Source: a virus
Direction: 5' to 3' (one strand)
IMG/VR virus record: IMGVR_UViG_3300033571_009718
Span: 1 to 49,399 of that record
Length of the DNA: 49,399 bases
In this document: positions 1-49,399 of the stretch, piece after piece
Position numbering within the stretch: the first letter of the stretch is position 1
Layout: each line of letters begins with the position of its first letter
The notes under the pieces: model-generated
The model's input: the letters and a program-made list of their open reading frames with translations, nothing else
Told to the model about the DNA's origin: nothing
Databases searched by the model: none
Program-made: the position numbers and the translations under genes

Positions 1-145
1 GCCCTTCGGTTGCGACGTCGAGGCGGTGCACGATCTCAAGTGCATCGCGTTCGAGTCGACGCAGGCGGGACAACCAAGGGGCGGCGTTGATGCGCCGCCC
101 TTGGTGTACCTTGCCCACGATGCCGTAGTCGTTCCAGTCTGGCAT
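1..145 (-). CDS. CysH-like PP-loop protein, N-terminal part (cut by window edge)
   Basis: An ATG at 145 is preceded by an AGGAGA Shine-Dalgarno, 9 bases after the csf3 stop, so it is the fourth gene of the csf operon. The 48 visible residues begin MPDWNDYG and end in a helical stretch (LERDALEIVHRLD) followed by ATEG, then run off the left edge. In CysH/PAPS-reductase proteins a helix of this kind comes just before the SGGxDS nucleotide loop. The gene fragment at the right edge of the window starts exactly inside that loop (GVDS), on the same strand. I infer they are the two parts of one gene. Simple joining of the edges is out of frame, so a short stretch of 1 mod 3 bases would be missing. 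A separate small gene, for example a Cas11-like small subunit, is the alternative. Confidence 0.6.
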   Translation of the reverse strand, partial: MPDWNDYGIVGKVHQGRRINAAPWLSRLRRLERDALEIVHRLDVATEG

Positions 146-154
146 CGCTTTCTC

Positions 155-904
155 CTAGTACTGCAGAGCCGTCGTGGATGGCTCACAGAGCCGCCAAATT
201 GAACGCTGCCAGTAGGGTGGCGTCCAGCCCATTCGAATGCCGTTGCCGTCGTTATCGACGGGAATCGGACGCAATGCCTGCCCGGCTTCGTCTCGCCAAT
301 GGAATGCGTCGATCGGATCGACGATCCAGCAGTGGACAACGCCAGCCCCGCGCGCCGCCGATTTGCCGAAATGACGCACGGTCGACAGCAGCCGCTTCAC
401 CTCCGATACGTAGCCGATGCCGGTGGCCGTCCACTGCCAGGCCGTGTAGCGGCGTTGCGGCACTCGGTAGTCCATATAGGGACCGGCGACCTGTGACGGA
501 TAACGTCGCGGCCGCTTGTCGCCGAGGCTGGCCATCAGGCCCGGCATCGCAAACGGATTGTCGGCCGTGCGTCGGTGGATGTGCATCGTTGATCGATGCA
601 GATCTTCCGGCACAAAGTCGGTGGACGTCCAGAGTGGCAGCCCGTCGATCGTGCGATCGAGCTTGAGTGGGACGCGCAGCCAGTAGTGCTGGCCGTGCTT
701 CGGTGCGGGGAATGGCGCGCCTTGCAGGGCTTGCTGCACCATCGCCCACGCCAACAGCGAGTCGAGCGCCACGGGATCGTTGCTAGCCACGGCCGTCTCG
801 GTGACGACCGTCACGCGGAATGGCTGTGGGTCTTCGACCTTGTCGAGCTTGTCGAGCGTCAGCGCGTAGGCGTCGAAGGCCGGGTGGTGGATCACATCGT
901 ACAC
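155..904 (-). CDS. csf3: Csf3 (Cas5-like) subunit of type IV CRISPR effector
   Basis: This 249-residue protein starts at GTG 904. A CGGAGG Shine-Dalgarno inside the end of csf2 supports that start, and the two genes overlap by 13 bases. Csf3 is the Cas5-like RAMP subunit that caps the crRNA 5' end in type IV complexes. The N-terminal third carries LDSLLAWAM, a pattern seen in Cas5-type type IV proteins. Near residue 183 comes the glycine-rich loop GKSAARGAGVV, typical of RAMP proteins, and GWTPPYW lies close to the C-terminus. Its place after csf2 and before the cysH-like gene matches a IV-B locus. No catalytic Cas6-like motif is visible. The family call rests on motifs and gene order, not on an alignment. 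Confidence 0.82.
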   Translation of the reverse strand: MYDVIHHPAFDAYALTLDKLDKVEDPQPFRVTVVTETAVASNDPVALDSLLAWAMVQQALQGAPFPAPKHGQHYWLRVPLKLDRTIDGLPLWTSTDFVPEDLHRSTMHIHRRTADNPFAMPGLMASLGDKRPRRYPSQVAGPYMDYRVPQRRYTAWQWTATGIGYVSEVKRLLSTVRHFGKSAARGAGVVHCWIVDPIDAFHWRDEAGQALRPIPVDNDGNGIRMGWTPPYWQRSIWRLCEPSTTALQY

Positions 905-2316
905 AGCGGCACCTCCGATCCGAACGTGCCGTCGATCAGCCCGGCGCGCAGGTTGTCGCGGTTGTCGCGCAGGTACTGCAGGTACTCGTCGGCGTGCGCC
1001 CATCGCTCGTCGTCAGGGTAGTCGGCGATCAGCGCCGAGTGGCCCTGGGCATTGCGGGCGCCGATGAATCCGCCGTTCGCGTCCTGCCAGTCTCTGAGCG
1101 CCTGCAGGGTGAAGCCGATCGTCAACGCGCGCGTAAACGGTTGCCAGCCGACTTCGAAGAGGACTTCGGTGTGCGCCGCCAGCGTCTCGTAGGAGAAGAT
1201 CATCTGGCCGGATTCTTTGTCCTTGCCGCCAATGCCGCCGCGCGTGCGGGTGACCTCGTTGACCAGGTCGAAGATCGACGTCTCGGACCGGACTGCGCCG
1301 TCCGTCTTGCGTTCGGTGATCCAATTGTTCTCGCGGCAGACGATCCACGAAGCGATCGAGACCTGCGAGCGCGTGAGCACAAATTGGTCCGCCGATCCGC
1401 CAAGCGCGTCGACAAGCGGGTAGTGGCTGCGCATCTTGGCTTCGAGCAGGTCGGCCGCGCCCGGTGCCTTCGCGCCCTTCGAGGTGTTGCCGCCGGCATA
1501 GAGGAAGCGCTCGACGCCGATCGGCAGGCCACTGCCAGGCGTGAGCCCGAGCTCTTGCAGAAGGCGCGTCGCGCCCGGTGCGCGCACGAGGCTGTGCCGG
1601 ATCGAGTTGCCCGAGATCGCCGGGATCCGCGCGGTGAGCGCCCGGCCTTTGGTGCCCTGCAGGGTGGCAAGCTGCTCATCGGTCGGCGAGTAGGATGCGC
1701 CCGTTTCGAGATCGCGCCCGGCCGCTTCGGCGTAGTTGACGCTTCGTGCCTTGAGCCCTTCCGCCAGCATTCGCGCCGTCATAATCACAAGTTCCGGTGC
1801 TTTGCCGATCGCGGTGAGCGCGGCCGATTGCACCGGCTTCGGCAGGCCATAGAGCGCGAGCAATGCCGGGTGTGCAGACTGCCGGGGCATCGAGAGCTGC
1901 AGCTTGCGCGCGAGATACCCCCAGGCGTTCGCGAACGTCGAGCACGATGTCGCCGCATCGACGAGCCGTGAGTGCAGATAGTGGTAGCGCTCGACGCCAG
2001 AGAAGAGCCCTTCGCCGTCGCCTGCGTAGTTCACGGGGAATTGCACCGCAAACATCGTCCCAACGAGCTCAGGCCCCGTCAGGCTCTGCAAAAACGGGAA
2101 GTTGGACTCAGGTAGTGGGAACGCCTTAAAGATCGCTCTGAGGGCATCCTGGACGCTCTCGTGTGGCCCTTCAATCGCGCCTTCCCTGAGCTGTGTCAGT
2201 TCCCGAGCAAAGAGAACAGTGTTGTTTGGGCCGGCGCTTCCGGCGCCCGCTTCGCCGTGGGCGACGCTGGCTGTGGCACGGGCAGTGAATCGGTATGGTT
2301 GGGTTCTGTCGGACAT
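892..2316 (-). CDS. csf2: Csf2 (Cas7-like) backbone subunit of type IV CRISPR effector
   Basis: The start is ATG 2316, chosen because AGGAGG lies 7 bases upstream, and it gives 474 residues. Csf2 is the Cas7-like RAMP protein that polymerises along the guide RNA and forms the backbone of type IV complexes. The N-terminus (FTARATASVAHGEAGAG) resembles the first strand and Gly-rich turn of Cas7 ferredoxin folds. The Cas7-type motif IPAISGNSIRH is at residues 231-241. A second Gly-rich segment (GGIGGKDKESG) near residue 370 could be the thumb or G-loop. At 474 residues it is longer than the roughly 340-residue Csf2 proteins I know. Its first 121 bases overlap the end of csf1 in another frame, which suggests coupled translation. 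Membership of the type IV Cas7 family is likely; subtype IV-B is inferred from the neighbouring cysH. Confidence 0.83.
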   Translation of the reverse strand: MSDRTQPYRFTARATASVAHGEAGAGSAGPNNTVLFARELTQLREGAIEGPHESVQDALRAIFKAFPLPESNFPFLQSLTGPELVGTMFAVQFPVNYAGDGEGLFSGVERYHYLHSRLVDAATSCSTFANAWGYLARKLQLSMPRQSAHPALLALYGLPKPVQSAALTAIGKAPELVIMTARMLAEGLKARSVNYAEAAGRDLETGASYSPTDEQLATLQGTKGRALTARIPAISGNSIRHSLVRAPGATRLLQELGLTPGSGLPIGVERFLYAGGNTSKGAKAPGAADLLEAKMRSHYPLVDALGGSADQFVLTRSQVSIASWIVCRENNWITERKTDGAVRSETSIFDLVNEVTRTRGGIGGKDKESGQMIFSYETLAAHTEVLFEVGWQPFTRALTIGFTLQALRDWQDANGGFIGARNAQGHSALIADYPDDERWAHADEYLQYLRDNRDNLRAGLIDGTFGSEVPLCTM

Positions 2317-3005
2317 TCGGTAGCCTCCTGTTTTTGCGCCATTATCAGCGCGGCGAGAAAGTGTGGATGGGTACGGTGTTGCTTGAGCTCTCGTTCGAGC
2401 GCGTGGGTGACGTCGAGCCCGAGCTCGCGCACGGTTGCGGGTGAGTCGTACAGCGATCGGCCGATGACGGGCTTCGAGAAGCCGCTCGTGTAGGCGTGCT
2501 CGATCAGGTCGAGACACTCGACCAGCGTCGGCAGATCGACGACGTAGTTGGATGACACGCCGCGTGACGTGTCGTGGATGTAAATGGATGCGGCGCGCCC
2601 TTGGCTGACCTTCGCCATTGGCCAGACGCGCTTCTTTGGGTCGGTCGTGAGCACCAGGACGCGTGGTGTAGACAGATCGTCGAGCAGCTCACGGATCAGC
2701 GCGGACCAGGTCGGCCGATCCTCGGTGACGCTCTCGGTCGAGATCACAGGGAAGACCACGTTGCCCGGCCTGGCACAGATCGCTCGGTGCCAGTACTTCG
2801 GCTTGCGCCAGACCTCGGCGCAGTGCGCGCAGATCCACTCGTCGTTGAGCTCGAAGATCGCCGTCAGGTTGGCCGACGTCTTGTCGAGGATCTCGTTGCG
2901 GTGGTAGGCGTCCGTCGAGTGGATCCCACAGATCCCGCACGCGCCTGCCTGCGTGCCCCGCTCGACGGGCGTCTCGATCAGGATATTGGATACTGTTAGC
3001 CTCAT
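2196..3005 (-). CDS. csf1: Csf1 (Cas8-like, zinc-finger) signature subunit of type IV CRISPR effector
   Basis: This 269-residue protein has a CxxC pair at C23/C26 and a second pair at C59/C62. That is the zinc-binding layout of Csf1, the small Cas8-like signature subunit of type IV systems. No HD nuclease motif is visible, which argues against subtype IV-C. The last 45 residues are Pro/Ala-rich and end in QTTLFSLLGN; this tail is encoded in the region that overlaps csf2. The start has no Shine-Dalgarno. Instead a TATGAT box ends 6 bases before the ATG, so the mRNA is probably leaderless. It is the first gene of the operon csf1-csf2-csf3-cysH and diverges from the early gene at 3155. No cas11 gene was found between csf1 and csf2. 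Confidence 0.82.
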   Translation of the reverse strand: MRLTVSNILIETPVERGTQAGACGICGIHSTDAYHRNEILDKTSANLTAIFELNDEWICAHCAEVWRKPKYWHRAICARPGNVVFPVISTESVTEDRPTWSALIRELLDDLSTPRVLVLTTDPKKRVWPMAKVSQGRAASIYIHDTSRGVSSNYVVDLPTLVECLDLIEHAYTSGFSKPVIGRSLYDSPATVRELGLDVTHALERELKQHRTHPHFLAALIMAQKQEATECPTEPNHTDSLPVPQPASPTAKRAPEAPAQTTLFSLLGN

Positions 3006-3011
3006 GTGGGC

Positions 3012-3038
3012 ATCATACCACTATTTGACGGGTCGCAA
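3012..3038 (-). promoter_or_regulatory. Probable leaderless promoter of the csf operon
   Basis: On the minus strand TATGAT (3017-3012) ends 6 bases before the csf1 ATG, which puts the expected transcription start on or next to the A of the ATG. The -35 is weak (TTGCGA with a 15-base spacer). The spacer holds CCGTCAAATAG, which resembles half of the palindromic operator of the early promoters, so one regulator may see both sides of this divergent region. Confidence 0.5.
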
Positions 3039-3041
3039 AAA

Positions 3042-3096
3042 TAATTTGTAAATTTGAAAATAAGTACTTGACGTCGGTCAAGTAGTTCTATATAGT
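3042..3096 (+). promoter_or_regulatory. Early promoter/operator copy 1
   Basis: TTGACG (3068-3073) and TATAGT (3091-3096) are spaced by 17 bases and preceded by an AT-rich, UP-like stretch with TTTGAAAATAA. The inverted repeat TACTTGAC-GTCG-GTCAAGTA (3065-3084) covers the -35 box, as expected for an operator. The same arrangement recurs at 3949, 16316 and 47601. Confidence 0.8.
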
Positions 3097-3100
3097 GGCT

Positions 3101-3131
3101 TCTGTCGACGGGCAATGACGCTCTCGACAGA
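3101..3131 (+). promoter_or_regulatory. 5' leader hairpin, copy 1
   Basis: TCTGTCGA (3101-3108) pairs with TCGACAGA (3124-3131). Inside it GGGC (3110-3113) pairs with GCTC (3120-3123) around the loop AATGAC. The predicted transcript start (~3103) falls at the base of the stem, so the mRNA would begin with this hairpin. Related hairpins with an AATGAC-like loop follow the other early promoters. Confidence 0.65.
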
Positions 3132-3154
3132 CATTAACCACGAAGGAGAACGCT

Positions 3155-3358
3155 ATGACATTCGAGAACACCGAGATCACCGCCACCATCGAGACCCTGA
3201 CCGCTCAGTACCCCGGTTGCGCCGTTTGGACCTGCGAGGCAGGCCACACCACCGACGGTCGCCAGGTTCTGGACGCTCTCGTCTACCGCACGGCAGACGA
3301 GATGGAATCGGACCAGGACAACACCGGCGCCATCGCGCGCGCTCTTGTCCTGGCCTAG
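3155..3358 (+). CDS. Small early protein, function unknown (67 aa)
   Basis: First gene after early promoter 1, with a clear AAGGAG eight bases before the ATG. The 67 residues are acidic and contain two Cys and one His (PGCAVWTCEAGH), possibly a small metal or disulfide site. No family is recognised. The 56-base gap to the next gene carries another AAAAGGAG site, so the two are probably co-transcribed. Its place at the head of an early operon suggests a host-takeover or anti-defence role, which is inference only. Confidence 0.7.
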   Translation: MTFENTEITATIETLTAQYPGCAVWTCEAGHTTDGRQVLDALVYRTADEMESDQDNTGAIARALVLA

Positions 3359-3414
3359 TCACTTCACACAGACGGGCGGGCCGTCCCGCCCACAACCACG
3401 AAAAGGAGAACGCT

Positions 3415-3876
3415 ATGAAGGACATCATGATCGTCAATATGACCCAGCACCCCGCGACGCCCGAGCAGCTTGCAGCCGGCGTCTTCGATCCGACACCCGA
3501 AGAGCGCGCCGAGATCGTCGCGCTGCTCACGTTCGACACCTTGCCCGAGAAGGGCGAGATCGAGGAGCGGGCAGAAGAGCTTGCGCTCACCGCGCTTGCG
3601 ATCCTGGCCGCGCGCGAGCGTTCCCTCTCGCACCAGGAGCGAGAGCGACTTATGGAGAGGGGGACCGTCACCTACTTCGCGATGATCGGCGGGGCGCCGT
3701 ACCTGATGCCCCATCTTGAGAACGAGATGGTCGGGGCGGGCGTCAATCCGCTCTACGCCTTCTCGACGCGCGAGTCCGTCGAGGAGACGTTGCCGGACGG
3801 GAGCGTCAAGAAGACGGCCGTGTTCCGGCACAAGGGCTTTGTGGCGCCCACCCTGTGCGCCGAAGTCATCGAGTAG
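3415..3876 (+). CDS. Conserved early protein with TQHPATPEQ motif (153 aa)
   Basis: The start is ATG 3415, preceded by AAAAGGAGAACGCT. The N-terminus reads IVNMTQHPATPEQLAAGVFD, then come LTFDTLP, a helical Glu/Ala-rich middle, MIGGAPYLMPHLE and the C-terminal VNPLYAFSTRESVEE and FRHKGFV. I recognise this pattern from uncharacterised proteins of phages and mobile elements. The alternation of strands and helices suggests a small Rossmann-like fold. A loose likeness to small CRISPR-accessory proteins of the Csx20 kind (xH-LT/PEQ near the start) is by eye only. It sits 400 bases from csf1 on the opposite strand. Function unknown. Confidence 0.75.
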   Translation: MKDIMIVNMTQHPATPEQLAAGVFDPTPEERAEIVALLTFDTLPEKGEIEERAEELALTALAILAARERSLSHQERERLMERGTVTYFAMIGGAPYLMPHLENEMVGAGVNPLYAFSTRESVEETLPDGSVKKTAVFRHKGFVAPTLCAEVIE

Positions 3877-3919
3877 GCCGTAAGCAAGGGCGACTGAGGG
3901 CAACTTCAGTCGCCCCGCA

Positions 3920-3977
3920 AAAATAATTCATTATTTGAAAATAACTACTTGACGACCGTCAAGTACTTTGATATATT
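3920..3977 (+). promoter_or_regulatory. Early promoter/operator copy 2
   Basis: TTGACG (3949-3954), 17-base spacer, TATATT (3972-3977). The operator TACTTGACG-AC-CGTCAAGTA (3946-3965) is a perfect 9-bp inverted repeat. The upstream stretch is AT-rich and includes TTATTTGAAAATAA, shared with copies 1 and 4. Confidence 0.82.
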
Positions 3978-3982
3978 AACAA

Positions 3983-4008
3983 TGTCAGGAGGCAATGACG
4001 CCCCGACA
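3983..4008 (+). promoter_or_regulatory. 5' leader hairpin, copy 2
   Basis: TGTC (3983-3986) pairs with GACA (4005-4008), GG (3988-3989) with CC, and GGC (3991-3993) with GCC (4000-4002), around the loop AATGAC. It starts at the predicted transcription start of promoter copy 2. Confidence 0.6.
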
Positions 4009-4028
4009 AACACAAAGGAGATATGAGA

Positions 4029-4484
4029 ATGATCACGACGACAAGCAACTTCAAGAAGACTCACGGCAAGCTCATCATCGGCGGCCAGGATGTAGTGATG
4101 TCACAGGATGTCGCCGCGCCGCTTCTCGGCACCGCCATCTACTGCGACGGCGGTTGGTACCAGGTCACGGTGCTCTTCACCCGGCGGACGCCCGTGGCGC
4201 CGATGTACGTTCTCGGCGGCGTCAAGATCACCGCCAAGCGCGCGGCCGAATTGACTGCGATATTCGAGATCAAGAAAGAGCTTGAGGCGATCGCCTACGG
4301 TTGCCCGCGATTCTCGGGATCGAACGCCGACGAGATCCACGCCGTGCGCGCTCAGTTCGACACCGTGCGCACCAAGCTCAACGCCTTCGACGCCAAGCTC
4401 GTTGACGACTGCTACCAAGGTAGCTTCGCCGGCAACGGCCGTCCTGGTGTCTGGACTCGGCCGAGTCACCTGATCGGCGAATAA
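4029..4484 (+). CDS. Early protein, function unknown (151 aa)
   Basis: Two in-frame ATGs lie at 4023 and 4029. The second is chosen because AAAGGAG ends eight bases before it, while the first is only two bases away. The protein has a β-rich first half (GKLIIGGQDVVMSQDVAAP, then WYQVTVLF) and a helical second half. No known domain is recognised. It is the first gene of an operon running through 5566 with tight or overlapping junctions. Confidence 0.72.
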   Translation: MITTTSNFKKTHGKLIIGGQDVVMSQDVAAPLLGTAIYCDGGWYQVTVLFTRRTPVAPMYVLGGVKITAKRAAELTAIFEIKKELEAIAYGCPRFSGSNADEIHAVRAQFDTVRTKLNAFDAKLVDDCYQGSFAGNGRPGVWTRPSHLIGE

Positions 4485-4513
4485 CGACCGACCCACAACC
4501 ACAAGGAGAGACA

Positions 4514-4783
4514 ATGACCAACAACAAGATTCGCAATGCAGTTGAGCAGTTCATCGCGGACGGATTCGAGTACATGTACGACGATCGGGATCTGATGAAC
4601 GTCGATCTGTACCGTACCGCCATCATCGACGAATTCGTGCTGTTTTTGGCAGAGACGCGCGCGTGCAGCGGACTGAGCTGGCGTGCCCACTTGGCCGCCA
4701 ATTGCACGGTCGAGACGCTCAACCAGGTTGCCGCCGAATGGGTGGCCGCGAACCTGCCGCCCGTAGAAGAGGAGGTGGAGTAA
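4514..4783 (+). CDS. Early protein, function unknown (89 aa)
   Basis: Preceded by AAGGAGAGACA. It is acidic and mostly helical, starting MTNNKIRNAVEQFIADGFEY and ending EEEVE. Its stop overlaps the next start in TAATG, indicating translational coupling. No family is recognised. Confidence 0.72.
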   Translation: MTNNKIRNAVEQFIADGFEYMYDDRDLMNVDLYRTAIIDEFVLFLAETRACSGLSWRAHLAANCTVETLNQVAAEWVAANLPPVEEEVE

Positions 4784-4977
4784 TGGCCACCAAAAACACA
4801 CGCCGGGAAGAGCGGCGCCTGACCAACATCCTTATGTCGGCCTATGCCGTGTACAACTGCACGGGCAACTACCGCCAAGCATTGCAGACATTGCACGACG
4901 TGATGGGCGTCACGACCGATGCCCATCTGATTGCCGAGATCACGCCCACGATCGAGTGGCTCAACACGATGGTATAG
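4783..4977 (+). CDS. Early protein, function unknown (64 aa)
   Basis: The start is coupled to the previous stop (TAATG), with GGAGGTGGAG upstream. It is a small basic-N-terminal helical protein (MATKNTRREERRLTNIL) with no recognised domain. Part of the 4029-5566 operon. Confidence 0.7.
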   Translation: MATKNTRREERRLTNILMSAYAVYNCTGNYRQALQTLHDVMGVTTDAHLIAEITPTIEWLNTMV

Positions 4978-4985
4978 GAGGAACT

Positions 4986-5270
4986 ATGGACTGGAACAAG
5001 CTTATTCTCGACCACGTCACCGTGCCGAAGCCGCCCGTCACCGAAGTCGGGTGGCGGGTACGACGGACAGACACCACCACACGTTTTGAGGTCACCGTCG
5101 ATGATGGCGACACCTGGACGCAGACGCCCTCGTGCGATCGCCCCACGGCCGGCGACATCGTCCGCGCAGGGTACGCCATCTTCGCGCAGTATCCTGGGGC
5201 GCGGGTCGTGGAGTACGAGGAGATCAACGGGGTCTGGATCCCACGGATTGAGGAAGAGGAGGCCGAGTAA
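4986..5270 (+). CDS. Early acidic protein, function unknown (94 aa)
   Basis: TAGGAGGAACT precedes the ATG. The middle reads VGWRVRRTDTTTRFEVTVDDG, a likely β-hairpin region, and the C-terminus is EEEEAE. The acidic tail and small size are typical of early phage proteins that bind host factors, but nothing here shows the target. The stop overlaps the next start (TAATG). Confidence 0.7.
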   Translation: MDWNKLILDHVTVPKPPVTEVGWRVRRTDTTTRFEVTVDDGDTWTQTPSCDRPTAGDIVRAGYAIFAQYPGARVVEYEEINGVWIPRIEEEEAE

Positions 5271-5566
5271 TGCGTTGCCCATCCTGCGCTTTCCGTGACA
5301 GTGCCATCTACGATTCGCGGCCGATCCGTGATGCGATTGACGGCGTGTGGCGGAGGCGCAGATGCCTGGGCTGCGAGTACCGCTGGACGACCTACGAGCG
5401 CAACACGGCCGAGATCCACGACGACGTGACGCTCGACCAGGCCGTGAACTGCCTGCGCCAGCTGCTGGACGCCGTCGAGGACGGCTTCGACGTGGACGAC
5501 CTGAACGCTCACCCGGCGATCCAGCGCGCACGATGGTCTGCGATGAAGATCCTCAGGCGCGCTTGA
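5270..5566 (+). CDS. NrdR-like zinc-ribbon protein without ATP-cone (98 aa)
   Basis: The N-terminal half is a near copy of the NrdR zinc ribbon: CPSC at residues 3-6, a DSRP turn, RRRRCLGCEYRWTTYER around residues 28-44. NrdR represses ribonucleotide reductase genes and is about 150 residues long with a C-terminal ATP-cone. Here the ATP-cone is replaced by about 50 acidic helical residues. It could be a phage transcription regulator, or interfere with host NrdR and so raise dNTP supply, which would fit the thymidylate genes downstream. The fold call is firm, the role inferred. Confidence 0.75.
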   Translation: MRCPSCAFRDSAIYDSRPIRDAIDGVWRRRRCLGCEYRWTTYERNTAEIHDDVTLDQAVNCLRQLLDAVEDGFDVDDLNAHPAIQRARWSAMKILRRA

Positions 5567-5591
5567 CCGGCGACAAATAGCAGAATAGAAT
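5563..5591 (+). promoter_or_regulatory. Leaderless promoter of the HTH gene
   Basis: TTGACC (5563-5568), 17-base spacer, TAGAAT (5586-5591). The ATG of the next gene is at 5598, where transcription is expected to begin, and no Shine-Dalgarno lies between. The 6-base distance from -10 box to ATG equals that at csf1. Confidence 0.65.
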
Positions 5592-5597
5592 CAAGCC

Positions 5598-5858
5598 ATG
5601 GAACCGAACATCGAACAAATGATCAACGAAATTGAGCCGGACCGGATGTACGGCACCAGCAGGGCAGGGCAGATCCTGCGCTGTAGTCGGCAGAACGTCG
5701 CGCTGCAGTGTATGCACGACCGGCTCATCAGCACCAAGCTCGACAACGGGCAATATCTCATCAAGGGCTCTGACCTGATCGCATTCCTGCGCGTCAGAGC
5801 CCCGCGGAACACCAGCAAACGGCAGGCGATGACCGCGCTGACTGCCGGCGCGTCCTAA
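5598..5858 (+). CDS. Excisionase/MerR-like helix-turn-helix protein (86 aa)
   Basis: After a short acidic N-terminus the sequence MYGTSRAGQILRCSRQNVALQC, then DRLISTKLDNGQYLI, GSDLIAFL, is the HTH_17/Xis-type winged helix layout (SRAG..L..S.Q.V...). Such proteins act as excisionases or small repressors. No integrase is present in the window, so a regulator of the early promoters is more likely than excision. It has its own leaderless promoter, as expected for a gene expressed first. It is a candidate, not a proven match, for the protein that binds the palindromic operators. Confidence 0.72.
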   Translation: MEPNIEQMINEIEPDRMYGTSRAGQILRCSRQNVALQCMHDRLISTKLDNGQYLIKGSDLIAFLRVRAPRNTSKRQAMTALTAGAS

Positions 5859-5879
5859 CGGGCGCTCGATGCTGGGATC

Positions 5880-6262
5880 CTGGCGTAGCGCAACATACGC
5901 CAGTACGGGGAACGGGCGGCGCCCGCACCGTTCCCCTCTTCCCACAAGATTTTGAGTTATGGCGGGATGTTCTTTTCACGGTAGGGTGCCAGTCTAGGCA
6001 TTGTTCGGGCAAGCGCTCGCGACAACGGGGCGTAGACTGGTGCTGAGAGAGTCAATCGAACAAAAACGTACTGGGGTGTCGGAGGCTCTCACAAACCGAG
6101 CAGCAACTCGGCGCGGCTATAGGAGTGTAGTCGCGATCAAATGCTAGGCAGTGATCCTGCCGCCCGCCGCCAGTTCGAGAGGCGCCACTCGTTGGGCTAC
6201 GAGCCCTGATCAAACGCAATTTGAGTCGAAGCAAGCCCTTTGGGCAGGTTGATACCTGCCCA
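5880..6262 (+). ncRNA. Candidate structured RNA of ~380 nt
   Basis: Perfect or near-perfect stems follow one another: CTGGCGTA/TACGCCAG (5880-5903), GGGGAACGG/CCGTTCCCC with inner GCGG/CCGC (5907-5936), an 11-bp stem GTGCCAGTCTA/TAGACTGGTGC (5986-6043), CCGAG/CTCGG (6096-6111), CGCGGCTA/TAGTCGCG (6112-6135), GGCAG/CTGCC (6147-6161), CGCC/GGCG (6168-6184), CTCGT/ACGAG (6188-6203), and the terminator stem at 6241-6262. No clear promoter of its own was found; read-through from the promoter at 5563 could make it. It matches no RNA class I know. It could instead be a long regulatory 5' region of the gene at 6285. Confidence 0.5.
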
Positions 6263-6269
6263 TTTTTTT
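6241..6269 (+). terminator. Intrinsic terminator
   Basis: TGGGCAGGT-TGAT-ACCTGCCCA (9-bp stem) followed by seven T. The next ATG (6285) with GGAGG lies 16 bases on, so it may also act as an attenuator for that gene. Confidence 0.85.
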
Positions 6270-6284
6270 GACATGGAGGAACCT

Positions 6285-6737
6285 ATGCTGACGATACTTC
6301 TTGCTACCATCTTCTCACTCACGCCTATCTGCATCGACAATCCCGAGACGCTGATCAAAGAGCGCGCGCCCCGGCCGGTGGTGGTGGGCGTGCTGAACGG
6401 CAGCAGCGTGCAGCGCGTCGAGGCGTTCACCTATCTGCAACAAACGAAACGGCTCACGGGTGAGGCCATCCGATGGGAGCGCGCATCGATCGCCGTGCAA
6501 GTGGCGATCGCTCGGCATCCGTTCAAAGAACCGGGTGACTTGGTGGACTACCTCACCGGCGCGGCGGCGTTCGTCGACACGCCTATCTTGCGCTTGCAGG
6601 TTGTCCCGCGGATCACCCTGGCCGAGACGATCACGCGCTACCTTCTGGCCAAAAGTCCGGACGACCGGCGATTGTACGGTGAGCTGCTCTATGCCGTGTC
6701 TGAGAACCGGGCAAACTCGTGCTCGTTCTGGCGGTAA
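6285..6737 (+). CDS. Early protein with hydrophobic N-terminus, unknown (150 aa)
   Basis: ATG 6285 has ATGGAGGAACCT before it. The first 17 residues (MLTILLATIFSLTPICI) are hydrophobic and could be a membrane anchor or export signal, though no positive charge precedes them. The rest is soluble and helix-rich, with PRPVVVGVLNGSSVQRVEAFTYLQ. No family is recognised. It sits directly behind a terminator or attenuator. Confidence 0.65.
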   Translation: MLTILLATIFSLTPICIDNPETLIKERAPRPVVVGVLNGSSVQRVEAFTYLQQTKRLTGEAIRWERASIAVQVAIARHPFKEPGDLVDYLTGAAAFVDTPILRLQVVPRITLAETITRYLLAKSPDDRRLYGELLYAVSENRANSCSFWR

Positions 6738-6771
6738 TTGAATTGCAATGCCATTGCTACGATGCAATCAC

Positions 6772-6804
6772 CTAGCAAACAAGTAGCAAACAACTAGCAA
6801 ACAA
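6772..6804 (+). repeat. Three tandem 11-bp repeats (operator-like)
   Basis: CTAGCAAACAA, GTAGCAAACAA and CTAGCAAACAA follow without spacing just before the promoter at 6817. An 11-bp period keeps the sites on one helix face, as for cooperative binding of a regulator. Confidence 0.75.
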
Positions 6805-6845
6805 GCGGGCCGTTGGTTGACAAATTGACGGCCCGCCAGTATAGT
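6805..6845 (+). promoter_or_regulatory. Strong promoter of the methyltransferase operon
   Basis: TTGACA (6817-6822), 17-base spacer, TATAGT (6840-6845). The inverted repeat GCGGGCCGT (6805-6813)/ACGGCCCGC (6828-6836) brackets the -35 box and could be an operator. Directly upstream are the tandem repeats at 6772-6804. Confidence 0.82.
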
Positions 6846-6850
6846 AGATC

Positions 6851-6885
6851 TGCGGTCGGGAGTGACGCCCCGCGAGACAGCCGCA
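6851..6885 (+). promoter_or_regulatory. 5' leader hairpin, divergent copy
   Basis: TGCGG (6851-6855) pairs with CCGCA (6881-6885). Inside, CGGG (6857-6860) pairs with CCCG around AGTGACGC, which resembles the AATGACG loop of the other leaders. It lies at the predicted transcription start. Confidence 0.45.
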
Positions 6886-6916
6886 AACGAAAGGGAACAC
6901 AACTAGGATTCGTGAG

Positions 6917-7005
6917 AGCCTTTTGCGAAGGCGGGTCAGGTCTGTAGGCCGTCAACCTACATTCCCTTTCTACCTGCCCGTTCTTCGCAAAGGGCTTTTG
7001 CTTTT
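6917..7005 (+). promoter_or_regulatory. Long leader hairpin, probable attenuator
   Basis: A 14-bp stem (6917-6930 with 6983-6996, one G-U) continues into a second stem (6932-6941 with 6972-6980) and holds an inner hairpin GTAGG/CCTAC (6944-6960). A T-rich tract CTTTTGCTTTT follows, and then directly the GGAGG of the methyltransferase gene. This looks like an intrinsic terminator inside the leader, that is, an attenuator, or a structured element controlling translation. Confidence 0.7.
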
Positions 7006-7015
7006 GGAGGTACGG

Positions 7016-8197
7016 ATGGAACCAAAGATCGATCCCGAGTTCAAAGCCCTGCTCGCGCCGTTGTCGGCTGAGCAGTATGCCGGGCTTGAAGAGGACATCC
7101 TGGACCGAGGATGCCTGGACACCATCAAGCTCTGGAATGACACCATCATCGATGGTCACAATCGCTTCTCGATCTGTATGCGCCACGGCGTGATATTCCA
7201 GACCGAAGAGCTTGACTTCGATTCCCGCGAGGATGTCATCGAGTGGATGATCCGCAACCAGATCAACCGGCGCAACCAAACACCAGAGCAGATCAGCTAC
7301 TTTCGCGGCAAGCTCTACGAGCAGAAGAAGAAGCAAGGACAGCGAACTGATTTAACTTCTGGGCAAAATGTCCAGAAGTTAAGCGCTCAAGCCATCGCCG
7401 AAGATTATGGCGTGGATGAGAAGACGATCCGCCGTGATGCTGACTTCGCCAAGGCGATTGACACCATTGGCAAGCAGGTTGGCGAGGATGTGAAGCATCA
7501 GATCTTGTCAGGCGAACTGCCAGTCACGAAGAAGGATGTCGTCAAGCTCGCGCAGATGCCCGAGGAGAAGCGCAAGGCAATCACCGAGAAGATTGCTACC
7601 GGCGCAACGATGGCCGACGCGATCCGCGAAGAAAAGCGCGCCGAGGTGATCGCGCGCCTGGAAGATGTCGAAGCACGCGAAGCCAAAGAACTTGCCGGAC
7701 AGTATGACGTGATCGTTATCGATCCGCCTTGGCCAATGGAAAAGATCGAGCGCGATGTCAGGCCCAACCAGACCGAGTTCGACTACCCAACAATGAGCGA
7801 GGAAGAGCTTGGCGACATGATCCTTCCCGCCGCTGATGATTGTCATCTCTGGTTGTGGACAACGCATCGATTCCTACCTATGGCCTTTCGCCTTCTCGAT
7901 GCGTGGGAATTCAAGTACCTATGCACGTTCGTCTGGCACAAGCCGGGCGGCTTCCAGCCGATCGGCCTTCCACAGTACAACTGCGAGTTCGCGTTATATG
8001 CCCGTAGAGGCGCGCCGAAGTTCATAGATACCAAGGCCCTGCCTGTCTGCTTTGAAGCGCCTAGAGGGGCACACAGCGAGAAACCAGAGGCATTCTACGA
8101 GGTGGTCAGACGGGTAACGGCCGGGCGGCGGATCGACATCTTCAACCGACGCTCGATCGAAGGCTTTGAGTCCTGGGGGAAGGAGGCAGGCGAATGA
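7016..8197 (+). CDS. ParB-domain/MT-A70 adenine methyltransferase
   Basis: The start is ATG 7016 behind TTTTGGAGGTACGG; 393 residues. The N-terminal ParB/Srx-type domain contains IIDGHNRF (residues 44-51), the counterpart of the ParB GERR box. A helical HTH segment (AEDYGVDEKTIRRDADF) follows near 118-134. The C-terminal MT-A70 methyltransferase has the catalytic DPPW at 236-239 and a conserved WLWTTHRF further on. It is expected to methylate adenine N6 in DNA, either to protect the phage from host restriction or to mark its own genome. It heads an operon with the putative nuclease-fold protein at 8194 and the replication genes. ParB-methylase fusions are common in phages. Confidence 0.9.
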   Translation: MEPKIDPEFKALLAPLSAEQYAGLEEDILDRGCLDTIKLWNDTIIDGHNRFSICMRHGVIFQTEELDFDSREDVIEWMIRNQINRRNQTPEQISYFRGKLYEQKKKQGQRTDLTSGQNVQKLSAQAIAEDYGVDEKTIRRDADFAKAIDTIGKQVGEDVKHQILSGELPVTKKDVVKLAQMPEEKRKAITEKIATGATMADAIREEKRAEVIARLEDVEAREAKELAGQYDVIVIDPPWPMEKIERDVRPNQTEFDYPTMSEEELGDMILPAADDCHLWLWTTHRFLPMAFRLLDAWEFKYLCTFVWHKPGGFQPIGLPQYNCEFALYARRGAPKFIDTKALPVCFEAPRGAHSEKPEAFYEVVRRVTAGRRIDIFNRRSIEGFESWGKEAGE

Positions 8198-8748
8198 GCT
8201 ACGAACGCGACAGAAAATGGTCGGATGCCTTTATGCCTGAGATCAAGGCTATCCTGGGAATGCACATCATCGGCGAAGCGCCCTACGAAGAAGACGCACA
8301 TCGCAACACAGACTTAATCGTCCTCAAGATGGAAGCCATTCGCATTGCCGTCCGGATGCGCACCTACAAAAACTTCGAGAAGTATCCAAACGATTTTACG
8401 ATACGAGTGAGTCGTGGTAGCGGCAATGAGACTGAAATGATGAAGATTATGAAGGGCTTCGGCAATTTGATGTTCTATGGATTTGAGGATCAAAACGGGC
8501 GGCACGTTGGACGTTGGACGATAATTGATCTTGACGTGTTCCGTGGCGCAGTCTGGGATAGGCAACTGAGAACCAAAGAAGTACCGGGCTTCTTGAGAAC
8601 CAATCCTGATGGTTCATCAGATTTTCGCGTGTTCCGCTTTGCTGAGTTCCCACCGACGCTGATTCGTGCGCAAGGCGACGGATTCCCGCAGTTCTCGCGG
8701 CCTACAGCCAAGGCCATTGAGCTGACACACGCAGACATCCCATTCTAG
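8194..8748 (+). CDS. Phage protein, possible PD-(D/E)XK-like fold (184 aa)
   Basis: It overlaps the methyltransferase stop by four bases (ATGA). Around residues 38-56 the pattern NTDLIVLKMEAIRIAVRMR resembles the D...E-x-K core of restriction-like nuclease folds. Further on there is FGFE/FYGFED and a C-terminal PF end. No proven family. Pairing with a methyltransferase gene could point to a DNA-processing partner, but this is inference. Confidence 0.6.
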   Translation: MSYERDRKWSDAFMPEIKAILGMHIIGEAPYEEDAHRNTDLIVLKMEAIRIAVRMRTYKNFEKYPNDFTIRVSRGSGNETEMMKIMKGFGNLMFYGFEDQNGRHVGRWTIIDLDVFRGAVWDRQLRTKEVPGFLRTNPDGSSDFRVFRFAEFPPTLIRAQGDGFPQFSRPTAKAIELTHADIPF

Positions 8749-8757
8749 GAGGTACGG

Positions 8758-9633
8758 ATGCCCACCAATCCAAACGCCAAGCTATTCAACGAGTGGGGCG
8801 CGTTCGCCGTGATCCCACACGAATTCATCGACGCTTCGACGGCCTATTCTGATCAGGCCTTCCGGCTCTTCGTGCTGCTGATGCGGTACACCAACGGCAA
8901 GACCGGCGAAGCATTCCCGTCCTACACCCACCTTCAGAGCCTGACCGGATGGTCTACGAAGACGATCGCCAAGGCGATCCGGGAACTCGAAGCGGCCGGC
9001 TGGATCGTCCGCAAAAAGCAGTTCTCAGGCCCCACCCACTACACGCTTGTACGTCCCCAGTCCTTTCCGACGGAAAGGATTGACAGTACTTCCCTAGGGA
9101 AAGGAATGCGCTTTCCTACGGAAAGGACTGCACTTTCCCAGGGAAAGCCTAAAAAGAACGAGATTAAATATATCGAGAGTAAAAAGATCGAGAGAGAAGA
9201 GGCGGCGCATTCGCGCCTTCCCGCGCTCGATCAGCCGGATCTGCTCACCGTCGAGCCCAACGCCGTGAGCGTGCTACTTGAGATCTTCCCATCAACACCG
9301 ATCTACTCGCAGGAAGTCATCGACGCCGCCGACATCCGCGATCTGATGCTCTGGCGGCAGGTGCTCAGCGATTGGCGGGACAACCGCTATTCGACCCGCA
9401 ACGTCACCGGTATGCGTGACCGGTACAAATCGCAACTCGCCAAACAGGAGGAACAGGCCAATGGACAGAATCGCACTCGACAGAACAAGGGTCGCCCAAC
9501 TCAGCTCGACGCCGCCCGCGCCTACAACGCAAGAATGCAAGCCGCTCTTGAGCGACGAGCGGCTCGATCTGCTGGTACAGGTGATTCAGAGAACCAGAAC
9601 AGCGAACAGCCTGCCGCTCTTGTTCGACGATGA
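8758..9633 (+). CDS. Replication initiator with winged-helix domain
   Basis: AGGAGGTACGG precedes ATG 8758; 291 residues. Residues 10-95 form a helix-turn-helix_36-type initiator domain: VIPHEFID, FRLFVLLMRYTN, EAFPSYTHLQSLTGWSTKTIAKAIRELEAAGWI. The next segment (about residues 101-130) is encoded by the palindromic iterons, as in lambda O, where the origin lies within the initiator gene. The C-terminal half is helical and polar. It probably binds the iterons and recruits the helicase through a loader, perhaps the product of the overlapping next gene. The last 173 bases overlap that gene in another frame. Confidence 0.8.
   Translation: MPTNPNAKLFNEWGAFAVIPHEFIDASTAYSDQAFRLFVLLMRYTNGKTGEAFPSYTHLQSLTGWSTKTIAKAIRELEAAGWIVRKKQFSGPTHYTLVRPQSFPTERIDSTSLGKGMRFPTERTALSQGKPKKNEIKYIESKKIEREEAAHSRLPALDQPDLLTVEPNAVSVLLEIFPSTPIYSQEVIDAADIRDLMLWRQVLSDWRDNRYSTRNVTGMRDRYKSQLAKQEEQANGQNRTRQNKGRPTQLDAARAYNARMQAALERRAARSAGTGDSENQNSEQPAALVRR
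9062..9200 (+). other. Probable replication origin (four palindromic iterons plus AT-rich stretch)
   Basis: The iterons are CCTTTCC-GAC-GGAAAGG (9062-9078), CTTCCCTAGGGAAAG (9089-9103), CTTTCC-TAC-GGAAAG (9111-9125) and CTTTCC-CAG-GGAAAG (9133-9147). Their centres are 22-25 bases apart, about two helix turns. An A/T-rich segment (9150-9200) follows and could be the unwinding element. All lie inside the initiator gene, like lambda ori in O. Confidence 0.75.
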
Positions 9634-10108
9634 ACTACCAGGTCATCTCGACACGTGGGCAACGGCCCTGAAGGACGTTGCGGATGGGCTGCTACTGACC
9701 GCGTGGGAACGGGCCTTCGCCGACCACGATTGGCGTGAGCGCCCATTCCTGAAGCCGGGTGACGTGCTCGAAGCCGCTCACCGTGTGATCCTCGAGGATC
9801 GGCAGCGGCGCGAGCAGGAAGAGCACTACAACCGGCGACGCCACGCGAAGGACGAGACCTACGCTTGCCAGTACTGTCACGATGCCGGCTATGTGCCGCT
9901 GATGCTTCACTGCCCAACCTGGAAGGACTGGCGCAAGAGTGCATACCCGTGCTCGTGCTCTGCGGCGCCCATCACGCAACGCCAGCCGTGGCCCGGTGCT
10001 TCGGATTGGGAACGCGATCGAGATTCCGGCTATTGGCAACCTGCCAGGCCTGAGCAGAGCCCGCGGTGCCCGTGCCTGTTCTGCAAGAACAAAGCTGACC
10101 AGCGATAA
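9461..10108 (+). CDS. Putative helicase loader/replication accessory protein with Cys motifs
   Basis: The start is ATG 9461, with CAGGAGG twelve bases upstream; 215 residues. A helical domain at about 30-120 (LLVQVIQRTR, W..ALKDVADGLLLTAWERAFAD) resembles the small helicase loader/inhibitor proteins that follow initiator genes in siphophages. Two Cys clusters come after it: CQYCHDAG near 140 and CPCLFCKNK at the C-terminus, probably zinc-binding. There is no Walker motif, so it is not a DnaC-type ATPase. Role is inferred from position. It overlaps the initiator gene by 173 bases. Confidence 0.6.
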   Translation: MDRIALDRTRVAQLSSTPPAPTTQECKPLLSDERLDLLVQVIQRTRTANSLPLLFDDELPGHLDTWATALKDVADGLLLTAWERAFADHDWRERPFLKPGDVLEAAHRVILEDRQRREQEEHYNRRRHAKDETYACQYCHDAGYVPLMLHCPTWKDWRKSAYPCSCSAAPITQRQPWPGASDWERDRDSGYWQPARPEQSPRCPCLFCKNKADQR

Positions 10109-10163
10109 TTGGCCACTTGACGCCCGGAATATAATCGACTACTCTCACAATCGGAGGAACGCA

Positions 10164-10754
10164 ATGTCAACGCAAACATCACCACGCAACTATACCGAAG
10201 CGGAGCGCAGCGGCGCCTTCCGCAATGACCTGCCGCCGTCCGAGTGGCAGTTCTCTGAGATCGTCCAAGTCGACTTACCCAGCGGCTACCGATGCCACGT
10301 GATCACCCGGCTGTCCGAGTACGAGCTGATCAACGGCCGCTTCTATGCGCACTCGACCTACCTGGGCCGGCGCGTGCGATTTGTGCAATCGTCCGTGGTT
10401 GTCGACGGCGAGCCGCTCGAGGACTGGAAGCCGGTGGACGCGCGCGGGAATCGCGTCAGGCTCATCGTCCCGATTATCGAGATGAAGATCTTGCGCAACC
10501 GTGGCCGTTACACGATCGACCTGGAAGGCGACGGCATCCTGCGCGGCCGGATCGGCTACGGCGGCGACAACAACTCAGCCCTGACCGTCCGCAAAGAGAT
10601 CTACACCAAGTGTACCGACCTGCGCGATCTGATCACCGCGCATTGGCAGAAGACGCTTGGCATCAACTGGAAGAGCCAGGGTGCGCAACTGATCACCGCC
10701 GTCAAACAGGTCCACGACCAGATTATTGATCAGCAATTGAGGGCGGAATGGTGA
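10164..10754 (+). CDS. Early protein, function unknown (196 aa)
   Basis: ATCGGAGGAACGCA precedes ATG 10164. The centre is β-rich, with paired strands such as GYRCHVITRLSEYELINGRFY and VRLIVPIIEMKI, and the C-terminal third is helical. No recognised domain. The stop overlaps the start of the nuclease gene, so the pair is translationally coupled and may act together in replication or recombination. Confidence 0.7.
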   Translation: MSTQTSPRNYTEAERSGAFRNDLPPSEWQFSEIVQVDLPSGYRCHVITRLSEYELINGRFYAHSTYLGRRVRFVQSSVVVDGEPLEDWKPVDARGNRVRLIVPIIEMKILRNRGRYTIDLEGDGILRGRIGYGGDNNSALTVRKEIYTKCTDLRDLITAHWQKTLGINWKSQGAQLITAVKQVHDQIIDQQLRAEW

Positions 10755-11143
10755 AGAGCTACAAGAAATTCCGTGGGCGCATCATCCCGTCTGAGCACAC
10801 GCAGCAAGCGCTGCTCATCTCGTGGGCCGACCTGGTCAAGGGTCAGTACCCCGAGCTACAGCTGCTCTTTGCCATCCCGAACGGCGGCGCACGATCGGCA
10901 AGGGCCGGTGCGATGCTCAAGCGCGAGGGCGTGAAGGCAGGCGTGCCGGATCTGTGCCTGCCCGTTGCGCGCCGCATCTGGCACCACCTGTACATCGAGC
11001 TGAAGGCAGGTGACGGCCGGTTGTCAGAAAAGCAAAAGGACTGGGTCGAAGCCCTGTCGCAGCAGGGCAATTGTGTTGCCGTGGCCTATTCTTTTGAGGA
11101 AGCCAAGGGCATCTTGGTCGACTACCTGGAAGGACGCCTATGA
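10748..11143 (+). CDS. VRR-NUC domain nuclease
   Basis: This 131-residue protein shows the full VRR-NUC layout: an N-terminal helix EHTQQALLISWADL, then FAIPNGGARSARAGAMLKREGVK, the catalytic GVPDLCLPV and YIELKAGDGRLSEKQ. These are the D and ExK residues of the PD-(D/E)XK active site. Such small phage nucleases are thought to act as Holliday-junction or flap endonucleases in replication and recombination. The start overlaps the previous stop; its stop overlaps the next start (ATGA). Confidence 0.9.
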   Translation: MVKSYKKFRGRIIPSEHTQQALLISWADLVKGQYPELQLLFAIPNGGARSARAGAMLKREGVKAGVPDLCLPVARRIWHHLYIELKAGDGRLSEKQKDWVEALSQQGNCVAVAYSFEEAKGILVDYLEGRL

Positions 11144-11448
11144 TCGACAAACTCTTCGCATTCAACCAGACGTGCTACGTCCGGCGCCACGAAGACGAGA
11201 AGCCGGAAGTGCACACGCGCATCGTGCGCAACCTGACGCAGCCTGACAAGGTCATCTACGGCGAAGTCACGATTGACGGCGTGACGTGGGTGATGCGCCA
11301 TATGCACCAGGATCGCTGGATGTCGATCGGCAAGAAGGTCGATCTCGACGCGATGATTCAAGGGCTCGAAGCCGAGCCACTATCCGCCCGCGAGCGGGAA
11401 CTCGCGACAACACCGTGGCAACAATGCACCCGACGCCGGGTGATGTAA
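11140..11448 (+). CDS. Early protein, function unknown (102 aa)
   Basis: The start is coupled to the VRR-NUC stop. The middle region (IYGEVTIDGVTWVMRHM, DRWMSIGKKVDLDAMIQGLEAE) is β then helix. No recognised domain. Confidence 0.68.
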   Translation: MIDKLFAFNQTCYVRRHEDEKPEVHTRIVRNLTQPDKVIYGEVTIDGVTWVMRHMHQDRWMSIGKKVDLDAMIQGLEAEPLSARERELATTPWQQCTRRRVM

Positions 11449-11474
11449 CCGCAACCAACCATCGGAGGAACACG

Positions 11475-12212
11475 ATGCCCGTCTTACTCGCACCCATCGC
11501 AAAACGACTCGCCGCCCGTGGCCTATGGGCCGGCTTTCGCGCTTGGCGCAACCGTCGCAACAATCGCACCATCACTGAGGAGGCTACCTTGTCAGATTCA
11601 CGCACGTCCACATCTGAGAATCGGTCCATGTTTGACTGGCTGATGTTCTTGGCCATTCACGTCATCATCATCGGCGGCATCAGCTACGCCGGATGGAACG
11701 TCTACGGCGAGCGGCTTGGCATCTGGGTCGCCGCATCGGCCTCGGTCGCCGGCATCACGTCGGCATACCTGTACGCGAAGATCGTACCGGGTGAAACATT
11801 TATGAAGGTCATCCTGGGACTGATCGTCGCCGCCAATGCGGGCTACATCGTCCACAACGGGGCGCGCAATATGGGCATTGAGAGCTTTAACTCGACGCAG
11901 GTCCGCAAGTACGAGATCGGAATGGCCGCTGCTGCTCGCGCCCGTACACGCGCCGTCGCCAGCGCCATCGGGCTCAATGCCAGCGCATCCACGCAGCTTG
12001 AGCGCGCCTTCGCGGACTCGACCGCCACGATCGCCGCCATCCTGGCGTTCCTTGAGCTGTGCGCGGCAGTCACTTTCTTCGCGATCTCGTCCAAGCGGGT
12101 GAGCGCGATCGAGAACCAGGGACGGCAGATGGCTGCTGTCCCGTTGGGCTTCGCATCATCGACGAACTACGCCACGCCCGCCTACACCGGGAACGATCGC
12201 CCAAAAGCCTGA
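11475..12212 (+). CDS. Multi-span membrane protein, unknown (245 aa)
   Basis: ATCGGAGGAACACG precedes ATG 11475. A basic N-terminus (RNRRNN) is followed by about four hydrophobic segments: WLMFLAIHVIIIGGISYAGW, LGIWVAASASVAGITSAYLY, FMKVILGLIVAANAGYIV and IAAILAFLELCAAVTFFAIS. The long Ala-rich loop between segments 3 and 4 is probably helical. No family is recognised. Position in the early operon, far from the lysis genes, argues against a holin. A role in superinfection exclusion or host membrane remodelling is possible. Confidence 0.7.
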   Translation: MPVLLAPIAKRLAARGLWAGFRAWRNRRNNRTITEEATLSDSRTSTSENRSMFDWLMFLAIHVIIIGGISYAGWNVYGERLGIWVAASASVAGITSAYLYAKIVPGETFMKVILGLIVAANAGYIVHNGARNMGIESFNSTQVRKYEIGMAAAARARTRAVASAIGLNASASTQLERAFADSTATIAAILAFLELCAAVTFFAISSKRVSAIENQGRQMAAVPLGFASSTNYATPAYTGNDRPKA

Positions 12213-12287
12213 GCCCGGACGCGCCGGGCGTTCACACGATTCACTCGTCCCTCTTCGTACCAATGACAACTACCACTGAGGCCACAT

Positions 12288-12419
12288 ATGATTCAGAAAG
12301 TCCTGGATATAGTGCAGATCGTCATTATGGCAATCTCGATGCTGCTGATCATGGCAATCTTCGCTTTGATCGTGATCGGGCGATTCAAAATGGCGCAACA
12401 ATGTCTCAGCCAGTTTTAA
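12288..12419 (+). CDS. Single-span micro-membrane protein (43 aa)
   Basis: ATG 12288 has GAGG a few bases upstream. Nearly the whole protein is one hydrophobic helix: after MIQKVLD come IVQIVIMAISMLLIMAIF and ALIVIGRF. It is followed 18 bases later by a second such gene. Function unknown. Confidence 0.6.
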   Translation: MIQKVLDIVQIVIMAISMLLIMAIFALIVIGRFKMAQQCLSQF

Positions 12420-12437
12420 CCATCACCGGAGGAACCT

Positions 12438-12563
12438 ATGAGCCCGAAGCCGCTGCTAGTTATTCTGACCGTTCTCGGCCTGTCAGTCGGTTGGTTATAC
12501 CGATACGAGCTGATGTTGTGGATCGGGAAGATCCTGCTGACGCAAGCATTGACCAGCCAATGA
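12438..12563 (+). CDS. Micro-membrane protein (41 aa)
   Basis: CCGGAGGAACCT precedes ATG 12438. A hydrophobic stretch, LLVILTVLGLSVGWLY, follows MSPKP, and a second weak one lies at the end. The stop overlaps the next start (ATGA). Function unknown. Confidence 0.62.
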   Translation: MSPKPLLVILTVLGLSVGWLYRYELMLWIGKILLTQALTSQ

Positions 12564-12871
12564 CCCCCACCATCACAGCCGTCACACCGCCACCACCCGC
12601 CACGATCCCGGCCTCGACGTCCAAGCGTCGGGGCCGTCCCCGCTCTGCCGATGCGTCGCGCCCCTACGTGGAAGCCGTCAAGGCGAGCAAGGGTACCTGG
12701 GCATTCCGTCTGCGCTGGAAGTACAGCGCGATCGATCGCCCGATCATCTACGTGGACAGGGTATCTGACGAGGTATACGATCTGATCAGGAAGGACTACT
12801 ATGAAGAGTACAAAGAAGCCATCATCCGCAACTATAAGGGCACCGTACCATCCCGTCACTCAGCCGCATGA
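12560..12871 (+). CDS. Early basic protein, unknown (103 aa)
   Basis: ATG 12560 overlaps the previous stop. The first 40 residues are Pro/Thr-rich, followed by a basic patch SKRRGRPRS that resembles an AT-hook (RGRP). The C-terminal half (FRLRWKYSAIDRPIIYVDRVSDEVYDLI) is β-helix mixed and rich in Tyr. It might bind DNA through the RGRP core; no family is recognised. Confidence 0.6.
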   Translation: MTPTITAVTPPPPATIPASTSKRRGRPRSADASRPYVEAVKASKGTWAFRLRWKYSAIDRPIIYVDRVSDEVYDLIRKDYYEEYKEAIIRNYKGTVPSRHSAA

Positions 12872-13016
12872 GATCGGCTCGGCGCTAATGGAAATCTTGC
12901 AGCTCGCGATCAAGAACAGCGACCCCACGACCGAGAAACTCGCACGCTCGATCATCACGACGAGCTTCAACCACAAGATCGACTGGACGAAGCTCGGCCA
13001 GGAGGTGACGCAATGA
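12801..13016 (+). CDS. Early protein, unknown (71 aa)
   Basis: ATG 12801 has AGGAAGGA upstream but lies inside the previous gene (71-base overlap). A later ATG at 12888 would give 42 residues. The region from MEILQLAIKN onward is helical. The stop overlaps the thymidylate kinase start. Confidence 0.5.
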   Translation: MKSTKKPSSATIRAPYHPVTQPHEIGSALMEILQLAIKNSDPTTEKLARSIITTSFNHKIDWTKLGQEVTQ

Positions 13017-13645
13017 TCTTCATCACCTTCGAGGGCATCGACGGCGCCGGGAAGACGACGCTTGCCGATGCCGTGGCAATGGATCTATTCAAGCGAGGCT
13101 ACAGCGTACAGAGCGGTTTTGCGCCGAGCTTTATCTTCACGCCACACCAGAGAATCCAGATGGCCCGGCTCACGCCCGCGGAAACGGCTCGCGTCCGGGC
13201 TTTTGCGGCCACGCTCTTCTTCGATGATCTTCAATCGCGTGAACGTGAGTTCGAGGACATCCCTGAGCGCACCATCTTGCTACAGGATCGGTGGGCCGAG
13301 TCCACCTACGTCTACCAGGGACTTGTAGGTGCGACATCTGACGGCGAGTTGCGTGATCACATCTACAAGCGGGCCCGGCAGATGACCGCGCCGGATCTGA
13401 CGGTCTATCTGCCTGTATCCGGTCAAATCGCGTCCAGTCGCATCCTGGCGCGCGATGGCAAGGAATCCGACATCTACCACCTGAACAAGCTCGCAGCCGC
13501 CTACGATCGCATTTACTGCGCAGGAATGGGCATCTGGGATCAGCGAGTGTATCGCCCATCTGGTCACGCGACGTTCGATGAGATCGTCGAGAACGTGGCA
13601 GATCTGATCATCGACACGTGGAAGGAGAAGTATGGTTCTCAGTGA
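13013..13645 (+). CDS. tmk: Thymidylate kinase
   Basis: This 210-residue dTMP kinase phosphorylates dTMP to dTDP. The P-loop GIDGAGKTT is at residues 8-16. The DR(W/Y) motif appears as QDRWAESTYVYQG near 94-106, with the usual Ser/Tyr context for thymidine binding. The length matches the family (about 205-215). It is coupled to both neighbours, overlapping dCTP deaminase by 14 bases. Together with dCTP deaminase and thymidylate synthase downstream it completes a dCTP-to-dTTP route for phage DNA synthesis. Confidence 0.92.
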   Translation: MIFITFEGIDGAGKTTLADAVAMDLFKRGYSVQSGFAPSFIFTPHQRIQMARLTPAETARVRAFAATLFFDDLQSREREFEDIPERTILLQDRWAESTYVYQGLVGATSDGELRDHIYKRARQMTAPDLTVYLPVSGQIASSRILARDGKESDIYHLNKLAAAYDRIYCAGMGIWDQRVYRPSGHATFDEIVENVADLIIDTWKEKYGSQ

Positions 13646-14246
13646 TATGGGCTGGCACAAACTAGCAGAGGAAGAGCGCAGTGTCGTCTACCCGTACCAC
13701 GATCGACAGATCCGGCTATCGGATGGGCGCCGGCGCATCTCGTACGGGCAGTCATCGGCCGGCTACGACCTGACGCTCGACAGCCGCGAGATCCTCGTAC
13801 CCAAGCGCTTTGTCCTGCTCGATCCGAAGTCGGAACACATCCGGCGCGCTTATGACGCTGTGCCGCCAATCGTCGAGCAAGAGCGTGGTGACGTGTTCTG
13901 GGACATCCCGCCCGGCGGATCAGCGCTCGCGCTCACCGTCGAGACGATCGACATCCCGCGCGATCACGTGGGCATCTGCGTCGGCAAGTCCACCTATGCG
14001 CGGTGTGGTCTACTCGTCAACACCACGCCGCTTGAGCCCGAGTGGCGTGGGCGGCTTGTGTTGGAACTGCACAACATCCAACAGCACAACTCAATCCGCG
14101 TCTACGGCAACGAAGGCATCGCGCAGCTCGTGCTCTTCCGCATTGACGGGCCCATCTTTACGTCGTACGCCGACCGCCGCGGCAAGTACCAGAACCAGGA
14201 CGAAATCACACCCGCGCGGGTGTTACCACTAGGAGGAACGCTATGA
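13632..14246 (+). CDS. dcd: dCTP deaminase (dUTPase superfamily)
   Basis: This 204-residue protein starts at ATG 13632 behind AAGGAGAAGT. Family motifs are SSAGYDLTL near residue 37, GKSTYARCGLLVNTTPLEPEWRG near 118-140 with the catalytic Glu region, LVLELHN and NEGIAQLVLF. The C-terminal YADRRGKYQNQ fits the nucleotide-covering tail. It would deaminate dCTP to dUTP (or to dUMP if bifunctional), feeding thymidylate synthase. The sequence is closer to Dcd than to trimeric dUTPase because of the long N-terminal part and the GKS-R loop. Confidence 0.87.
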   Translation: MVLSDMGWHKLAEEERSVVYPYHDRQIRLSDGRRRISYGQSSAGYDLTLDSREILVPKRFVLLDPKSEHIRRAYDAVPPIVEQERGDVFWDIPPGGSALALTVETIDIPRDHVGICVGKSTYARCGLLVNTTPLEPEWRGRLVLELHNIQQHNSIRVYGNEGIAQLVLFRIDGPIFTSYADRRGKYQNQDEITPARVLPLGGTL

Positions 14247-14419
14247 ACGGATGGATGATCTTTTGGGCAATCGTGGGAATGCTCGCCTTGCTGTGGGGCA
14301 GGGCCGCCTATAACGACTTGCGTGTCGACGATGGGCCGCGGCCGTGGATTCGATTGACGATTGCCGGCATCTGCATCTTGCTCGCGCTCGATGGCCTGTT
14401 TACCGCGCTCGGTATCTGA
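14243..14419 (+). CDS. Two-span micro-membrane protein (58 aa)
   Basis: AGGAGGAACGCT precedes ATG 14243, which overlaps the dcd stop. Hydrophobic segments are MIFWAIVGMLALLWG and LTIAGICILLALDGLF, separated by a charged loop. Unknown function; holin-like in size but among nucleotide genes. Confidence 0.65.
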   Translation: MNGWMIFWAIVGMLALLWGRAAYNDLRVDDGPRPWIRLTIAGICILLALDGLFTALGI

Positions 14420-14432
14420 CAAAGGAGGACGC

Positions 14433-15263
14433 TTGGATGAATCGCTGCAGCTTTCGACGAACCTGATTGAAGCCGGCTTTGCCCTGCTCGATGGCGATCT
14501 GCCGGTGTTCACGAGTCACGCTTGGACGGACCACGTCCAGGCGTGGCACACGGCCGAGTCCAGTGTCACGGGCGAGCGATGGAAGCAGGCAGCCATCGCC
14601 GCGAGCATCGAGACGCACTACGGGGCCGGTGCAATCGACAAGTTCGCGTACGAGGTCGGCTGCTACCCACAACGCATCTACGAGTACCGCGCCGCCTACC
14701 GTCTCGCCGTCCAGTTCCGTGAGCGATTCGCCGCACGTCCGGAGAATCTCGAGTTCAGTCACTTCGTGGTGGCGTCGCAAGCACCCGAGCCCGTGGCGAT
14801 GCTCGACCGCGCCGTCGAAGAGACGATGACGGTCCGCGAGCTCAAGCGCGAGATCGCCAAGCACACCGCACCGCCGCTGGAATCGACACTCGCGCCGATC
14901 GGCCAGGATACCGAGATCCAGGTACTCTGGCAGAACTGGCATCTTGCCGGGCAGTCACTCGCGCGCGCTGTGCCGCTGACATCCAACGCGATCACCTACG
15001 CCGAGGAAGAGGTCCGCTACATCCTGGAGATCCCCGAACAGACCGTGCAAAAGCGCATCCTGCACGCCATCCGCGACGACGGCCGCAACGAGGTCGACTC
15101 GATCGCGCAAGGCCTCGGCGCCAATCGTGACCACGTGCTGGTCTGGCTCAATCGGATGGTGGAATTGGGTATACTGCAGACGCGACGGCAAGAGCTGACA
15201 GAGCGCACACCGGGCGGACGTGGCCCGGCGCGCACCTTCTTCGAGATACCGGAGGGCGAATGA
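14433..15263 (+). CDS. DNA-binding-like protein with two HTH regions (276 aa)
   Basis: No ATG is suitably placed. TTG 14433 lies just behind AAAGGAGGACGC and is taken as start. Around residues 65-90 AIDKFAYEVGCYPQRIYEYRAAYRL looks like a helix-turn-helix. The C-terminal 70 residues (RILHAIRDDGRNEVDSIAQGLGANRDHVLVWLNRMVELGIL) form a typical winged helix. Probably a transcription or replication regulator; no family name is assigned. Confidence 0.65.
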   Translation: MDESLQLSTNLIEAGFALLDGDLPVFTSHAWTDHVQAWHTAESSVTGERWKQAAIAASIETHYGAGAIDKFAYEVGCYPQRIYEYRAAYRLAVQFRERFAARPENLEFSHFVVASQAPEPVAMLDRAVEETMTVRELKREIAKHTAPPLESTLAPIGQDTEIQVLWQNWHLAGQSLARAVPLTSNAITYAEEEVRYILEIPEQTVQKRILHAIRDDGRNEVDSIAQGLGANRDHVLVWLNRMVELGILQTRRQELTERTPGGRGPARTFFEIPEGE

Positions 15264-15436
15264 CATCACATGTAAGGATGCTGCTGCGAGAAATGGTAAA
15301 GGCGTTTGTGCGATTTGTCAGGAAGCCATCGTACGCCTACCGAGAAGAAGCGCGACGCGCACGGTTGGACTTTGAGCAGATCAACGCCGCGACACCATAC
15401 TCGAATCCGCCGCACTTGTTGAAGGAGGGCGAATGA
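15260..15436 (+). CDS. Small basic early protein (58 aa)
   Basis: Coupled at both ends by ATGA overlaps, each with a GGAGGGCGA site. The N-terminal half is Arg/Lys-rich and amphipathic (MLLREMVKAFVRFVRK). Unknown function. Confidence 0.6.
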   Translation: MTSHVRMLLREMVKAFVRFVRKPSYAYREEARRARLDFEQINAATPYSNPPHLLKEGE

Positions 15437-16218
15437 CGTTCAAACAGATTCAGCAGATGATTCGCGCAATGCGACCCGTGACCAACAAGGTGCCCGTCCT
15501 TGATTCGCGCAACTATGCCGCCGTGGTGGCGAGCTGGGGCACACCGGACAGCGTGGTGCAGATCGGGCCGATCGCCTTTCGCGAGACGCCCATCGGCTGG
15601 ATCAGCGCGACGCCAATCACGCGCGCAGAATGGCGAGCGTACGAGTCCGCACCAAGCGAGTGGAAGCGAACCTGGGTCAACGAGGCCTGGGAAGACAACC
15701 TGCCGGCTACGGATCTGACGCTCAAGCAGATCGAGGCATTCATCGACAACATCAATTTCAGCCTGCCTGGGACGGGCCTGCCGGGTGAGTGCCGGTTGCC
15801 TACCCTGGGCGAAGCGCTCACGATGGCACTCGCCGTCGAGGATGTGTCGCTGCCGCTCAACGCCTACGGCACCTTCTCGTGGCAGCCGTGGATGCAGCCC
15901 GTCGCGTTCAATGAGCCGAACTCGTGGGGTCTGTGGGATACGGTCGGCTGCGTGTGGCAGTGGTGCTCAGACGGGCCGGACGAGCAGGACGTACTGCAGC
16001 CATCCGGTACCATCTACACGTACAAGCGACGGTTTGCGAGCGGCGGATCGTGGCAATACCGCGCGAAGGAATGCCTGCCCGAGGCGTTCGGCGGCCAAGG
16101 CTATTTCGCCATCGCGATGGATGAGAGGATCAACGGGCGTGACCTGGGCTTCCGCCTTATCGTGCCAAAGGCGGGAGCTGACGAATTAACTATTGACGTC
16201 CGACAAGTAGACGGCTAG
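15433..16218 (+). CDS. FGE/C-type-lectin-fold (SUMF1-like) protein
   Basis: This 261-residue protein has the order of motifs of formylglycine-generating-enzyme domains: an early ETPIGWISATPITRAEW, then ECRLPTLGEALTMAL, NSWGLWDTVGCVWQWCSDG and the C-terminal FASGGSWQYRAKE and RDLGFRLIV. The same fold is used by variable proteins of diversity-generating retroelements, but no reverse transcriptase or template repeat is present. The Cys pair of true FGE cannot be placed with confidence, so enzyme activity is doubtful. It could be a binding domain acting on host or virion proteins. It closes the operon that begins at 10164. Confidence 0.8.
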   Translation: MTFKQIQQMIRAMRPVTNKVPVLDSRNYAAVVASWGTPDSVVQIGPIAFRETPIGWISATPITRAEWRAYESAPSEWKRTWVNEAWEDNLPATDLTLKQIEAFIDNINFSLPGTGLPGECRLPTLGEALTMALAVEDVSLPLNAYGTFSWQPWMQPVAFNEPNSWGLWDTVGCVWQWCSDGPDEQDVLQPSGTIYTYKRRFASGGSWQYRAKECLPEAFGGQGYFAIAMDERINGRDLGFRLIVPKAGADELTIDVRQVDG

Positions 16219-16221
16219 TAT
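16193..16221 (+). promoter_or_regulatory. Promoter of a candidate small RNA
   Basis: TTGACG (16193-16198), 17-base spacer, TAGTAT (16216-16221). The -35 box lies in an operator-like sequence, TTGACG-TC-CGACAAGTA, one base off the shared palindrome. It overlaps the end of the FGE-like gene. Confidence 0.6.
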
Positions 16222-16227
16222 AGCCGG

Positions 16228-16295
16228 TGTCAGTCATGTCAGATCTCCTTACTTTGGTTGAACCTGGGCACTCTCGCGAGTGCCCATTTTTTTTT
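16228..16295 (+). ncRNA. Candidate ~68-nt small RNA with anti-Shine-Dalgarno segment
   Basis: It runs from the expected start of the promoter at 16193 to an intrinsic terminator, with no coding frame of note. ATCTCCTT (16243-16250) is the exact complement of AAGGAGAT in the ribosome sites of the genes at 4029 (4015-4022) and 16404 (16389-16396). Regulation of early translation by pairing is inferred. Confidence 0.45.
16265..16295 (+). terminator. Intrinsic terminator
   Basis: TGGGCACTC-TCGC-GAGTGCCCA, nine paired bases, followed by nine T. It separates the FGE-like gene from the next promoter. Confidence 0.92.
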
Positions 16296-16315
16296 GCCTA
16301 TCTGTAATTATTTGC

Positions 16316-16344
16316 TTGACGGCCGTCAAATAGTAGGATATAAC
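16316..16344 (+). promoter_or_regulatory. Early promoter/operator copy 3
   Basis: TTGACG (16316-16321), 17-base spacer, TATAAC (16339-16344), with the palindrome TTGACG-GC-CGTCAA over the -35 box. It drives the operon from 16404 to SSB. Confidence 0.82.
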
Positions 16345-16349
16345 AACAA

Positions 16350-16375
16350 TGTCAGGAGGCGCTAGACCTTCGACA
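16350..16375 (+). promoter_or_regulatory. 5' leader hairpin, copy 3
   Basis: TGTC (16350-16353) pairs with GACA (16372-16375). Past a bulged A, GGAGG (16355-16359) pairs with CCTTC (16367-16371). The loop is CGCTAGA. Compared with copies 2 and 4 the inner pairs change on both sides, a hint of covariation. Confidence 0.55.
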
Positions 16376-16403
16376 AGACACAACCACAAAGGAGATTGAC
16401 GAT

Positions 16404-16835
16404 ATGACCTGCCCACGTTGCCACGATGAGAATCTGACCGACTATCCAGTCTGCCCGTCCTGCGCCACCGAGTGCCACTTCACGGATCGCCCGTGCGCCC
16501 ATTGTGTTACCGAGCGGCTCAACCTTCGCGATCGTGACGCTGCCCACTGGTCTGTCACCCTGCAGCCGATTGCCGAGCGCTTGCGCGTTCGTGGTGAGCT
16601 CGATGCGGTCGAGATCCTCGTCGAGTACTACTTCGACCAGATGCGCCAGTCATCGCCCACCGGTCATATCTGCGACACCTGCCAGGACACGGGCTACGTG
16701 ACGCACGAGAACGCGCGTAGCTTCTCGAATCCCGAGGGTGACATCGAGATGCCGTGCCCGTGCCTGACGATGCGCGAGGCCATCGCCGGCGACCGCTTCG
16801 CCTATACCGTTGGCCAGGAAGAGATCCCGTTCTAA
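16404..16835 (+). CDS. Zinc-ribbon-rich early protein (143 aa)
   Basis: ATG 16404 follows AAAGGAGATTGACGAT. The N-terminus has three Cys pairs, CPRC (3-6), CPSC and CAHC within the first 35 residues. A second cluster near 90 reads CDTCQDTGY, a DnaJ-like CxxCxxxG, and MPCPCLTM follows. Probably a zinc protein that binds nucleic acid or protein. The C-terminal CxxCxDTGY/PCPC pattern resembles that of the putative helicase-loader protein at 9461 (CQYCHDAGYV...PCSC), so the two may share a module. Confidence 0.72.
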   Translation: MTCPRCHDENLTDYPVCPSCATECHFTDRPCAHCVTERLNLRDRDAAHWSVTLQPIAERLRVRGELDAVEILVEYYFDQMRQSSPTGHICDTCQDTGYVTHENARSFSNPEGDIEMPCPCLTMREAIAGDRFAYTVGQEEIPF

Positions 16836-16841
16836 CACAAA

Positions 16842-16873
16842 GGGCGCGTGCCTGAATCAACAAGCACGCGCCC
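16842..16873 (+). other. Strong intergenic hairpin
   Basis: GGGCGCGTGC pairs with GCACGCGCCC across a 12-base loop, directly after the stop at 16835. No T-tract follows, so it is more likely an RNA-stabilising or processing hairpin than a terminator. Confidence 0.6.
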
Positions 16874-16899
16874 ATCGCGACCATAACGGAGGAAACGTC

Positions 16900-17340
16900 A
16901 TGTACGACTGCATCTTAGAAGAGATCCCGACGACCGTCAAGCACGACGAGCGCCTGGCTGAGATCAATCGATTGCTGATCGATTCGGGCATCGGTCAGTT
17001 GCCATCGCTCGCCGCATTCGCCCGGATCCGGGCAGCGCGTGAGGCCGAGATGATAGCCGCGCTCAGATCGAATCACCAGGCCGTGACGCACTACACGATG
17101 CTGCCAGATGAGCGAATCGCCGAACGCCTGAGCTATTTGGCGATGGACATCGAGAGCGAGTTCCACACCACCACGACCCCGGCCGGTGTGATCGTGCTGA
17201 CGTGGGACACCTTCAACGACGCCTACGTCAAGCGGATGGCCGAGTATACCGACGACATCGCAGGCCTGGAATACCAGCCAACCGAGTTCGAAGCAATGAT
17301 GGACGCCGCGGACGTGGCGTACGATAACGCGAACAACTAA
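16900..17340 (+). CDS. Early protein, unknown (146 aa)
   Basis: AACGGAGGAAACGTC precedes ATG 16900. It is acidic and mainly helical ([35 protein letters not shown]), with a C-terminus rich in Asp/Ala. It lies immediately upstream of bet, where an exonuclease partner or a small accessory protein is often found, but no nuclease motif is visible. Confidence 0.7.
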
Positions 17341-17354
17341 GAGAGGAACGCAGA

Positions 17355-18254
17355 ATGAGTACCGCAATCGCAGTCCAACAAGCCGAGAGCGCATTGACGC
17401 CACGGCAGTACACACAAGAGCAGATCAAGCTCATCAAGGACAGTTACGCCAAGGGCGCATCCGATGCCGAGTTGCGCCTCTTCGTCGAGATCGCCCAACG
17501 CAAAGGACTCGACATCTTCCAGCGTCAGATCCATATGGTGAAGCGCTGGGACGGCAAACTGAAGCGCGAGGTGATGGACGTTCAGACGGGCATCGACGGC
17601 TACCGCTTGATCGCAGAGCGCACGGGCCGATACGAAGGGCAGGTCGGGCCGTTGTGGTGCGGCAAAGACGGACAGTGGGTAGACGTGTGGTTGCAGCCTG
17701 AGCCGCCCGCCGCCGCCAAGGTGGGCATCTACCGCACCGGATGCCGTGAGCCATTCTGGGGCGTGGCCCTGTACTCTGAGTACGTCCAGCTTGCCAAAGG
17801 TGACGGCGGCAACTACCACCCCAACGCGATGTGGCGCAAGATGGCCGCCAACCAGCTTGCCAAGTGCGCTGAGGCTCTCGGACTGCGCAAGGCGTTCCCT
17901 GGTGATCTGGCAGGCATCTACACGAGCGAAGAGATGGGGCAGGCCGGCAATCCCGTCATCGATGTGACGCCAATCCCTGAGCCCGCAGCCGCCCACGCGC
18001 CTGCATTGCCACCACCGCCGCCGGATGAGCCCGCCACCGATGAGCAGATCGAGATGATCGGCAAGCTGATCGAAGGGCTCGCGTTCCACAAGGTGCCGGA
18101 TGAGAAGCTGCTTGCCGGCATCAAGGGGCTCACCAAGCTCAACCTGACGACCCTCGACGACCTGACGCCGCTCACCGAAGCGATGGCCGCCAACGTCATC
18201 GAGGTCTACAGCGCCAAGCTCGACAAGTTCGACGCCGCGAAGGCGCAGGCATAA
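17355..18254 (+). CDS. bet: Bet/RecT-family single-strand annealing protein
   Basis: This 299-residue protein carries the Bet/RecT core in residues 20-185. Landmarks are [67 protein letters not shown] and the end of the fold, [28 protein letters not shown] Pro-rich linker and a small helical domain follow. It anneals complementary single strands during recombination-dependent replication, probably with the SSB encoded downstream. No adjacent RecE/Exo homologue is recognised; the VRR-NUC protein might serve. Length is slightly above lambda Bet (261). Confidence 0.92.
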
Positions 18255-18348
18255 CGCTCACTGGCCCACAATCGCCCGTGGTGCCCTCTGGATTCGCCAG
18301 GGGTACCATCGGGCAGGGTGGGGCAATCAAACGCAAGGGAGAGGCTAT

Positions 18349-18633
18349 ATGAGCAGATATCGAGTAGACGAACCAATCCCCACATCCACAACCGCTCACA
18401 TCTACGGCCCGGATGGACAAGTCATCGGGCAGATCTACGGAGCAGATGGCCCTGAGAGCCTGCGGTTCAAGCATTTTATTGAGGACTATGACGAGATCGT
18501 TGAAGTACTGCGCAATGCGGCTAAGATAGCATTTGATATTACCGTTGGTGACTTCGATTATGGCGACGTCTTCAAGTTCCGCAAACAAGTTGACGTTTTG
18601 CTTGAGTGCATTGACGGCGAGGAGACGGAATGA
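18349..18633 (+). CDS. Early protein, unknown (94 aa)
   Basis: AAGGGAGAGGCTAT precedes ATG 18349. Its first 30 residues include two HIYGPDGQVIGQIYGADG-like half repeats (IYG.DG). The rest is helical and acidic. The preceding 94-base gap contains a possible hairpin, GGTGCCCT/AGGGGTACC. The stop overlaps the next start (ATGA). Confidence 0.68.
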   Translation: MSRYRVDEPIPTSTTAHIYGPDGQVIGQIYGADGPESLRFKHFIEDYDEIVEVLRNAAKIAFDITVGDFDYGDVFKFRKQVDVLLECIDGEETE

Positions 18634-18785
18634 GCCCAACCACACGCACAATCCGTGACTTCCTGGGAATCGTCCTTGGCCTACTGTCGCTGCTGGCTCT
18701 GTACAGCGTCGCAGCCATCGTGATGGACGACCCGATGCAACGACCCGCGCCAACGCACATCGAAGACGATCGGAGGGACAAATGA
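18630..18785 (+). CDS. Single-span micro-membrane protein (51 aa)
   Basis: ATG 18630 overlaps the previous stop and has GAGGAGACGGA before it. One hydrophobic segment, FLGIVLGLLSLLALYSVAAIV, is followed by an acidic polar tail. Coupled by ATGA to the next micro-protein. Confidence 0.65.
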   Translation: MSPTTRTIRDFLGIVLGLLSLLALYSVAAIVMDDPMQRPAPTHIEDDRRDK

Positions 18786-18892
18786 GACGAATTGAACCAG
18801 ACTACCGCCCACTGCGAGCCGCGATCCTGATCTGGATCCCACTCGTGATGCTTGGATGCGCGATTCTATACTACAGGCTGGTGACGCAATGA
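18782..18892 (+). CDS. Single-span micro-membrane protein (36 aa)
   Basis: ATG 18782 overlaps the previous stop and has CGGAGGGACAA before it. The hydrophobic helix is LRAAILIWIPLVMLGCAILYY. The stop overlaps the thyA start. It is the smallest gene supported here, by Shine-Dalgarno and coupling on both sides. Confidence 0.6.
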   Translation: MRRIEPDYRPLRAAILIWIPLVMLGCAILYYRLVTQ

Positions 18893-19707
18893 CATTTGAG
18901 GCGCAATACCTTGACCTGATCCGCAAAGTGATCGACACGGGCGATCGTCGCGGCAACCGGACGGGCACGCCATCGCGTTCTCTGTTCGCTGAGACGCTCA
19001 AGATCGACCTGGCCGCCGAGTTCCCGATCTTGCAGGTTCGGCCGGTATCCTGGAAGACGGCGATCCGTGAGCTGCTGTGGATGATTCGTGGCGAGACCAA
19101 CGTGCGATCCCTACAGGCCGAAAACGTCCACATCTGGGACGCTTGGGCGGATGAGAATGGCGATCTTGGCCCCGTCTACGGGGCGCAGTGGCGAGCGTGG
19201 GAAGGTCGTGATGGTCGGCTGATCGATCAACTCGCCGACGTGATCCGCGCCATCCATCGCGATCCCACATCGCGCCATCTGATTGTCAGCGCGTGGAACG
19301 TGGGCGAGCTAGGCCGGATGGCCCTGTCGCCGTGTCACCTGCTTTTCCAGTTCTACGTCACGGCCGATTATCGGCTCGACTGCCAGATGTACCAACGAAG
19401 CGCGGACTTGTGCGTCGGCACACCTTTCAACGCGATTGGGTATGCCGTACTCACGCAGATGATCGCGCAAGAGACCGGACTGCTGCTCGGCAAGCTGACC
19501 ATCGTGTTGGGTGATGCCCACGTCTACGAGGACCAAGTTGAGCTGGCAGAGCAGATGCTTGCACGATACGATGCCGACATGTACTACCGAGCGCGGCTCA
19601 AATACTGGCAGATCCCCGGTGAGTTCTTTCGCGCCACCATCGACGACTTCGATGTTGTCAACTATGAACCATACGGGCCGGCAATCAAGTGGCCCGTCGC
19701 CAAGTAG
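18889..19707 (+). CDS. thyA: Thymidylate synthase (ThyA)
   Basis: This 272-residue enzyme methylates dUMP to dTMP with methylene-tetrahydrofolate. The catalytic Cys is C149 in ALSPCHLLFQFY. Other family signatures are DTGDRRGNRTGT at 16-27, WKTAIRELLWMIRGETN, GPVYGAQWR, the folate/dUMP-binding DCQMYQRSADLCVGTPFN and LGDAHVYEDQ. The length and motif order match bacterial and phage ThyA. Its start overlaps the preceding micro-gene. Confidence 0.96.
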   Translation: MTFEAQYLDLIRKVIDTGDRRGNRTGTPSRSLFAETLKIDLAAEFPILQVRPVSWKTAIRELLWMIRGETNVRSLQAENVHIWDAWADENGDLGPVYGAQWRAWEGRDGRLIDQLADVIRAIHRDPTSRHLIVSAWNVGELGRMALSPCHLLFQFYVTADYRLDCQMYQRSADLCVGTPFNAIGYAVLTQMIAQETGLLLGKLTIVLGDAHVYEDQVELAEQMLARYDADMYYRARLKYWQIPGEFFRATIDDFDVVNYEPYGPAIKWPVAK

Positions 19708-19717
19708 GAGGAACGCA

Positions 19718-19930
19718 ATGGCGAAAGATGAGGCTACCCGTTACCGCGCCGCAAAGGATGAAGTAATGGGCCTGCTCGAAGACATCCAGAATCTTTGCAA
19801 TGCTGTGATTCTAGGCGAATTGCCACTATCGGATCTGCTTGCGCTTGGCCCACGAGCTGAAGCGATTCAATCCAAAATAGAAGGCTGGGCAACCAAGCTG
19901 TATTATGAGAGCAACCAGGAGGAAGAATAA
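19718..19930 (+). CDS. Small helical protein (70 aa)
   Basis: TAGGAGGAACGCA precedes ATG 19718. It is predicted almost all helical (YRAAKDEVMGLLEDIQNLCNAVILGELP), ends acidic (NQEEE) and overlaps the SSB start by one base. Function unknown. Confidence 0.7.
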   Translation: MAKDEATRYRAAKDEVMGLLEDIQNLCNAVILGELPLSDLLALGPRAEAIQSKIEGWATKLYYESNQEEE

Positions 19931-20358
19931 TGCCATCATTCAACAAGATCACCATCGTTGGCCACCTCGGCCGCGATGCCGAGCAGCGATTCACGCCGGG
20001 TGGAATGGCCGTCGCATCGTTCAGCGTCGCCACCACCGAGAAGCGCAAGGACGGCGAGAAGACTACGTGGTTCCGGGTGTCGCTCTTCGGCAAGCGCGCT
20101 GAAGCCGTCGCACCGTATCTGACCAAGGGCAAGCTGGTCTACGTCGAAGGAAGTCTGCGGCAGGAAGAGTATACGACCAAGGACGGCGCGACCCGCACGA
20201 CGCTGGAAGTCAACGCCACGGAACTGCAACTGATCAGTGGCAAAGACGACACGCCCAGGGCGGAAGCCGCACGCCCGGCAAGCGCCCCGCAACCATCCGC
20301 CAAGCCATCGGCAGCCGTCACGTACACGGGTGACGATGACGACGACCTCCCATTCTGA
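19930..20358 (+). CDS. ssb: Single-stranded DNA-binding protein
   Basis: This 142-residue OB-fold protein has the SSB signatures FNKITIVGHLGRDAEQRFTPGG, VASFSVATTEK, WFRVSLFGKRAEAVAPYLTKGKLVYVEG and LEVNATEL. A Pro/Ala-rich linker leads to the acidic tip DDDDDLPF, the conserved partner-binding tail of bacterial SSB. It is the last gene of the early operon, followed by a terminator. Confidence 0.96.
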   Translation: MPSFNKITIVGHLGRDAEQRFTPGGMAVASFSVATTEKRKDGEKTTWFRVSLFGKRAEAVAPYLTKGKLVYVEGSLRQEEYTTKDGATRTTLEVNATELQLISGKDDTPRAEAARPASAPQPSAKPSAAVTYTGDDDDDLPF

Positions 20359-20393
20359 TTTACTCGCGGTGACTCCTTTGTGTGTGTCTACTC

Positions 20394-20422
20394 GGGCCGG
20401 TCGAAAGATCGGCCCTTTTTTT
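20394..20422 (+). terminator. Terminator closing the early region
   Basis: GGGCCGGTC-GAAA-GATCGGCCC (nine pairs, one G-U, GNRA-type loop) followed by seven T. It lies between the converging early and late operons. Confidence 0.93.
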
Positions 20423-20447
20423 GACACAAAAACACGCAGGATTGGTG

Positions 20448-20654
20448 TCAGGTAAGTTCGATGCGGTATCGCTCGATAAGCTGATCCGCCGCCCTCTGAT
20501 CCCCGAGCGGCAAGAGCTTGATCTCTTCGCCTTGTTCTTTGGTGATCCATCGCGTGCGGACGAGCAGATCGATGTCGTCCTGGTCGAGCTTGCTGTTCAC
20601 CCATCCCTGCACCGCGCGATTGTAGGCGCGCAGTCGGCCCGTGGCTGTCGTCAT
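20448..20654 (-). CDS. Last gene of late operon, unknown (68 aa)
   Basis: Its start overlaps the stop of the preceding gene (ATGA). The sequence is helical: YNRAVQGWVNSKLDQDDIDLLVRTRWITKEQGEEIKLL. Proteins of this size and pattern often follow tail fibre genes in siphophages, but the role is not known. Confidence 0.65.
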   Translation of the reverse strand: MTTATGRLRAYNRAVQGWVNSKLDQDDIDLLVRTRWITKEQGEEIKLLPLGDQRAADQLIERYRIELT

Positions 20655-20920
20655 TCGCCCTCCTCGTCAAGAATCAGGTTGATGATCGTCTCGGCCGCCT
20701 GCAAGCGCTCGCGCAACGTCGGCAGGATGACTTGGCCATCTGGATTGGGCTCTACTATAAAGTCTACGCAAGGCAGAAAGCCGACAATTGCGCCCCACTC
20801 ATCTGTGATCGGCCGTTGTATCACTATGTGATCATATATGGTTTGATTTTGCAGATCAGGACGAGTGAGCAGCTCAGGAATATCGGCTTCGGTGACGTTC
20901 TCAAATCGCAAGGTGATCAT
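20651..20920 (-). CDS. Small late protein, unknown (89 aa)
   Basis: Coupled to the tail-tip gene by an ATGA overlap. A β-rich core (HIVIQRPITDEWGAIVGFLPCVDFIVEP) is followed by a helix and acidic end. It may be a tail-tip or fibre accessory protein. Confidence 0.65.
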   Translation of the reverse strand: MITLRFENVTEADIPELLTRPDLQNQTIYDHIVIQRPITDEWGAIVGFLPCVDFIVEPNPDGQVILPTLRERLQAAETIINLILDEEGE

Positions 20921-23900
20921 ACAATCTGGCCTCCGGTGACAGGCGTGTACGGAGCAACACCACCACCGCCATCATTGGTTCGAACGATAGTACCTGAAAG
21001 GACGGCATTGGCTGATACGACCCTGGTCATCGCAGCATTACCCGCAATTGCGCCATCAAAAGTCAGAGTGAACCCCGCCACCGGAAGAAGACGCATAAGT
21101 GCCAAACGAGCAACCGCAAAAAATGCGACAGGTGGCGCAGCTGGTGCGCCAATGATATTGATCTTGAGATTGCCTCCCGTGCCCGATGAGAATCGGATAA
21201 TCCCAGTATCTACCGCCGCGAATGTAGCCGCCGTTCCAAGCGTAAGCATGTCCAGATCATCATCAACGACAACACCCGCGCCAAGCGTGCTGACGATAGC
21301 ATTCTCAAAAGTCGTCCCACTTGGACTTGAAAAGCGAATTTTCCCAACAGTGACATTGCTAAAGCGCGTGATGTGGATCGCAGGCAATCCTGCTGTGGTC
21401 TGAAGGTGAAGGCCGCGCAGTCTGTACGGTGTCGTGATGGCGTCTTGGTTCCATAGCCCGATTGTGCCGCTGGTAATGCGAATGATCGCATTGGCCGGTG
21501 TAGTGGTATTGCCTTGAACGATAATCGTAGCCGCACCCGTACAAGTTTTGGGTAGAATGCTCGATGTGATGACGTGCAATCCATCGCAGACCTGAATCGT
21601 CACATTATAAATCGACGTATCAATGGCGGCTACTAGATCAATGGCTTTTTGGACTGTGAGTAATGCTACTCGGGGTCCATTGGTGCCAAATCCTACATTT
21701 GTATCGTTGCCGGTGTGAACTGAGATGGTGCCGCTTGATGATCCTGAGAATGTGATCTCGCCACCGATGCCGTTGCTATTCGACGTGATCCGGAATGAGT
21801 TCGGATTATCTGTCGACGTGCTGATATAGTAGACTTGACCGGCATTGATACCCGTCGGCAAAACAGCGCCAGTCGCAGGCGTAAACACGATGGGCGTGCT
21901 ACCTGCGAGCCCGTGCGCCGTGAGATTGACCGTGCTTGTCGCGATTGTAAAAGTCGCGTTACCCACCACGAATCCGACGAAATAGGTGCGGGTCGCAGTG
22001 AGAACCTCTCTGATGGTAGGGATTGCCGTATCTGTGGTCAAAGCTGGGATCGCGGCGGCAACAGACTCACCACGCAGGCCGGTCGACGTGAATGGCACAA
22101 GCTCGACGATCGAGCCCGTCACCAAGCCGGGGATCTCAACCGCGCCATTGTTGCTCGCATCTGGATACAGGATGAGCCCGGTATCCACGAGCGCGGCATC
22201 GATGAACTCACCCGTGAACGGATCGCGTCGACGCGCAAAGACGCGCACATACGGCTCGTCGATGGCTGACGGGAAGCGGAACTGAATGCGCGCCGTGTTG
22301 CCTGCGTTCGGCAATCGCGTCACTACCAGATTGTTGATGGCCGGCAGGGTCGTCGTCTGCCAAGCATTGGATCGAATCAGCGGCACCGTCTTGGCCACGG
22401 GCTGCTCAGGGTACTGCACATCTGAGTACAACCGCGCGATGATCGAAACGCGATGATCCTGACTCACCGACAGCTCTTCGATCCGGTACAGGTAATTCTG
22501 ATAGGCCGGCATCGACGAGTGGTTGACAAGGATCAGATCGCCTTCTTCGAGAAGCATCCCAAGCCCGGCCGTCTGGAACTGTACGAAGAAGTCTGATTCG
22601 CGGTACTTGTACCTCGCCGAGAGTAGCAGCCGATCGGCCTGATGGTAGTTGTCGACACAATCACCGCCAGGTACTTCCAGCTTGTTGATCTGGTTCGTCG
22701 ACTCTTGATGCTCGTAGTCGTTCTCGATGAGCGCGATGGATTGCCCGTCCTGCACCGCGTCTTGGTACGTTAACGAGAATTGGTTGTACGCGCTCTGCCT
22801 GTTGCCAAGCGGCCACTCGAACGAGTCCTTGAGGATGTTGGGCGTCAAACCGTCCGAGCCATCTGAGAAGGCCAAGTGGAATTGGGTAACGAGATCGCCG
22901 GCCGGATGATTGACCGTGAATGGCCGATCCAAAATCAGCGTCGCCTGCTTGGATCGAAAGAGCACCATCAGTGGATTGGCCGGATCCCACACTGCCTCGA
23001 TATAGTCGCGCAACGCCACGCCATTGACGTTTCTCAGATTCGGATTGGCGTTGAGATTGGTGGCGATCATCGCCGCGATCTCAGGGCTCCAGTTCTGGCT
23101 TGCATATGCCGCCGTGGTGCCAACCGGACCACCCGCACCTACGTCGACGCCATCGATCCGCACACCCGCCGTAGCCGTTTGCGCCAAGCCGTCCGTCACC
23201 GTGATATAGGCGAATGCGGCGGTATTGGTGCTGTTATTGCTGAACAGCGTACTGGTTGGGCCTGTTTCTTGCGAAGACAGCGGTGGCCTGATTTCGATGC
23301 GCCCGTTGATGATGCAATTCATCGTCGATGCGCCTGACGATGGTGCGCCGATCGTGATTGCACTTGACGCTGTCATGTAGTCGACACCTACCACGCGGCG
23401 GATCGTCGCGCGTGTAATCCTGCTCTCAGGATTGCGGATCAGCACATACCTGACCGGTAGGTTGAGATCCTTGAACTGCACGCCGTCGAGCACGTCGATC
23501 GTGTTCATCGCCGTGGTGACGGCACCCGTCGACCGCGACTGCACAGCCGCACGCTCTGACCGGATCTGCAAGCGCCCATCCGCGCCCGTCACGAGATAGC
23601 CCTTGAACGACGGCAAGAGCTGCCGGAACAGGAAGTCCGCGACCTTGATCGTCTTCTTCAGATGCCAATTCGCCGTGTACCGCTTGCGGTAGTACTCGTT
23701 CGGCACAAGGTTGGCCGGTGGCGGTATCTGCTTGTAGATCGGCTGCCCAAACTCGTCCCACGCGACGGCCTCTTCCGTTGGGAAGTACGTGATATTCGGG
23801 CGTCGCTCTGCTGATTCGGGCTCAGTCGAGACGCGACGACGGCGCCAGTAGAACGGATCAATCAGGCCGGTTGAACGGAAGCGCCCATTGAGGAAGCTGG

Positions 23901-25224
23901 CATCCGTCGTGTCGCTGTTTTGGGCAACCACGAGATCTTCGCCACCGCTCTTGTCGTAGAGCGGCTCGTCGCAGTATTGCGCCGTCTGGATGGCTGTCTC
24001 GTCGTCGATCAGGTTGGCCGGGTAATTGAGCGTGCGCTCATCTGTGAGCAGGTATCTGACCTGGTGGACTGGATTATCCGTCCACTCTGTCTGCCCGTAC
24101 TTCAGATCGGCCGTAGGCGTGGGAATGGGATTCCATAGCACGGTCGAGACGATTGTCGGTGCCGGATCGCCCGTGTCAGGGTTCTGCCCTTCAATGGTGC
24201 CTTCGATGAACGCGCGGCGCGAGTAGGCGGCAAAGCCAAGGAAGTCGCTGACCGATCGCTGCCCTGCCACGTTGCCATAGTTGCCGAGATGCTCGCGATA
24301 CGATCCGGTGTCCGTCGGTGTGCCGTCTTCGTTCTGCCCTTCAAAGCGCCGCTTAAATCCGGGCGTGACGTTGCGCGTGTTGAGGAACTTACGGATCGGC
24401 CCTTCACCCGCCACCCAATGACCGTACAGGAACTGCCCGGTATCGGCCGAAGCGACGGGCGTGAGCTCGATCTGTGTGCGGCCAAGGCCCATCGGTACGG
24501 GCTCGTTGATGGCCGTCATATCCTGCGATGACCACTGCTTCGTGCTTTTCGTCGTGCCGATCATCCCGCGATCACGAAGCACGAATGATCCCGTCACGTT
24601 GGTATTACGGAAGCCCTGGAAGAAGTCCGTGTTGGCGTAGCTAGTGCACTGCTGCCAGGATTTGTCACACGTGCCAGCGTTGTTGTAGGCGGCCGACTTC
24701 TGGCCCGGATTCTGCCCACCTTGACACTCGGTGCCCTTGAACTTGAGCGGACAAGCGTGGGTGAACTTTCGCGCGGGAAGCTCGCTGTTGATCGAGCCCA
24801 GATCCTGTTTGATCGTCAGGCTGATGGTCGAGTTCGTCACGCTGAACGGCTTCTCACATCGCCCGATGAAGAGCACAATCGATTCATCCGCGACGCTTCG
24901 AGACACCGCGCGAATGAGCACGCGATAGCCTGCGATCACCGTCGACGACAACCAGCGCCCTACCTCGCGATCGATATTCGAGAACGTCAGATTGACCGTG
25001 TTGAAGCGCTCATCGATATATCGGTTCGTCGAGCCACGACTGATCGCCTGTTGCTCGTATTGCCACCCGTACCAGACCAGCTTGGTATTGGCGAATCGCT
25101 TGACGGCATTGCCAGGCACAAGCTCGGTCTCGTCCGGCGCGTAGAACTCGATCAGATCGCCCGGCACGAAGTCGCGCACCGATCCGCTCAGGATGTCGAC
25201 CAGGTTGTATGCGACGTTCTGCAT
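20917..25224 (-). CDS. Tail-tip/host-attachment protein, L-like Fe-S domain fused to J-like hub and β-helix (1435 aa)
   Basis: Residues 1-200 resemble the lambda gpL/BR0599-type minor tail protein. Four Cys at 158, 167, 186 and 193 have the CX8C and CX6C spacings of the lambda gpL iron-sulfur site. The middle (about 450-1000) includes ADFLFRQLLPSFKGYLVTGADGRL and strand-rich modules like gpJ hub and fibronectin-type domains. From about 1080 the sequence turns Thr/Ser/Gly-rich and repetitive, as in β-helical receptor-binding tails. It should form the tail tip and contact the host. GAGGT precedes the ATG. Fusion of L and J functions in one chain is unusual. Confidence 0.82.
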   Translation of the reverse strand: MQNVAYNLVDILSGSVRDFVPGDLIEFYAPDETELVPGNAVKRFANTKLVWYGWQYEQQAISRGSTNRYIDERFNTVNLTFSNIDREVGRWLSSTVIAGYRVLIRAVSRSVADESIVLFIGRCEKPFSVTNSTISLTIKQDLGSINSELPARKFTHACPLKFKGTECQGGQNPGQKSAAYNNAGTCDKSWQQCTSYANTDFFQGFRNTNVTGSFVLRDRGMIGTTKSTKQWSSQDMTAINEPVPMGLGRTQIELTPVASADTGQFLYGHWVAGEGPIRKFLNTRNVTPGFKRRFEGQNEDGTPTDTGSYREHLGNYGNVAGQRSVSDFLGFAAYSRRAFIEGTIEGQNPDTGDPAPTIVSTVLWNPIPTPTADLKYGQTEWTDNPVHQVRYLLTDERTLNYPANLIDDETAIQTAQYCDEPLYDKSGGEDLVVAQNSDTTDASFLNGRFRSTGLIDPFYWRRRRVSTEPESAERRPNITYFPTEEAVAWDEFGQPIYKQIPPPANLVPNEYYRKRYTANWHLKKTIKVADFLFRQLLPSFKGYLVTGADGRLQIRSERAAVQSRSTGAVTTAMNTIDVLDGVQFKDLNLPVRYVLIRNPESRITRATIRRVVGVDYMTASSAITIGAPSSGASTMNCIINGRIEIRPPLSSQETGPTSTLFSNNSTNTAAFAYITVTDGLAQTATAGVRIDGVDVGAGGPVGTTAAYASQNWSPEIAAMIATNLNANPNLRNVNGVALRDYIEAVWDPANPLMVLFRSKQATLILDRPFTVNHPAGDLVTQFHLAFSDGSDGLTPNILKDSFEWPLGNRQSAYNQFSLTYQDAVQDGQSIALIENDYEHQESTNQINKLEVPGGDCVDNYHQADRLLLSARYKYRESDFFVQFQTAGLGMLLEEGDLILVNHSSMPAYQNYLYRIEELSVSQDHRVSIIARLYSDVQYPEQPVAKTVPLIRSNAWQTTTLPAINNLVVTRLPNAGNTARIQFRFPSAIDEPYVRVFARRRDPFTGEFIDAALVDTGLILYPDASNNGAVEIPGLVTGSIVELVPFTSTGLRGESVAAAIPALTTDTAIPTIREVLTATRTYFVGFVVGNATFTIATSTVNLTAHGLAGSTPIVFTPATGAVLPTGINAGQVYYISTSTDNPNSFRITSNSNGIGGEITFSGSSSGTISVHTGNDTNVGFGTNGPRVALLTVQKAIDLVAAIDTSIYNVTIQVCDGLHVITSSILPKTCTGAATIIVQGNTTTPANAIIRITSGTIGLWNQDAITTPYRLRGLHLQTTAGLPAIHITRFSNVTVGKIRFSSPSGTTFENAIVSTLGAGVVVDDDLDMLTLGTAATFAAVDTGIIRFSSGTGGNLKINIIGAPAAPPVAFFAVARLALMRLLPVAGFTLTFDGAIAGNAAMTRVVSANAVLSGTIVRTNDGGGGVAPYTPVTGGQIV

Positions 25225-26649
25225 CTACACGTACCTCATAATGACGGCTGATCGCGACTGGATCCAATGCCGCACATGATCGCCGCGCGTGTAGGACGCA
25301 TAGCGGCAGTTGTTGACGATCTCGCCCGTGTGCGGATTCGTGATCGTGAACGGAATGCCTTGGTGCGATCGCTCATAGTGCGCGTCGAGCACGGCCGCTT
25401 GTTCGGGCGTGAGCCCATCCCACTCAATCTCGAAGCGGCGCACTGGACTCTTCTGGATCGTGTTGGCCTGCGCCATCCCTGTCCCGAACTGCTGCTGGAA
25501 CTCACCCCACGCGACAGCCGTCTCTTGGAATCGCGCGGGTATCGGATCGTCTGCGCCTTGTGGCAATGGTGGCATCACAATGACCGCCGCTTGGATCGCG
25601 CTCAGACCGGCGATTACAGTAGTTGCGCCGTTGACGGTAAACGGGCCGCTGCACCCCGCGCCGACGGTCGTACCCGCTGCGACATCCGATCCCACGAGCG
25701 CGTTGCCGCCTGTCAGAAGCTCGATCTGCGTGACCTGCTGACCACTGCAATCGAACATCACAGCGAAGTAAAACGTCTCACCGATGGCGATCGGCCATCG
25801 CGACGTGTAGATCAGCGTGTCATCGATCAAATACCGCATCTGCCCGTTGATGCCCTGAAAGCGGATCAACTGTTGACCGTCGTTCTTCCAGATCGAATGC
25901 TTCCAGTAGATTGGCCGTGGTGGCAATAGGTTGTCAGCATCGAACTCGTAGATTAGAACGGAATTGGCAGGATGCGGGAAGCGTCGAATCGTGCGCGCCG
26001 GACTACTGATATTCACGCAGTAGTCCCACTGGTTGACGTCATTGCCTCTGGTGCGAGTCAGGCCGATGTAGATGTTGCCGGTTGGGATAAGTTGAAAATC
26101 TTGCGAGATTCTTGATGCGAAGCATCGAACTTCGAAGTTATTGCCGGCTGTCAGCGGCGTCTCTGCCGTCGAGCCATTCGTTGGCGCAAACTGATTGGCC
26201 CTGCCAGTAAGCGCGGCATCCGTATAAGCGTAGATGCCGGTTTCGCATGCGTTGTAGATGATGTTGATTGGCGGTAATTGTCCGAATCCGCTTGGCCTGA
26301 TAGGGTCGATCAGCGAGTCGTCAGTTCCAGTACCACCGGTCGGTATTGGTCCCCACTCATTAGCAAATCCGACAAAATCTGATGTGAGTACGACTTCCGG
26401 CCCACCCTCGGTCAGCGACACCTTGAACGCGGACGCCGTGGCATTGATGACGTAATAGAGCGTTGCTGTCAACGGATCTGGTACAGAACTAAAACCGGAG
26501 AAATAGATTTTAGTGTTAGGCCCGTAGGGCACATCAGGCAATGGCGAAGGGTAGGTATAGAGATTCGTGGCCGCGCTGCCGGTTACTACAAGCCGGCGTA
26601 AAAAGCCGTTTGGTGACTCAATTGGAAGCGGTTCCCACGTGAGCGACAT
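25225..26649 (-). CDS. Distal tail protein with C-terminal DUF2460-like domain (474 aa)
   Basis: GGAGGAATAG precedes ATG 26649. The first 350 residues are β-rich with Pro/Gly loops. The last 95 residues (RRFEIEWDGLTPEQAAVLDAHYERSHQ..IPFTITNPHTGE..NNCRYASY) match the pattern of distal-tail/tail-adaptor proteins. The same C-terminal pattern occurs in the next gene upstream, so the two share a duplicated domain. It probably makes part of the tail tip between tube and fibre. Confidence 0.72.
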   Translation of the reverse strand: MSLTWEPLPIESPNGFLRRLVVTGSAATNLYTYPSPLPDVPYGPNTKIYFSGFSSVPDPLTATLYYVINATASAFKVSLTEGGPEVVLTSDFVGFANEWGPIPTGGTGTDDSLIDPIRPSGFGQLPPINIIYNACETGIYAYTDAALTGRANQFAPTNGSTAETPLTAGNNFEVRCFASRISQDFQLIPTGNIYIGLTRTRGNDVNQWDYCVNISSPARTIRRFPHPANSVLIYEFDADNLLPPRPIYWKHSIWKNDGQQLIRFQGINGQMRYLIDDTLIYTSRWPIAIGETFYFAVMFDCSGQQVTQIELLTGGNALVGSDVAAGTTVGAGCSGPFTVNGATTVIAGLSAIQAAVIVMPPLPQGADDPIPARFQETAVAWGEFQQQFGTGMAQANTIQKSPVRRFEIEWDGLTPEQAAVLDAHYERSHQGIPFTITNPHTGEIVNNCRYASYTRGDHVRHWIQSRSAVIMRYV

Positions 26650-28728
26650 CTATTCCTCCCGTTCGATCGTGATGGTGACGGCGTTCGACCACTTCTTGAT
26701 TCGCGAAGGGATGTCGAATGCCGCATATCGGCAGTTCTCATACACCACGAGATCTCGCCGATGGTAGAACGGGAAGAGCCCGACGCGACCTTGGACCTTG
26801 TTGAAGTGAGCCACGAGCAACGCCACGTCCTCTTCGCTCAAGCCCTCGTACACGATGCGCCATTGACGCACCCCGCACACCTGCACGTTGTTCTCGATGC
26901 GCCCACCGTCATACTCGAAGGCGACTGTCTGATATTGCAACGGCAGATCCTGAATCTGATTGGCATAGACCTCGTCCGGGAACGGGTGGCCGATCGTTGT
27001 CCGCTGCCCGAATTGCACATCAACAGGGATCGTCTTCGGCTCGATTCTATAGATGCCAACATCCACGCGAGCAAGTCCAAAGTTGCCCGGCTGCGTTGTG
27101 GTGGCTTCCGTCATGACCTTGAGCCCGACCGGGAAGATCGTCGGTCCACTCTGCACGCGCACGGATCCGAATTGAGCGAGCGCTTGTCCAACAAACGGAT
27201 TGGCATTGGACGTGATGGACGGCGGACGGATGGGCGAGATCACGCGCGCAGATCCGAAGCTGATCGGCACACTGAAGCCACGCGCGAATATGTTGGGCAC
27301 CATCGGCGTCCCGATTTTGGTAAACAGCGGCAATGAGACCGGCACGATTTCGCGATCCGGCCGAATATCGGGCGTTCCGAATCGGGCGAGTGCCTGTCCG
27401 ATAAACGGATTCGCATTCGACGTGATCGACGGCACCCGTACCACGCGCGGCCCCGTCACCGTAGCCAATCCGAACTGCGCGAGGGTATCGGTAGGCTGTC
27501 CGTTCCTGTTCGTGCCCTTGAGGGGGAACACGTCGATCAATTGCGCGCGCGTGTAGTTCACCACGAGGCGCGGCGTGTAGTAGATCACCCCGTTGGTCGG
27601 ACTCGATTGCGTCTCAGCCGTCTCACGACTATAGATCGCGTTCAGTTGCTCTTGTGTCAGAGACTGATTGGTGTATTCCGCTTGCGTGCGCAGGCAGAAG
27701 CGCGCCAAGCCGTTGTGCTGCCCGTACGTTCCAAGCGATGGCGGGTAGTAATAGGACTCGATCTCCGTCAGCGTCGATGAAGCGCCTGACTTAAGAATCC
27801 ACTGATACGAAAGCGGATTGCCTGTTGTACCTTGGACGATTCTGATTACGGCATTGTTGGCGTCAACCGGATTGGTACGCGTGCCACTCTCGCGTGATGT
27901 CGCCAGATCGACAGGCGCCGAGACGGGCGTCTGCTGGAAGTCGGAACCAACCACTTGACTTGACGTCTTCGTCGGCGAGATGGTGGACTGACAAAGCACG
28001 ATCGGCCCTGGCGATATGCTGCCGCCGGGCGACGGCACCGCGATCACCGAGGCCCACGTGACCTGGATTCGTCCTGGCGTGAACTGCCCACGATCACCCG
28101 CCATCGCCGACGTGTTGAAGTGCAGAAAGCCTCGGTAGACCACGATCGGGAACTGATTCTGCTGCGTCGCCGGCAGGTTCGTCTGTGACGTGCTCACCTG
28201 CACCGCGACAGGCGTATTGCCTGGCAAGCCGGTCCACACGTTGAATACCGAGCCTGTGACGCCATTCCGCGCGTTGCTATAGCTCGTGGCTTCACACGAG
28301 ATCGACAGATCCCACGCGTTGGTGGTAGTAAGGTCTGAATCAGCGAACCGACGGAACTGCGGCGGCCCTGTCAGATTGCCGCCGCTGATGTTGTCGAGCG
28401 CGTTGAATCCGTACGACCACTGCGGGATCCATCGGTCGGCAATCCACTCGTCCCAATAATGGATTGCCCACCACAGCGGCTTGGCCGTCTGATAGACGAA
28501 CTGCGAGATGACATCACCCGTCCAGCCGACATACTGGTAGTCGCGCTCGTTGAGCTGGATAACGATCGAATCGGGGCGAATGTCGACCACCTGCCCGTCG
28601 AGCGTCAAGCCCATCTGACGGCGCAACCAGCGGCCCACGAGCGGCGCGTTGAAGAGCCGTCGCAGCCAGCCGAGATTGGCCTTGAACCAAGCATGTGTGA
28701 AGGCGTGATGGTGTCGAAATTCCCGCAT
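26650..28728 (-). CDS. Minor tail protein with paralogous C-terminal domain (692 aa)
   Basis: GTAGGAACCG precedes ATG 28728. The body is β-rich and Pro-poor, with at least three repeats of a segment like SITSNANPF(I/V)GQALA(R/Q)FG, encoded around 27160-27215 and 27380-27450. These look like tandem structural repeats. The C-terminus (RQWRIVYEGLSEEDVALLVAHFNKVQG..FPFYHRRDLVVYENCRYAAF) parallels that of the 474-residue neighbour. It is probably a tail-tip or fibre component. Confidence 0.7.
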   Translation of the reverse strand: MREFRHHHAFTHAWFKANLGWLRRLFNAPLVGRWLRRQMGLTLDGQVVDIRPDSIVIQLNERDYQYVGWTGDVISQFVYQTAKPLWWAIHYWDEWIADRWIPQWSYGFNALDNISGGNLTGPPQFRRFADSDLTTTNAWDLSISCEATSYSNARNGVTGSVFNVWTGLPGNTPVAVQVSTSQTNLPATQQNQFPIVVYRGFLHFNTSAMAGDRGQFTPGRIQVTWASVIAVPSPGGSISPGPIVLCQSTISPTKTSSQVVGSDFQQTPVSAPVDLATSRESGTRTNPVDANNAVIRIVQGTTGNPLSYQWILKSGASSTLTEIESYYYPPSLGTYGQHNGLARFCLRTQAEYTNQSLTQEQLNAIYSRETAETQSSPTNGVIYYTPRLVVNYTRAQLIDVFPLKGTNRNGQPTDTLAQFGLATVTGPRVVRVPSITSNANPFIGQALARFGTPDIRPDREIVPVSLPLFTKIGTPMVPNIFARGFSVPISFGSARVISPIRPPSITSNANPFVGQALAQFGSVRVQSGPTIFPVGLKVMTEATTTQPGNFGLARVDVGIYRIEPKTIPVDVQFGQRTTIGHPFPDEVYANQIQDLPLQYQTVAFEYDGGRIENNVQVCGVRQWRIVYEGLSEEDVALLVAHFNKVQGRVGLFPFYHRRDLVVYENCRYAAFDIPSRIKKWSNAVTITIEREE

Positions 28729-28734
28729 CGGTTC

Positions 28735-29190
28735 CTACAGCCTGAAGATCTTAAAATCGCCGTTGTCCCACGAGATCGTGATGTTTGCGCCGCTTGGTGT
28801 GTTGATCGGCAAGCCGGAACTGACCGTGTCGATGTAGGCGACGAGCTTGCTGTCCGTGGCGTTTACGACCGTCGAGTTGGCGGCATTCTGCTCGAAGATG
28901 ATGATCGCGTTGACGGTCCCGCTGCTGCTCACGCTTGAGATCGTGATGTCAGGCCCATCAAACACGCCGTCAGTAATCGTCAAGCCGCTTGACTGAGTAG
29001 CACTTGCGACCGTCGAGAAGTAGACCGTGCGAACAGTATTCGTTCCGACGTTGGTCATTGTGGTATGCGAAGCCGCTGCCACGTAGCCGTTGCTAACAAG
29101 CGCGATACCGATCCTGTTGCCGAGCAGGTCCGCTTCGTTCGTGCCGCCCAGGAATCCTTCCTTGGCTTTGTTGTAGAGAATATTTGGCAT
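28735..29190 (-). CDS. Small tail structural protein (151 aa)
   Basis: The sequence is strand- and Ser/Thr/Asn-rich (LTITDGVFDGPDITISSVSSSGTVNAIIIF). Its start shares a base with the tape-measure stop (TAATG). The layout resembles the 132-residue protein at 35174, with a short helical N-terminus followed by a β sandwich. It is likely a virion decoration or fibre-associated protein. Confidence 0.65.
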   Translation of the reverse strand: MPNILYNKAKEGFLGGTNEADLLGNRIGIALVSNGYVAAASHTTMTNVGTNTVRTVYFSTVASATQSSGLTITDGVFDGPDITISSVSSSGTVNAIIIFEQNAANSTVVNATDSKLVAYIDTVSSGLPINTPSGANITISWDNGDFKIFRL

Positions 29191-31949
29191 TACATCGCTC
29201 CTTGCAAAATGTCCTGGCGGATGAGTTGCCGCATCTCGCCGTTCTCTTTGTAGCTGTCCGCGACCTTGCGGATGACGACGCCGGGTTCCATTTCGGCCCG
29301 GATAATCACGACTTGTGGCTCACGTCGATTGCCCTGTTGCCCTTGGATGAGTGAGATGGTCTGCGGCTGTCCACCGCCACCCGTGACGAAGCGGCCGCCT
29401 GTGCCGCCGGATTCTGACGCACCGCCCGGCGCGATGGCCCCAAGCCCGGCTGATGCCGCGATACCACCACCGGCGATAAGTCCGAACATCGCCGCCGACT
29501 TGAAGTGAAGTCCCGCGCCTACCGGATCCAACACGGCAAGGCGTGCGATTCCCTTGGCGAGCTGCATAATCGCGGACACGGCCGCTTCTGCCGCCATACC
29601 GGCGATCGCCGCTCGTGCCATCTTGGCAAAAGCGCGCCCACTCAGATCGCCTGTCAGGATCATCGCCTCAATCGCTTGCTGGCCTGCGTTCTTGACGTTC
29701 ATCAAGGCATCCTGCGCCATCATCGCGGGCTCGCGGATCGACTCGAAGACGCTCTGCAACGCATCGCCCATCCCCATCTGCCGCATCGTCTCGCCTTGCG
29801 TCTGCAATGCGACTTTTTGCTGCTCCAGGGAAGCCTTGTGCTGCTCTGATATGTCGAGTGCTTTGAGTTGCAGGTTGATCGATTCAATACTCTTATTTCG
29901 CTCTTGACGCAGAAGCTCGTTGATCCGCTCTTGCGCCTGCGTGCGGGTCATCGTCCCCAAGTCGACTTGGTTCTCGATCTTGATGATCTCGGTGCGCGTG
30001 CGGATGGCGTCGACTTCAAGCCGTGCGACCTCTTCGGCGCGCGCCTTCTGTCGATCCCGGAACGCCTGCAGAATCGGGTCGATCTTCTCGATGGCCTGCT
30101 CGACCTGCGCGGGATCGATCTGGAACACGGGCAGCGTCTCGCGCTGTGCACGCTCTTGCAGTAGCCGGTCGATCTCGATTAGCTTGACGGCCTGCTCACC
30201 CGTGATGCGCACAAGCTCGCGCTCGATGGTGAGCCGCTCTTCCGCGCTCTTCGTGCGTGCCTGCTCACGTGTAAGCCGGTCGCCTTCCGCACCAAGTGCC
30301 GCCATCTCGCGGTTCGCCTGTTCCATCTGCAACCGCAGGGACTCGGCCCCGAATTCGCGCTGACTGATCTGCTCAGCGTCATACCGCTGCTTGAGTAGCG
30401 CGAGCCGTTGGCCCGTCTGCGCTTCGATGATCCGCAGTTGTTGCCGATTGTCCTCTTCGGCGATCTGGCGCACGAGCTTCTGGAAGTCGATCGTGCGGCC
30501 AATGGTCTTCTTCTGCTCGCCGGTCGTCGCCGCGAGATCTTTGGCGATCTGATCCTTGACGCGCTTGGCTCGGTTCGGATCAGCCGTCGTTCCCATATCG
30601 AGCGTGACGGCCGTTCCTGCCTGCAACGGGCCGCGCGCGCCTTCGACCGCCGCTATCTGCTCGGGTGTCATCTTGCGCGGATCCTGAATGAACTCACCCG
30701 TCTTGATGTCGCGGATCATGCCCTTCTGCTTGTTCAAGAACTCTTGCGTCTCTTCGTTGAGATCCGCCATCCGCATCTTGAGCACAACGAAGAGCCCACC
30801 AAGAGCCGCGAGCCCTGCAAGAGCCGCAGCCGTCACAGGATTGGCCAAGGCCAAGGCCCCGAGACGAGTGGCAAGCGATCCTACCTGTGCGATCAGGCCC
30901 GTCTGCCCACCAAGGCCCAAGAGCGTCCCCAAGGAAGAGAACGCCGTCGTCAGTTCCGCCGTCAATCGCAGCGACGGGCCCAGAGCCGCCGCCAACAAGC
31001 CCGCCTTGATGATCAGATCCTGCGTCGCCGGTGAGAGCGAGTTGAACTTGTCGAGAATCTGCGTGACGATCGGGATGATCTTCTCGATTACCGGAATCAG
31101 CTTGGCCAAGAGTTGCTCACCAAGCGGAACCAAAGCCGTAGCGATCCGGTCCTTGAGCTTCTCGAATCGCGCCGCGATCGACTCTTGTGCATTGGCAAAG
31201 CGCTTGTCCGTCTCGATGGCTTCCGTGATGCCGGCAAAGTACGTCTCAGCCGTGAGCTTGCCTGCGTCCTTGAGCTGACGCAGCTTCGCCACATCCTTCG
31301 TGCCGAACGCCTGTTCCAACAGCTGCTCGAAGATCGGCACCTGTCCAAGCGCTTCCTTGATGTCCGCCCGCTCGAAGCCCTGCGAGAAGATCTGCTGAAT
31401 GTTGCGGATGAATTGGCTTGGATCTTCCAGCGAGAAGACCGCATTCAAGCGGCCTAGCGCGCCCGTCAAGCGAAGAATCGAGTCTTCCCCGATGGTACCC
31501 AGGGACTGAAGCTGTGCGAACGATTCCTGGGCGAATCTGGACGTGAGACCGGGCGTGACGGCGACGAGTTCCCGCAACCGGGCAATGACCCGATTTGCCT
31601 CTTCGGTCGAGCCGGTCAGTGCCGCCAATCGCGCCCGCGTCTTGTCGAGATCGACGGCCGACTTGATCGCCGCCGCTCCAAGGCCCACGAGGGGCGCAGT
31701 GACACCCACCGTCAGAACGTTGCCCAAGTTGGCCATCGCGCCTGTCAGGTCCGTCACACTGCGCTTGGTCTGATCGGCTGCCTGTTGTGTCGTCTTGCGG
31801 ATGGTGTCGGCCGCCGCCGCCATATCGACCTGAATGCGCTTGGCTGTCGCGCGGATCTGATCTTGGAACGACTGCAACTGTCGCACCGAGTTGCCGAGAT
31901 CAACCGAGATCGTGAACTGTAGCCCGACTTCGTTCCGATTCAGTGCCAT
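29190..31949 (-). CDS. Tape measure protein (919 aa)
   Basis: The longest helical protein of the window. It has an N-terminal helical start (LQFTISVDLGNSVRQLQSFQDQI), hydrophobic segments near 75-95 and in the middle (LAALANPVTAAALAGLAALGGLFVVL), and long coiled coils rich in Glu/Gln/Arg. The C-terminal third has a second hydrophobic patch. It sets tail length; at about 1.5 Å per residue the tail would be near 140 nm. It lies after the tail assembly chaperone frames, the standard position. ATG 31949 overlaps the preceding stop. Confidence 0.9.
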   Translation of the reverse strand: MALNRNEVGLQFTISVDLGNSVRQLQSFQDQIRATAKRIQVDMAAAADTIRKTTQQAADQTKRSVTDLTGAMANLGNVLTVGVTAPLVGLGAAAIKSAVDLDKTRARLAALTGSTEEANRVIARLRELVAVTPGLTSRFAQESFAQLQSLGTIGEDSILRLTGALGRLNAVFSLEDPSQFIRNIQQIFSQGFERADIKEALGQVPIFEQLLEQAFGTKDVAKLRQLKDAGKLTAETYFAGITEAIETDKRFANAQESIAARFEKLKDRIATALVPLGEQLLAKLIPVIEKIIPIVTQILDKFNSLSPATQDLIIKAGLLAAALGPSLRLTAELTTAFSSLGTLLGLGGQTGLIAQVGSLATRLGALALANPVTAAALAGLAALGGLFVVLKMRMADLNEETQEFLNKQKGMIRDIKTGEFIQDPRKMTPEQIAAVEGARGPLQAGTAVTLDMGTTADPNRAKRVKDQIAKDLAATTGEQKKTIGRTIDFQKLVRQIAEEDNRQQLRIIEAQTGQRLALLKQRYDAEQISQREFGAESLRLQMEQANREMAALGAEGDRLTREQARTKSAEERLTIERELVRITGEQAVKLIEIDRLLQERAQRETLPVFQIDPAQVEQAIEKIDPILQAFRDRQKARAEEVARLEVDAIRTRTEIIKIENQVDLGTMTRTQAQERINELLRQERNKSIESINLQLKALDISEQHKASLEQQKVALQTQGETMRQMGMGDALQSVFESIREPAMMAQDALMNVKNAGQQAIEAMILTGDLSGRAFAKMARAAIAGMAAEAAVSAIMQLAKGIARLAVLDPVGAGLHFKSAAMFGLIAGGGIAASAGLGAIAPGGASESGGTGGRFVTGGGGQPQTISLIQGQQGNRREPQVVIIRAEMEPGVVIRKVADSYKENGEMRQLIRQDILQGAM

Positions 31950-32170
31950 TATTCCTTCACCCCGTGCAACATCGCGAGCCGCTCATCTTCCCACTGCTGC
32001 AATCTCATTGCCGCCGCGTTATCGAAGTCGAGAGCCACGGCATCGTCGACAATCCCAAACAGGCTACTCGGCAGCGTCCCGAACTTCGACGCCGTCAGTG
32101 CCAGTGCCAGCAGCGCGTCCTGGTTGTTTCTGCTGAAATCGAGCCACCCGCTCGTGCGGCACCTCGCCTG
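31949..32170 (-). CDS. Frameshift extension of the tail assembly chaperone (gpT-like frame)
   Basis: An open frame with no start of its own runs from a stop at 32171-32173 to the TAA overlapping the tape-measure ATG. From about 32145 it encodes WLDFSRNNQDALLALALTASK, then FGTLPSSLFGIVDDAVALD, and ends LHGVKE. That is the usual character of the C-terminal (T) part of gpGT proteins. It lies in +1 (equivalently -2) phase to the gene at 32064, so a +1 or -2 ribosomal shift between about 32170 and 32095 would make the fusion. No classical X-XXY-YYZ slip site was found. Confidence 0.68.
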   Translation of the reverse strand, partial: QARCRTSGWLDFSRNNQDALLALALTASKFGTLPSSLFGIVDDAVALDFDNAAAMRLQQWEDERLAMLHGVKE

Positions 32171-32558
32171 TCACTGTCGCCACCGGCACGTCCGGTGATC
32201 CCACCTGTACCCAATTGGCGAGGAACTGGTAGTCCTCGGGGCTCAGCTCGCCCAGGTCGAGGACGTCTTCCGAATCCGGGTTGACGGCCACACGCGGGTT
32301 GACGCACGCATAGCACACCAGGTCGCGCACGAAGTGAATCCCGTCCATCTGCTCTTCGGCAGAGAAGTTGATCTGCGCCGCCAGCGTGGCGTTCTGCGCT
32401 TCGAGCATCGCCTTCAAGAAGTTCTGCGGCATCCGTCCCGATGCGACCCATAGATCGAGAGACGGACGCCGCAGTGTGAATACGGCGCCAGAAGGCAGAG
32501 TGACGTCGGCCGTCCGCTCTACCTGCTGACGCAATCGTCGATATTGCTTCGCGTTCAT
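32064..32558 (-). CDS. Tail assembly chaperone (gpG-like)
   Basis: This 164-residue protein lies between the major tail protein and the tape measure. The sequence starts with a basic helix (MNAKQYRRLRQQVE) and TLPSGAVFTLRRPSLDLW, contains LGELSPEDYQFLANWV, typical of the family, and ends in a low-complexity tail (QKQPGRAAGTGTDGVE) that is a read-on past the frameshift point. Chaperones of this type coat the tape measure during tail assembly and are absent from the virion. Confidence 0.78.
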   Translation of the reverse strand: MNAKQYRRLRQQVERTADVTLPSGAVFTLRRPSLDLWVASGRMPQNFLKAMLEAQNATLAAQINFSAEEQMDGIHFVRDLVCYACVNPRVAVNPDSEDVLDLGELSPEDYQFLANWVQVGSPDVPVATVTGEVPHERVARFQQKQPGRAAGTGTDGVEVRDAAE

Positions 32559-32587
32559 AAATAGCCTCTAGGTTGCTGTGGACATCA

Positions 32588-33208
32588 TCAAGCGGTGTTT
32601 GCCACGCCCTGATGCCAGAAGTTGCCGATCTGATCGCCGACCGTGCGCGATGTGACGGCCATGCCCATAAACTCGAACGGCGCTTTGCTCTGATCCCGTC
32701 GCGTAACCGTGAACGAGAATCCCGCCTTGTTGAAGGTCTTGTAGAGCTGCACCACCCAATACTGATTACTGCCCTGGATGTCCTGACCGATCAGTGCGAC
32801 CGGGAAGGTGGACACATTGGACAATCCGCCAAAGGTGATCTGCTCATAGCCGGTGGTTTCACCTGCCGTGGTGGTGAGCGTCCCGCCGACGGTCATCCGG
32901 TTGAGCAATTGCCAGTTGAAGACCTGCAAGAAGTTGCCGGTGATGCGGGCGCTCTCGGACACGATCCGCGAGAAGTGCGGCGCGGTGAGCTCATCGCTGC
33001 CGAAGTCCTGAATCTCGGGCGTGTACTCGAAAGTAACGCCAGCCTCAGTCATCCCGAGGTGGACGCAGTTAGGATTGTCGGTTCCGTTTGGCGTGCCGTC
33101 CGACGCGAGCACCATACGAGCGCCGGTGCCGGGCAATGCCACGTTGAGCCACACGTCGCACGGTCCCAGGATGATCTGATTCGCGTTGTAGTTCTTTAAT
33201 GTCGACAT
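32588..33208 (-). CDS. Major tail tube protein (206 aa)
   Basis: β-rich, with MSTLKNYNANQIILGPCDVWLN at the start, GVTFEYTPEIQDFGSDELTAP (the tail-tube signature region) and a strand-rich C-terminus. Position before the chaperone frames and size agree with siphophage tube proteins. It would polymerise into the tail tube. Confidence 0.82.
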   Translation of the reverse strand: MSTLKNYNANQIILGPCDVWLNVALPGTGARMVLASDGTPNGTDNPNCVHLGMTEAGVTFEYTPEIQDFGSDELTAPHFSRIVSESARITGNFLQVFNWQLLNRMTVGGTLTTTAGETTGYEQITFGGLSNVSTFPVALIGQDIQGSNQYWVVQLYKTFNKAGFSFTVTRRDQSKAPFEFMGMAVTSRTVGDQIGNFWHQGVANTA

Positions 33209-33212
33209 AGTG

Positions 33213-33425
33213 TCACTCCTTCGTGGCAGGCTTGGTGGCCTTGCCGATCAAATGGGCGAAGGGCGAAGCGTCCAGCGAGGGCCGGTAGTCTCGCCGCTCA
33301 GCCTTCGGGTTGAAGTATCCGAGCTCAACCGCGAGCTTGCAGTAGAGCTCTTCGCCGAGCGCCTCGTGCGTCCACGGCAGCGGCGGCAGTTGCATCGTCT
33401 TAGCCTTCTCCACGAATGGATTCAT
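33213..33425 (-). CDS. Small tail-region protein, unknown (70 aa)
   Basis: ATG 33425 is preceded by GGAGAGGTGAGT; an upstream in-frame extension lacks such a site. The sequence is Pro/Leu-rich (MQLPPLPWTHEALGEELYCKLAVELGYFNP). It lies between tail terminator and tube genes. No family is recognised. Confidence 0.62.
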   Translation of the reverse strand: MNPFVEKAKTMQLPPLPWTHEALGEELYCKLAVELGYFNPKAERRDYRPSLDASPFAHLIGKATKPATKE

Positions 33426-33427
33426 AC

Positions 33428-33931
33428 TCACCTCTCCAGTAATTGCACCAAGAGCACGATACGCGCATCGAGCCGATAAATGGTGTCGGCTTCGCGTAGT
33501 ACTCCGAATTGATGGGACGTGACTTCCCAGACAGGGGCCGCCACGATCCCGCCCGTATTCCAATTTGCGCCCAGGATGTCCTCGTTCGACATCGAGCGGA
33601 TCACCCGATCGACGGCGAGCAGGTACTTGAGCATCGATCGTTGCAGGGCGTAGGTGTCGACGCCGTCAATGGCCACGTCGATGAAGAGCTCGATCTCTGA
33701 CAGGATGTGGCTGTCGTCGTCGCTCTGTTCCATCGCGGTGTTGCTGCTTGACACGAAGAGCGCCGGGAAGTTGAGCACGATGGGCGTGGGCGTGCGGTAG
33801 TCGACGAAGTTGGGCAACGTCGCATCGATCGCCGTGAGCGCCGTGCCTGTCGACGCTTCCAGGTATGCCTGCAGGTTGTCGATCAGCCTGAGCCCGAACT
33901 GCGCGCCGAATTTCGTGGTCGTGAATGCCAT
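33428..33931 (-). CDS. Probable tail terminator protein (167 aa)
   Basis: α/β composition with ALFVSSSNTAMEQSDDDSHILSEIELFIDVAIDG and a long helical segment LQRSMLKYLLAVDRVIRS, the layout of gpU/HK97-gp10-neighbour tail terminators. Position (after the virion-morphogenesis gene, before the tube gene) supports that it caps the tail at the head-proximal end. Confidence 0.65.
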   Translation of the reverse strand: MAFTTTKFGAQFGLRLIDNLQAYLEASTGTALTAIDATLPNFVDYRTPTPIVLNFPALFVSSSNTAMEQSDDDSHILSEIELFIDVAIDGVDTYALQRSMLKYLLAVDRVIRSMSNEDILGANWNTGGIVAAPVWEVTSHQFGVLREADTIYRLDARIVLLVQLLER

Positions 33932-33934
33932 TCG

Positions 33935-34441
33935 TTACCCTCGCCGATACAATCGCCGCCGCAACAAACGGAAGCCCGCGTCGGATCCGTACTCTTGACT
34001 GAGCGACACCATATCGCGCGCCATCTGATCTGCATCCTTCTGCAGAAGCACCAATGGCGGTCGTGCCGGCATCCGCCGTGTGCCGTTCTGGTGGTACTTG
34101 GCATAAGGCAGCGTCGTCCCGAGGGCCAATGACAACGGCTGCTCGTTCTGAATCGTGTCACCCGTGCGGCTTGTCAGCGAGAGCACGAGATCACCCGTGA
34201 GTACCAGGATCGGCCGGCCCGGTGCGACACGTTCCTTCCATCGACTATAGGCCCGGCTCAACGGTGCCCACTTCTTCCCACCACGTCCACCACCCGTCGC
34301 AAACTGTCCGCGCATCGCATCGCGGAAGATCTGCGTGATCGGCTTCCACGCGGGCGAGTAGTCTTGAATAGACGTGGCCAAGCGATTGAGCGCCTGTCGT
34401 AGCCGCTGCTCACCCTGTACTGTGATCCGAATCTCAATCAC
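33935..34441 (-). CDS. Phage virion morphogenesis (gpG-like/HK97-gp10-like) protein
   Basis: This 168-residue protein has the Mu gpG signatures IFRDAMRGQFATGG...KKWAPLSRAYSRWK, ILVLTGDLVLSLT, ALGTTLPYAKYHQNGTRRMPARPPLV. Members join tails to heads. The start overlaps the previous stop (ATGA). Confidence 0.85.
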   Translation of the reverse strand: MIEIRITVQGEQRLRQALNRLATSIQDYSPAWKPITQIFRDAMRGQFATGGGRGGKKWAPLSRAYSRWKERVAPGRPILVLTGDLVLSLTSRTGDTIQNEQPLSLALGTTLPYAKYHQNGTRRMPARPPLVLLQKDADQMARDMVSLSQEYGSDAGFRLLRRRLYRRG

Positions 34442-35163
34442 GCGAACATCGCCCTCCCGCGCGCATAGCCGTCCGCGATCATCTGCGCCCTTGGTGTCAT
34501 CGCCGAGTTGACGACCACGTTGCCGTCGATCGCCACGGCCCGCGCAAACGCCACATCCTTCGACCGGAACATCAGCGCCACCATCTCAAGCACCGCCTCC
34601 TGCACGTCCGGCGGTGTGGCGTCCCATCCCCACTTCGCCGTGACACCCACCCGGATCCCGTCGGGCCATCCTGTGTAGTCGATCTGATTCGAGAACTCGG
34701 CAAAGAAGTAGTCACGCCGCTCTTGCAGCGCTCTCACCCGGCTGCCCGATTCCCCGTACGTCCGGACCAACTGGAACTCTTGGCCGTTGTACGTCCTGGC
34801 CCGCTGGTACGGGTTGACGAACGTGTAGCCGAGCGTCTGGAAGCCCGTCGGCATCACGGCCGTGGGATCGTAGCTCGACAGGTGCGGGTCGATTGTCAGG
34901 AAGTCCGTCCCATCGCCCCAGAAGTAGCGCTCGCTCGCGGTCTGCGCCGGATTGCCCGCAATGAAGTAGTTGTCCGGCAGGGAACAAGCGGCATCGAAGA
35001 TCCGCGACGCGCGCTCAATCAGCTGGCGCAACAGCGGCTCATCCGCCGTCAGTGACTGGTAGGTGTATGCCCTGGCTTGCGCCAGCGTGACGTACGCCTC
35101 ATCGGTCACATCGGCCGTCAGAGTAGCAACGCCCGTCAGGTGCGAGTGGATCTCTTCCGCCAT
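34438..35163 (-). CDS. Head-tail connector (gp6-like adaptor), 241 aa
   Basis: GTAGGAGGGCACGG precedes ATG 35163. The N-terminal helices (YVTLAQARAYTYQS, LLRQLIERASRIFDAACSLP) and the C-terminal GVTAKWGWDATPPDVQEAVLEMVALMFRS resemble gp6/gp15-type head-completion adaptors (DNA-packaging superfamily). A β insertion in the middle makes it longer than the usual 100-190 residues. It would bind the portal ring. Confidence 0.72.
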   Translation of the reverse strand: MAEEIHSHLTGVATLTADVTDEAYVTLAQARAYTYQSLTADEPLLRQLIERASRIFDAACSLPDNYFIAGNPAQTASERYFWGDGTDFLTIDPHLSSYDPTAVMPTGFQTLGYTFVNPYQRARTYNGQEFQLVRTYGESGSRVRALQERRDYFFAEFSNQIDYTGWPDGIRVGVTAKWGWDATPPDVQEAVLEMVALMFRSKDVAFARAVAIDGNVVVNSAMTPRAQMIADGYARGRAMFA

Positions 35164-35173
35164 CCGTGCCCTC

Positions 35174-35572
35174 CTACTCCAAGCCGATCGTCAGCTGATT
35201 CTGGTTGATGCGCACCGTTGCGCCCGTGGTGATCGTGCGGATCGTCACGAGCGGTGCCCACGCGAGCAGGTTGCCAGCCGTGGCTGCATCGAAGAGACCG
35301 AGGTGCGTGACGGTGCCCCAATTGCCCGTAGGCGCAGGGAAGTTGAACGTCACACCGTTCTCGATCACGCCATCGTTCGTCGTCGGGAAGTTGGTCGTGT
35401 TGCAGGTGACGGCCACGCGTGCGTAGCCGTTCCCGCTCACTTCCGTTCCACCACCCGCATCCGTTGGCGCAGCGGTGTACAGGCCCACGTACAGCGTCCC
35501 GATTGAGAACGCCGCGCCGTTGAACAGGTAGTTAAGTACCTTGCTCTCCAAGTAGTTGCTAAAGCTGGCCAT
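35174..35572 (-). CDS. Small virion protein, β-sandwich type (132 aa)
   Basis: GTAGGAGGGCAGGTAG precedes ATG 35572. After a short helix (NYLESKVLNYLF) the rest is strand-rich: TLYVGLYTAAPTDAGGGTEV, GYARVAVT, VTHLGLFDA. I know this pattern from uncharacterised phage structural proteins with a fibre or decoration role. It is similar in layout to the 151-residue protein at 28735. Confidence 0.68.
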   Translation of the reverse strand: MASFSNYLESKVLNYLFNGAAFSIGTLYVGLYTAAPTDAGGGTEVSGNGYARVAVTCNTTNFPTTNDGVIENGVTFNFPAPTGNWGTVTHLGLFDAATAGNLLAWAPLVTIRTITTGATVRINQNQLTIGLE

Positions 35573-35584
35573 CTACCTGCCCTC

Positions 35585-35779
35585 CTACGCTTTTGCTTGC
35601 CTGCCCTTGGGCGGCTTGTCGAGTCGCTTGTGCCATCGATCCGCCGTGGCCTTCTCGTCGCCCTCTTCCACCGCCACCGCCCTGCCGGATTGGATCAGCT
35701 CGATTGCCACACCCACCGGCGGGTCGATGATGTCATTCACTCTGCTCAATCCCCATGCCTTCACCATTCGGATTCTCAT
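35585..35779 (-). CDS. Small head-region protein (64 aa)
   Basis: GAGGCGCAT precedes ATG 35779, which lies inside the upstream gene (47-base overlap). Sequence: a strand (MRIRMVKAWGLS), VGVAIELIQSGRAVAVEE, then a basic tail DKPPKGRQAKA. Unknown. Confidence 0.6.
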   Translation of the reverse strand: MRIRMVKAWGLSRVNDIIDPPVGVAIELIQSGRAVAVEEGDEKATADRWHKRLDKPPKGRQAKA

Positions 35780-36950
35780 ATGCGCCTCTGCAGTTCTCTG
35801 GTTTGCCTTCCTGCTGCCATTCGCCCACGTGCTGATTGAGCGTCTTCCAGTCGTTGGTTGGCCACGTGACCATCACTTGTAGGTGACCGATCTTGACCTG
35901 GTTGGCTTGATAAATCTGGTTGCCGGATTCGCGGAACTGCTTCCAGAAGTAGATATCCGCATCCATCTGCCCGTTGTCCCAATGGCCTTCCGGGTCAGGC
36001 TGTGAGCGGAACCACGGCAGCGGCATCTTCTTGAGCGCGGCAAGCCGGATGAGCGTGCAGCCGAAGTGGCCCGTCTCGATGGGCATCACGTCGACGCCCA
36101 GCTCTTGCTGCGTCATCGACCGGATCGGCTGGCCCATCTCATCGCGCGCCGAGAACATAAACGAGCCTTCCTTGCCGCGCTTGACCTGCACCGGAACGAA
36201 CGCATCGCCCTCCGGGTGCATTGCGGCAAGCACCATCAGCTGCTTCACGTCCTGCGCTGTGATGATCGAGTCGTAGTCCATCGCAAGCACCCAATCGGCG
36301 CCGTTCTCAAGCGCATAACGGAACGCGCGCTGAATGCACTGCTCCCAGAATGCGCCGGTGAATCGGTAGACGGGAATCGCGAACTCTGCATTGCGTGTCG
36401 CATCTATGATGCCGCCCCAAGCGTCATTCCAGCCAAGGCGCGGCAGGGACATCACGCCAACGACCTTGCCAAGGTGGACGCTACGCGGCTGCTGTGCGAC
36501 CGTACGCGTGCCTTCCAGGTTGAGCGACACAGGCAGGGCGCTGCAGTCGCCTTCACCACTCGTCCACTTGTCGATATCAGTCAAGCCCGCGTAGGCCATC
36601 ACCTCGCGCAGCTTCTTCTCTGTCCAGATTGACTTGTGGTAGTCGTCGTCATCCACCTGGCCGCCCATTAGGTAGGCCTCGGCGTGCCGGTTGGTCTGGT
36701 TGTCAATGATCCAATGGAAGTCAGGGACTGCGATCTGGATCTTCCCGCCGATCTTGAGCTTGCTCACCCAATGCGCCAGCACGTGGGGCGCTTCCCGGTG
36801 TGAGAAGTGCTCCAAAACGTGGCTTGCGTAGATCTCGTCCACCGACCCGTCTTCGTACGCCAGCGGATAGACCTCAGTCCCGAGCTTGCGATCGAGATTG
36901 ACGTACCCCGCCTTCTTCTGTAGTCCGCCACCAAGATTCAACTTCACCAT
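35733..36950 (-). CDS. Fusion of SAM-dependent methyltransferase and glycosyltransferase domains (405 aa)
   Basis: AGGTGAGGCTAT precedes ATG 36950. Residues 1-110 form a class I methyltransferase-like domain: LNLGGGLQKKAGYVNLD, ASHVLEHF, KIGGKIQIAVPD. From about 165 a GT-A-like domain follows: PRLGWNDAWGGI, RYALENGADWVLAMDYDSIITAQDVKQL with a DxD-like site, and later GHFGCTLIRLAAL. It could glycosylate virion proteins, DNA or host surface. It is inserted between capsid and connector genes, so action on the virion is an attractive idea; catalytic competence of the methyltransferase part is uncertain. Confidence 0.78.
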   Translation of the reverse strand: MVKLNLGGGLQKKAGYVNLDRKLGTEVYPLAYEDGSVDEIYASHVLEHFSHREAPHVLAHWVSKLKIGGKIQIAVPDFHWIIDNQTNRHAEAYLMGGQVDDDDYHKSIWTEKKLREVMAYAGLTDIDKWTSGEGDCSALPVSLNLEGTRTVAQQPRSVHLGKVVGVMSLPRLGWNDAWGGIIDATRNAEFAIPVYRFTGAFWEQCIQRAFRYALENGADWVLAMDYDSIITAQDVKQLMVLAAMHPEGDAFVPVQVKRGKEGSFMFSARDEMGQPIRSMTQQELGVDVMPIETGHFGCTLIRLAALKKMPLPWFRSQPDPEGHWDNGQMDADIYFWKQFRESGNQIYQANQVKIGHLQVMVTWPTNDWKTLNQHVGEWQQEGKPENCRGAYENPNGEGMGIEQSE

Positions 36951-37011
36951 ATAGCCTCACCTCGAAGAAGCGGCGCAGGGCGGCGGATGGGTGCCGCCCG
37001 TTGCCGGTTGA

Positions 37012-37458
37012 TTACAGCGCTTCCTTGACCACCGTCGCGCCCATCTCGCTGTTTGAGGACGGATCCTCGCCCTGCTCGTAGACGCGCCCGGTAGCCGCTA
37101 CCAGGATGTTGCTGTTGGTGCCGCTGGTGGGCAGTGTGATGGCGATCTGAGCGTAGCGCTTGCGGCTACCATTCGCCCGGTTGATAAAGAATCGCCCGTG
37201 CTGGTTGGTGCCAATCGCGCCCGCCGTGGATGTGAGATCAGTGATCTCGACGAAGTTTGACGCCACTGTGTCGTCGCTCTCCGAGATCTTGATTGAAGAA
37301 TTGACGGTGCCCGCGCCGGCCATCGCGCCGAACGAAACCAGGATCTCGGCCTCGCCCTTGACGTCGAGAAGGTCGAAGTTCGCCGTCGTAGTCGATCCGT
37401 GCGTGATCGTCTGCGGTTGCAGTAGCACGGTCGTCTTGCTAGCTTTCAGCTGTTGCAT
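37012..37458 (-). CDS. Minor capsid or decoration protein (148 aa)
   Basis: A strong AAGGAGGTGATCCAGT precedes ATG 37458, suggesting high expression. The sequence is β-rich (TTTANFDLLDVKGEAEILVSFGA, IKISESDDT, YAQIAITLP). Position just after the major capsid gene fits a capsid decoration or head-stabilising protein. Confidence 0.65.
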   Translation of the reverse strand: MQQLKASKTTVLLQPQTITHGSTTTANFDLLDVKGEAEILVSFGAMAGAGTVNSSIKISESDDTVASNFVEITDLTSTAGAIGTNQHGRFFINRANGSRKRYAQIAITLPTSGTNSNILVAATGRVYEQGEDPSSNSEMGATVVKEAL

Positions 37459-37472
37459 ACTGGATCACCTCC

Positions 37473-38843
37473 TTAGCTGCTGGCCGTGATGAGTCCGACG
37501 ATCGGACCGGCGGCAGTGGTGTTGCCCACGTCGTGGACGTTGATGTCGAAGCGATCGGTGCCACGGATGGCAAGCTGATCCTCGGCGAACTTGTACTCGG
37601 TCGAGAGCGCGAGCGTGAGCGCCCGGCGATCGCCCATCGCGGTGCCGAGCCGGAAGTTGCCCAACAGCGCAGCGATCTGGTTGATGGCCGATGTGACCGG
37701 CATCACCTGCGAGAACACAACAGGGTAGCCAAGGAAGCGCGGGACGCCACCGTTGGCGATGTCGGTGATCGTGTTGCCACCCGCCGCCGTCTGCAGCCGA
37801 TGCGCGACGCTATCGAAGAAGGTCGTGCTCATCACCCACGCCGCACCGGCGCGAGCGTAGAGCGGCAGCCGGCCCAGGACATCGTGGAAGTCGGCAAGCG
37901 TGACGCTGTTGTAGTTCGTCGCGTAGCCGGTGCCACTAGCAACCTCAAGGCCTTTGATGTTGCCGATCGTGCTGTCGACGTTGCGCAGCTTCGAGCGGAT
38001 TCCGATGATGCCGCCGAAGGTCGACGTGCCATCGCCGTTGAAGTAGCACTCGTCTTCCTTGAGCGAGAAGGCATAGGCGATCTCACCCGCGAGATCGTCG
38101 CCGATCGAGATGATGGCGTCCTCGCTGAGCTCGCTGGACCAGAGCGTCAGGCAGGCCAGCTTCTTGGCCACGAGATTGACCTGGTCCCACGTCTTGTCAG
38201 AAGGCGTGATGGCCTGTCCCTCGCCAACGAAGTAGGCCGTGAGCCCACCGGTGCGGCGCGGGATCGTGAGCGTGTCGCTCGACATCGGGACGATGCGCGC
38301 GAGCCGACGAGCGACGCCGTACTCCTCGCGAAGGTCGATGATGTCGTTGCTGAACTGCGGCGGGACCAAGTAGCCGCCGAGGTAGTTATTGCCCTCGCTC
38401 AGCGCCTTGGACTCGATGCCGTTCTCTTGGCACCACCGCTTGCTAGCAGCATCGCCAACGATCGCGCCCTTGAACCACTTCCCGAACGCATAGGCGCGCC
38501 AATCGGCACTCTTGCCGTCGACGATGCCCTTGAAGTTCTGGATCTTGCGGACGCGCGTGAACTCGAACGACGGCGCGCTCTTGGTGGCCGTCTCGACGAT
38601 CTGTCCGCCGTGTTGCTTCACCGACGCCGATGGCGTGTAGCCCAGCGTCGCACTCTTGATCAACTCAAGCGCCGTGAGATCAGCGACCTCTTGCTCCAGG
38701 TTCTTGAGCGCATCGTTGCGGGATTTGACATCCGTGAGCAACTCAGCCGGGATGTCGCCCAGATCAGGGTAGGCGCCGAAAACGCCCTTCTGCTGCTCCT
38801 TCAGCTCCTCGATCTGAGTGAGCTTCTCTTGCAATCTGGTCAT
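37473..38843 (-). CDS. HK97-type major capsid protein
   Basis: ATG 38843 is chosen, with GGAGGG upstream; 456 residues. Residues 1-100 are a helical delta domain (LQEKLTQIEELKEQQKG, ALKNLEQEVADL), removed by the protease after assembly. The mature fold begins around residue 140, with YLVPPQFSNDIIDL, REEYGVARRLARIVPMSSDTLTIPR, SSELSEDAIISIGDDLAGEIAYAFSLKEDECYFNGDGTS (E-loop and spine helix) and the P-domain to the end. It follows the prohead protease, as in HK97. Confidence 0.93.
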   Translation of the reverse strand: MTRLQEKLTQIEELKEQQKGVFGAYPDLGDIPAELLTDVKSRNDALKNLEQEVADLTALELIKSATLGYTPSASVKQHGGQIVETATKSAPSFEFTRVRKIQNFKGIVDGKSADWRAYAFGKWFKGAIVGDAASKRWCQENGIESKALSEGNNYLGGYLVPPQFSNDIIDLREEYGVARRLARIVPMSSDTLTIPRRTGGLTAYFVGEGQAITPSDKTWDQVNLVAKKLACLTLWSSELSEDAIISIGDDLAGEIAYAFSLKEDECYFNGDGTSTFGGIIGIRSKLRNVDSTIGNIKGLEVASGTGYATNYNSVTLADFHDVLGRLPLYARAGAAWVMSTTFFDSVAHRLQTAAGGNTITDIANGGVPRFLGYPVVFSQVMPVTSAINQIAALLGNFRLGTAMGDRRALTLALSTEYKFAEDQLAIRGTDRFDINVHDVGNTTAAGPIVGLITASS

Positions 38844-38857
38844 TGGACCCTCCAAGT

Positions 38858-39814
38858 TTATAGATTTGCTTCCAGCCGAAGGAACTCGGCATAAGCCCGG
38901 CGAGCATCGGTGATTTGCGCAGCCTTCGCTTCGTCTTCGCCCTTCATCCGCTCGCGCTCCTCTTCGGTGAATGGCTTCGGATAGGGCTTGTCTTCGCCGT
39001 AGCCGTCGCCTTCCATCGGCGCGCTCTCGGGCATATATCCAAGCTCATCCGCGAGCTTGCGCATACGTCCGCACGCCTTTTCGAGATCCTCAGCCATTCC
39101 CATGCACAGCCGCCCGTGCTCTGGGTTGGGCATCCGATCCTGGCTCTTCCGAAGTTCCGTGATTTCTGAGATTCGTTGATGTAGCCCGTCGACAGCGGTA
39201 AGCACTGCCTCTGAGTGTTGAGCGAACGTCAGACCTGTAAGCAGGGACTTGGCGTCCGTAATGATGGCGTTGTTATTCGCCGGAACCGTCACCGGCGAGT
39301 ACTCGAACAACTTGAGCTTCTTCAAGAGCGCGACTTGTCGGCGACCGGACATGTCAAAATCGGACATCAACCGCGCGCGCTTGTCCATTGGCATTGCCAT
39401 ACGATCGGCCGCAGCCATCAGGCCATTGCGGTCGACCATCTCATATTCCTGGACCTGGTAGCCGATCGAGAGCTTCTTGATTACCCTGTCGCGGATGAGC
39501 GTCATCGCCTCTTCGCCCTTGCTGGTTTTGCTGATCCGGCCCTTGGTGAAGAGCCCGTAGCCGTCCTCGCGGACTTCGAGCGGGACGCCGATCGGCTGCA
39601 TCCAATCGTGTTGCCAGACGATCACGCCCTCTTTGAGGAAGCGCCCGAGGTCGTCCGTGAATGCGCCCGGCATAATCACGTCGCCGGTCGAGTCGAGATT
39701 CAGGATGCCCGCCGCATAGCCCTCGAAGGTGCCGGCATATTGGCCGTCAGCCATATCGGCGGCCTTGACCTCGAACTCGACCTGCTTCTGCTCGATCTGT
39801 CCCACTCGATCCAT
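38858..39814 (-). CDS. HK97-family prohead protease, with long C-terminal (scaffold-like) part
   Basis: ATG 39814 is preceded by GGGAGGGCAACG; 318 residues. The protease domain covers about 1-190: FEGYAAGILNLDSTGDVIMPGAF, VIVWQHDWMQPIG with the catalytic His, KKLSIGYQV with the catalytic Ser, and LFEYSPVTVPAN. The C-terminal 120 residues are helical and charged, which suggests a scaffold function fused to the protease. It cleaves the capsid delta domain. Confidence 0.9.
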   Translation of the reverse strand: MDRVGQIEQKQVEFEVKAADMADGQYAGTFEGYAAGILNLDSTGDVIMPGAFTDDLGRFLKEGVIVWQHDWMQPIGVPLEVREDGYGLFTKGRISKTSKGEEAMTLIRDRVIKKLSIGYQVQEYEMVDRNGLMAAADRMAMPMDKRARLMSDFDMSGRRQVALLKKLKLFEYSPVTVPANNNAIITDAKSLLTGLTFAQHSEAVLTAVDGLHQRISEITELRKSQDRMPNPEHGRLCMGMAEDLEKACGRMRKLADELGYMPESAPMEGDGYGEDKPYPKPFTEEERERMKGEDEAKAAQITDARRAYAEFLRLEANL

Positions 39815-39830
39815 CGTTGCCCTCCCAACT

Positions 39831-39906
39831 GTCAAGGATTCCTTGACGGATCCGCCCATCAAGTACCGAGGAATCCTCGGTAGTCGTAAAGCGCTGCTTT
39901 ACGACT
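39831..39906. repeat. Three consecutive perfect palindromes between portal and protease genes
   Basis: GTCAAGGA-T-TCCTTGAC (39831-39847), TACCGAGGA-A-TCCTCGGTA (39864-39882), and AGTCGTAAAGC-GCT-GCTTTACGACT (39882-39906). The third reaches the portal stop. In mRNA they would be three hairpins, possible processing or expression-balancing elements; as DNA they could be protein sites. Confidence 0.85.
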
Positions 39907-42430
39907 CTTCGTCGATCCTATCCAATGCGGCGCGCTTTTTTTTGGCCCACGCATAGCCGGCATCCCCGCCCCAGAGCGCCCACGCGATGCGGCCGTTCGA
40001 CGGGTAGCCGTCCTCACCCGGCCGGAAGCCCTCGGCGCGCTTGTCGACCTCGTGGCGAGAGAAGAAGCTGAACATCCGGCGCACCGTTTGCGGCGAGAGC
40101 TCGCGGCCGTTGACGATGTCGCGCGCCCGCGCAATGCCCACCGCAGTCCCGCCGCGCCCGAACTCGTCGCGCCAATCGAGCCCGCGTTGGGCCTCTGCCT
40201 TCATCCCGGCCGTCGGTGTCAGAGAGATGTCCTGCCCGCGGTAACGCGCCTTCGTCGTTGTGTCGTTACTGGCGGATGCCGTGACGTTTGTCGTAGCCAC
40301 GGGCAGGATGACGCAACGGCAGCGGGCGCCACCTTCGCAGTTGGGATTGGGCACATCCGGCAGGCTCTCACGTGGCCCACGTTGACCGTCAGCGGCACGG
40401 CACACGCCACACGTCCGCACGTCCAGAATCGCTGAGTAGATGTAAAGCCGGATGTCGTCGCCCTTCGCCGCCATCTCAGCGTCGCGGCCCTGTGCCAGCG
40501 CGATGTTGGTGAACTCGCCGGCCGTGGCGACGACATAGCCCGTGGACGCCGCAAGCATCTCATCGCGCACCGTCGCGCCGATGTCGCCCGCATCATCGCC
40601 GGTCACTTGGCTTGTGGTTTGGGCTCGTACCGCAGATCCCACGGCGCGCGCTTGCACGTCATTGGCGATCCGCACGAGTAGCAGGGAAGCGATCACGGCG
40701 ATCTGTTCAGCGTTCGGTGTCGCCGTCACCTCGCCCTCGATGCCCTGCTGTCGAAGCTCGCGATTGACCAGGGACGCACCACGGCCGAACAGCAGCAGCA
40801 GCGCCGCCTCGACACGTGTCCGCTGCTCTTCCGTCGGTCGCAGCTCGACGCGCGCATACTCTTCCGGCGGCAGCCCTTCGATCTGCCCGACCACATCCGC
40901 GATCATCTCTTCCCGGATCGCCAACAGCAGCGCCGATAGCTGGATCACCCCGGCCTGGTACTCTTCGTCGATGGCCTTAATCGCACGCGCTTCGATCTCT
41001 GTCGGCTGGCGCAGGACAGGGATGCCGTTCCACACATCCGCCTTGGTGTGGACGTGTCCATCGTAGGACGCCTCTTCGATGTCGTCCTCTTCCTCATCTT
41101 CCATCTCTTCTTCGTCGACATCTTCCTCTTCGTCGATCTCTTCCTCTTCTGGCTGTTCCGGCTCTTCCATCTCTTCGACGTCCTCGAACGGATCGCCCAT
41201 CGCCACCACGCGCACGTTGTTGGGCACATACGTGTAGTCGCCGGTCGGAATCGGGTCGTAGCCGAACTGTGCGCGCGTCTCGTTGAGCGTCGCGACACCC
41301 GCCATAAGCGCTTCGATCGCCCGCTGTTCCTTCTCGCCCTGATTCTCTTGCAGGGCTCGAATCTCGCTTGTGTCGAACTCAAGGCGCAGCCGGCTTGCCC
41401 GCAGATCGCGCTCGTAGTCCACCAGCATCTGCCGGGTGAGCTGATTCGCCAGGATGCGCCACGTCGGAATGAGCGCTTCCTCAAACGCCGCCTTGCGCAG
41501 GTTCTCAAGGTTGTTGTACGTCGACGAATCGAGCCCGGCCGAGAGCCCTGCCACGATCGCAGGGATGCCCAACGCCCCGGCAATGCGCGTCTCAGCCATA
41601 TTCGAGATCGCCGAGAAGTTCATCTGCTCAGGGTCGAAGCCGAGCGTCTGCACGCTGGCAGGGAAGTCGAGCATCAGCGGCTCACCGCGATTGTCGCCAC
41701 CGAACTTGCGCTTCCACGTCTGCTTGATCGCTTCTGCCTTCTCGGGGCTCATCCCGATCATCTCTGTAGGCGTCAGGACAACGCCAGGGATCGCCATATT
41801 GCGGCACAGCGACGCCACCCATAGGTTGACCTCAGTGTCCGTGAAGATGTTCAGCAGCGCCGCCTTGATGGGCGCCATCCCGTAGCGTGGATTGGCCGGG
41901 TTGATCCCATTCCTGAAGTGGATGACGTTCTCGACAGGGATGCGCTCGATCGTGCCGTTGACCCGTCGCTCGTAGTAGTCGATGAATGCGCTGCCGTCCT
42001 CTGGCCAATGCGGCTTGATCGACCAATGCGGCTCATACCAGATCTCGGTCGGCACGCCAAAGCCCCGCGCGTTACGTGCTTTGAGCCAGTAGGCGTTGCC
42101 GTCCAGGTGATAGGACAGCAGTGTCCCGTACCACAGGTCCGTGTCCTGGTAGAACGGGTTTGGCTGGCTGATCAGCTGCACCATCGGGTGGTCGTCGACA
42201 AGCTCGCGCTCACCTTCGGCGTCGTACTGGTACACACCAAGCGGCGCTTGTGTGAAGTTGCGCTGCAGCCAGTTCAGGCAGTTCATCACGGCCGAGTTCG
42301 ATATCGGGTCCGTGTTCTCGTACGGGAACGTGCGCGGTGCGATGCTGACGAATGCCCCGCCGCGGTGCGTGTGCCGCGTGGGGAACTGGAACGCCCTGCC
42401 CGCTGCTTTGAATCGTTCGAGAATGCTCAT
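39899..42430 (-). CDS. Portal protein fused to MuF/gp7-like minor head domain (843 aa)
   Basis: Residues 1-405 are an HK97-family portal protein: NCLNWLQRNFTQAPLGVYQ, NAYWLKARN, VIHFRNG, AGLSAGLDSSTYNNLENLRKAAFEEAL, and the end TLNETRAQFGYDPIPTGD. A run of mostly Glu/Asp at 415-454 is a flexible linker. Residues 640-715 form a MuF/SPP1 gp7-type head morphogenesis domain with Cys at 674, 677, 698, 704 and 706. The last 70 residues (RRMFSFFSRHEVDK, GYPSNGRIAWALWGGDAGYAWA) are a third small module. It forms the DNA portal and may deliver an internal minor protein. Its start overlaps the metallophosphoesterase stop. Confidence 0.9.
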   Translation of the reverse strand: MSILERFKAAGRAFQFPTRHTHRGGAFVSIAPRTFPYENTDPISNSAVMNCLNWLQRNFTQAPLGVYQYDAEGERELVDDHPMVQLISQPNPFYQDTDLWYGTLLSYHLDGNAYWLKARNARGFGVPTEIWYEPHWSIKPHWPEDGSAFIDYYERRVNGTIERIPVENVIHFRNGINPANPRYGMAPIKAALLNIFTDTEVNLWVASLCRNMAIPGVVLTPTEMIGMSPEKAEAIKQTWKRKFGGDNRGEPLMLDFPASVQTLGFDPEQMNFSAISNMAETRIAGALGIPAIVAGLSAGLDSSTYNNLENLRKAAFEEALIPTWRILANQLTRQMLVDYERDLRASRLRLEFDTSEIRALQENQGEKEQRAIEALMAGVATLNETRAQFGYDPIPTGDYTYVPNNVRVVAMGDPFEDVEEMEEPEQPEEEEIDEEEDVDEEEMEDEEEDDIEEASYDGHVHTKADVWNGIPVLRQPTEIEARAIKAIDEEYQAGVIQLSALLLAIREEMIADVVGQIEGLPPEEYARVELRPTEEQRTRVEAALLLLFGRGASLVNRELRQQGIEGEVTATPNAEQIAVIASLLLVRIANDVQARAVGSAVRAQTTSQVTGDDAGDIGATVRDEMLAASTGYVVATAGEFTNIALAQGRDAEMAAKGDDIRLYIYSAILDVRTCGVCRAADGQRGPRESLPDVPNPNCEGGARCRCVILPVATTNVTASASNDTTTKARYRGQDISLTPTAGMKAEAQRGLDWRDEFGRGGTAVGIARARDIVNGRELSPQTVRRMFSFFSRHEVDKRAEGFRPGEDGYPSNGRIAWALWGGDAGYAWAKKKRAALDRIDEES

Positions 42431-43647
42431 ATCGTCCCCATCGTTGCCGTGGCCTGATGGCCGGTCTCTGCCGTGTACGTCTCGCTCGCATCCATAACAT
42501 GGATCGGCGCGGTAATTGTGACGCCGTGGGTGGGATCGGTGATCCAGAACGCCTGCCGCGGTGGCTCGAAGCCGAAGTTGTTGACGAAGGCGTATTCGTC
42601 ATAGCCCTTGCTGCTGCCGTTGATGATGAGCCCCTTGACGAATGCGAGTTGGTGCCAGTGGCCCATCACCATGTAGTCGTAGGATCGGCGCACGGCCGTC
42701 TCTCGCTGTCGTTTGCGCGCGTCGCCGAGTAGCAGCGGCGAGAGCATCCCGCTGATTCCGGATCCGCCCCGGAACTGATCGCCGTGGGTGAGCAAGTAGC
42801 GCGTCGAGAAGATGCGGTACGGTTGATCCGCGCTCTCGCTGATCGCGAACTCGATTCCCTTCTCTTTTGCCAAGAGCTTGCGCAATAGGTGGTAGAAGAA
42901 CCAATCGAAGTTGTCCTGCGCGCGGTGCTTCGCGTGCGGCTTGCGTTGGCGTCGCCCGTGATTGCCCGCCACACACGGCAGGAACACCCGGCCGAAGGCA
43001 TCGCGCAACAACAGGATGCCGGCGCAGATCGGCTCGGCCCAGTGCAATAGGCTCTCGAAGATCGTCCCCGCATTCGTCTCGACCAACTCTTCGTGGATGA
43101 TCCCGCTGAAGATGTCGCCACCCAACGCCAGGACGACGCCCTCGTACTTGAGCCCTTGCAGGTAGTCGTTACTGATCTCGATTGTGTGCGCGAAGAAGTT
43201 CCGCAAGCGCTTCTCGGCGATCTCGCGATTGTAGGCGTTGACGAAGTTGACCTCGCGCGGGTCGACCACCTCGTCGAGATGGGCATCTGACAAGAAGGCA
43301 GTGGCAATCGCCGCTTTGCTGCCAGCGCGCTCTTTGATCGTCCACGCAGGGACGTTGACACGCGCCTCTTTGATGAAGCTGAACATCGCCGAGAGCTTAG
43401 CCTGCTCTTCGATCTGCGCGCGCAGTTGATCGTTCTCGGCTTTGAGCGTGACGAGCTGTGCAGCGTCGGTGGTTGCCGCTTCATCGAGTCCCTCGACGAC
43501 AAGCTTGCCCTTGTGCCACTTGCCGACAGCAGTGTAGACGGCGTTGTAGCTCGTTCCCGTCGCCTTCATCACGGTTGCGATCTTGCCACCCGCAGCCACG
43601 TAGGCGCGCACAAGCTCGCGTTGTCTGTCCTCTGTCAGTCTGGACAT
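42427..43647 (-). CDS. HTH/metallophosphoesterase protein between terminase and portal
   Basis: This 406-residue protein begins with a helix-turn-helix region (RELVRAYVAAGGKIATVMKATGTSYNAVYTAV) and a short coiled coil. The calcineurin-like phosphoesterase part follows, with SDAH at 120-123, GGD at 176-178, GNH at 228-230, HGD at 288-290 and GHWH at 329-332. All metal ligands are present, so it should be active on a phosphodiester, nucleic acid or nucleotide. Its position suggests a role in DNA packaging or genome end processing. Confidence 0.85.
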   Translation of the reverse strand: MSRLTEDRQRELVRAYVAAGGKIATVMKATGTSYNAVYTAVGKWHKGKLVVEGLDEAATTDAAQLVTLKAENDQLRAQIEEQAKLSAMFSFIKEARVNVPAWTIKERAGSKAAIATAFLSDAHLDEVVDPREVNFVNAYNREIAEKRLRNFFAHTIEISNDYLQGLKYEGVVLALGGDIFSGIIHEELVETNAGTIFESLLHWAEPICAGILLLRDAFGRVFLPCVAGNHGRRQRKPHAKHRAQDNFDWFFYHLLRKLLAKEKGIEFAISESADQPYRIFSTRYLLTHGDQFRGGSGISGMLSPLLLGDARKRQRETAVRRSYDYMVMGHWHQLAFVKGLIINGSSKGYDEYAFVNNFGFEPPRQAFWITDPTHGVTITAPIHVMDASETYTAETGHQATATMGTI

Positions 43648-43716
43648 TGCATTGATACCGCATCGCCAAGCCTCGTCGTGTGGTACCTGATGCGCCCGGG
43701 TGAGAAGGCAGGCGCG

Positions 43717-44946
43717 TCAGTAAGCGTTGCCCATCGCGCCTTCCAACGTGGCCTTCCACGCGAGCGCACGAGCCATCACGGTGTCATCGTGGCCACCGTC
43801 CGGGGCCGAGTAGCTCACCCGCCCCGTCGTCTTGCTGATCGTCGCCTCGTAGGCGAGCAGTTCGAGCCGCGCCGTCTCGTTGGCGATCCACCGGCATTCT
43901 TCGCGTTCCAGCGCAAGTGCGAGCGATTGGATCAGCGGCGACTTGCTGCTACCGGTCGTTTCGAAGCCGCGCACCGGCAAGCCTTCGCGAATGAGCGCTT
44001 CCAGGTTCGGCTGCCCGATCGAGTTGGATTCGGCGATCACCGCTTGCACGCGCCAATCGCGGATGATCTCGGTGAGCCGCGCCCGTTGGAATGCCCATTC
44101 GATCTTGTGGAAGCGGTCGAGCGCCACTTCCCGCTTGCAGGTTTGGCATACCACGCTGATCGCAGTGAAGTCGTTCTTCTGTCCCCAATCTACGCCGGCC
44201 ACCATCACGTGGCCCTTGTGGGCATCGGGTGTCGTGGGGTCGGATGTCAGGCAAGCGTCGATGTTGCGGAACACCGCGCCATCGTTCTGCAGGAACTCGG
44301 CGAGATACTCTTGACGGAAGATCTGCTCAGGCAGCTCGCGCCGTGCAGCGTCCACTTCGGCCGGGTCGATGTAGGGATTGTCGGTCGTCAGCGCGTGCCA
44401 CGCTGCCCACTCGGTCTGCGCCGGGTCGACACCGCGCGAGTAGCAGGCGTGGAAGAAGTTGAGCCCCTTCGGCGTCGACAGGAAATAGGCGTCGCCCTGG
44501 TAGTCGGTGAGCGTCGGTCGGATCACCGCTTGCCACGCATCATCAAGCCCGGCCACCATCGCGGCTTCGTCGATCACCACCCGCGCGTACTTGCGCCCAC
44601 GTGCCGAGTCAGCAGCCGCCAGCGACCAGCAGTCGATCACACCACCCGTGATGAGCTCGATGCGATGCTCTTGTGCCGACACGCGAGAGTGCAGCGGCAG
44701 GGTGAGCCGCTTGATCTCCTTCCACACCTCGATGAGCATTGGATATTGCGGACTGAACCATCCCACGGGGTAGCCGTCGAGCGCCTTGTCCACAAGGAAG
44801 TCGATGCCGAGAATCGTCTTGCCGAAGCGGCGCCCACACGCCAACACGTTGAAGCGGCGCGCCTCTCGCACGATCCGCTCTTGTCCTGCGTGCAGCGACG
44901 GAAGGACAAGCTCAATTCTCGCTGGTTGTGTTGCGTCGATCTTCAC
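43717..44946 (-). CDS. terL: Terminase large subunit
   Basis: This 409-residue protein has the ATPase Walker A ACGRRFGKT (36-44) and Walker B VVIDEAA (D126, E127). The RNase-H-like nuclease has D243 (GVDWG), E296 and D387/D388 in GGHDDTV. It packages DNA into the prohead and cuts genome ends. Length is in the normal range. It overlaps the small subunit gene by 35 bases. The family type (headful or cos) cannot be told from sequence by eye. Confidence 0.95.
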   Translation of the reverse strand: MKIDATQPARIELVLPSLHAGQERIVREARRFNVLACGRRFGKTILGIDFLVDKALDGYPVGWFSPQYPMLIEVWKEIKRLTLPLHSRVSAQEHRIELITGGVIDCWSLAAADSARGRKYARVVIDEAAMVAGLDDAWQAVIRPTLTDYQGDAYFLSTPKGLNFFHACYSRGVDPAQTEWAAWHALTTDNPYIDPAEVDAARRELPEQIFRQEYLAEFLQNDGAVFRNIDACLTSDPTTPDAHKGHVMVAGVDWGQKNDFTAISVVCQTCKREVALDRFHKIEWAFQRARLTEIIRDWRVQAVIAESNSIGQPNLEALIREGLPVRGFETTGSSKSPLIQSLALALEREECRWIANETARLELLAYEATISKTTGRVSYSAPDGGHDDTVMARALAWKATLEGAMGNAY

Positions 44947-45337
44947 GCCGTACGATCACCTCAATGGCCCCGGATTGCTGTACCTGTTGCGTCTCGACGT
45001 AGCCGCGCTCTTTGCCTAGGCATTTGAGCGCAAAGCACACGGCCCAGCCCTGCAGCTGCTCGATCGCCATCACGAGCGCGTTCTCGGCTTGGTCGATCAT
45101 CGCTTCCCGCTGGTCCTTGAGTACCTGCTGAAGCTCGGGATGTCGCTGGATAAACGCATATACCGTATACCGCGCGCAGCCGAGTTGCCGCGCTGCGTGT
45201 GAGATATTCCCGCGCGCTTGGATCAGCTCGCGTTCCACGTCTTCCAGTTTGAGATGCACGGATGACTTCGGAGCCTTGATGGGAAGCTCTTTGCTGGCGG
45301 GCGTCTTCTTCTTGGTAGCCTTCTTTTTTGCTGTCAT
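44912..45337 (-). CDS. Terminase small subunit (probable)
   Basis: This 141-residue protein has a Lys-rich start (MTAKKKATKKKTPA), then a HTH (ELIQARGNISHAARQLGCARYTVYAFIQRHPEL) and a helical oligomerisation part. The C-terminal tail is charged. It lies directly before terL and would recognise the packaging site. Confidence 0.8.
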   Translation of the reverse strand: MTAKKKATKKKTPASKELPIKAPKSSVHLKLEDVERELIQARGNISHAARQLGCARYTVYAFIQRHPELQQVLKDQREAMIDQAENALVMAIEQLQGWAVCFALKCLGKERGYVETQQVQQSGAIEVIVRREDRRNTTSEN

Positions 45338-45343
45338 GGTTGA

Positions 45344-45607
45344 TTACAGTGGGTCGCGTGTACGCCGCATCAGGACGGTGTTGATGCTGGCGAGTTGCGT
45401 CTGGATTGCTTGGACTGCATCGCGGAACTCTTGCCTGTCCATCTTGGACTCCAGTTTGGCCTCAAGCCGGTCGAGATCCGCTTCCAGTTTGGCTTGCAGC
45501 GTCTCGAGGTCGGATCGGCCCGCCTTTGTGAAGGACGAGACGATCCAACCGAGTAATGCCCCGGCGATCGCGCCTATGATGTGTTCGGTCCATCCTGTTC
45601 CAGCCAT
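45344..45607 (-). CDS. Membrane-anchored coiled-coil protein, lysis region (87 aa)
   Basis: ATG 45607 was chosen from the hydrophobic start and the GGAGA upstream. One membrane segment (HIIGAIAGALLGWIVSSF) is followed by a coiled coil (LETLQAKLEADLDRLEAKLE) and a polar end. This N-anchor plus coiled coil resembles i-spanin (Rz-like) or XhlA/holin-associated proteins. The gap to the next gene (45608-45724) shows no coding frame of note. Confidence 0.62.
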   Translation of the reverse strand: MAGTGWTEHIIGAIAGALLGWIVSSFTKAGRSDLETLQAKLEADLDRLEAKLESKMDRQEFRDAVQAIQTQLASINTVLMRRTRDPL

Positions 45608-45724
45608 TCCTTGTTTCTCCACGTCAGGGCACCTTGTGTGTGTGAAGGGTGGGTGGGCGTACGGTTGGTTCCCATCCCGGCGCGAGGCTATTACGCCGCC
45701 AACCTGCCCACCCATAACTTGGGA

Positions 45725-45913
45725 TTAGTCGTCGGGGTCCATCGCTTCCAGCTTGGCCCGCAGCGCGGCGATCGCGGTCGTGTTCGCCTTCGTTTGGGCC
45801 TCGGCTTCGGCGAGAAGCTGCTCAACGGATTTGCCCGATCGAGACGCCTCACGAAGGATCTCGCGGGTGAGCTGCAGGGACAGGTAGGTGATCATCTGTA
45901 GAATCTCGTTCAC
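45725..45913 (-). CDS. Small helical lysis-region protein (62 aa)
   Basis: MNEILQMITYLSLQLTREILREASR is followed by an Ala/Glu helix (LLAEAEAQTKANTTAIAALRAKLEAM). It overlaps the lipoprotein stop by four bases. Probably a coiled-coil partner of the neighbouring membrane protein; no family is recognised. Confidence 0.6.
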   Translation of the reverse strand: MNEILQMITYLSLQLTREILREASRSGKSVEQLLAEAEAQTKANTTAIAALRAKLEAMDPDD

Positions 45914-46392
45914 TGCTTCACCTCCTTGGCAGTTTGAACGACCTCGGCAAACGTGTTGAACGTCAGGACGAGATCATTGATCAGGCTTGTCCACGCCTTG
46001 CGCTTGTCGGCAGGGATTGCGGCGAACTCGGGCGAGTCCAGCAGCGCCGTCAGGGATCGCTGCCCGCTCTCGACGATCTGCAGGACCTTTGCCTTGCCGG
46101 CGGGGTCGAAGGCGAGTGCCTTGCCGTCAGGCGTCAGGTAGCGCTTGCTCTCGTCGACGAGCTGCCCGTTGATCGTGTTGACCAGATTGAGCGTCTCGAT
46201 GATCTTGATCCCGGTGGCGGGTGACATCTGGCCACTTGCCGTCTGTTTATCCACGAGCTGGATGCCGACATCCAGGTAGCCCGCCACACGGGCGTTGAGC
46301 TTGGCGAACTCACGGTCCTTGTCACAGGCCGAACCAACCACGGCGACGGCCACGAGCAGCGCGACGGCGATTCGCGAAGTATGCTTTCTCAC
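45910..46392 (-). CDS. Predicted lipoprotein of the lysis cassette (160 aa)
   Basis: The signal peptide is RKHTSRIAVALLVAVAVVGSAC, shown here in its parts: a basic n-region, an Ala/Val core and the lipobox VGSAC with Cys at residue 23. The mature part is helical and soluble. In a phage lysis cassette such a protein could be an o-spanin-like outer membrane partner, though it is longer than usual, or a superinfection-exclusion lipoprotein. If a spanin, the host has an outer membrane. Confidence 0.72.
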   Translation of the reverse strand: MRKHTSRIAVALLVAVAVVGSACDKDREFAKLNARVAGYLDVGIQLVDKQTASGQMSPATGIKIIETLNLVNTINGQLVDESKRYLTPDGKALAFDPAGKAKVLQIVESGQRSLTALLDSPEFAAIPADKRKAWTSLINDLVLTFNTFAEVVQTAKEVKQ

Positions 46393-46748
46393 TCTGAATC
46401 CTCCTCTTTGCTGAGCCAGTCATCGGCGATCGGTTCCCAAAAGTCACCGAAGAGACTTTTGCCCATCGCGGCGAGCGCACTCCCGATGATTCCGGCCACT
46501 GATACCACCTGCGTCGGCAGCAGATCTGCCGCACCCGCCAGGACAGACGCGCCGGCGATTCCAACGCCGATGATGGTGATGTAGATGTTCTTGCCACCGA
46601 ACTTGGTGAGCGCCCCGGCGACAGCCGCGGCAAGCGTACCCACCAGCATCAGCCACGGGGCCACCTGTGGATTCATTGCGTCGAACTGCGGGGCCACAGC
46701 GAATGCGACCGCAGTCATCACACCCAATACTGAAATCAACTTGGACAT
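46389..46748 (-). CDS. Probable holin (119 aa, three membrane segments)
   Basis: ATG 46748 has AGGAGGTGCAA before it. Hydrophobic segments are LISVLGVMTAVAFAVAP, VAPWLMLVGTLAAAVAGALT and IYITIIGVGIAGASVLAGAADLL; the C-terminus is acidic (SKEEDSE). Size, topology and place beside the endolysin fit a holin. Confidence 0.75.
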   Translation of the reverse strand: MSKLISVLGVMTAVAFAVAPQFDAMNPQVAPWLMLVGTLAAAVAGALTKFGGKNIYITIIGVGIAGASVLAGAADLLPTQVVSVAGIIGSALAAMGKSLFGDFWEPIADDWLSKEEDSE

Positions 46749-47516
46749 TTGCACCTCCTAGGAATATCGTCCACGATCACTCTACTTGCTATCGTTGCGA
46801 TTATTTTGGCCGGCGCGTCTATTGGCCACCTGTGGCCGATATTCGCAAGCCGTTTGTTTGCGCCATTTGAGCAGATTCACCATTTGCGCCGTCACTTTTG
46901 GGCCACACGTGGCCGGGATTCGATGCCGAGGATCGCTTGAATCCGGCGCCACTTTTCAAGCCGATCCGCCCACCCATTCAGGCCACCGTTGATCCGCCGT
47001 GTGATCCGTCGATAGGCGTCTTCGGTGGACTCGTCCGCCATCGGATTCAAGCCACGGGTGGCCCAGAACCAGCAGGCCGATGCCGTGGCCCACAGCGGCT
47101 GTTCCAGCAGGGCGGGGTTGGCCACGAAGTCCTGCGCCAGGGCCACAGCCACCTGCGCGTAGTTGTAGCGGCCCGTCACCTGAATCAGGCCACGGCCCAT
47201 AAACGTGTGGCCATCGCCGGTCTCGGTGTTGCCGAGGCGGCGGGCGAGTGGACTAGGTGGCTCATATCGGGCTTGTTGCGGGGTCGGTCCCCAGATCTCG
47301 CGCGTCCATCGCAGGTTGCCGGATTCGTGGCAGATCTGCGCCAGGAATGCGGCCACACGTGGCAGGGTGTTGATCTCGTACACATGCAGGTAGTGATTGA
47401 GCGGCGACAGGAACGGCTCGACGCGCCGTGGCGGTGTGCCGTGGCAGATCTCGGCAAGCTGTTCAAGTGTCAGCAAACGTGGTAGTTCCGGCATAATGTC
47501 CTCAGCCACACGTGGC
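46659..47516. repeat. Cluster of GGCCAC-NN-GTGGCC inverted repeats in the lysis region
   Basis: Full or nearly full copies lie at 46659-46670, 46825-46838, 46901-46914, 47051-47062, 47351-47363 and 47505-47516. The two-base centre is CT, CT, AC, GG, AC, AC. Extra half sites (GGCCAC) occur at 46981, 47120, 47141 and 47188. They lie both in coding and in intergenic DNA, so codon bias alone does not explain them. Confidence 0.7.
46892..47494 (-). CDS. GH19-type (chitinase-like) endolysin
   Basis: ATG 47494 has GAGGACATT before it; a TTG at 47518 is less likely. 200 residues. The fold of GH19 lysozyme/chitinase is seen in RVAAFLAQICHESGNLRW with the first catalytic Glu, WGPTPQQARYEP, LGNTETGDGHTFMGRGLIQVTGRYNYAQV with the second acid, and a C-terminal ITRRINGGLNGWADRL. 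It hydrolyses peptidoglycan. There is no signal peptide, so release depends on the holin. It is the first gene of the late operon. Confidence 0.9.
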   Translation of the reverse strand: MPELPRLLTLEQLAEICHGTPPRRVEPFLSPLNHYLHVYEINTLPRVAAFLAQICHESGNLRWTREIWGPTPQQARYEPPSPLARRLGNTETGDGHTFMGRGLIQVTGRYNYAQVAVALAQDFVANPALLEQPLWATASACWFWATRGLNPMADESTEDAYRRITRRINGGLNGWADRLEKWRRIQAILGIESRPRVAQK

Positions 47517-47586
47517 AATAATCGGCACTGCCCTTCCCCGGCAGGGTAGATCAGTATGGCTGGGGTAGAAAAAAAAGTTTGATTAT

Positions 47587-47629
47587 TTGAAAATAACTAC
47601 TTGACGGCCGTCAAGCATTAGCGTATAAC
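47587..47629 (+). promoter_or_regulatory. Early promoter/operator copy 4
   Basis: TTGACG (47601-47606), 17-base spacer, TATAAC (47624-47629). The operator CTTGACGGCCGTCAAG (47600-47615) is a perfect 16-bp palindrome, with the same AT-rich TTATTTGAAAATAA upstream. Being palindromic and near the start of the late operon, it could also affect leftward transcription. Confidence 0.82.
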
Positions 47630-47635
47630 TATTCC

Positions 47636-47661
47636 TGTCGACGGGCAATGTCGCCCCGACA
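47636..47661 (+). promoter_or_regulatory. 5' leader hairpin, copy 4
   Basis: TGTCG (47636-47640) pairs with CGACA (47657-47661) and GGGC (47643-47646) with GCCC (47653-47656), around loop AATGTC, with two bulged bases. It is the most stable copy of the family. Confidence 0.65.
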
Positions 47662-47683
47662 AACAACCACGAAGGAGCACGCT

Positions 47684-47860
47684 ATGACTAAGACAGACGT
47701 TCGCAACTACATCGACAACGCGTTGTCGAACTACGACATCTCGGCCAACGCTTACAAGGCCGTTCTTGATGAGGCCACCAATCGCGCCTGGGCTCAGGTT
47801 GACACCGTCGACGACCTGGCCGGACTGGACATCGATGCGCTCATCGAGGATCTCTACTAA
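47684..47860 (+). CDS. Small early protein (58 aa)
   Basis: GAAGGAGCACGCT precedes ATG 47684. It is acidic and helical, ending LDIDALIEDLY. First gene after promoter copy 4; unknown function. Confidence 0.7.
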   Translation: MTKTDVRNYIDNALSNYDISANAYKAVLDEATNRAWAQVDTVDDLAGLDIDALIEDLY

Positions 47861-47888
47861 TCAACCTATCTGAGGAAGGAGAATGACC

Positions 47889-48107
47889 ATGATCGATTTT
47901 GTGACAATCAACGGCGAAGCGTACACCCTGATTACCGACGAAGACTATGCCGAGGCCAAAGCCGCTATGCGTGCGGCTGGCATTGATCAGTTGACAATTG
48001 ACCGAGCCTGCACCGATGACCTTGGCGATTTTGACGCAATAGCAGGTGATCCGACTGCGTGCCTTGACTGCGACGTCATCGAGACGAGCAATGTGCTCTG
48101 GGCTTAG
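47889..48107 (+). CDS. Small early protein (72 aa)
   Basis: ATG 47889 fits AGGAAGGAG seven bases upstream better than ATG 47883. The chain is acidic, with INGEAYTLITDEDYAEAKAAM and the Cys pair CLDC near its end. Unknown. A terminator follows. Confidence 0.68.
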   Translation: MIDFVTINGEAYTLITDEDYAEAKAAMRAAGIDQLTIDRACTDDLGDFDAIAGDPTACLDCDVIETSNVLWA

Positions 48108-48130
48108 TCTGGACAAATCGAGATACACGA

Positions 48131-48153
48131 GGGCGGCTTCGGCCGCCCTTTTT
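48131..48153 (+). terminator. Intrinsic terminator with UUCG loop
   Basis: GGGCGGC-TTCG-GCCGCCC followed by five T. It closes the short operon 47684-48107. Confidence 0.93.
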
Positions 48154-48170
48154 GTCATGGGAGGGACGCA

Positions 48171-48398
48171 ATGGACTTCGAGCAGATCTTGACGCAGGTG
48201 CGGGTGCGGTACTACACGTGGTATGGATTCCTGGGCCTGTCGTTTGGGCGGGATACGGCGCAGGTGTTGCGCGAATGGGCGGGACATCTGCAGGACGTGG
48301 CGCTCGCCGAGGGCTCAACCTGTGATCGCGCGTTCCTGGATCGTCAGGCGACGTATGACAACCTGAGCGCGTTTGCCCACAACAGGAACGTATACTGA
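48171..48398 (+). CDS. Small protein, unknown (75 aa)
   Basis: GGGAGGGACGCA precedes ATG 48171. Aromatic-rich helical sequence (VRYYTWYGFLGLSFGRDTAQVL). It lies behind the terminator, so it depends on read-through or an unseen promoter. Confidence 0.65.
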   Translation: MDFEQILTQVRVRYYTWYGFLGLSFGRDTAQVLREWAGHLQDVALAEGSTCDRAFLDRQATYDNLSAFAHNRNVY

Positions 48399-48407
48399 AG
48401 GGAATTT

Positions 48408-48803
48408 ATGCGGATTGAACCTGTAACGCTTGACGAGGTGCGCCATATATCGCGAATGGCGGCGAAAGAGATTCTGCCGTTCCGCGAATCGTATGCCATT
48501 TACGCGTTGAAGCGTAATGGCGAGATACTTGGCGTCGCGTCGCTGTTTTGGCCTAGCAAGCGCACAGTACGTTTTGCGGGTGGATTTGTGTTGCCTGAGT
48601 ACAGAGGGCAGGGCTACGGACTGACATTGAACGAGTTCAGATGGAATCTTGTGATGTCGGATCCACGGTATCAGCACGCAAGATATATCGATGGATACTC
48701 GAAGCGCCCTAAGTGGTACTTGAACAAGGGCTTTGTCGCAGTCCGTCAATTTCGCGAGACGACGCACGTCAGGTATACCGTTGCAGTTCCGGGAACTCGT
48801 TGA
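48408..48803 (+). CDS. GNAT-fold acetyltransferase-like protein (131 aa)
   Basis: AAGGGA precedes ATG 48408. The acetyl-CoA loop motif is seen in FVLPEYRGQGYGLTLNEF (RxxGxG), and the C-terminal strand reads YLNKGFVAV, as in GNAT enzymes. The substrate is unknown. Its last 35 bases overlap the cysH-like gene on the other strand, so the two run into each other. Confidence 0.72.
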   Translation: MRIEPVTLDEVRHISRMAAKEILPFRESYAIYALKRNGEILGVASLFWPSKRTVRFAGGFVLPEYRGQGYGLTLNEFRWNLVMSDPRYQHARYIDGYSKRPKWYLNKGFVAVRQFRETTHVRYTVAVPGTR

Positions 48804-49399
48804 TGACCACGCGCCAGATATCGGGGAAGTGCTGGCGTAGCGCGACGATGCGGCCCATATTGACGGCCGTGGTGCCGATAGGTGGACCGTTGCGGACTTG
48901 CTCGCGGTTGGTGTCGTACATCGCCGGGTAGGGCAGCTCGTAGTGGTCGATATAGGCCCAAATCTCTTTTTTGGTCCACTTGCCGACGGGTGAGCCCACC
49001 CATTGCCCGTCGGTCTTGCGGTGGTAGAGCAGGCCACGCGATTGCAGCAGGATCTTGCGGTGGCCACCTTCGCCGTGCGCGCGCAATCCCCAGGCATAGC
49101 CACGCGCGCCGCTTGCGATCTGGTAGCGCTCGATCGGCCCATACATCAGCGCGGTGTTCAGCCGCTTGTCCTCGGCATTGCCCATCGATGCGGCGAGTGG
49201 GATCCCGAACTGCCGATACCAATCGTAGAGCGTGATGTCGGGCGTGAGCTCGTCCAGCGGCAGGCCACGCGACACCATCAGATCACGCAACGCCAAGCAA
49301 TCAGGCCATTCAGCCAGCGGCCCTTGGTTCACCCACACTGCCCGGACGTCCGGGTAAACTCGTCGCACAAGATGATCCGCCACCAACGAATCCACGCCA
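48769..49399 (-). CDS. CysH-like PP-loop protein of the IV-B locus (5' end cut by window edge)
   Basis: At least 210 residues. The first visible codons give GVDSLVADHLV, the end of the PP-loop SGGxDS, so the N-terminus lies beyond the window. CysH features further on are VWVNQGP, WGLRAHGEGGHRK (the RR-like substrate loop), PVGKWTKKEIWAYIDHYELPYPAMYD. The redox ECG(I/L)H tail of true PAPS reductases is absent; only one Cys is present. It is thus more likely an adenylating or nucleotide-binding enzyme than a sulfate-assimilation reductase. CysH-like genes are the hallmark neighbour of subtype IV-B csf genes, which lie on the same strand at the other window edge. Confidence 0.85.
   Translation of the reverse strand, partial: GVDSLVADHLVRRVYPDVRAVWVNQGPLAEWPDCLALRDLMVSRGLPLDELTPDITLYDWYRQFGIPLAASMGNAEDKRLNTALMYGPIERYQIASGARGYAWGLRAHGEGGHRKILLQSRGLLYHRKTDGQWVGSPVGKWTKKEIWAYIDHYELPYPAMYDTNREQVRNGPPIGTTAVNMGRIVALRQHFPDIWRVVINEFPELQRYT

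Follow-up and report, generated by a model that had tools for sequence, protein, structure and literature searches.

The window, that is, the whole stretch of 49,399 nt of the virus record IMGVR_UViG_3300033571_009718, carries on its plus strand a unit headed by a sigma70-type promoter (5563-5591; TTGACC at 5563-5568, 17 nt, TAGAAT at 5586-5591). The first gene is a small HTH_17-like gene of 86 aa (5598-5858), whose ATG lies 6 nt after the -10 box, making the transcript leaderless or nearly so. A structured non-coding stretch, here called RNA1 (5850-6269), separates the HTH gene from the one that follows (6285-6737; 150 aa, no family). It ends with an intrinsic terminator (6241-6269, GGGCAGGT-TGAT-ACCTGCCC-A-TTTTTTT), 5 nt before the Shine-Dalgarno sequence of that gene. 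The gene at 6285-6737 is predicted to be reachable only via terminator read-through or an internal promoter, and because its Shine-Dalgarno sequence directly follows the T-run, read-through would be the evident route of expression. Further downstream, a second conserved leader RNA (RNA2, 6817-7003), always the neighbor of RNA1, lies upstream of the replication operon. Immediately upstream of the HTH gene, 5270-5566 encodes a protein with an NrdR-like zinc-ribbon N-terminal domain (PF22811). At 7016-8197 there is a phage protein with a C-terminal MT-A70 methyltransferase domain, which is 53-60% identical in many viral contigs where no RNA1 was found. Elsewhere in the window, two intergenic 43-nt repeats (3052-3094 and 3933-3975, 86% identical) contain the palindrome CTTGACGTCGGTCAAG and look operator- or promoter-like.

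Structure and coding potential of RNA1

Ten stem-loops were counted in RNA1. The 5' domain (module B, 5850-5945) contains a UAAC-loop hairpin (5850-5865) in CCUAACGG overlapping the HTH stop codon, a GGGAUCC motif and two further hairpins (5880-5903 and 5907-5936). Module A (5960-6169) is closed by the helix P1 (5960-5966/6163-6169), which encloses a boxA-like single strand beside it (AUGUUCUUUU, 5967-5976, with UUCUUU at 5970-5975), a variable insert (5985-6135) of four hairpins (5985-6044, with 12 bp, 6047-6090, 6096-6111 and 6112-6135) and the boxB-like hairpin P2 (6147-6161; (G)GCAG-UGAUC-CUGC(C), pentaloop NGAUC). On the 3' side, a hairpin seen in the window sequence (6194-6206) is followed by the terminator stem (6241-6262) and exactly seven T (6263-6269). 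The initial annotation, made from the sequence alone, had described a chain of about nine hairpins and a seven-T terminator at 5880-6262; the chain is real, but it truly starts about 30 nt upstream of 5880.

Folding of 5855-6272 reaches a minimum free energy of -184.8 kcal/mol (z = -4.57 relative to 100 dinucleotide-shuffled sequences), and the 3' part alone (5945-6272) has a z of -2.99. The assertion that hairpin density is far above expectation has to be qualified: 5901-6300 ranks 15th of 980 when the 400-nt windows of the contig are compared by GC-corrected folding energy. Since many 400-nt stretches of coding sequence in this GC-rich phage show comparable folding after the correction, density by itself is no proof of an RNA; the existence of RNA1 is decided by comparison with relatives, and its folding energy alone is unremarkable.

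The initial annotation also held that no coding frame explains the stretch and that it fits no tRNA, tmRNA or known RNA class, and both views are upheld. No conservation was found to back either of the opposite-strand mechanical ORFs (5794-6012 and 6052-6234), and the conserved signal is compensatory base pairing. The Rfam search that it had proposed gave no match at the gathering threshold and, down to E = 10, just two chance matches, both outside the stretch. The tRNA/tmRNA search of the region found none, and RNA1 did not reach the gathering threshold of the GOLLD, ROOL, tmRNA or tRNA covariance models.

Recurrence of RNA1 and covariation of its core in related phages

Using the RNA1 region as a query, blastn found no match in phages and plasmids or in the first relatives, because RNA1 is not conserved in sequence. 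Proteins of the flanking genes, looked up directly, gave no result either, and loci carrying the MT-A70 gene gave no RNA1 match. Capsid-related contigs were the way to L120, L127 and L131, three phages with an RNA2 that aligned by blastn. An RNA2 motif scan, a profile of the conserved protein p14361 and a second RNA2 pattern then yielded L150, L162, L165, L153, L158, L163, L220/L223 and L229. No cultured relatives of these phages were found. Because p14361 has no relative in the genome collection, and capsid relatives occur only in two low-coverage MAG contigs (44-46%), no host is claimed.

Upstream of RNA2, the first three relatives have the same arrangement as the window, namely HTH gene, non-coding stretch, terminator or equivalent, RNA2 and replication gene. 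Overall, at least seven lineages of related phages carry a structured non-coding stretch in this position; the initial annotation had named missing conservation as grounds for refuting its idea. The shared order is a sigma70 promoter, an HTH gene almost without leader, RNA1, usually a terminator, RNA2 and the replication operon. In the eight relatives scored, TTGACA is followed after 17-18 nt by a TATAAT-like box located 6-9 nt before the HTH start codon. The match of the HTH protein to PF12728 has an E-value of 0.0036 in the window and 1e-7 in relatives. L153 is closest to the window (HTH protein 35% identical; the gene after the RNA, at the same place, 62% identical).

In most members the HTH stop codon coincides with the start of RNA1 or shortly precedes it (P1 of L120 opens at the stop codon itself), and the simplest view is therefore that RNA1 forms the 3' part of the HTH mRNA; it is fused to the HTH gene, and no separate promoter for it is evident. 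The first gene of L229 encodes a different protein, with its own terminator ahead of RNA1. Equivalents of the terminator at 6241-6269 are present in L120, L127, L150, L153, L158, L162 and L165 and absent from L163. In several relatives, as in the window, the Shine-Dalgarno sequence of the next gene lies within a few bases of the terminator.

RNA1 is 290-580 nt long among members, with further modules, and its sequence is almost unconserved outside module A. The 5' domain with the CCUAACGG and GGGAUCC motifs is common to most members and missing in L153; CCTAACGG..ATCC occurs at the corresponding place in L120, L127, L131 and L150, and likewise in L163 and L223. Additionally, tRNA-like elements occur within RNA1 (L120 and L220) or directly after it (L220/L223 and L229). 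Their folds are cloverleaves in which the anticodon arm is altered, and ARAGORN called none of those in the relatives. The element of L229, beside RNA2, passes the Rfam tRNA threshold and is the only one scoring. No T-arm match was found in the window. Such cloverleaves inside or beside RNA1 were observed in L230 (2415-2481 and 2600-2683), on the minus strand of L229 (715-796) and in RNA1 of L120, some with a hairpin with a 14-18 nt loop in place of the anticodon arm.

Module A, first noticed by eye and then located with a descriptor, has a constant order, consisting of P1, [A/T]UGNUCUUU, the insert, a 4-bp hairpin with an NGAUC loop, usually two nucleotides (often GA) and P1'. The insert ranges from 35 to 171 nt and is unrelated between copies, and G-N-TCTTT beside P1 is invariant in all aligned copies. 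The P2 stem covaries (GCGG, CCAG, GGGG, GTAG and GCAG) around a conserved GATC loop; GAUC is lacking in L229. Module A is tandemly duplicated in L131 and L163, and L127 probably also has two copies, the second deviating. By descriptor, no second copy was detected on either strand of the window.

Covariation, which the initial annotation had suggested looking for in related phages, was found for module A. It was tallied for 12 copies and then for 10 chosen as independent, with the inserts removed from the alignment and with about 98% pairing in both tallies. Among the 10 independent copies, in a register picked by looking for pairing and with the window itself having contributed to recognition of the motif, 98.3% of pair cells are base-paired, and changes on both sides are seen in 11 of the 12 pairs. 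The covariation score was 0.813, about four times the shuffled mean (0.199, sd 0.048), and none of 500 shuffles scored as high. When the partner was slid by 1-3 columns, pairing fell to 32-46%. Against these caveats, the stems are 7-12 bp long at nearly fixed offsets and the descriptor is rare in shuffles (0.005 matches per shuffled window by chance; none in 20000 shuffled versions of the region). Furthermore, of the 47 IMG/VR stretches in which the P2 pattern matched exactly, only known family members had a P1 of at least 8 bp beside UCUUU. A covariance model (R1), built without the insert, played no part in the searches.

The hairpins drawn by eye in the initial annotation exist, but one pairing, which the free MFE fold also contains, does not recur. 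In it, CCTGCC from the 3' side of the conserved hairpin pairs with GGTAGG near 5981-5986, a helix missing in relatives. The conserved form is about 4 kcal/mol dearer than the free MFE (-90.1 vs. -94.3) because the latter uses this window-specific helix. A pseudoknot of UCUUU with purine-rich tracts was considered and rejected, since such pairing is expected by chance.

With its conserved position, a core that covaries in relatives and no Rfam family, the possible new structured RNA of the initial annotation is strongly supported as a new family unlisted in Rfam. What recurs in at least seven phage lineages is a conserved, covarying module A, placed after the HTH gene and ahead of the replication operon. 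A tie to Csf proteins, which had also been raised, is not supported. The type IV CRISPR effector genes csf3, csf2 and csf1 are present in the phage contig (155-3002, minus strand, PADLOC), but tblastn found no csf match in the relatives except a 40-aa csf1-like piece in L153 (2145-2264). Because relatives without detectable csf keep RNA1, a role as Csf guide or partner is unlikely.

RNA2 has its own sigma70-type promoter (6817-6845, TTGACA-17-TATAGT). Among 10 phages its mean column identity is 68%. The hairpin loop GUGACG can pair with a second loop, CCGUCAA, and pseudoknot arms covary (e.g., GGGAAACTG/CAGTTTCCC vs. GATAAGCGC/GCGCTTATC). At its 3' end a terminator lies just ahead of a gene, the same layout as for RNA1. 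No match to Rfam was obtained, and RNA2 is possibly a new attenuator or riboswitch-like element. Antisense pairing between RNA1 and RNA2, as in the P4/C4-like immunity RNA, was rejected since cognate pairs were no better than non-cognate ones. A truncated second RNA2 5' domain with its own promoter was observed on the minus strand of L229 (about 820-890), upstream of the tRNA-like element.

Comparison with antitermination signals and other phage RNAs

In lambda the order is cro-nutR-tR1-O, and boxA and boxB of nut, the site of antitermination by N and NusA/B/E/G, lie near each other. In rrn leaders boxB precedes boxA and boxC follows. RNA1 resembles the lambda nut site in its boxA-like strand followed by a short pentaloop hairpin, and in being preceded by a small regulator gene and followed by the first terminator ahead of an O-like replication initiation gene, which is close to RNA1. 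The order early promoter-HTH-RNA1-(terminator)-RNA2-replication gene is of the nut type. The boxB-like feature has a covarying stem of 4-5 bp and an NGAUC loop and lies 3' of boxA, in a sequence unlike lambda boxB. Unlike the lambda site, RNA1 matches only the core of boxA, its site is part of a 290-580 nt RNA, and no second site was found. The two boxes are not a few nucleotides but 35-171 nt apart, joined by the covarying P1, and because this spacing defines a nut site we did not classify RNA1 as one.

The key element boxA binds NusB-S10 (PMC10250234; PMC5725501), and its gamma-proteobacterial consensus is GYTCTTTAANA (PMC5725501). The core of boxA is UGNUCUUU. GTTCTTT of the window fits the first seven letters of this consensus, which may not be that of the host. 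GYTCTTT is present in the window and most lineages and GNTCTTT in all, and the AANA tail is lacking in most copies. Similarly, the rrn boxA shares the core G-N-TCTTT with RNA1, but most phage copies do not carry its (G)A-A-A tail, the first copy of L131 (TCTTTGACA) being closest. Upstream of 16S genes in distant bacteria we found GNTCTTTG; in the two groups sampled, though not in every genome, it took the forms GTTCTTTGAAAA, CGTCTTTGAAAA, GCTCTTTGACA and GATCTTTGATT. These sequences share the N-TCTTT core and vary at N as freely as the phage copies do.

By analogy with these systems, RNA1 may work like a nut site, and our leading interpretation, to which we give a little short of an even chance, is a cis-acting, nut-like antitermination signal. 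The first early phage transcript (promoter, HTH gene, RNA1) would have RNA1 as its structured 3' portion. P1 would set the boxA-like strand, as a NusB-S10 site, beside the boxB-like GAUC-pentaloop hairpin, and host Nus factors, perhaps plus a phage protein, would assemble there on RNA polymerase. The modified polymerase could then pass the terminator at 6241-6269 and that of the RNA2 leader, turning on the replication genes. We infer Nus factor binding, antitermination and its target from the likeness to known sites. Doubt arises chiefly because the boxA tail is missing, the boxes lie far and variably apart, the RNA is large and family scans identified no N-like protein. The extra modules and tRNA-like inserts likewise exceed the needs of a nut site, and the terminator before RNA1 and the loop without GAUC in L229, together with the absence of a terminator from L163, also count against the nut-like reading.

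The main rival, which we regard as rather unlikely, is a stable trans-acting RNA processed from the HTH transcript and acting as RNA or RNP particle, of the sort of GOLLD and ROOL, which are large ornate non-coding phage RNAs with tRNAs near or inside. Like these, RNA1 is large, multi-domain and phage-specific, it is modular with one or two copies of module A, and its tRNA-like elements in L120, L220/L223 and L229 include one that scores as an Rfam tRNA. It differs from GOLLD and ROOL in sequence and structure, however, with no match to families of this type. The near absence of sequence conservation except in module A, the fusion to the HTH gene with no evident own promoter and the read-through-dependent gene behind RNA1 also speak against a trans-acting RNA. 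A wider reading could be entertained, although we lean against it, in which RNA1 represents a hitherto undescribed class of large modular phage RNA with a P1-closed boxA/pentaloop core, hairpin domains and captured tRNA-like elements. Such an RNA might, alone or with Nus factors, reprogram RNA polymerase, or form a trans particle, and so start expression of the replication genes.

The terminator directly ahead of the next Shine-Dalgarno sequence, a layout repeated by RNA2, would also suit a self-sufficient put-type antitermination RNA, or an attenuator or riboswitch-like gate of the terminator at 6241, working without Nus recognition of boxA. RNA1 is a structured RNA at the position of PR-cro-putR in HK022, where putR lies about 270 nt downstream of the PR start (PMC9378689), and put acts on termination. 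Still, put RNA is about 70 nt long with two stem-loops (PMC9378689), whereas RNA1 is larger and differently built. No antiterminator helix competing with the terminator was noticed and L163 has no terminator, so that we consider such a gate improbable. The start of RNA1 at or near the HTH stop codon, where P1 of L120 opens, would fit a 3'-UTR element that governs how stable the leaderless HTH mRNA is or how it is translated, or that takes part in feedback by binding the HTH protein; the different first gene of L229, with its own terminator before RNA1, makes this a quite improbable role. The hairpins are least likely of all to act as DNA, such as a replication origin or recombination site. The O-like gene nearby would accord with that, but 5700-6500 has no iterons, direct repeats or AT-rich tract, and the covarying single-strand structure, terminator and promoter layout indicate RNA.

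With RNA1, a strongly covarying family is added to the structured RNAs of phages among which no cultured relative turned up, and the guess made at its function can be put to the test. If the nut-like reading is true, Nus-dependent antitermination signals would reach phages far from lambda, and a helix instead of close spacing would join boxA and boxB. If it is wrong, RNA1 would be a new ornate phage RNA. On either reading, two consecutive leader RNAs, RNA1 and RNA2, would gate a replication operon.
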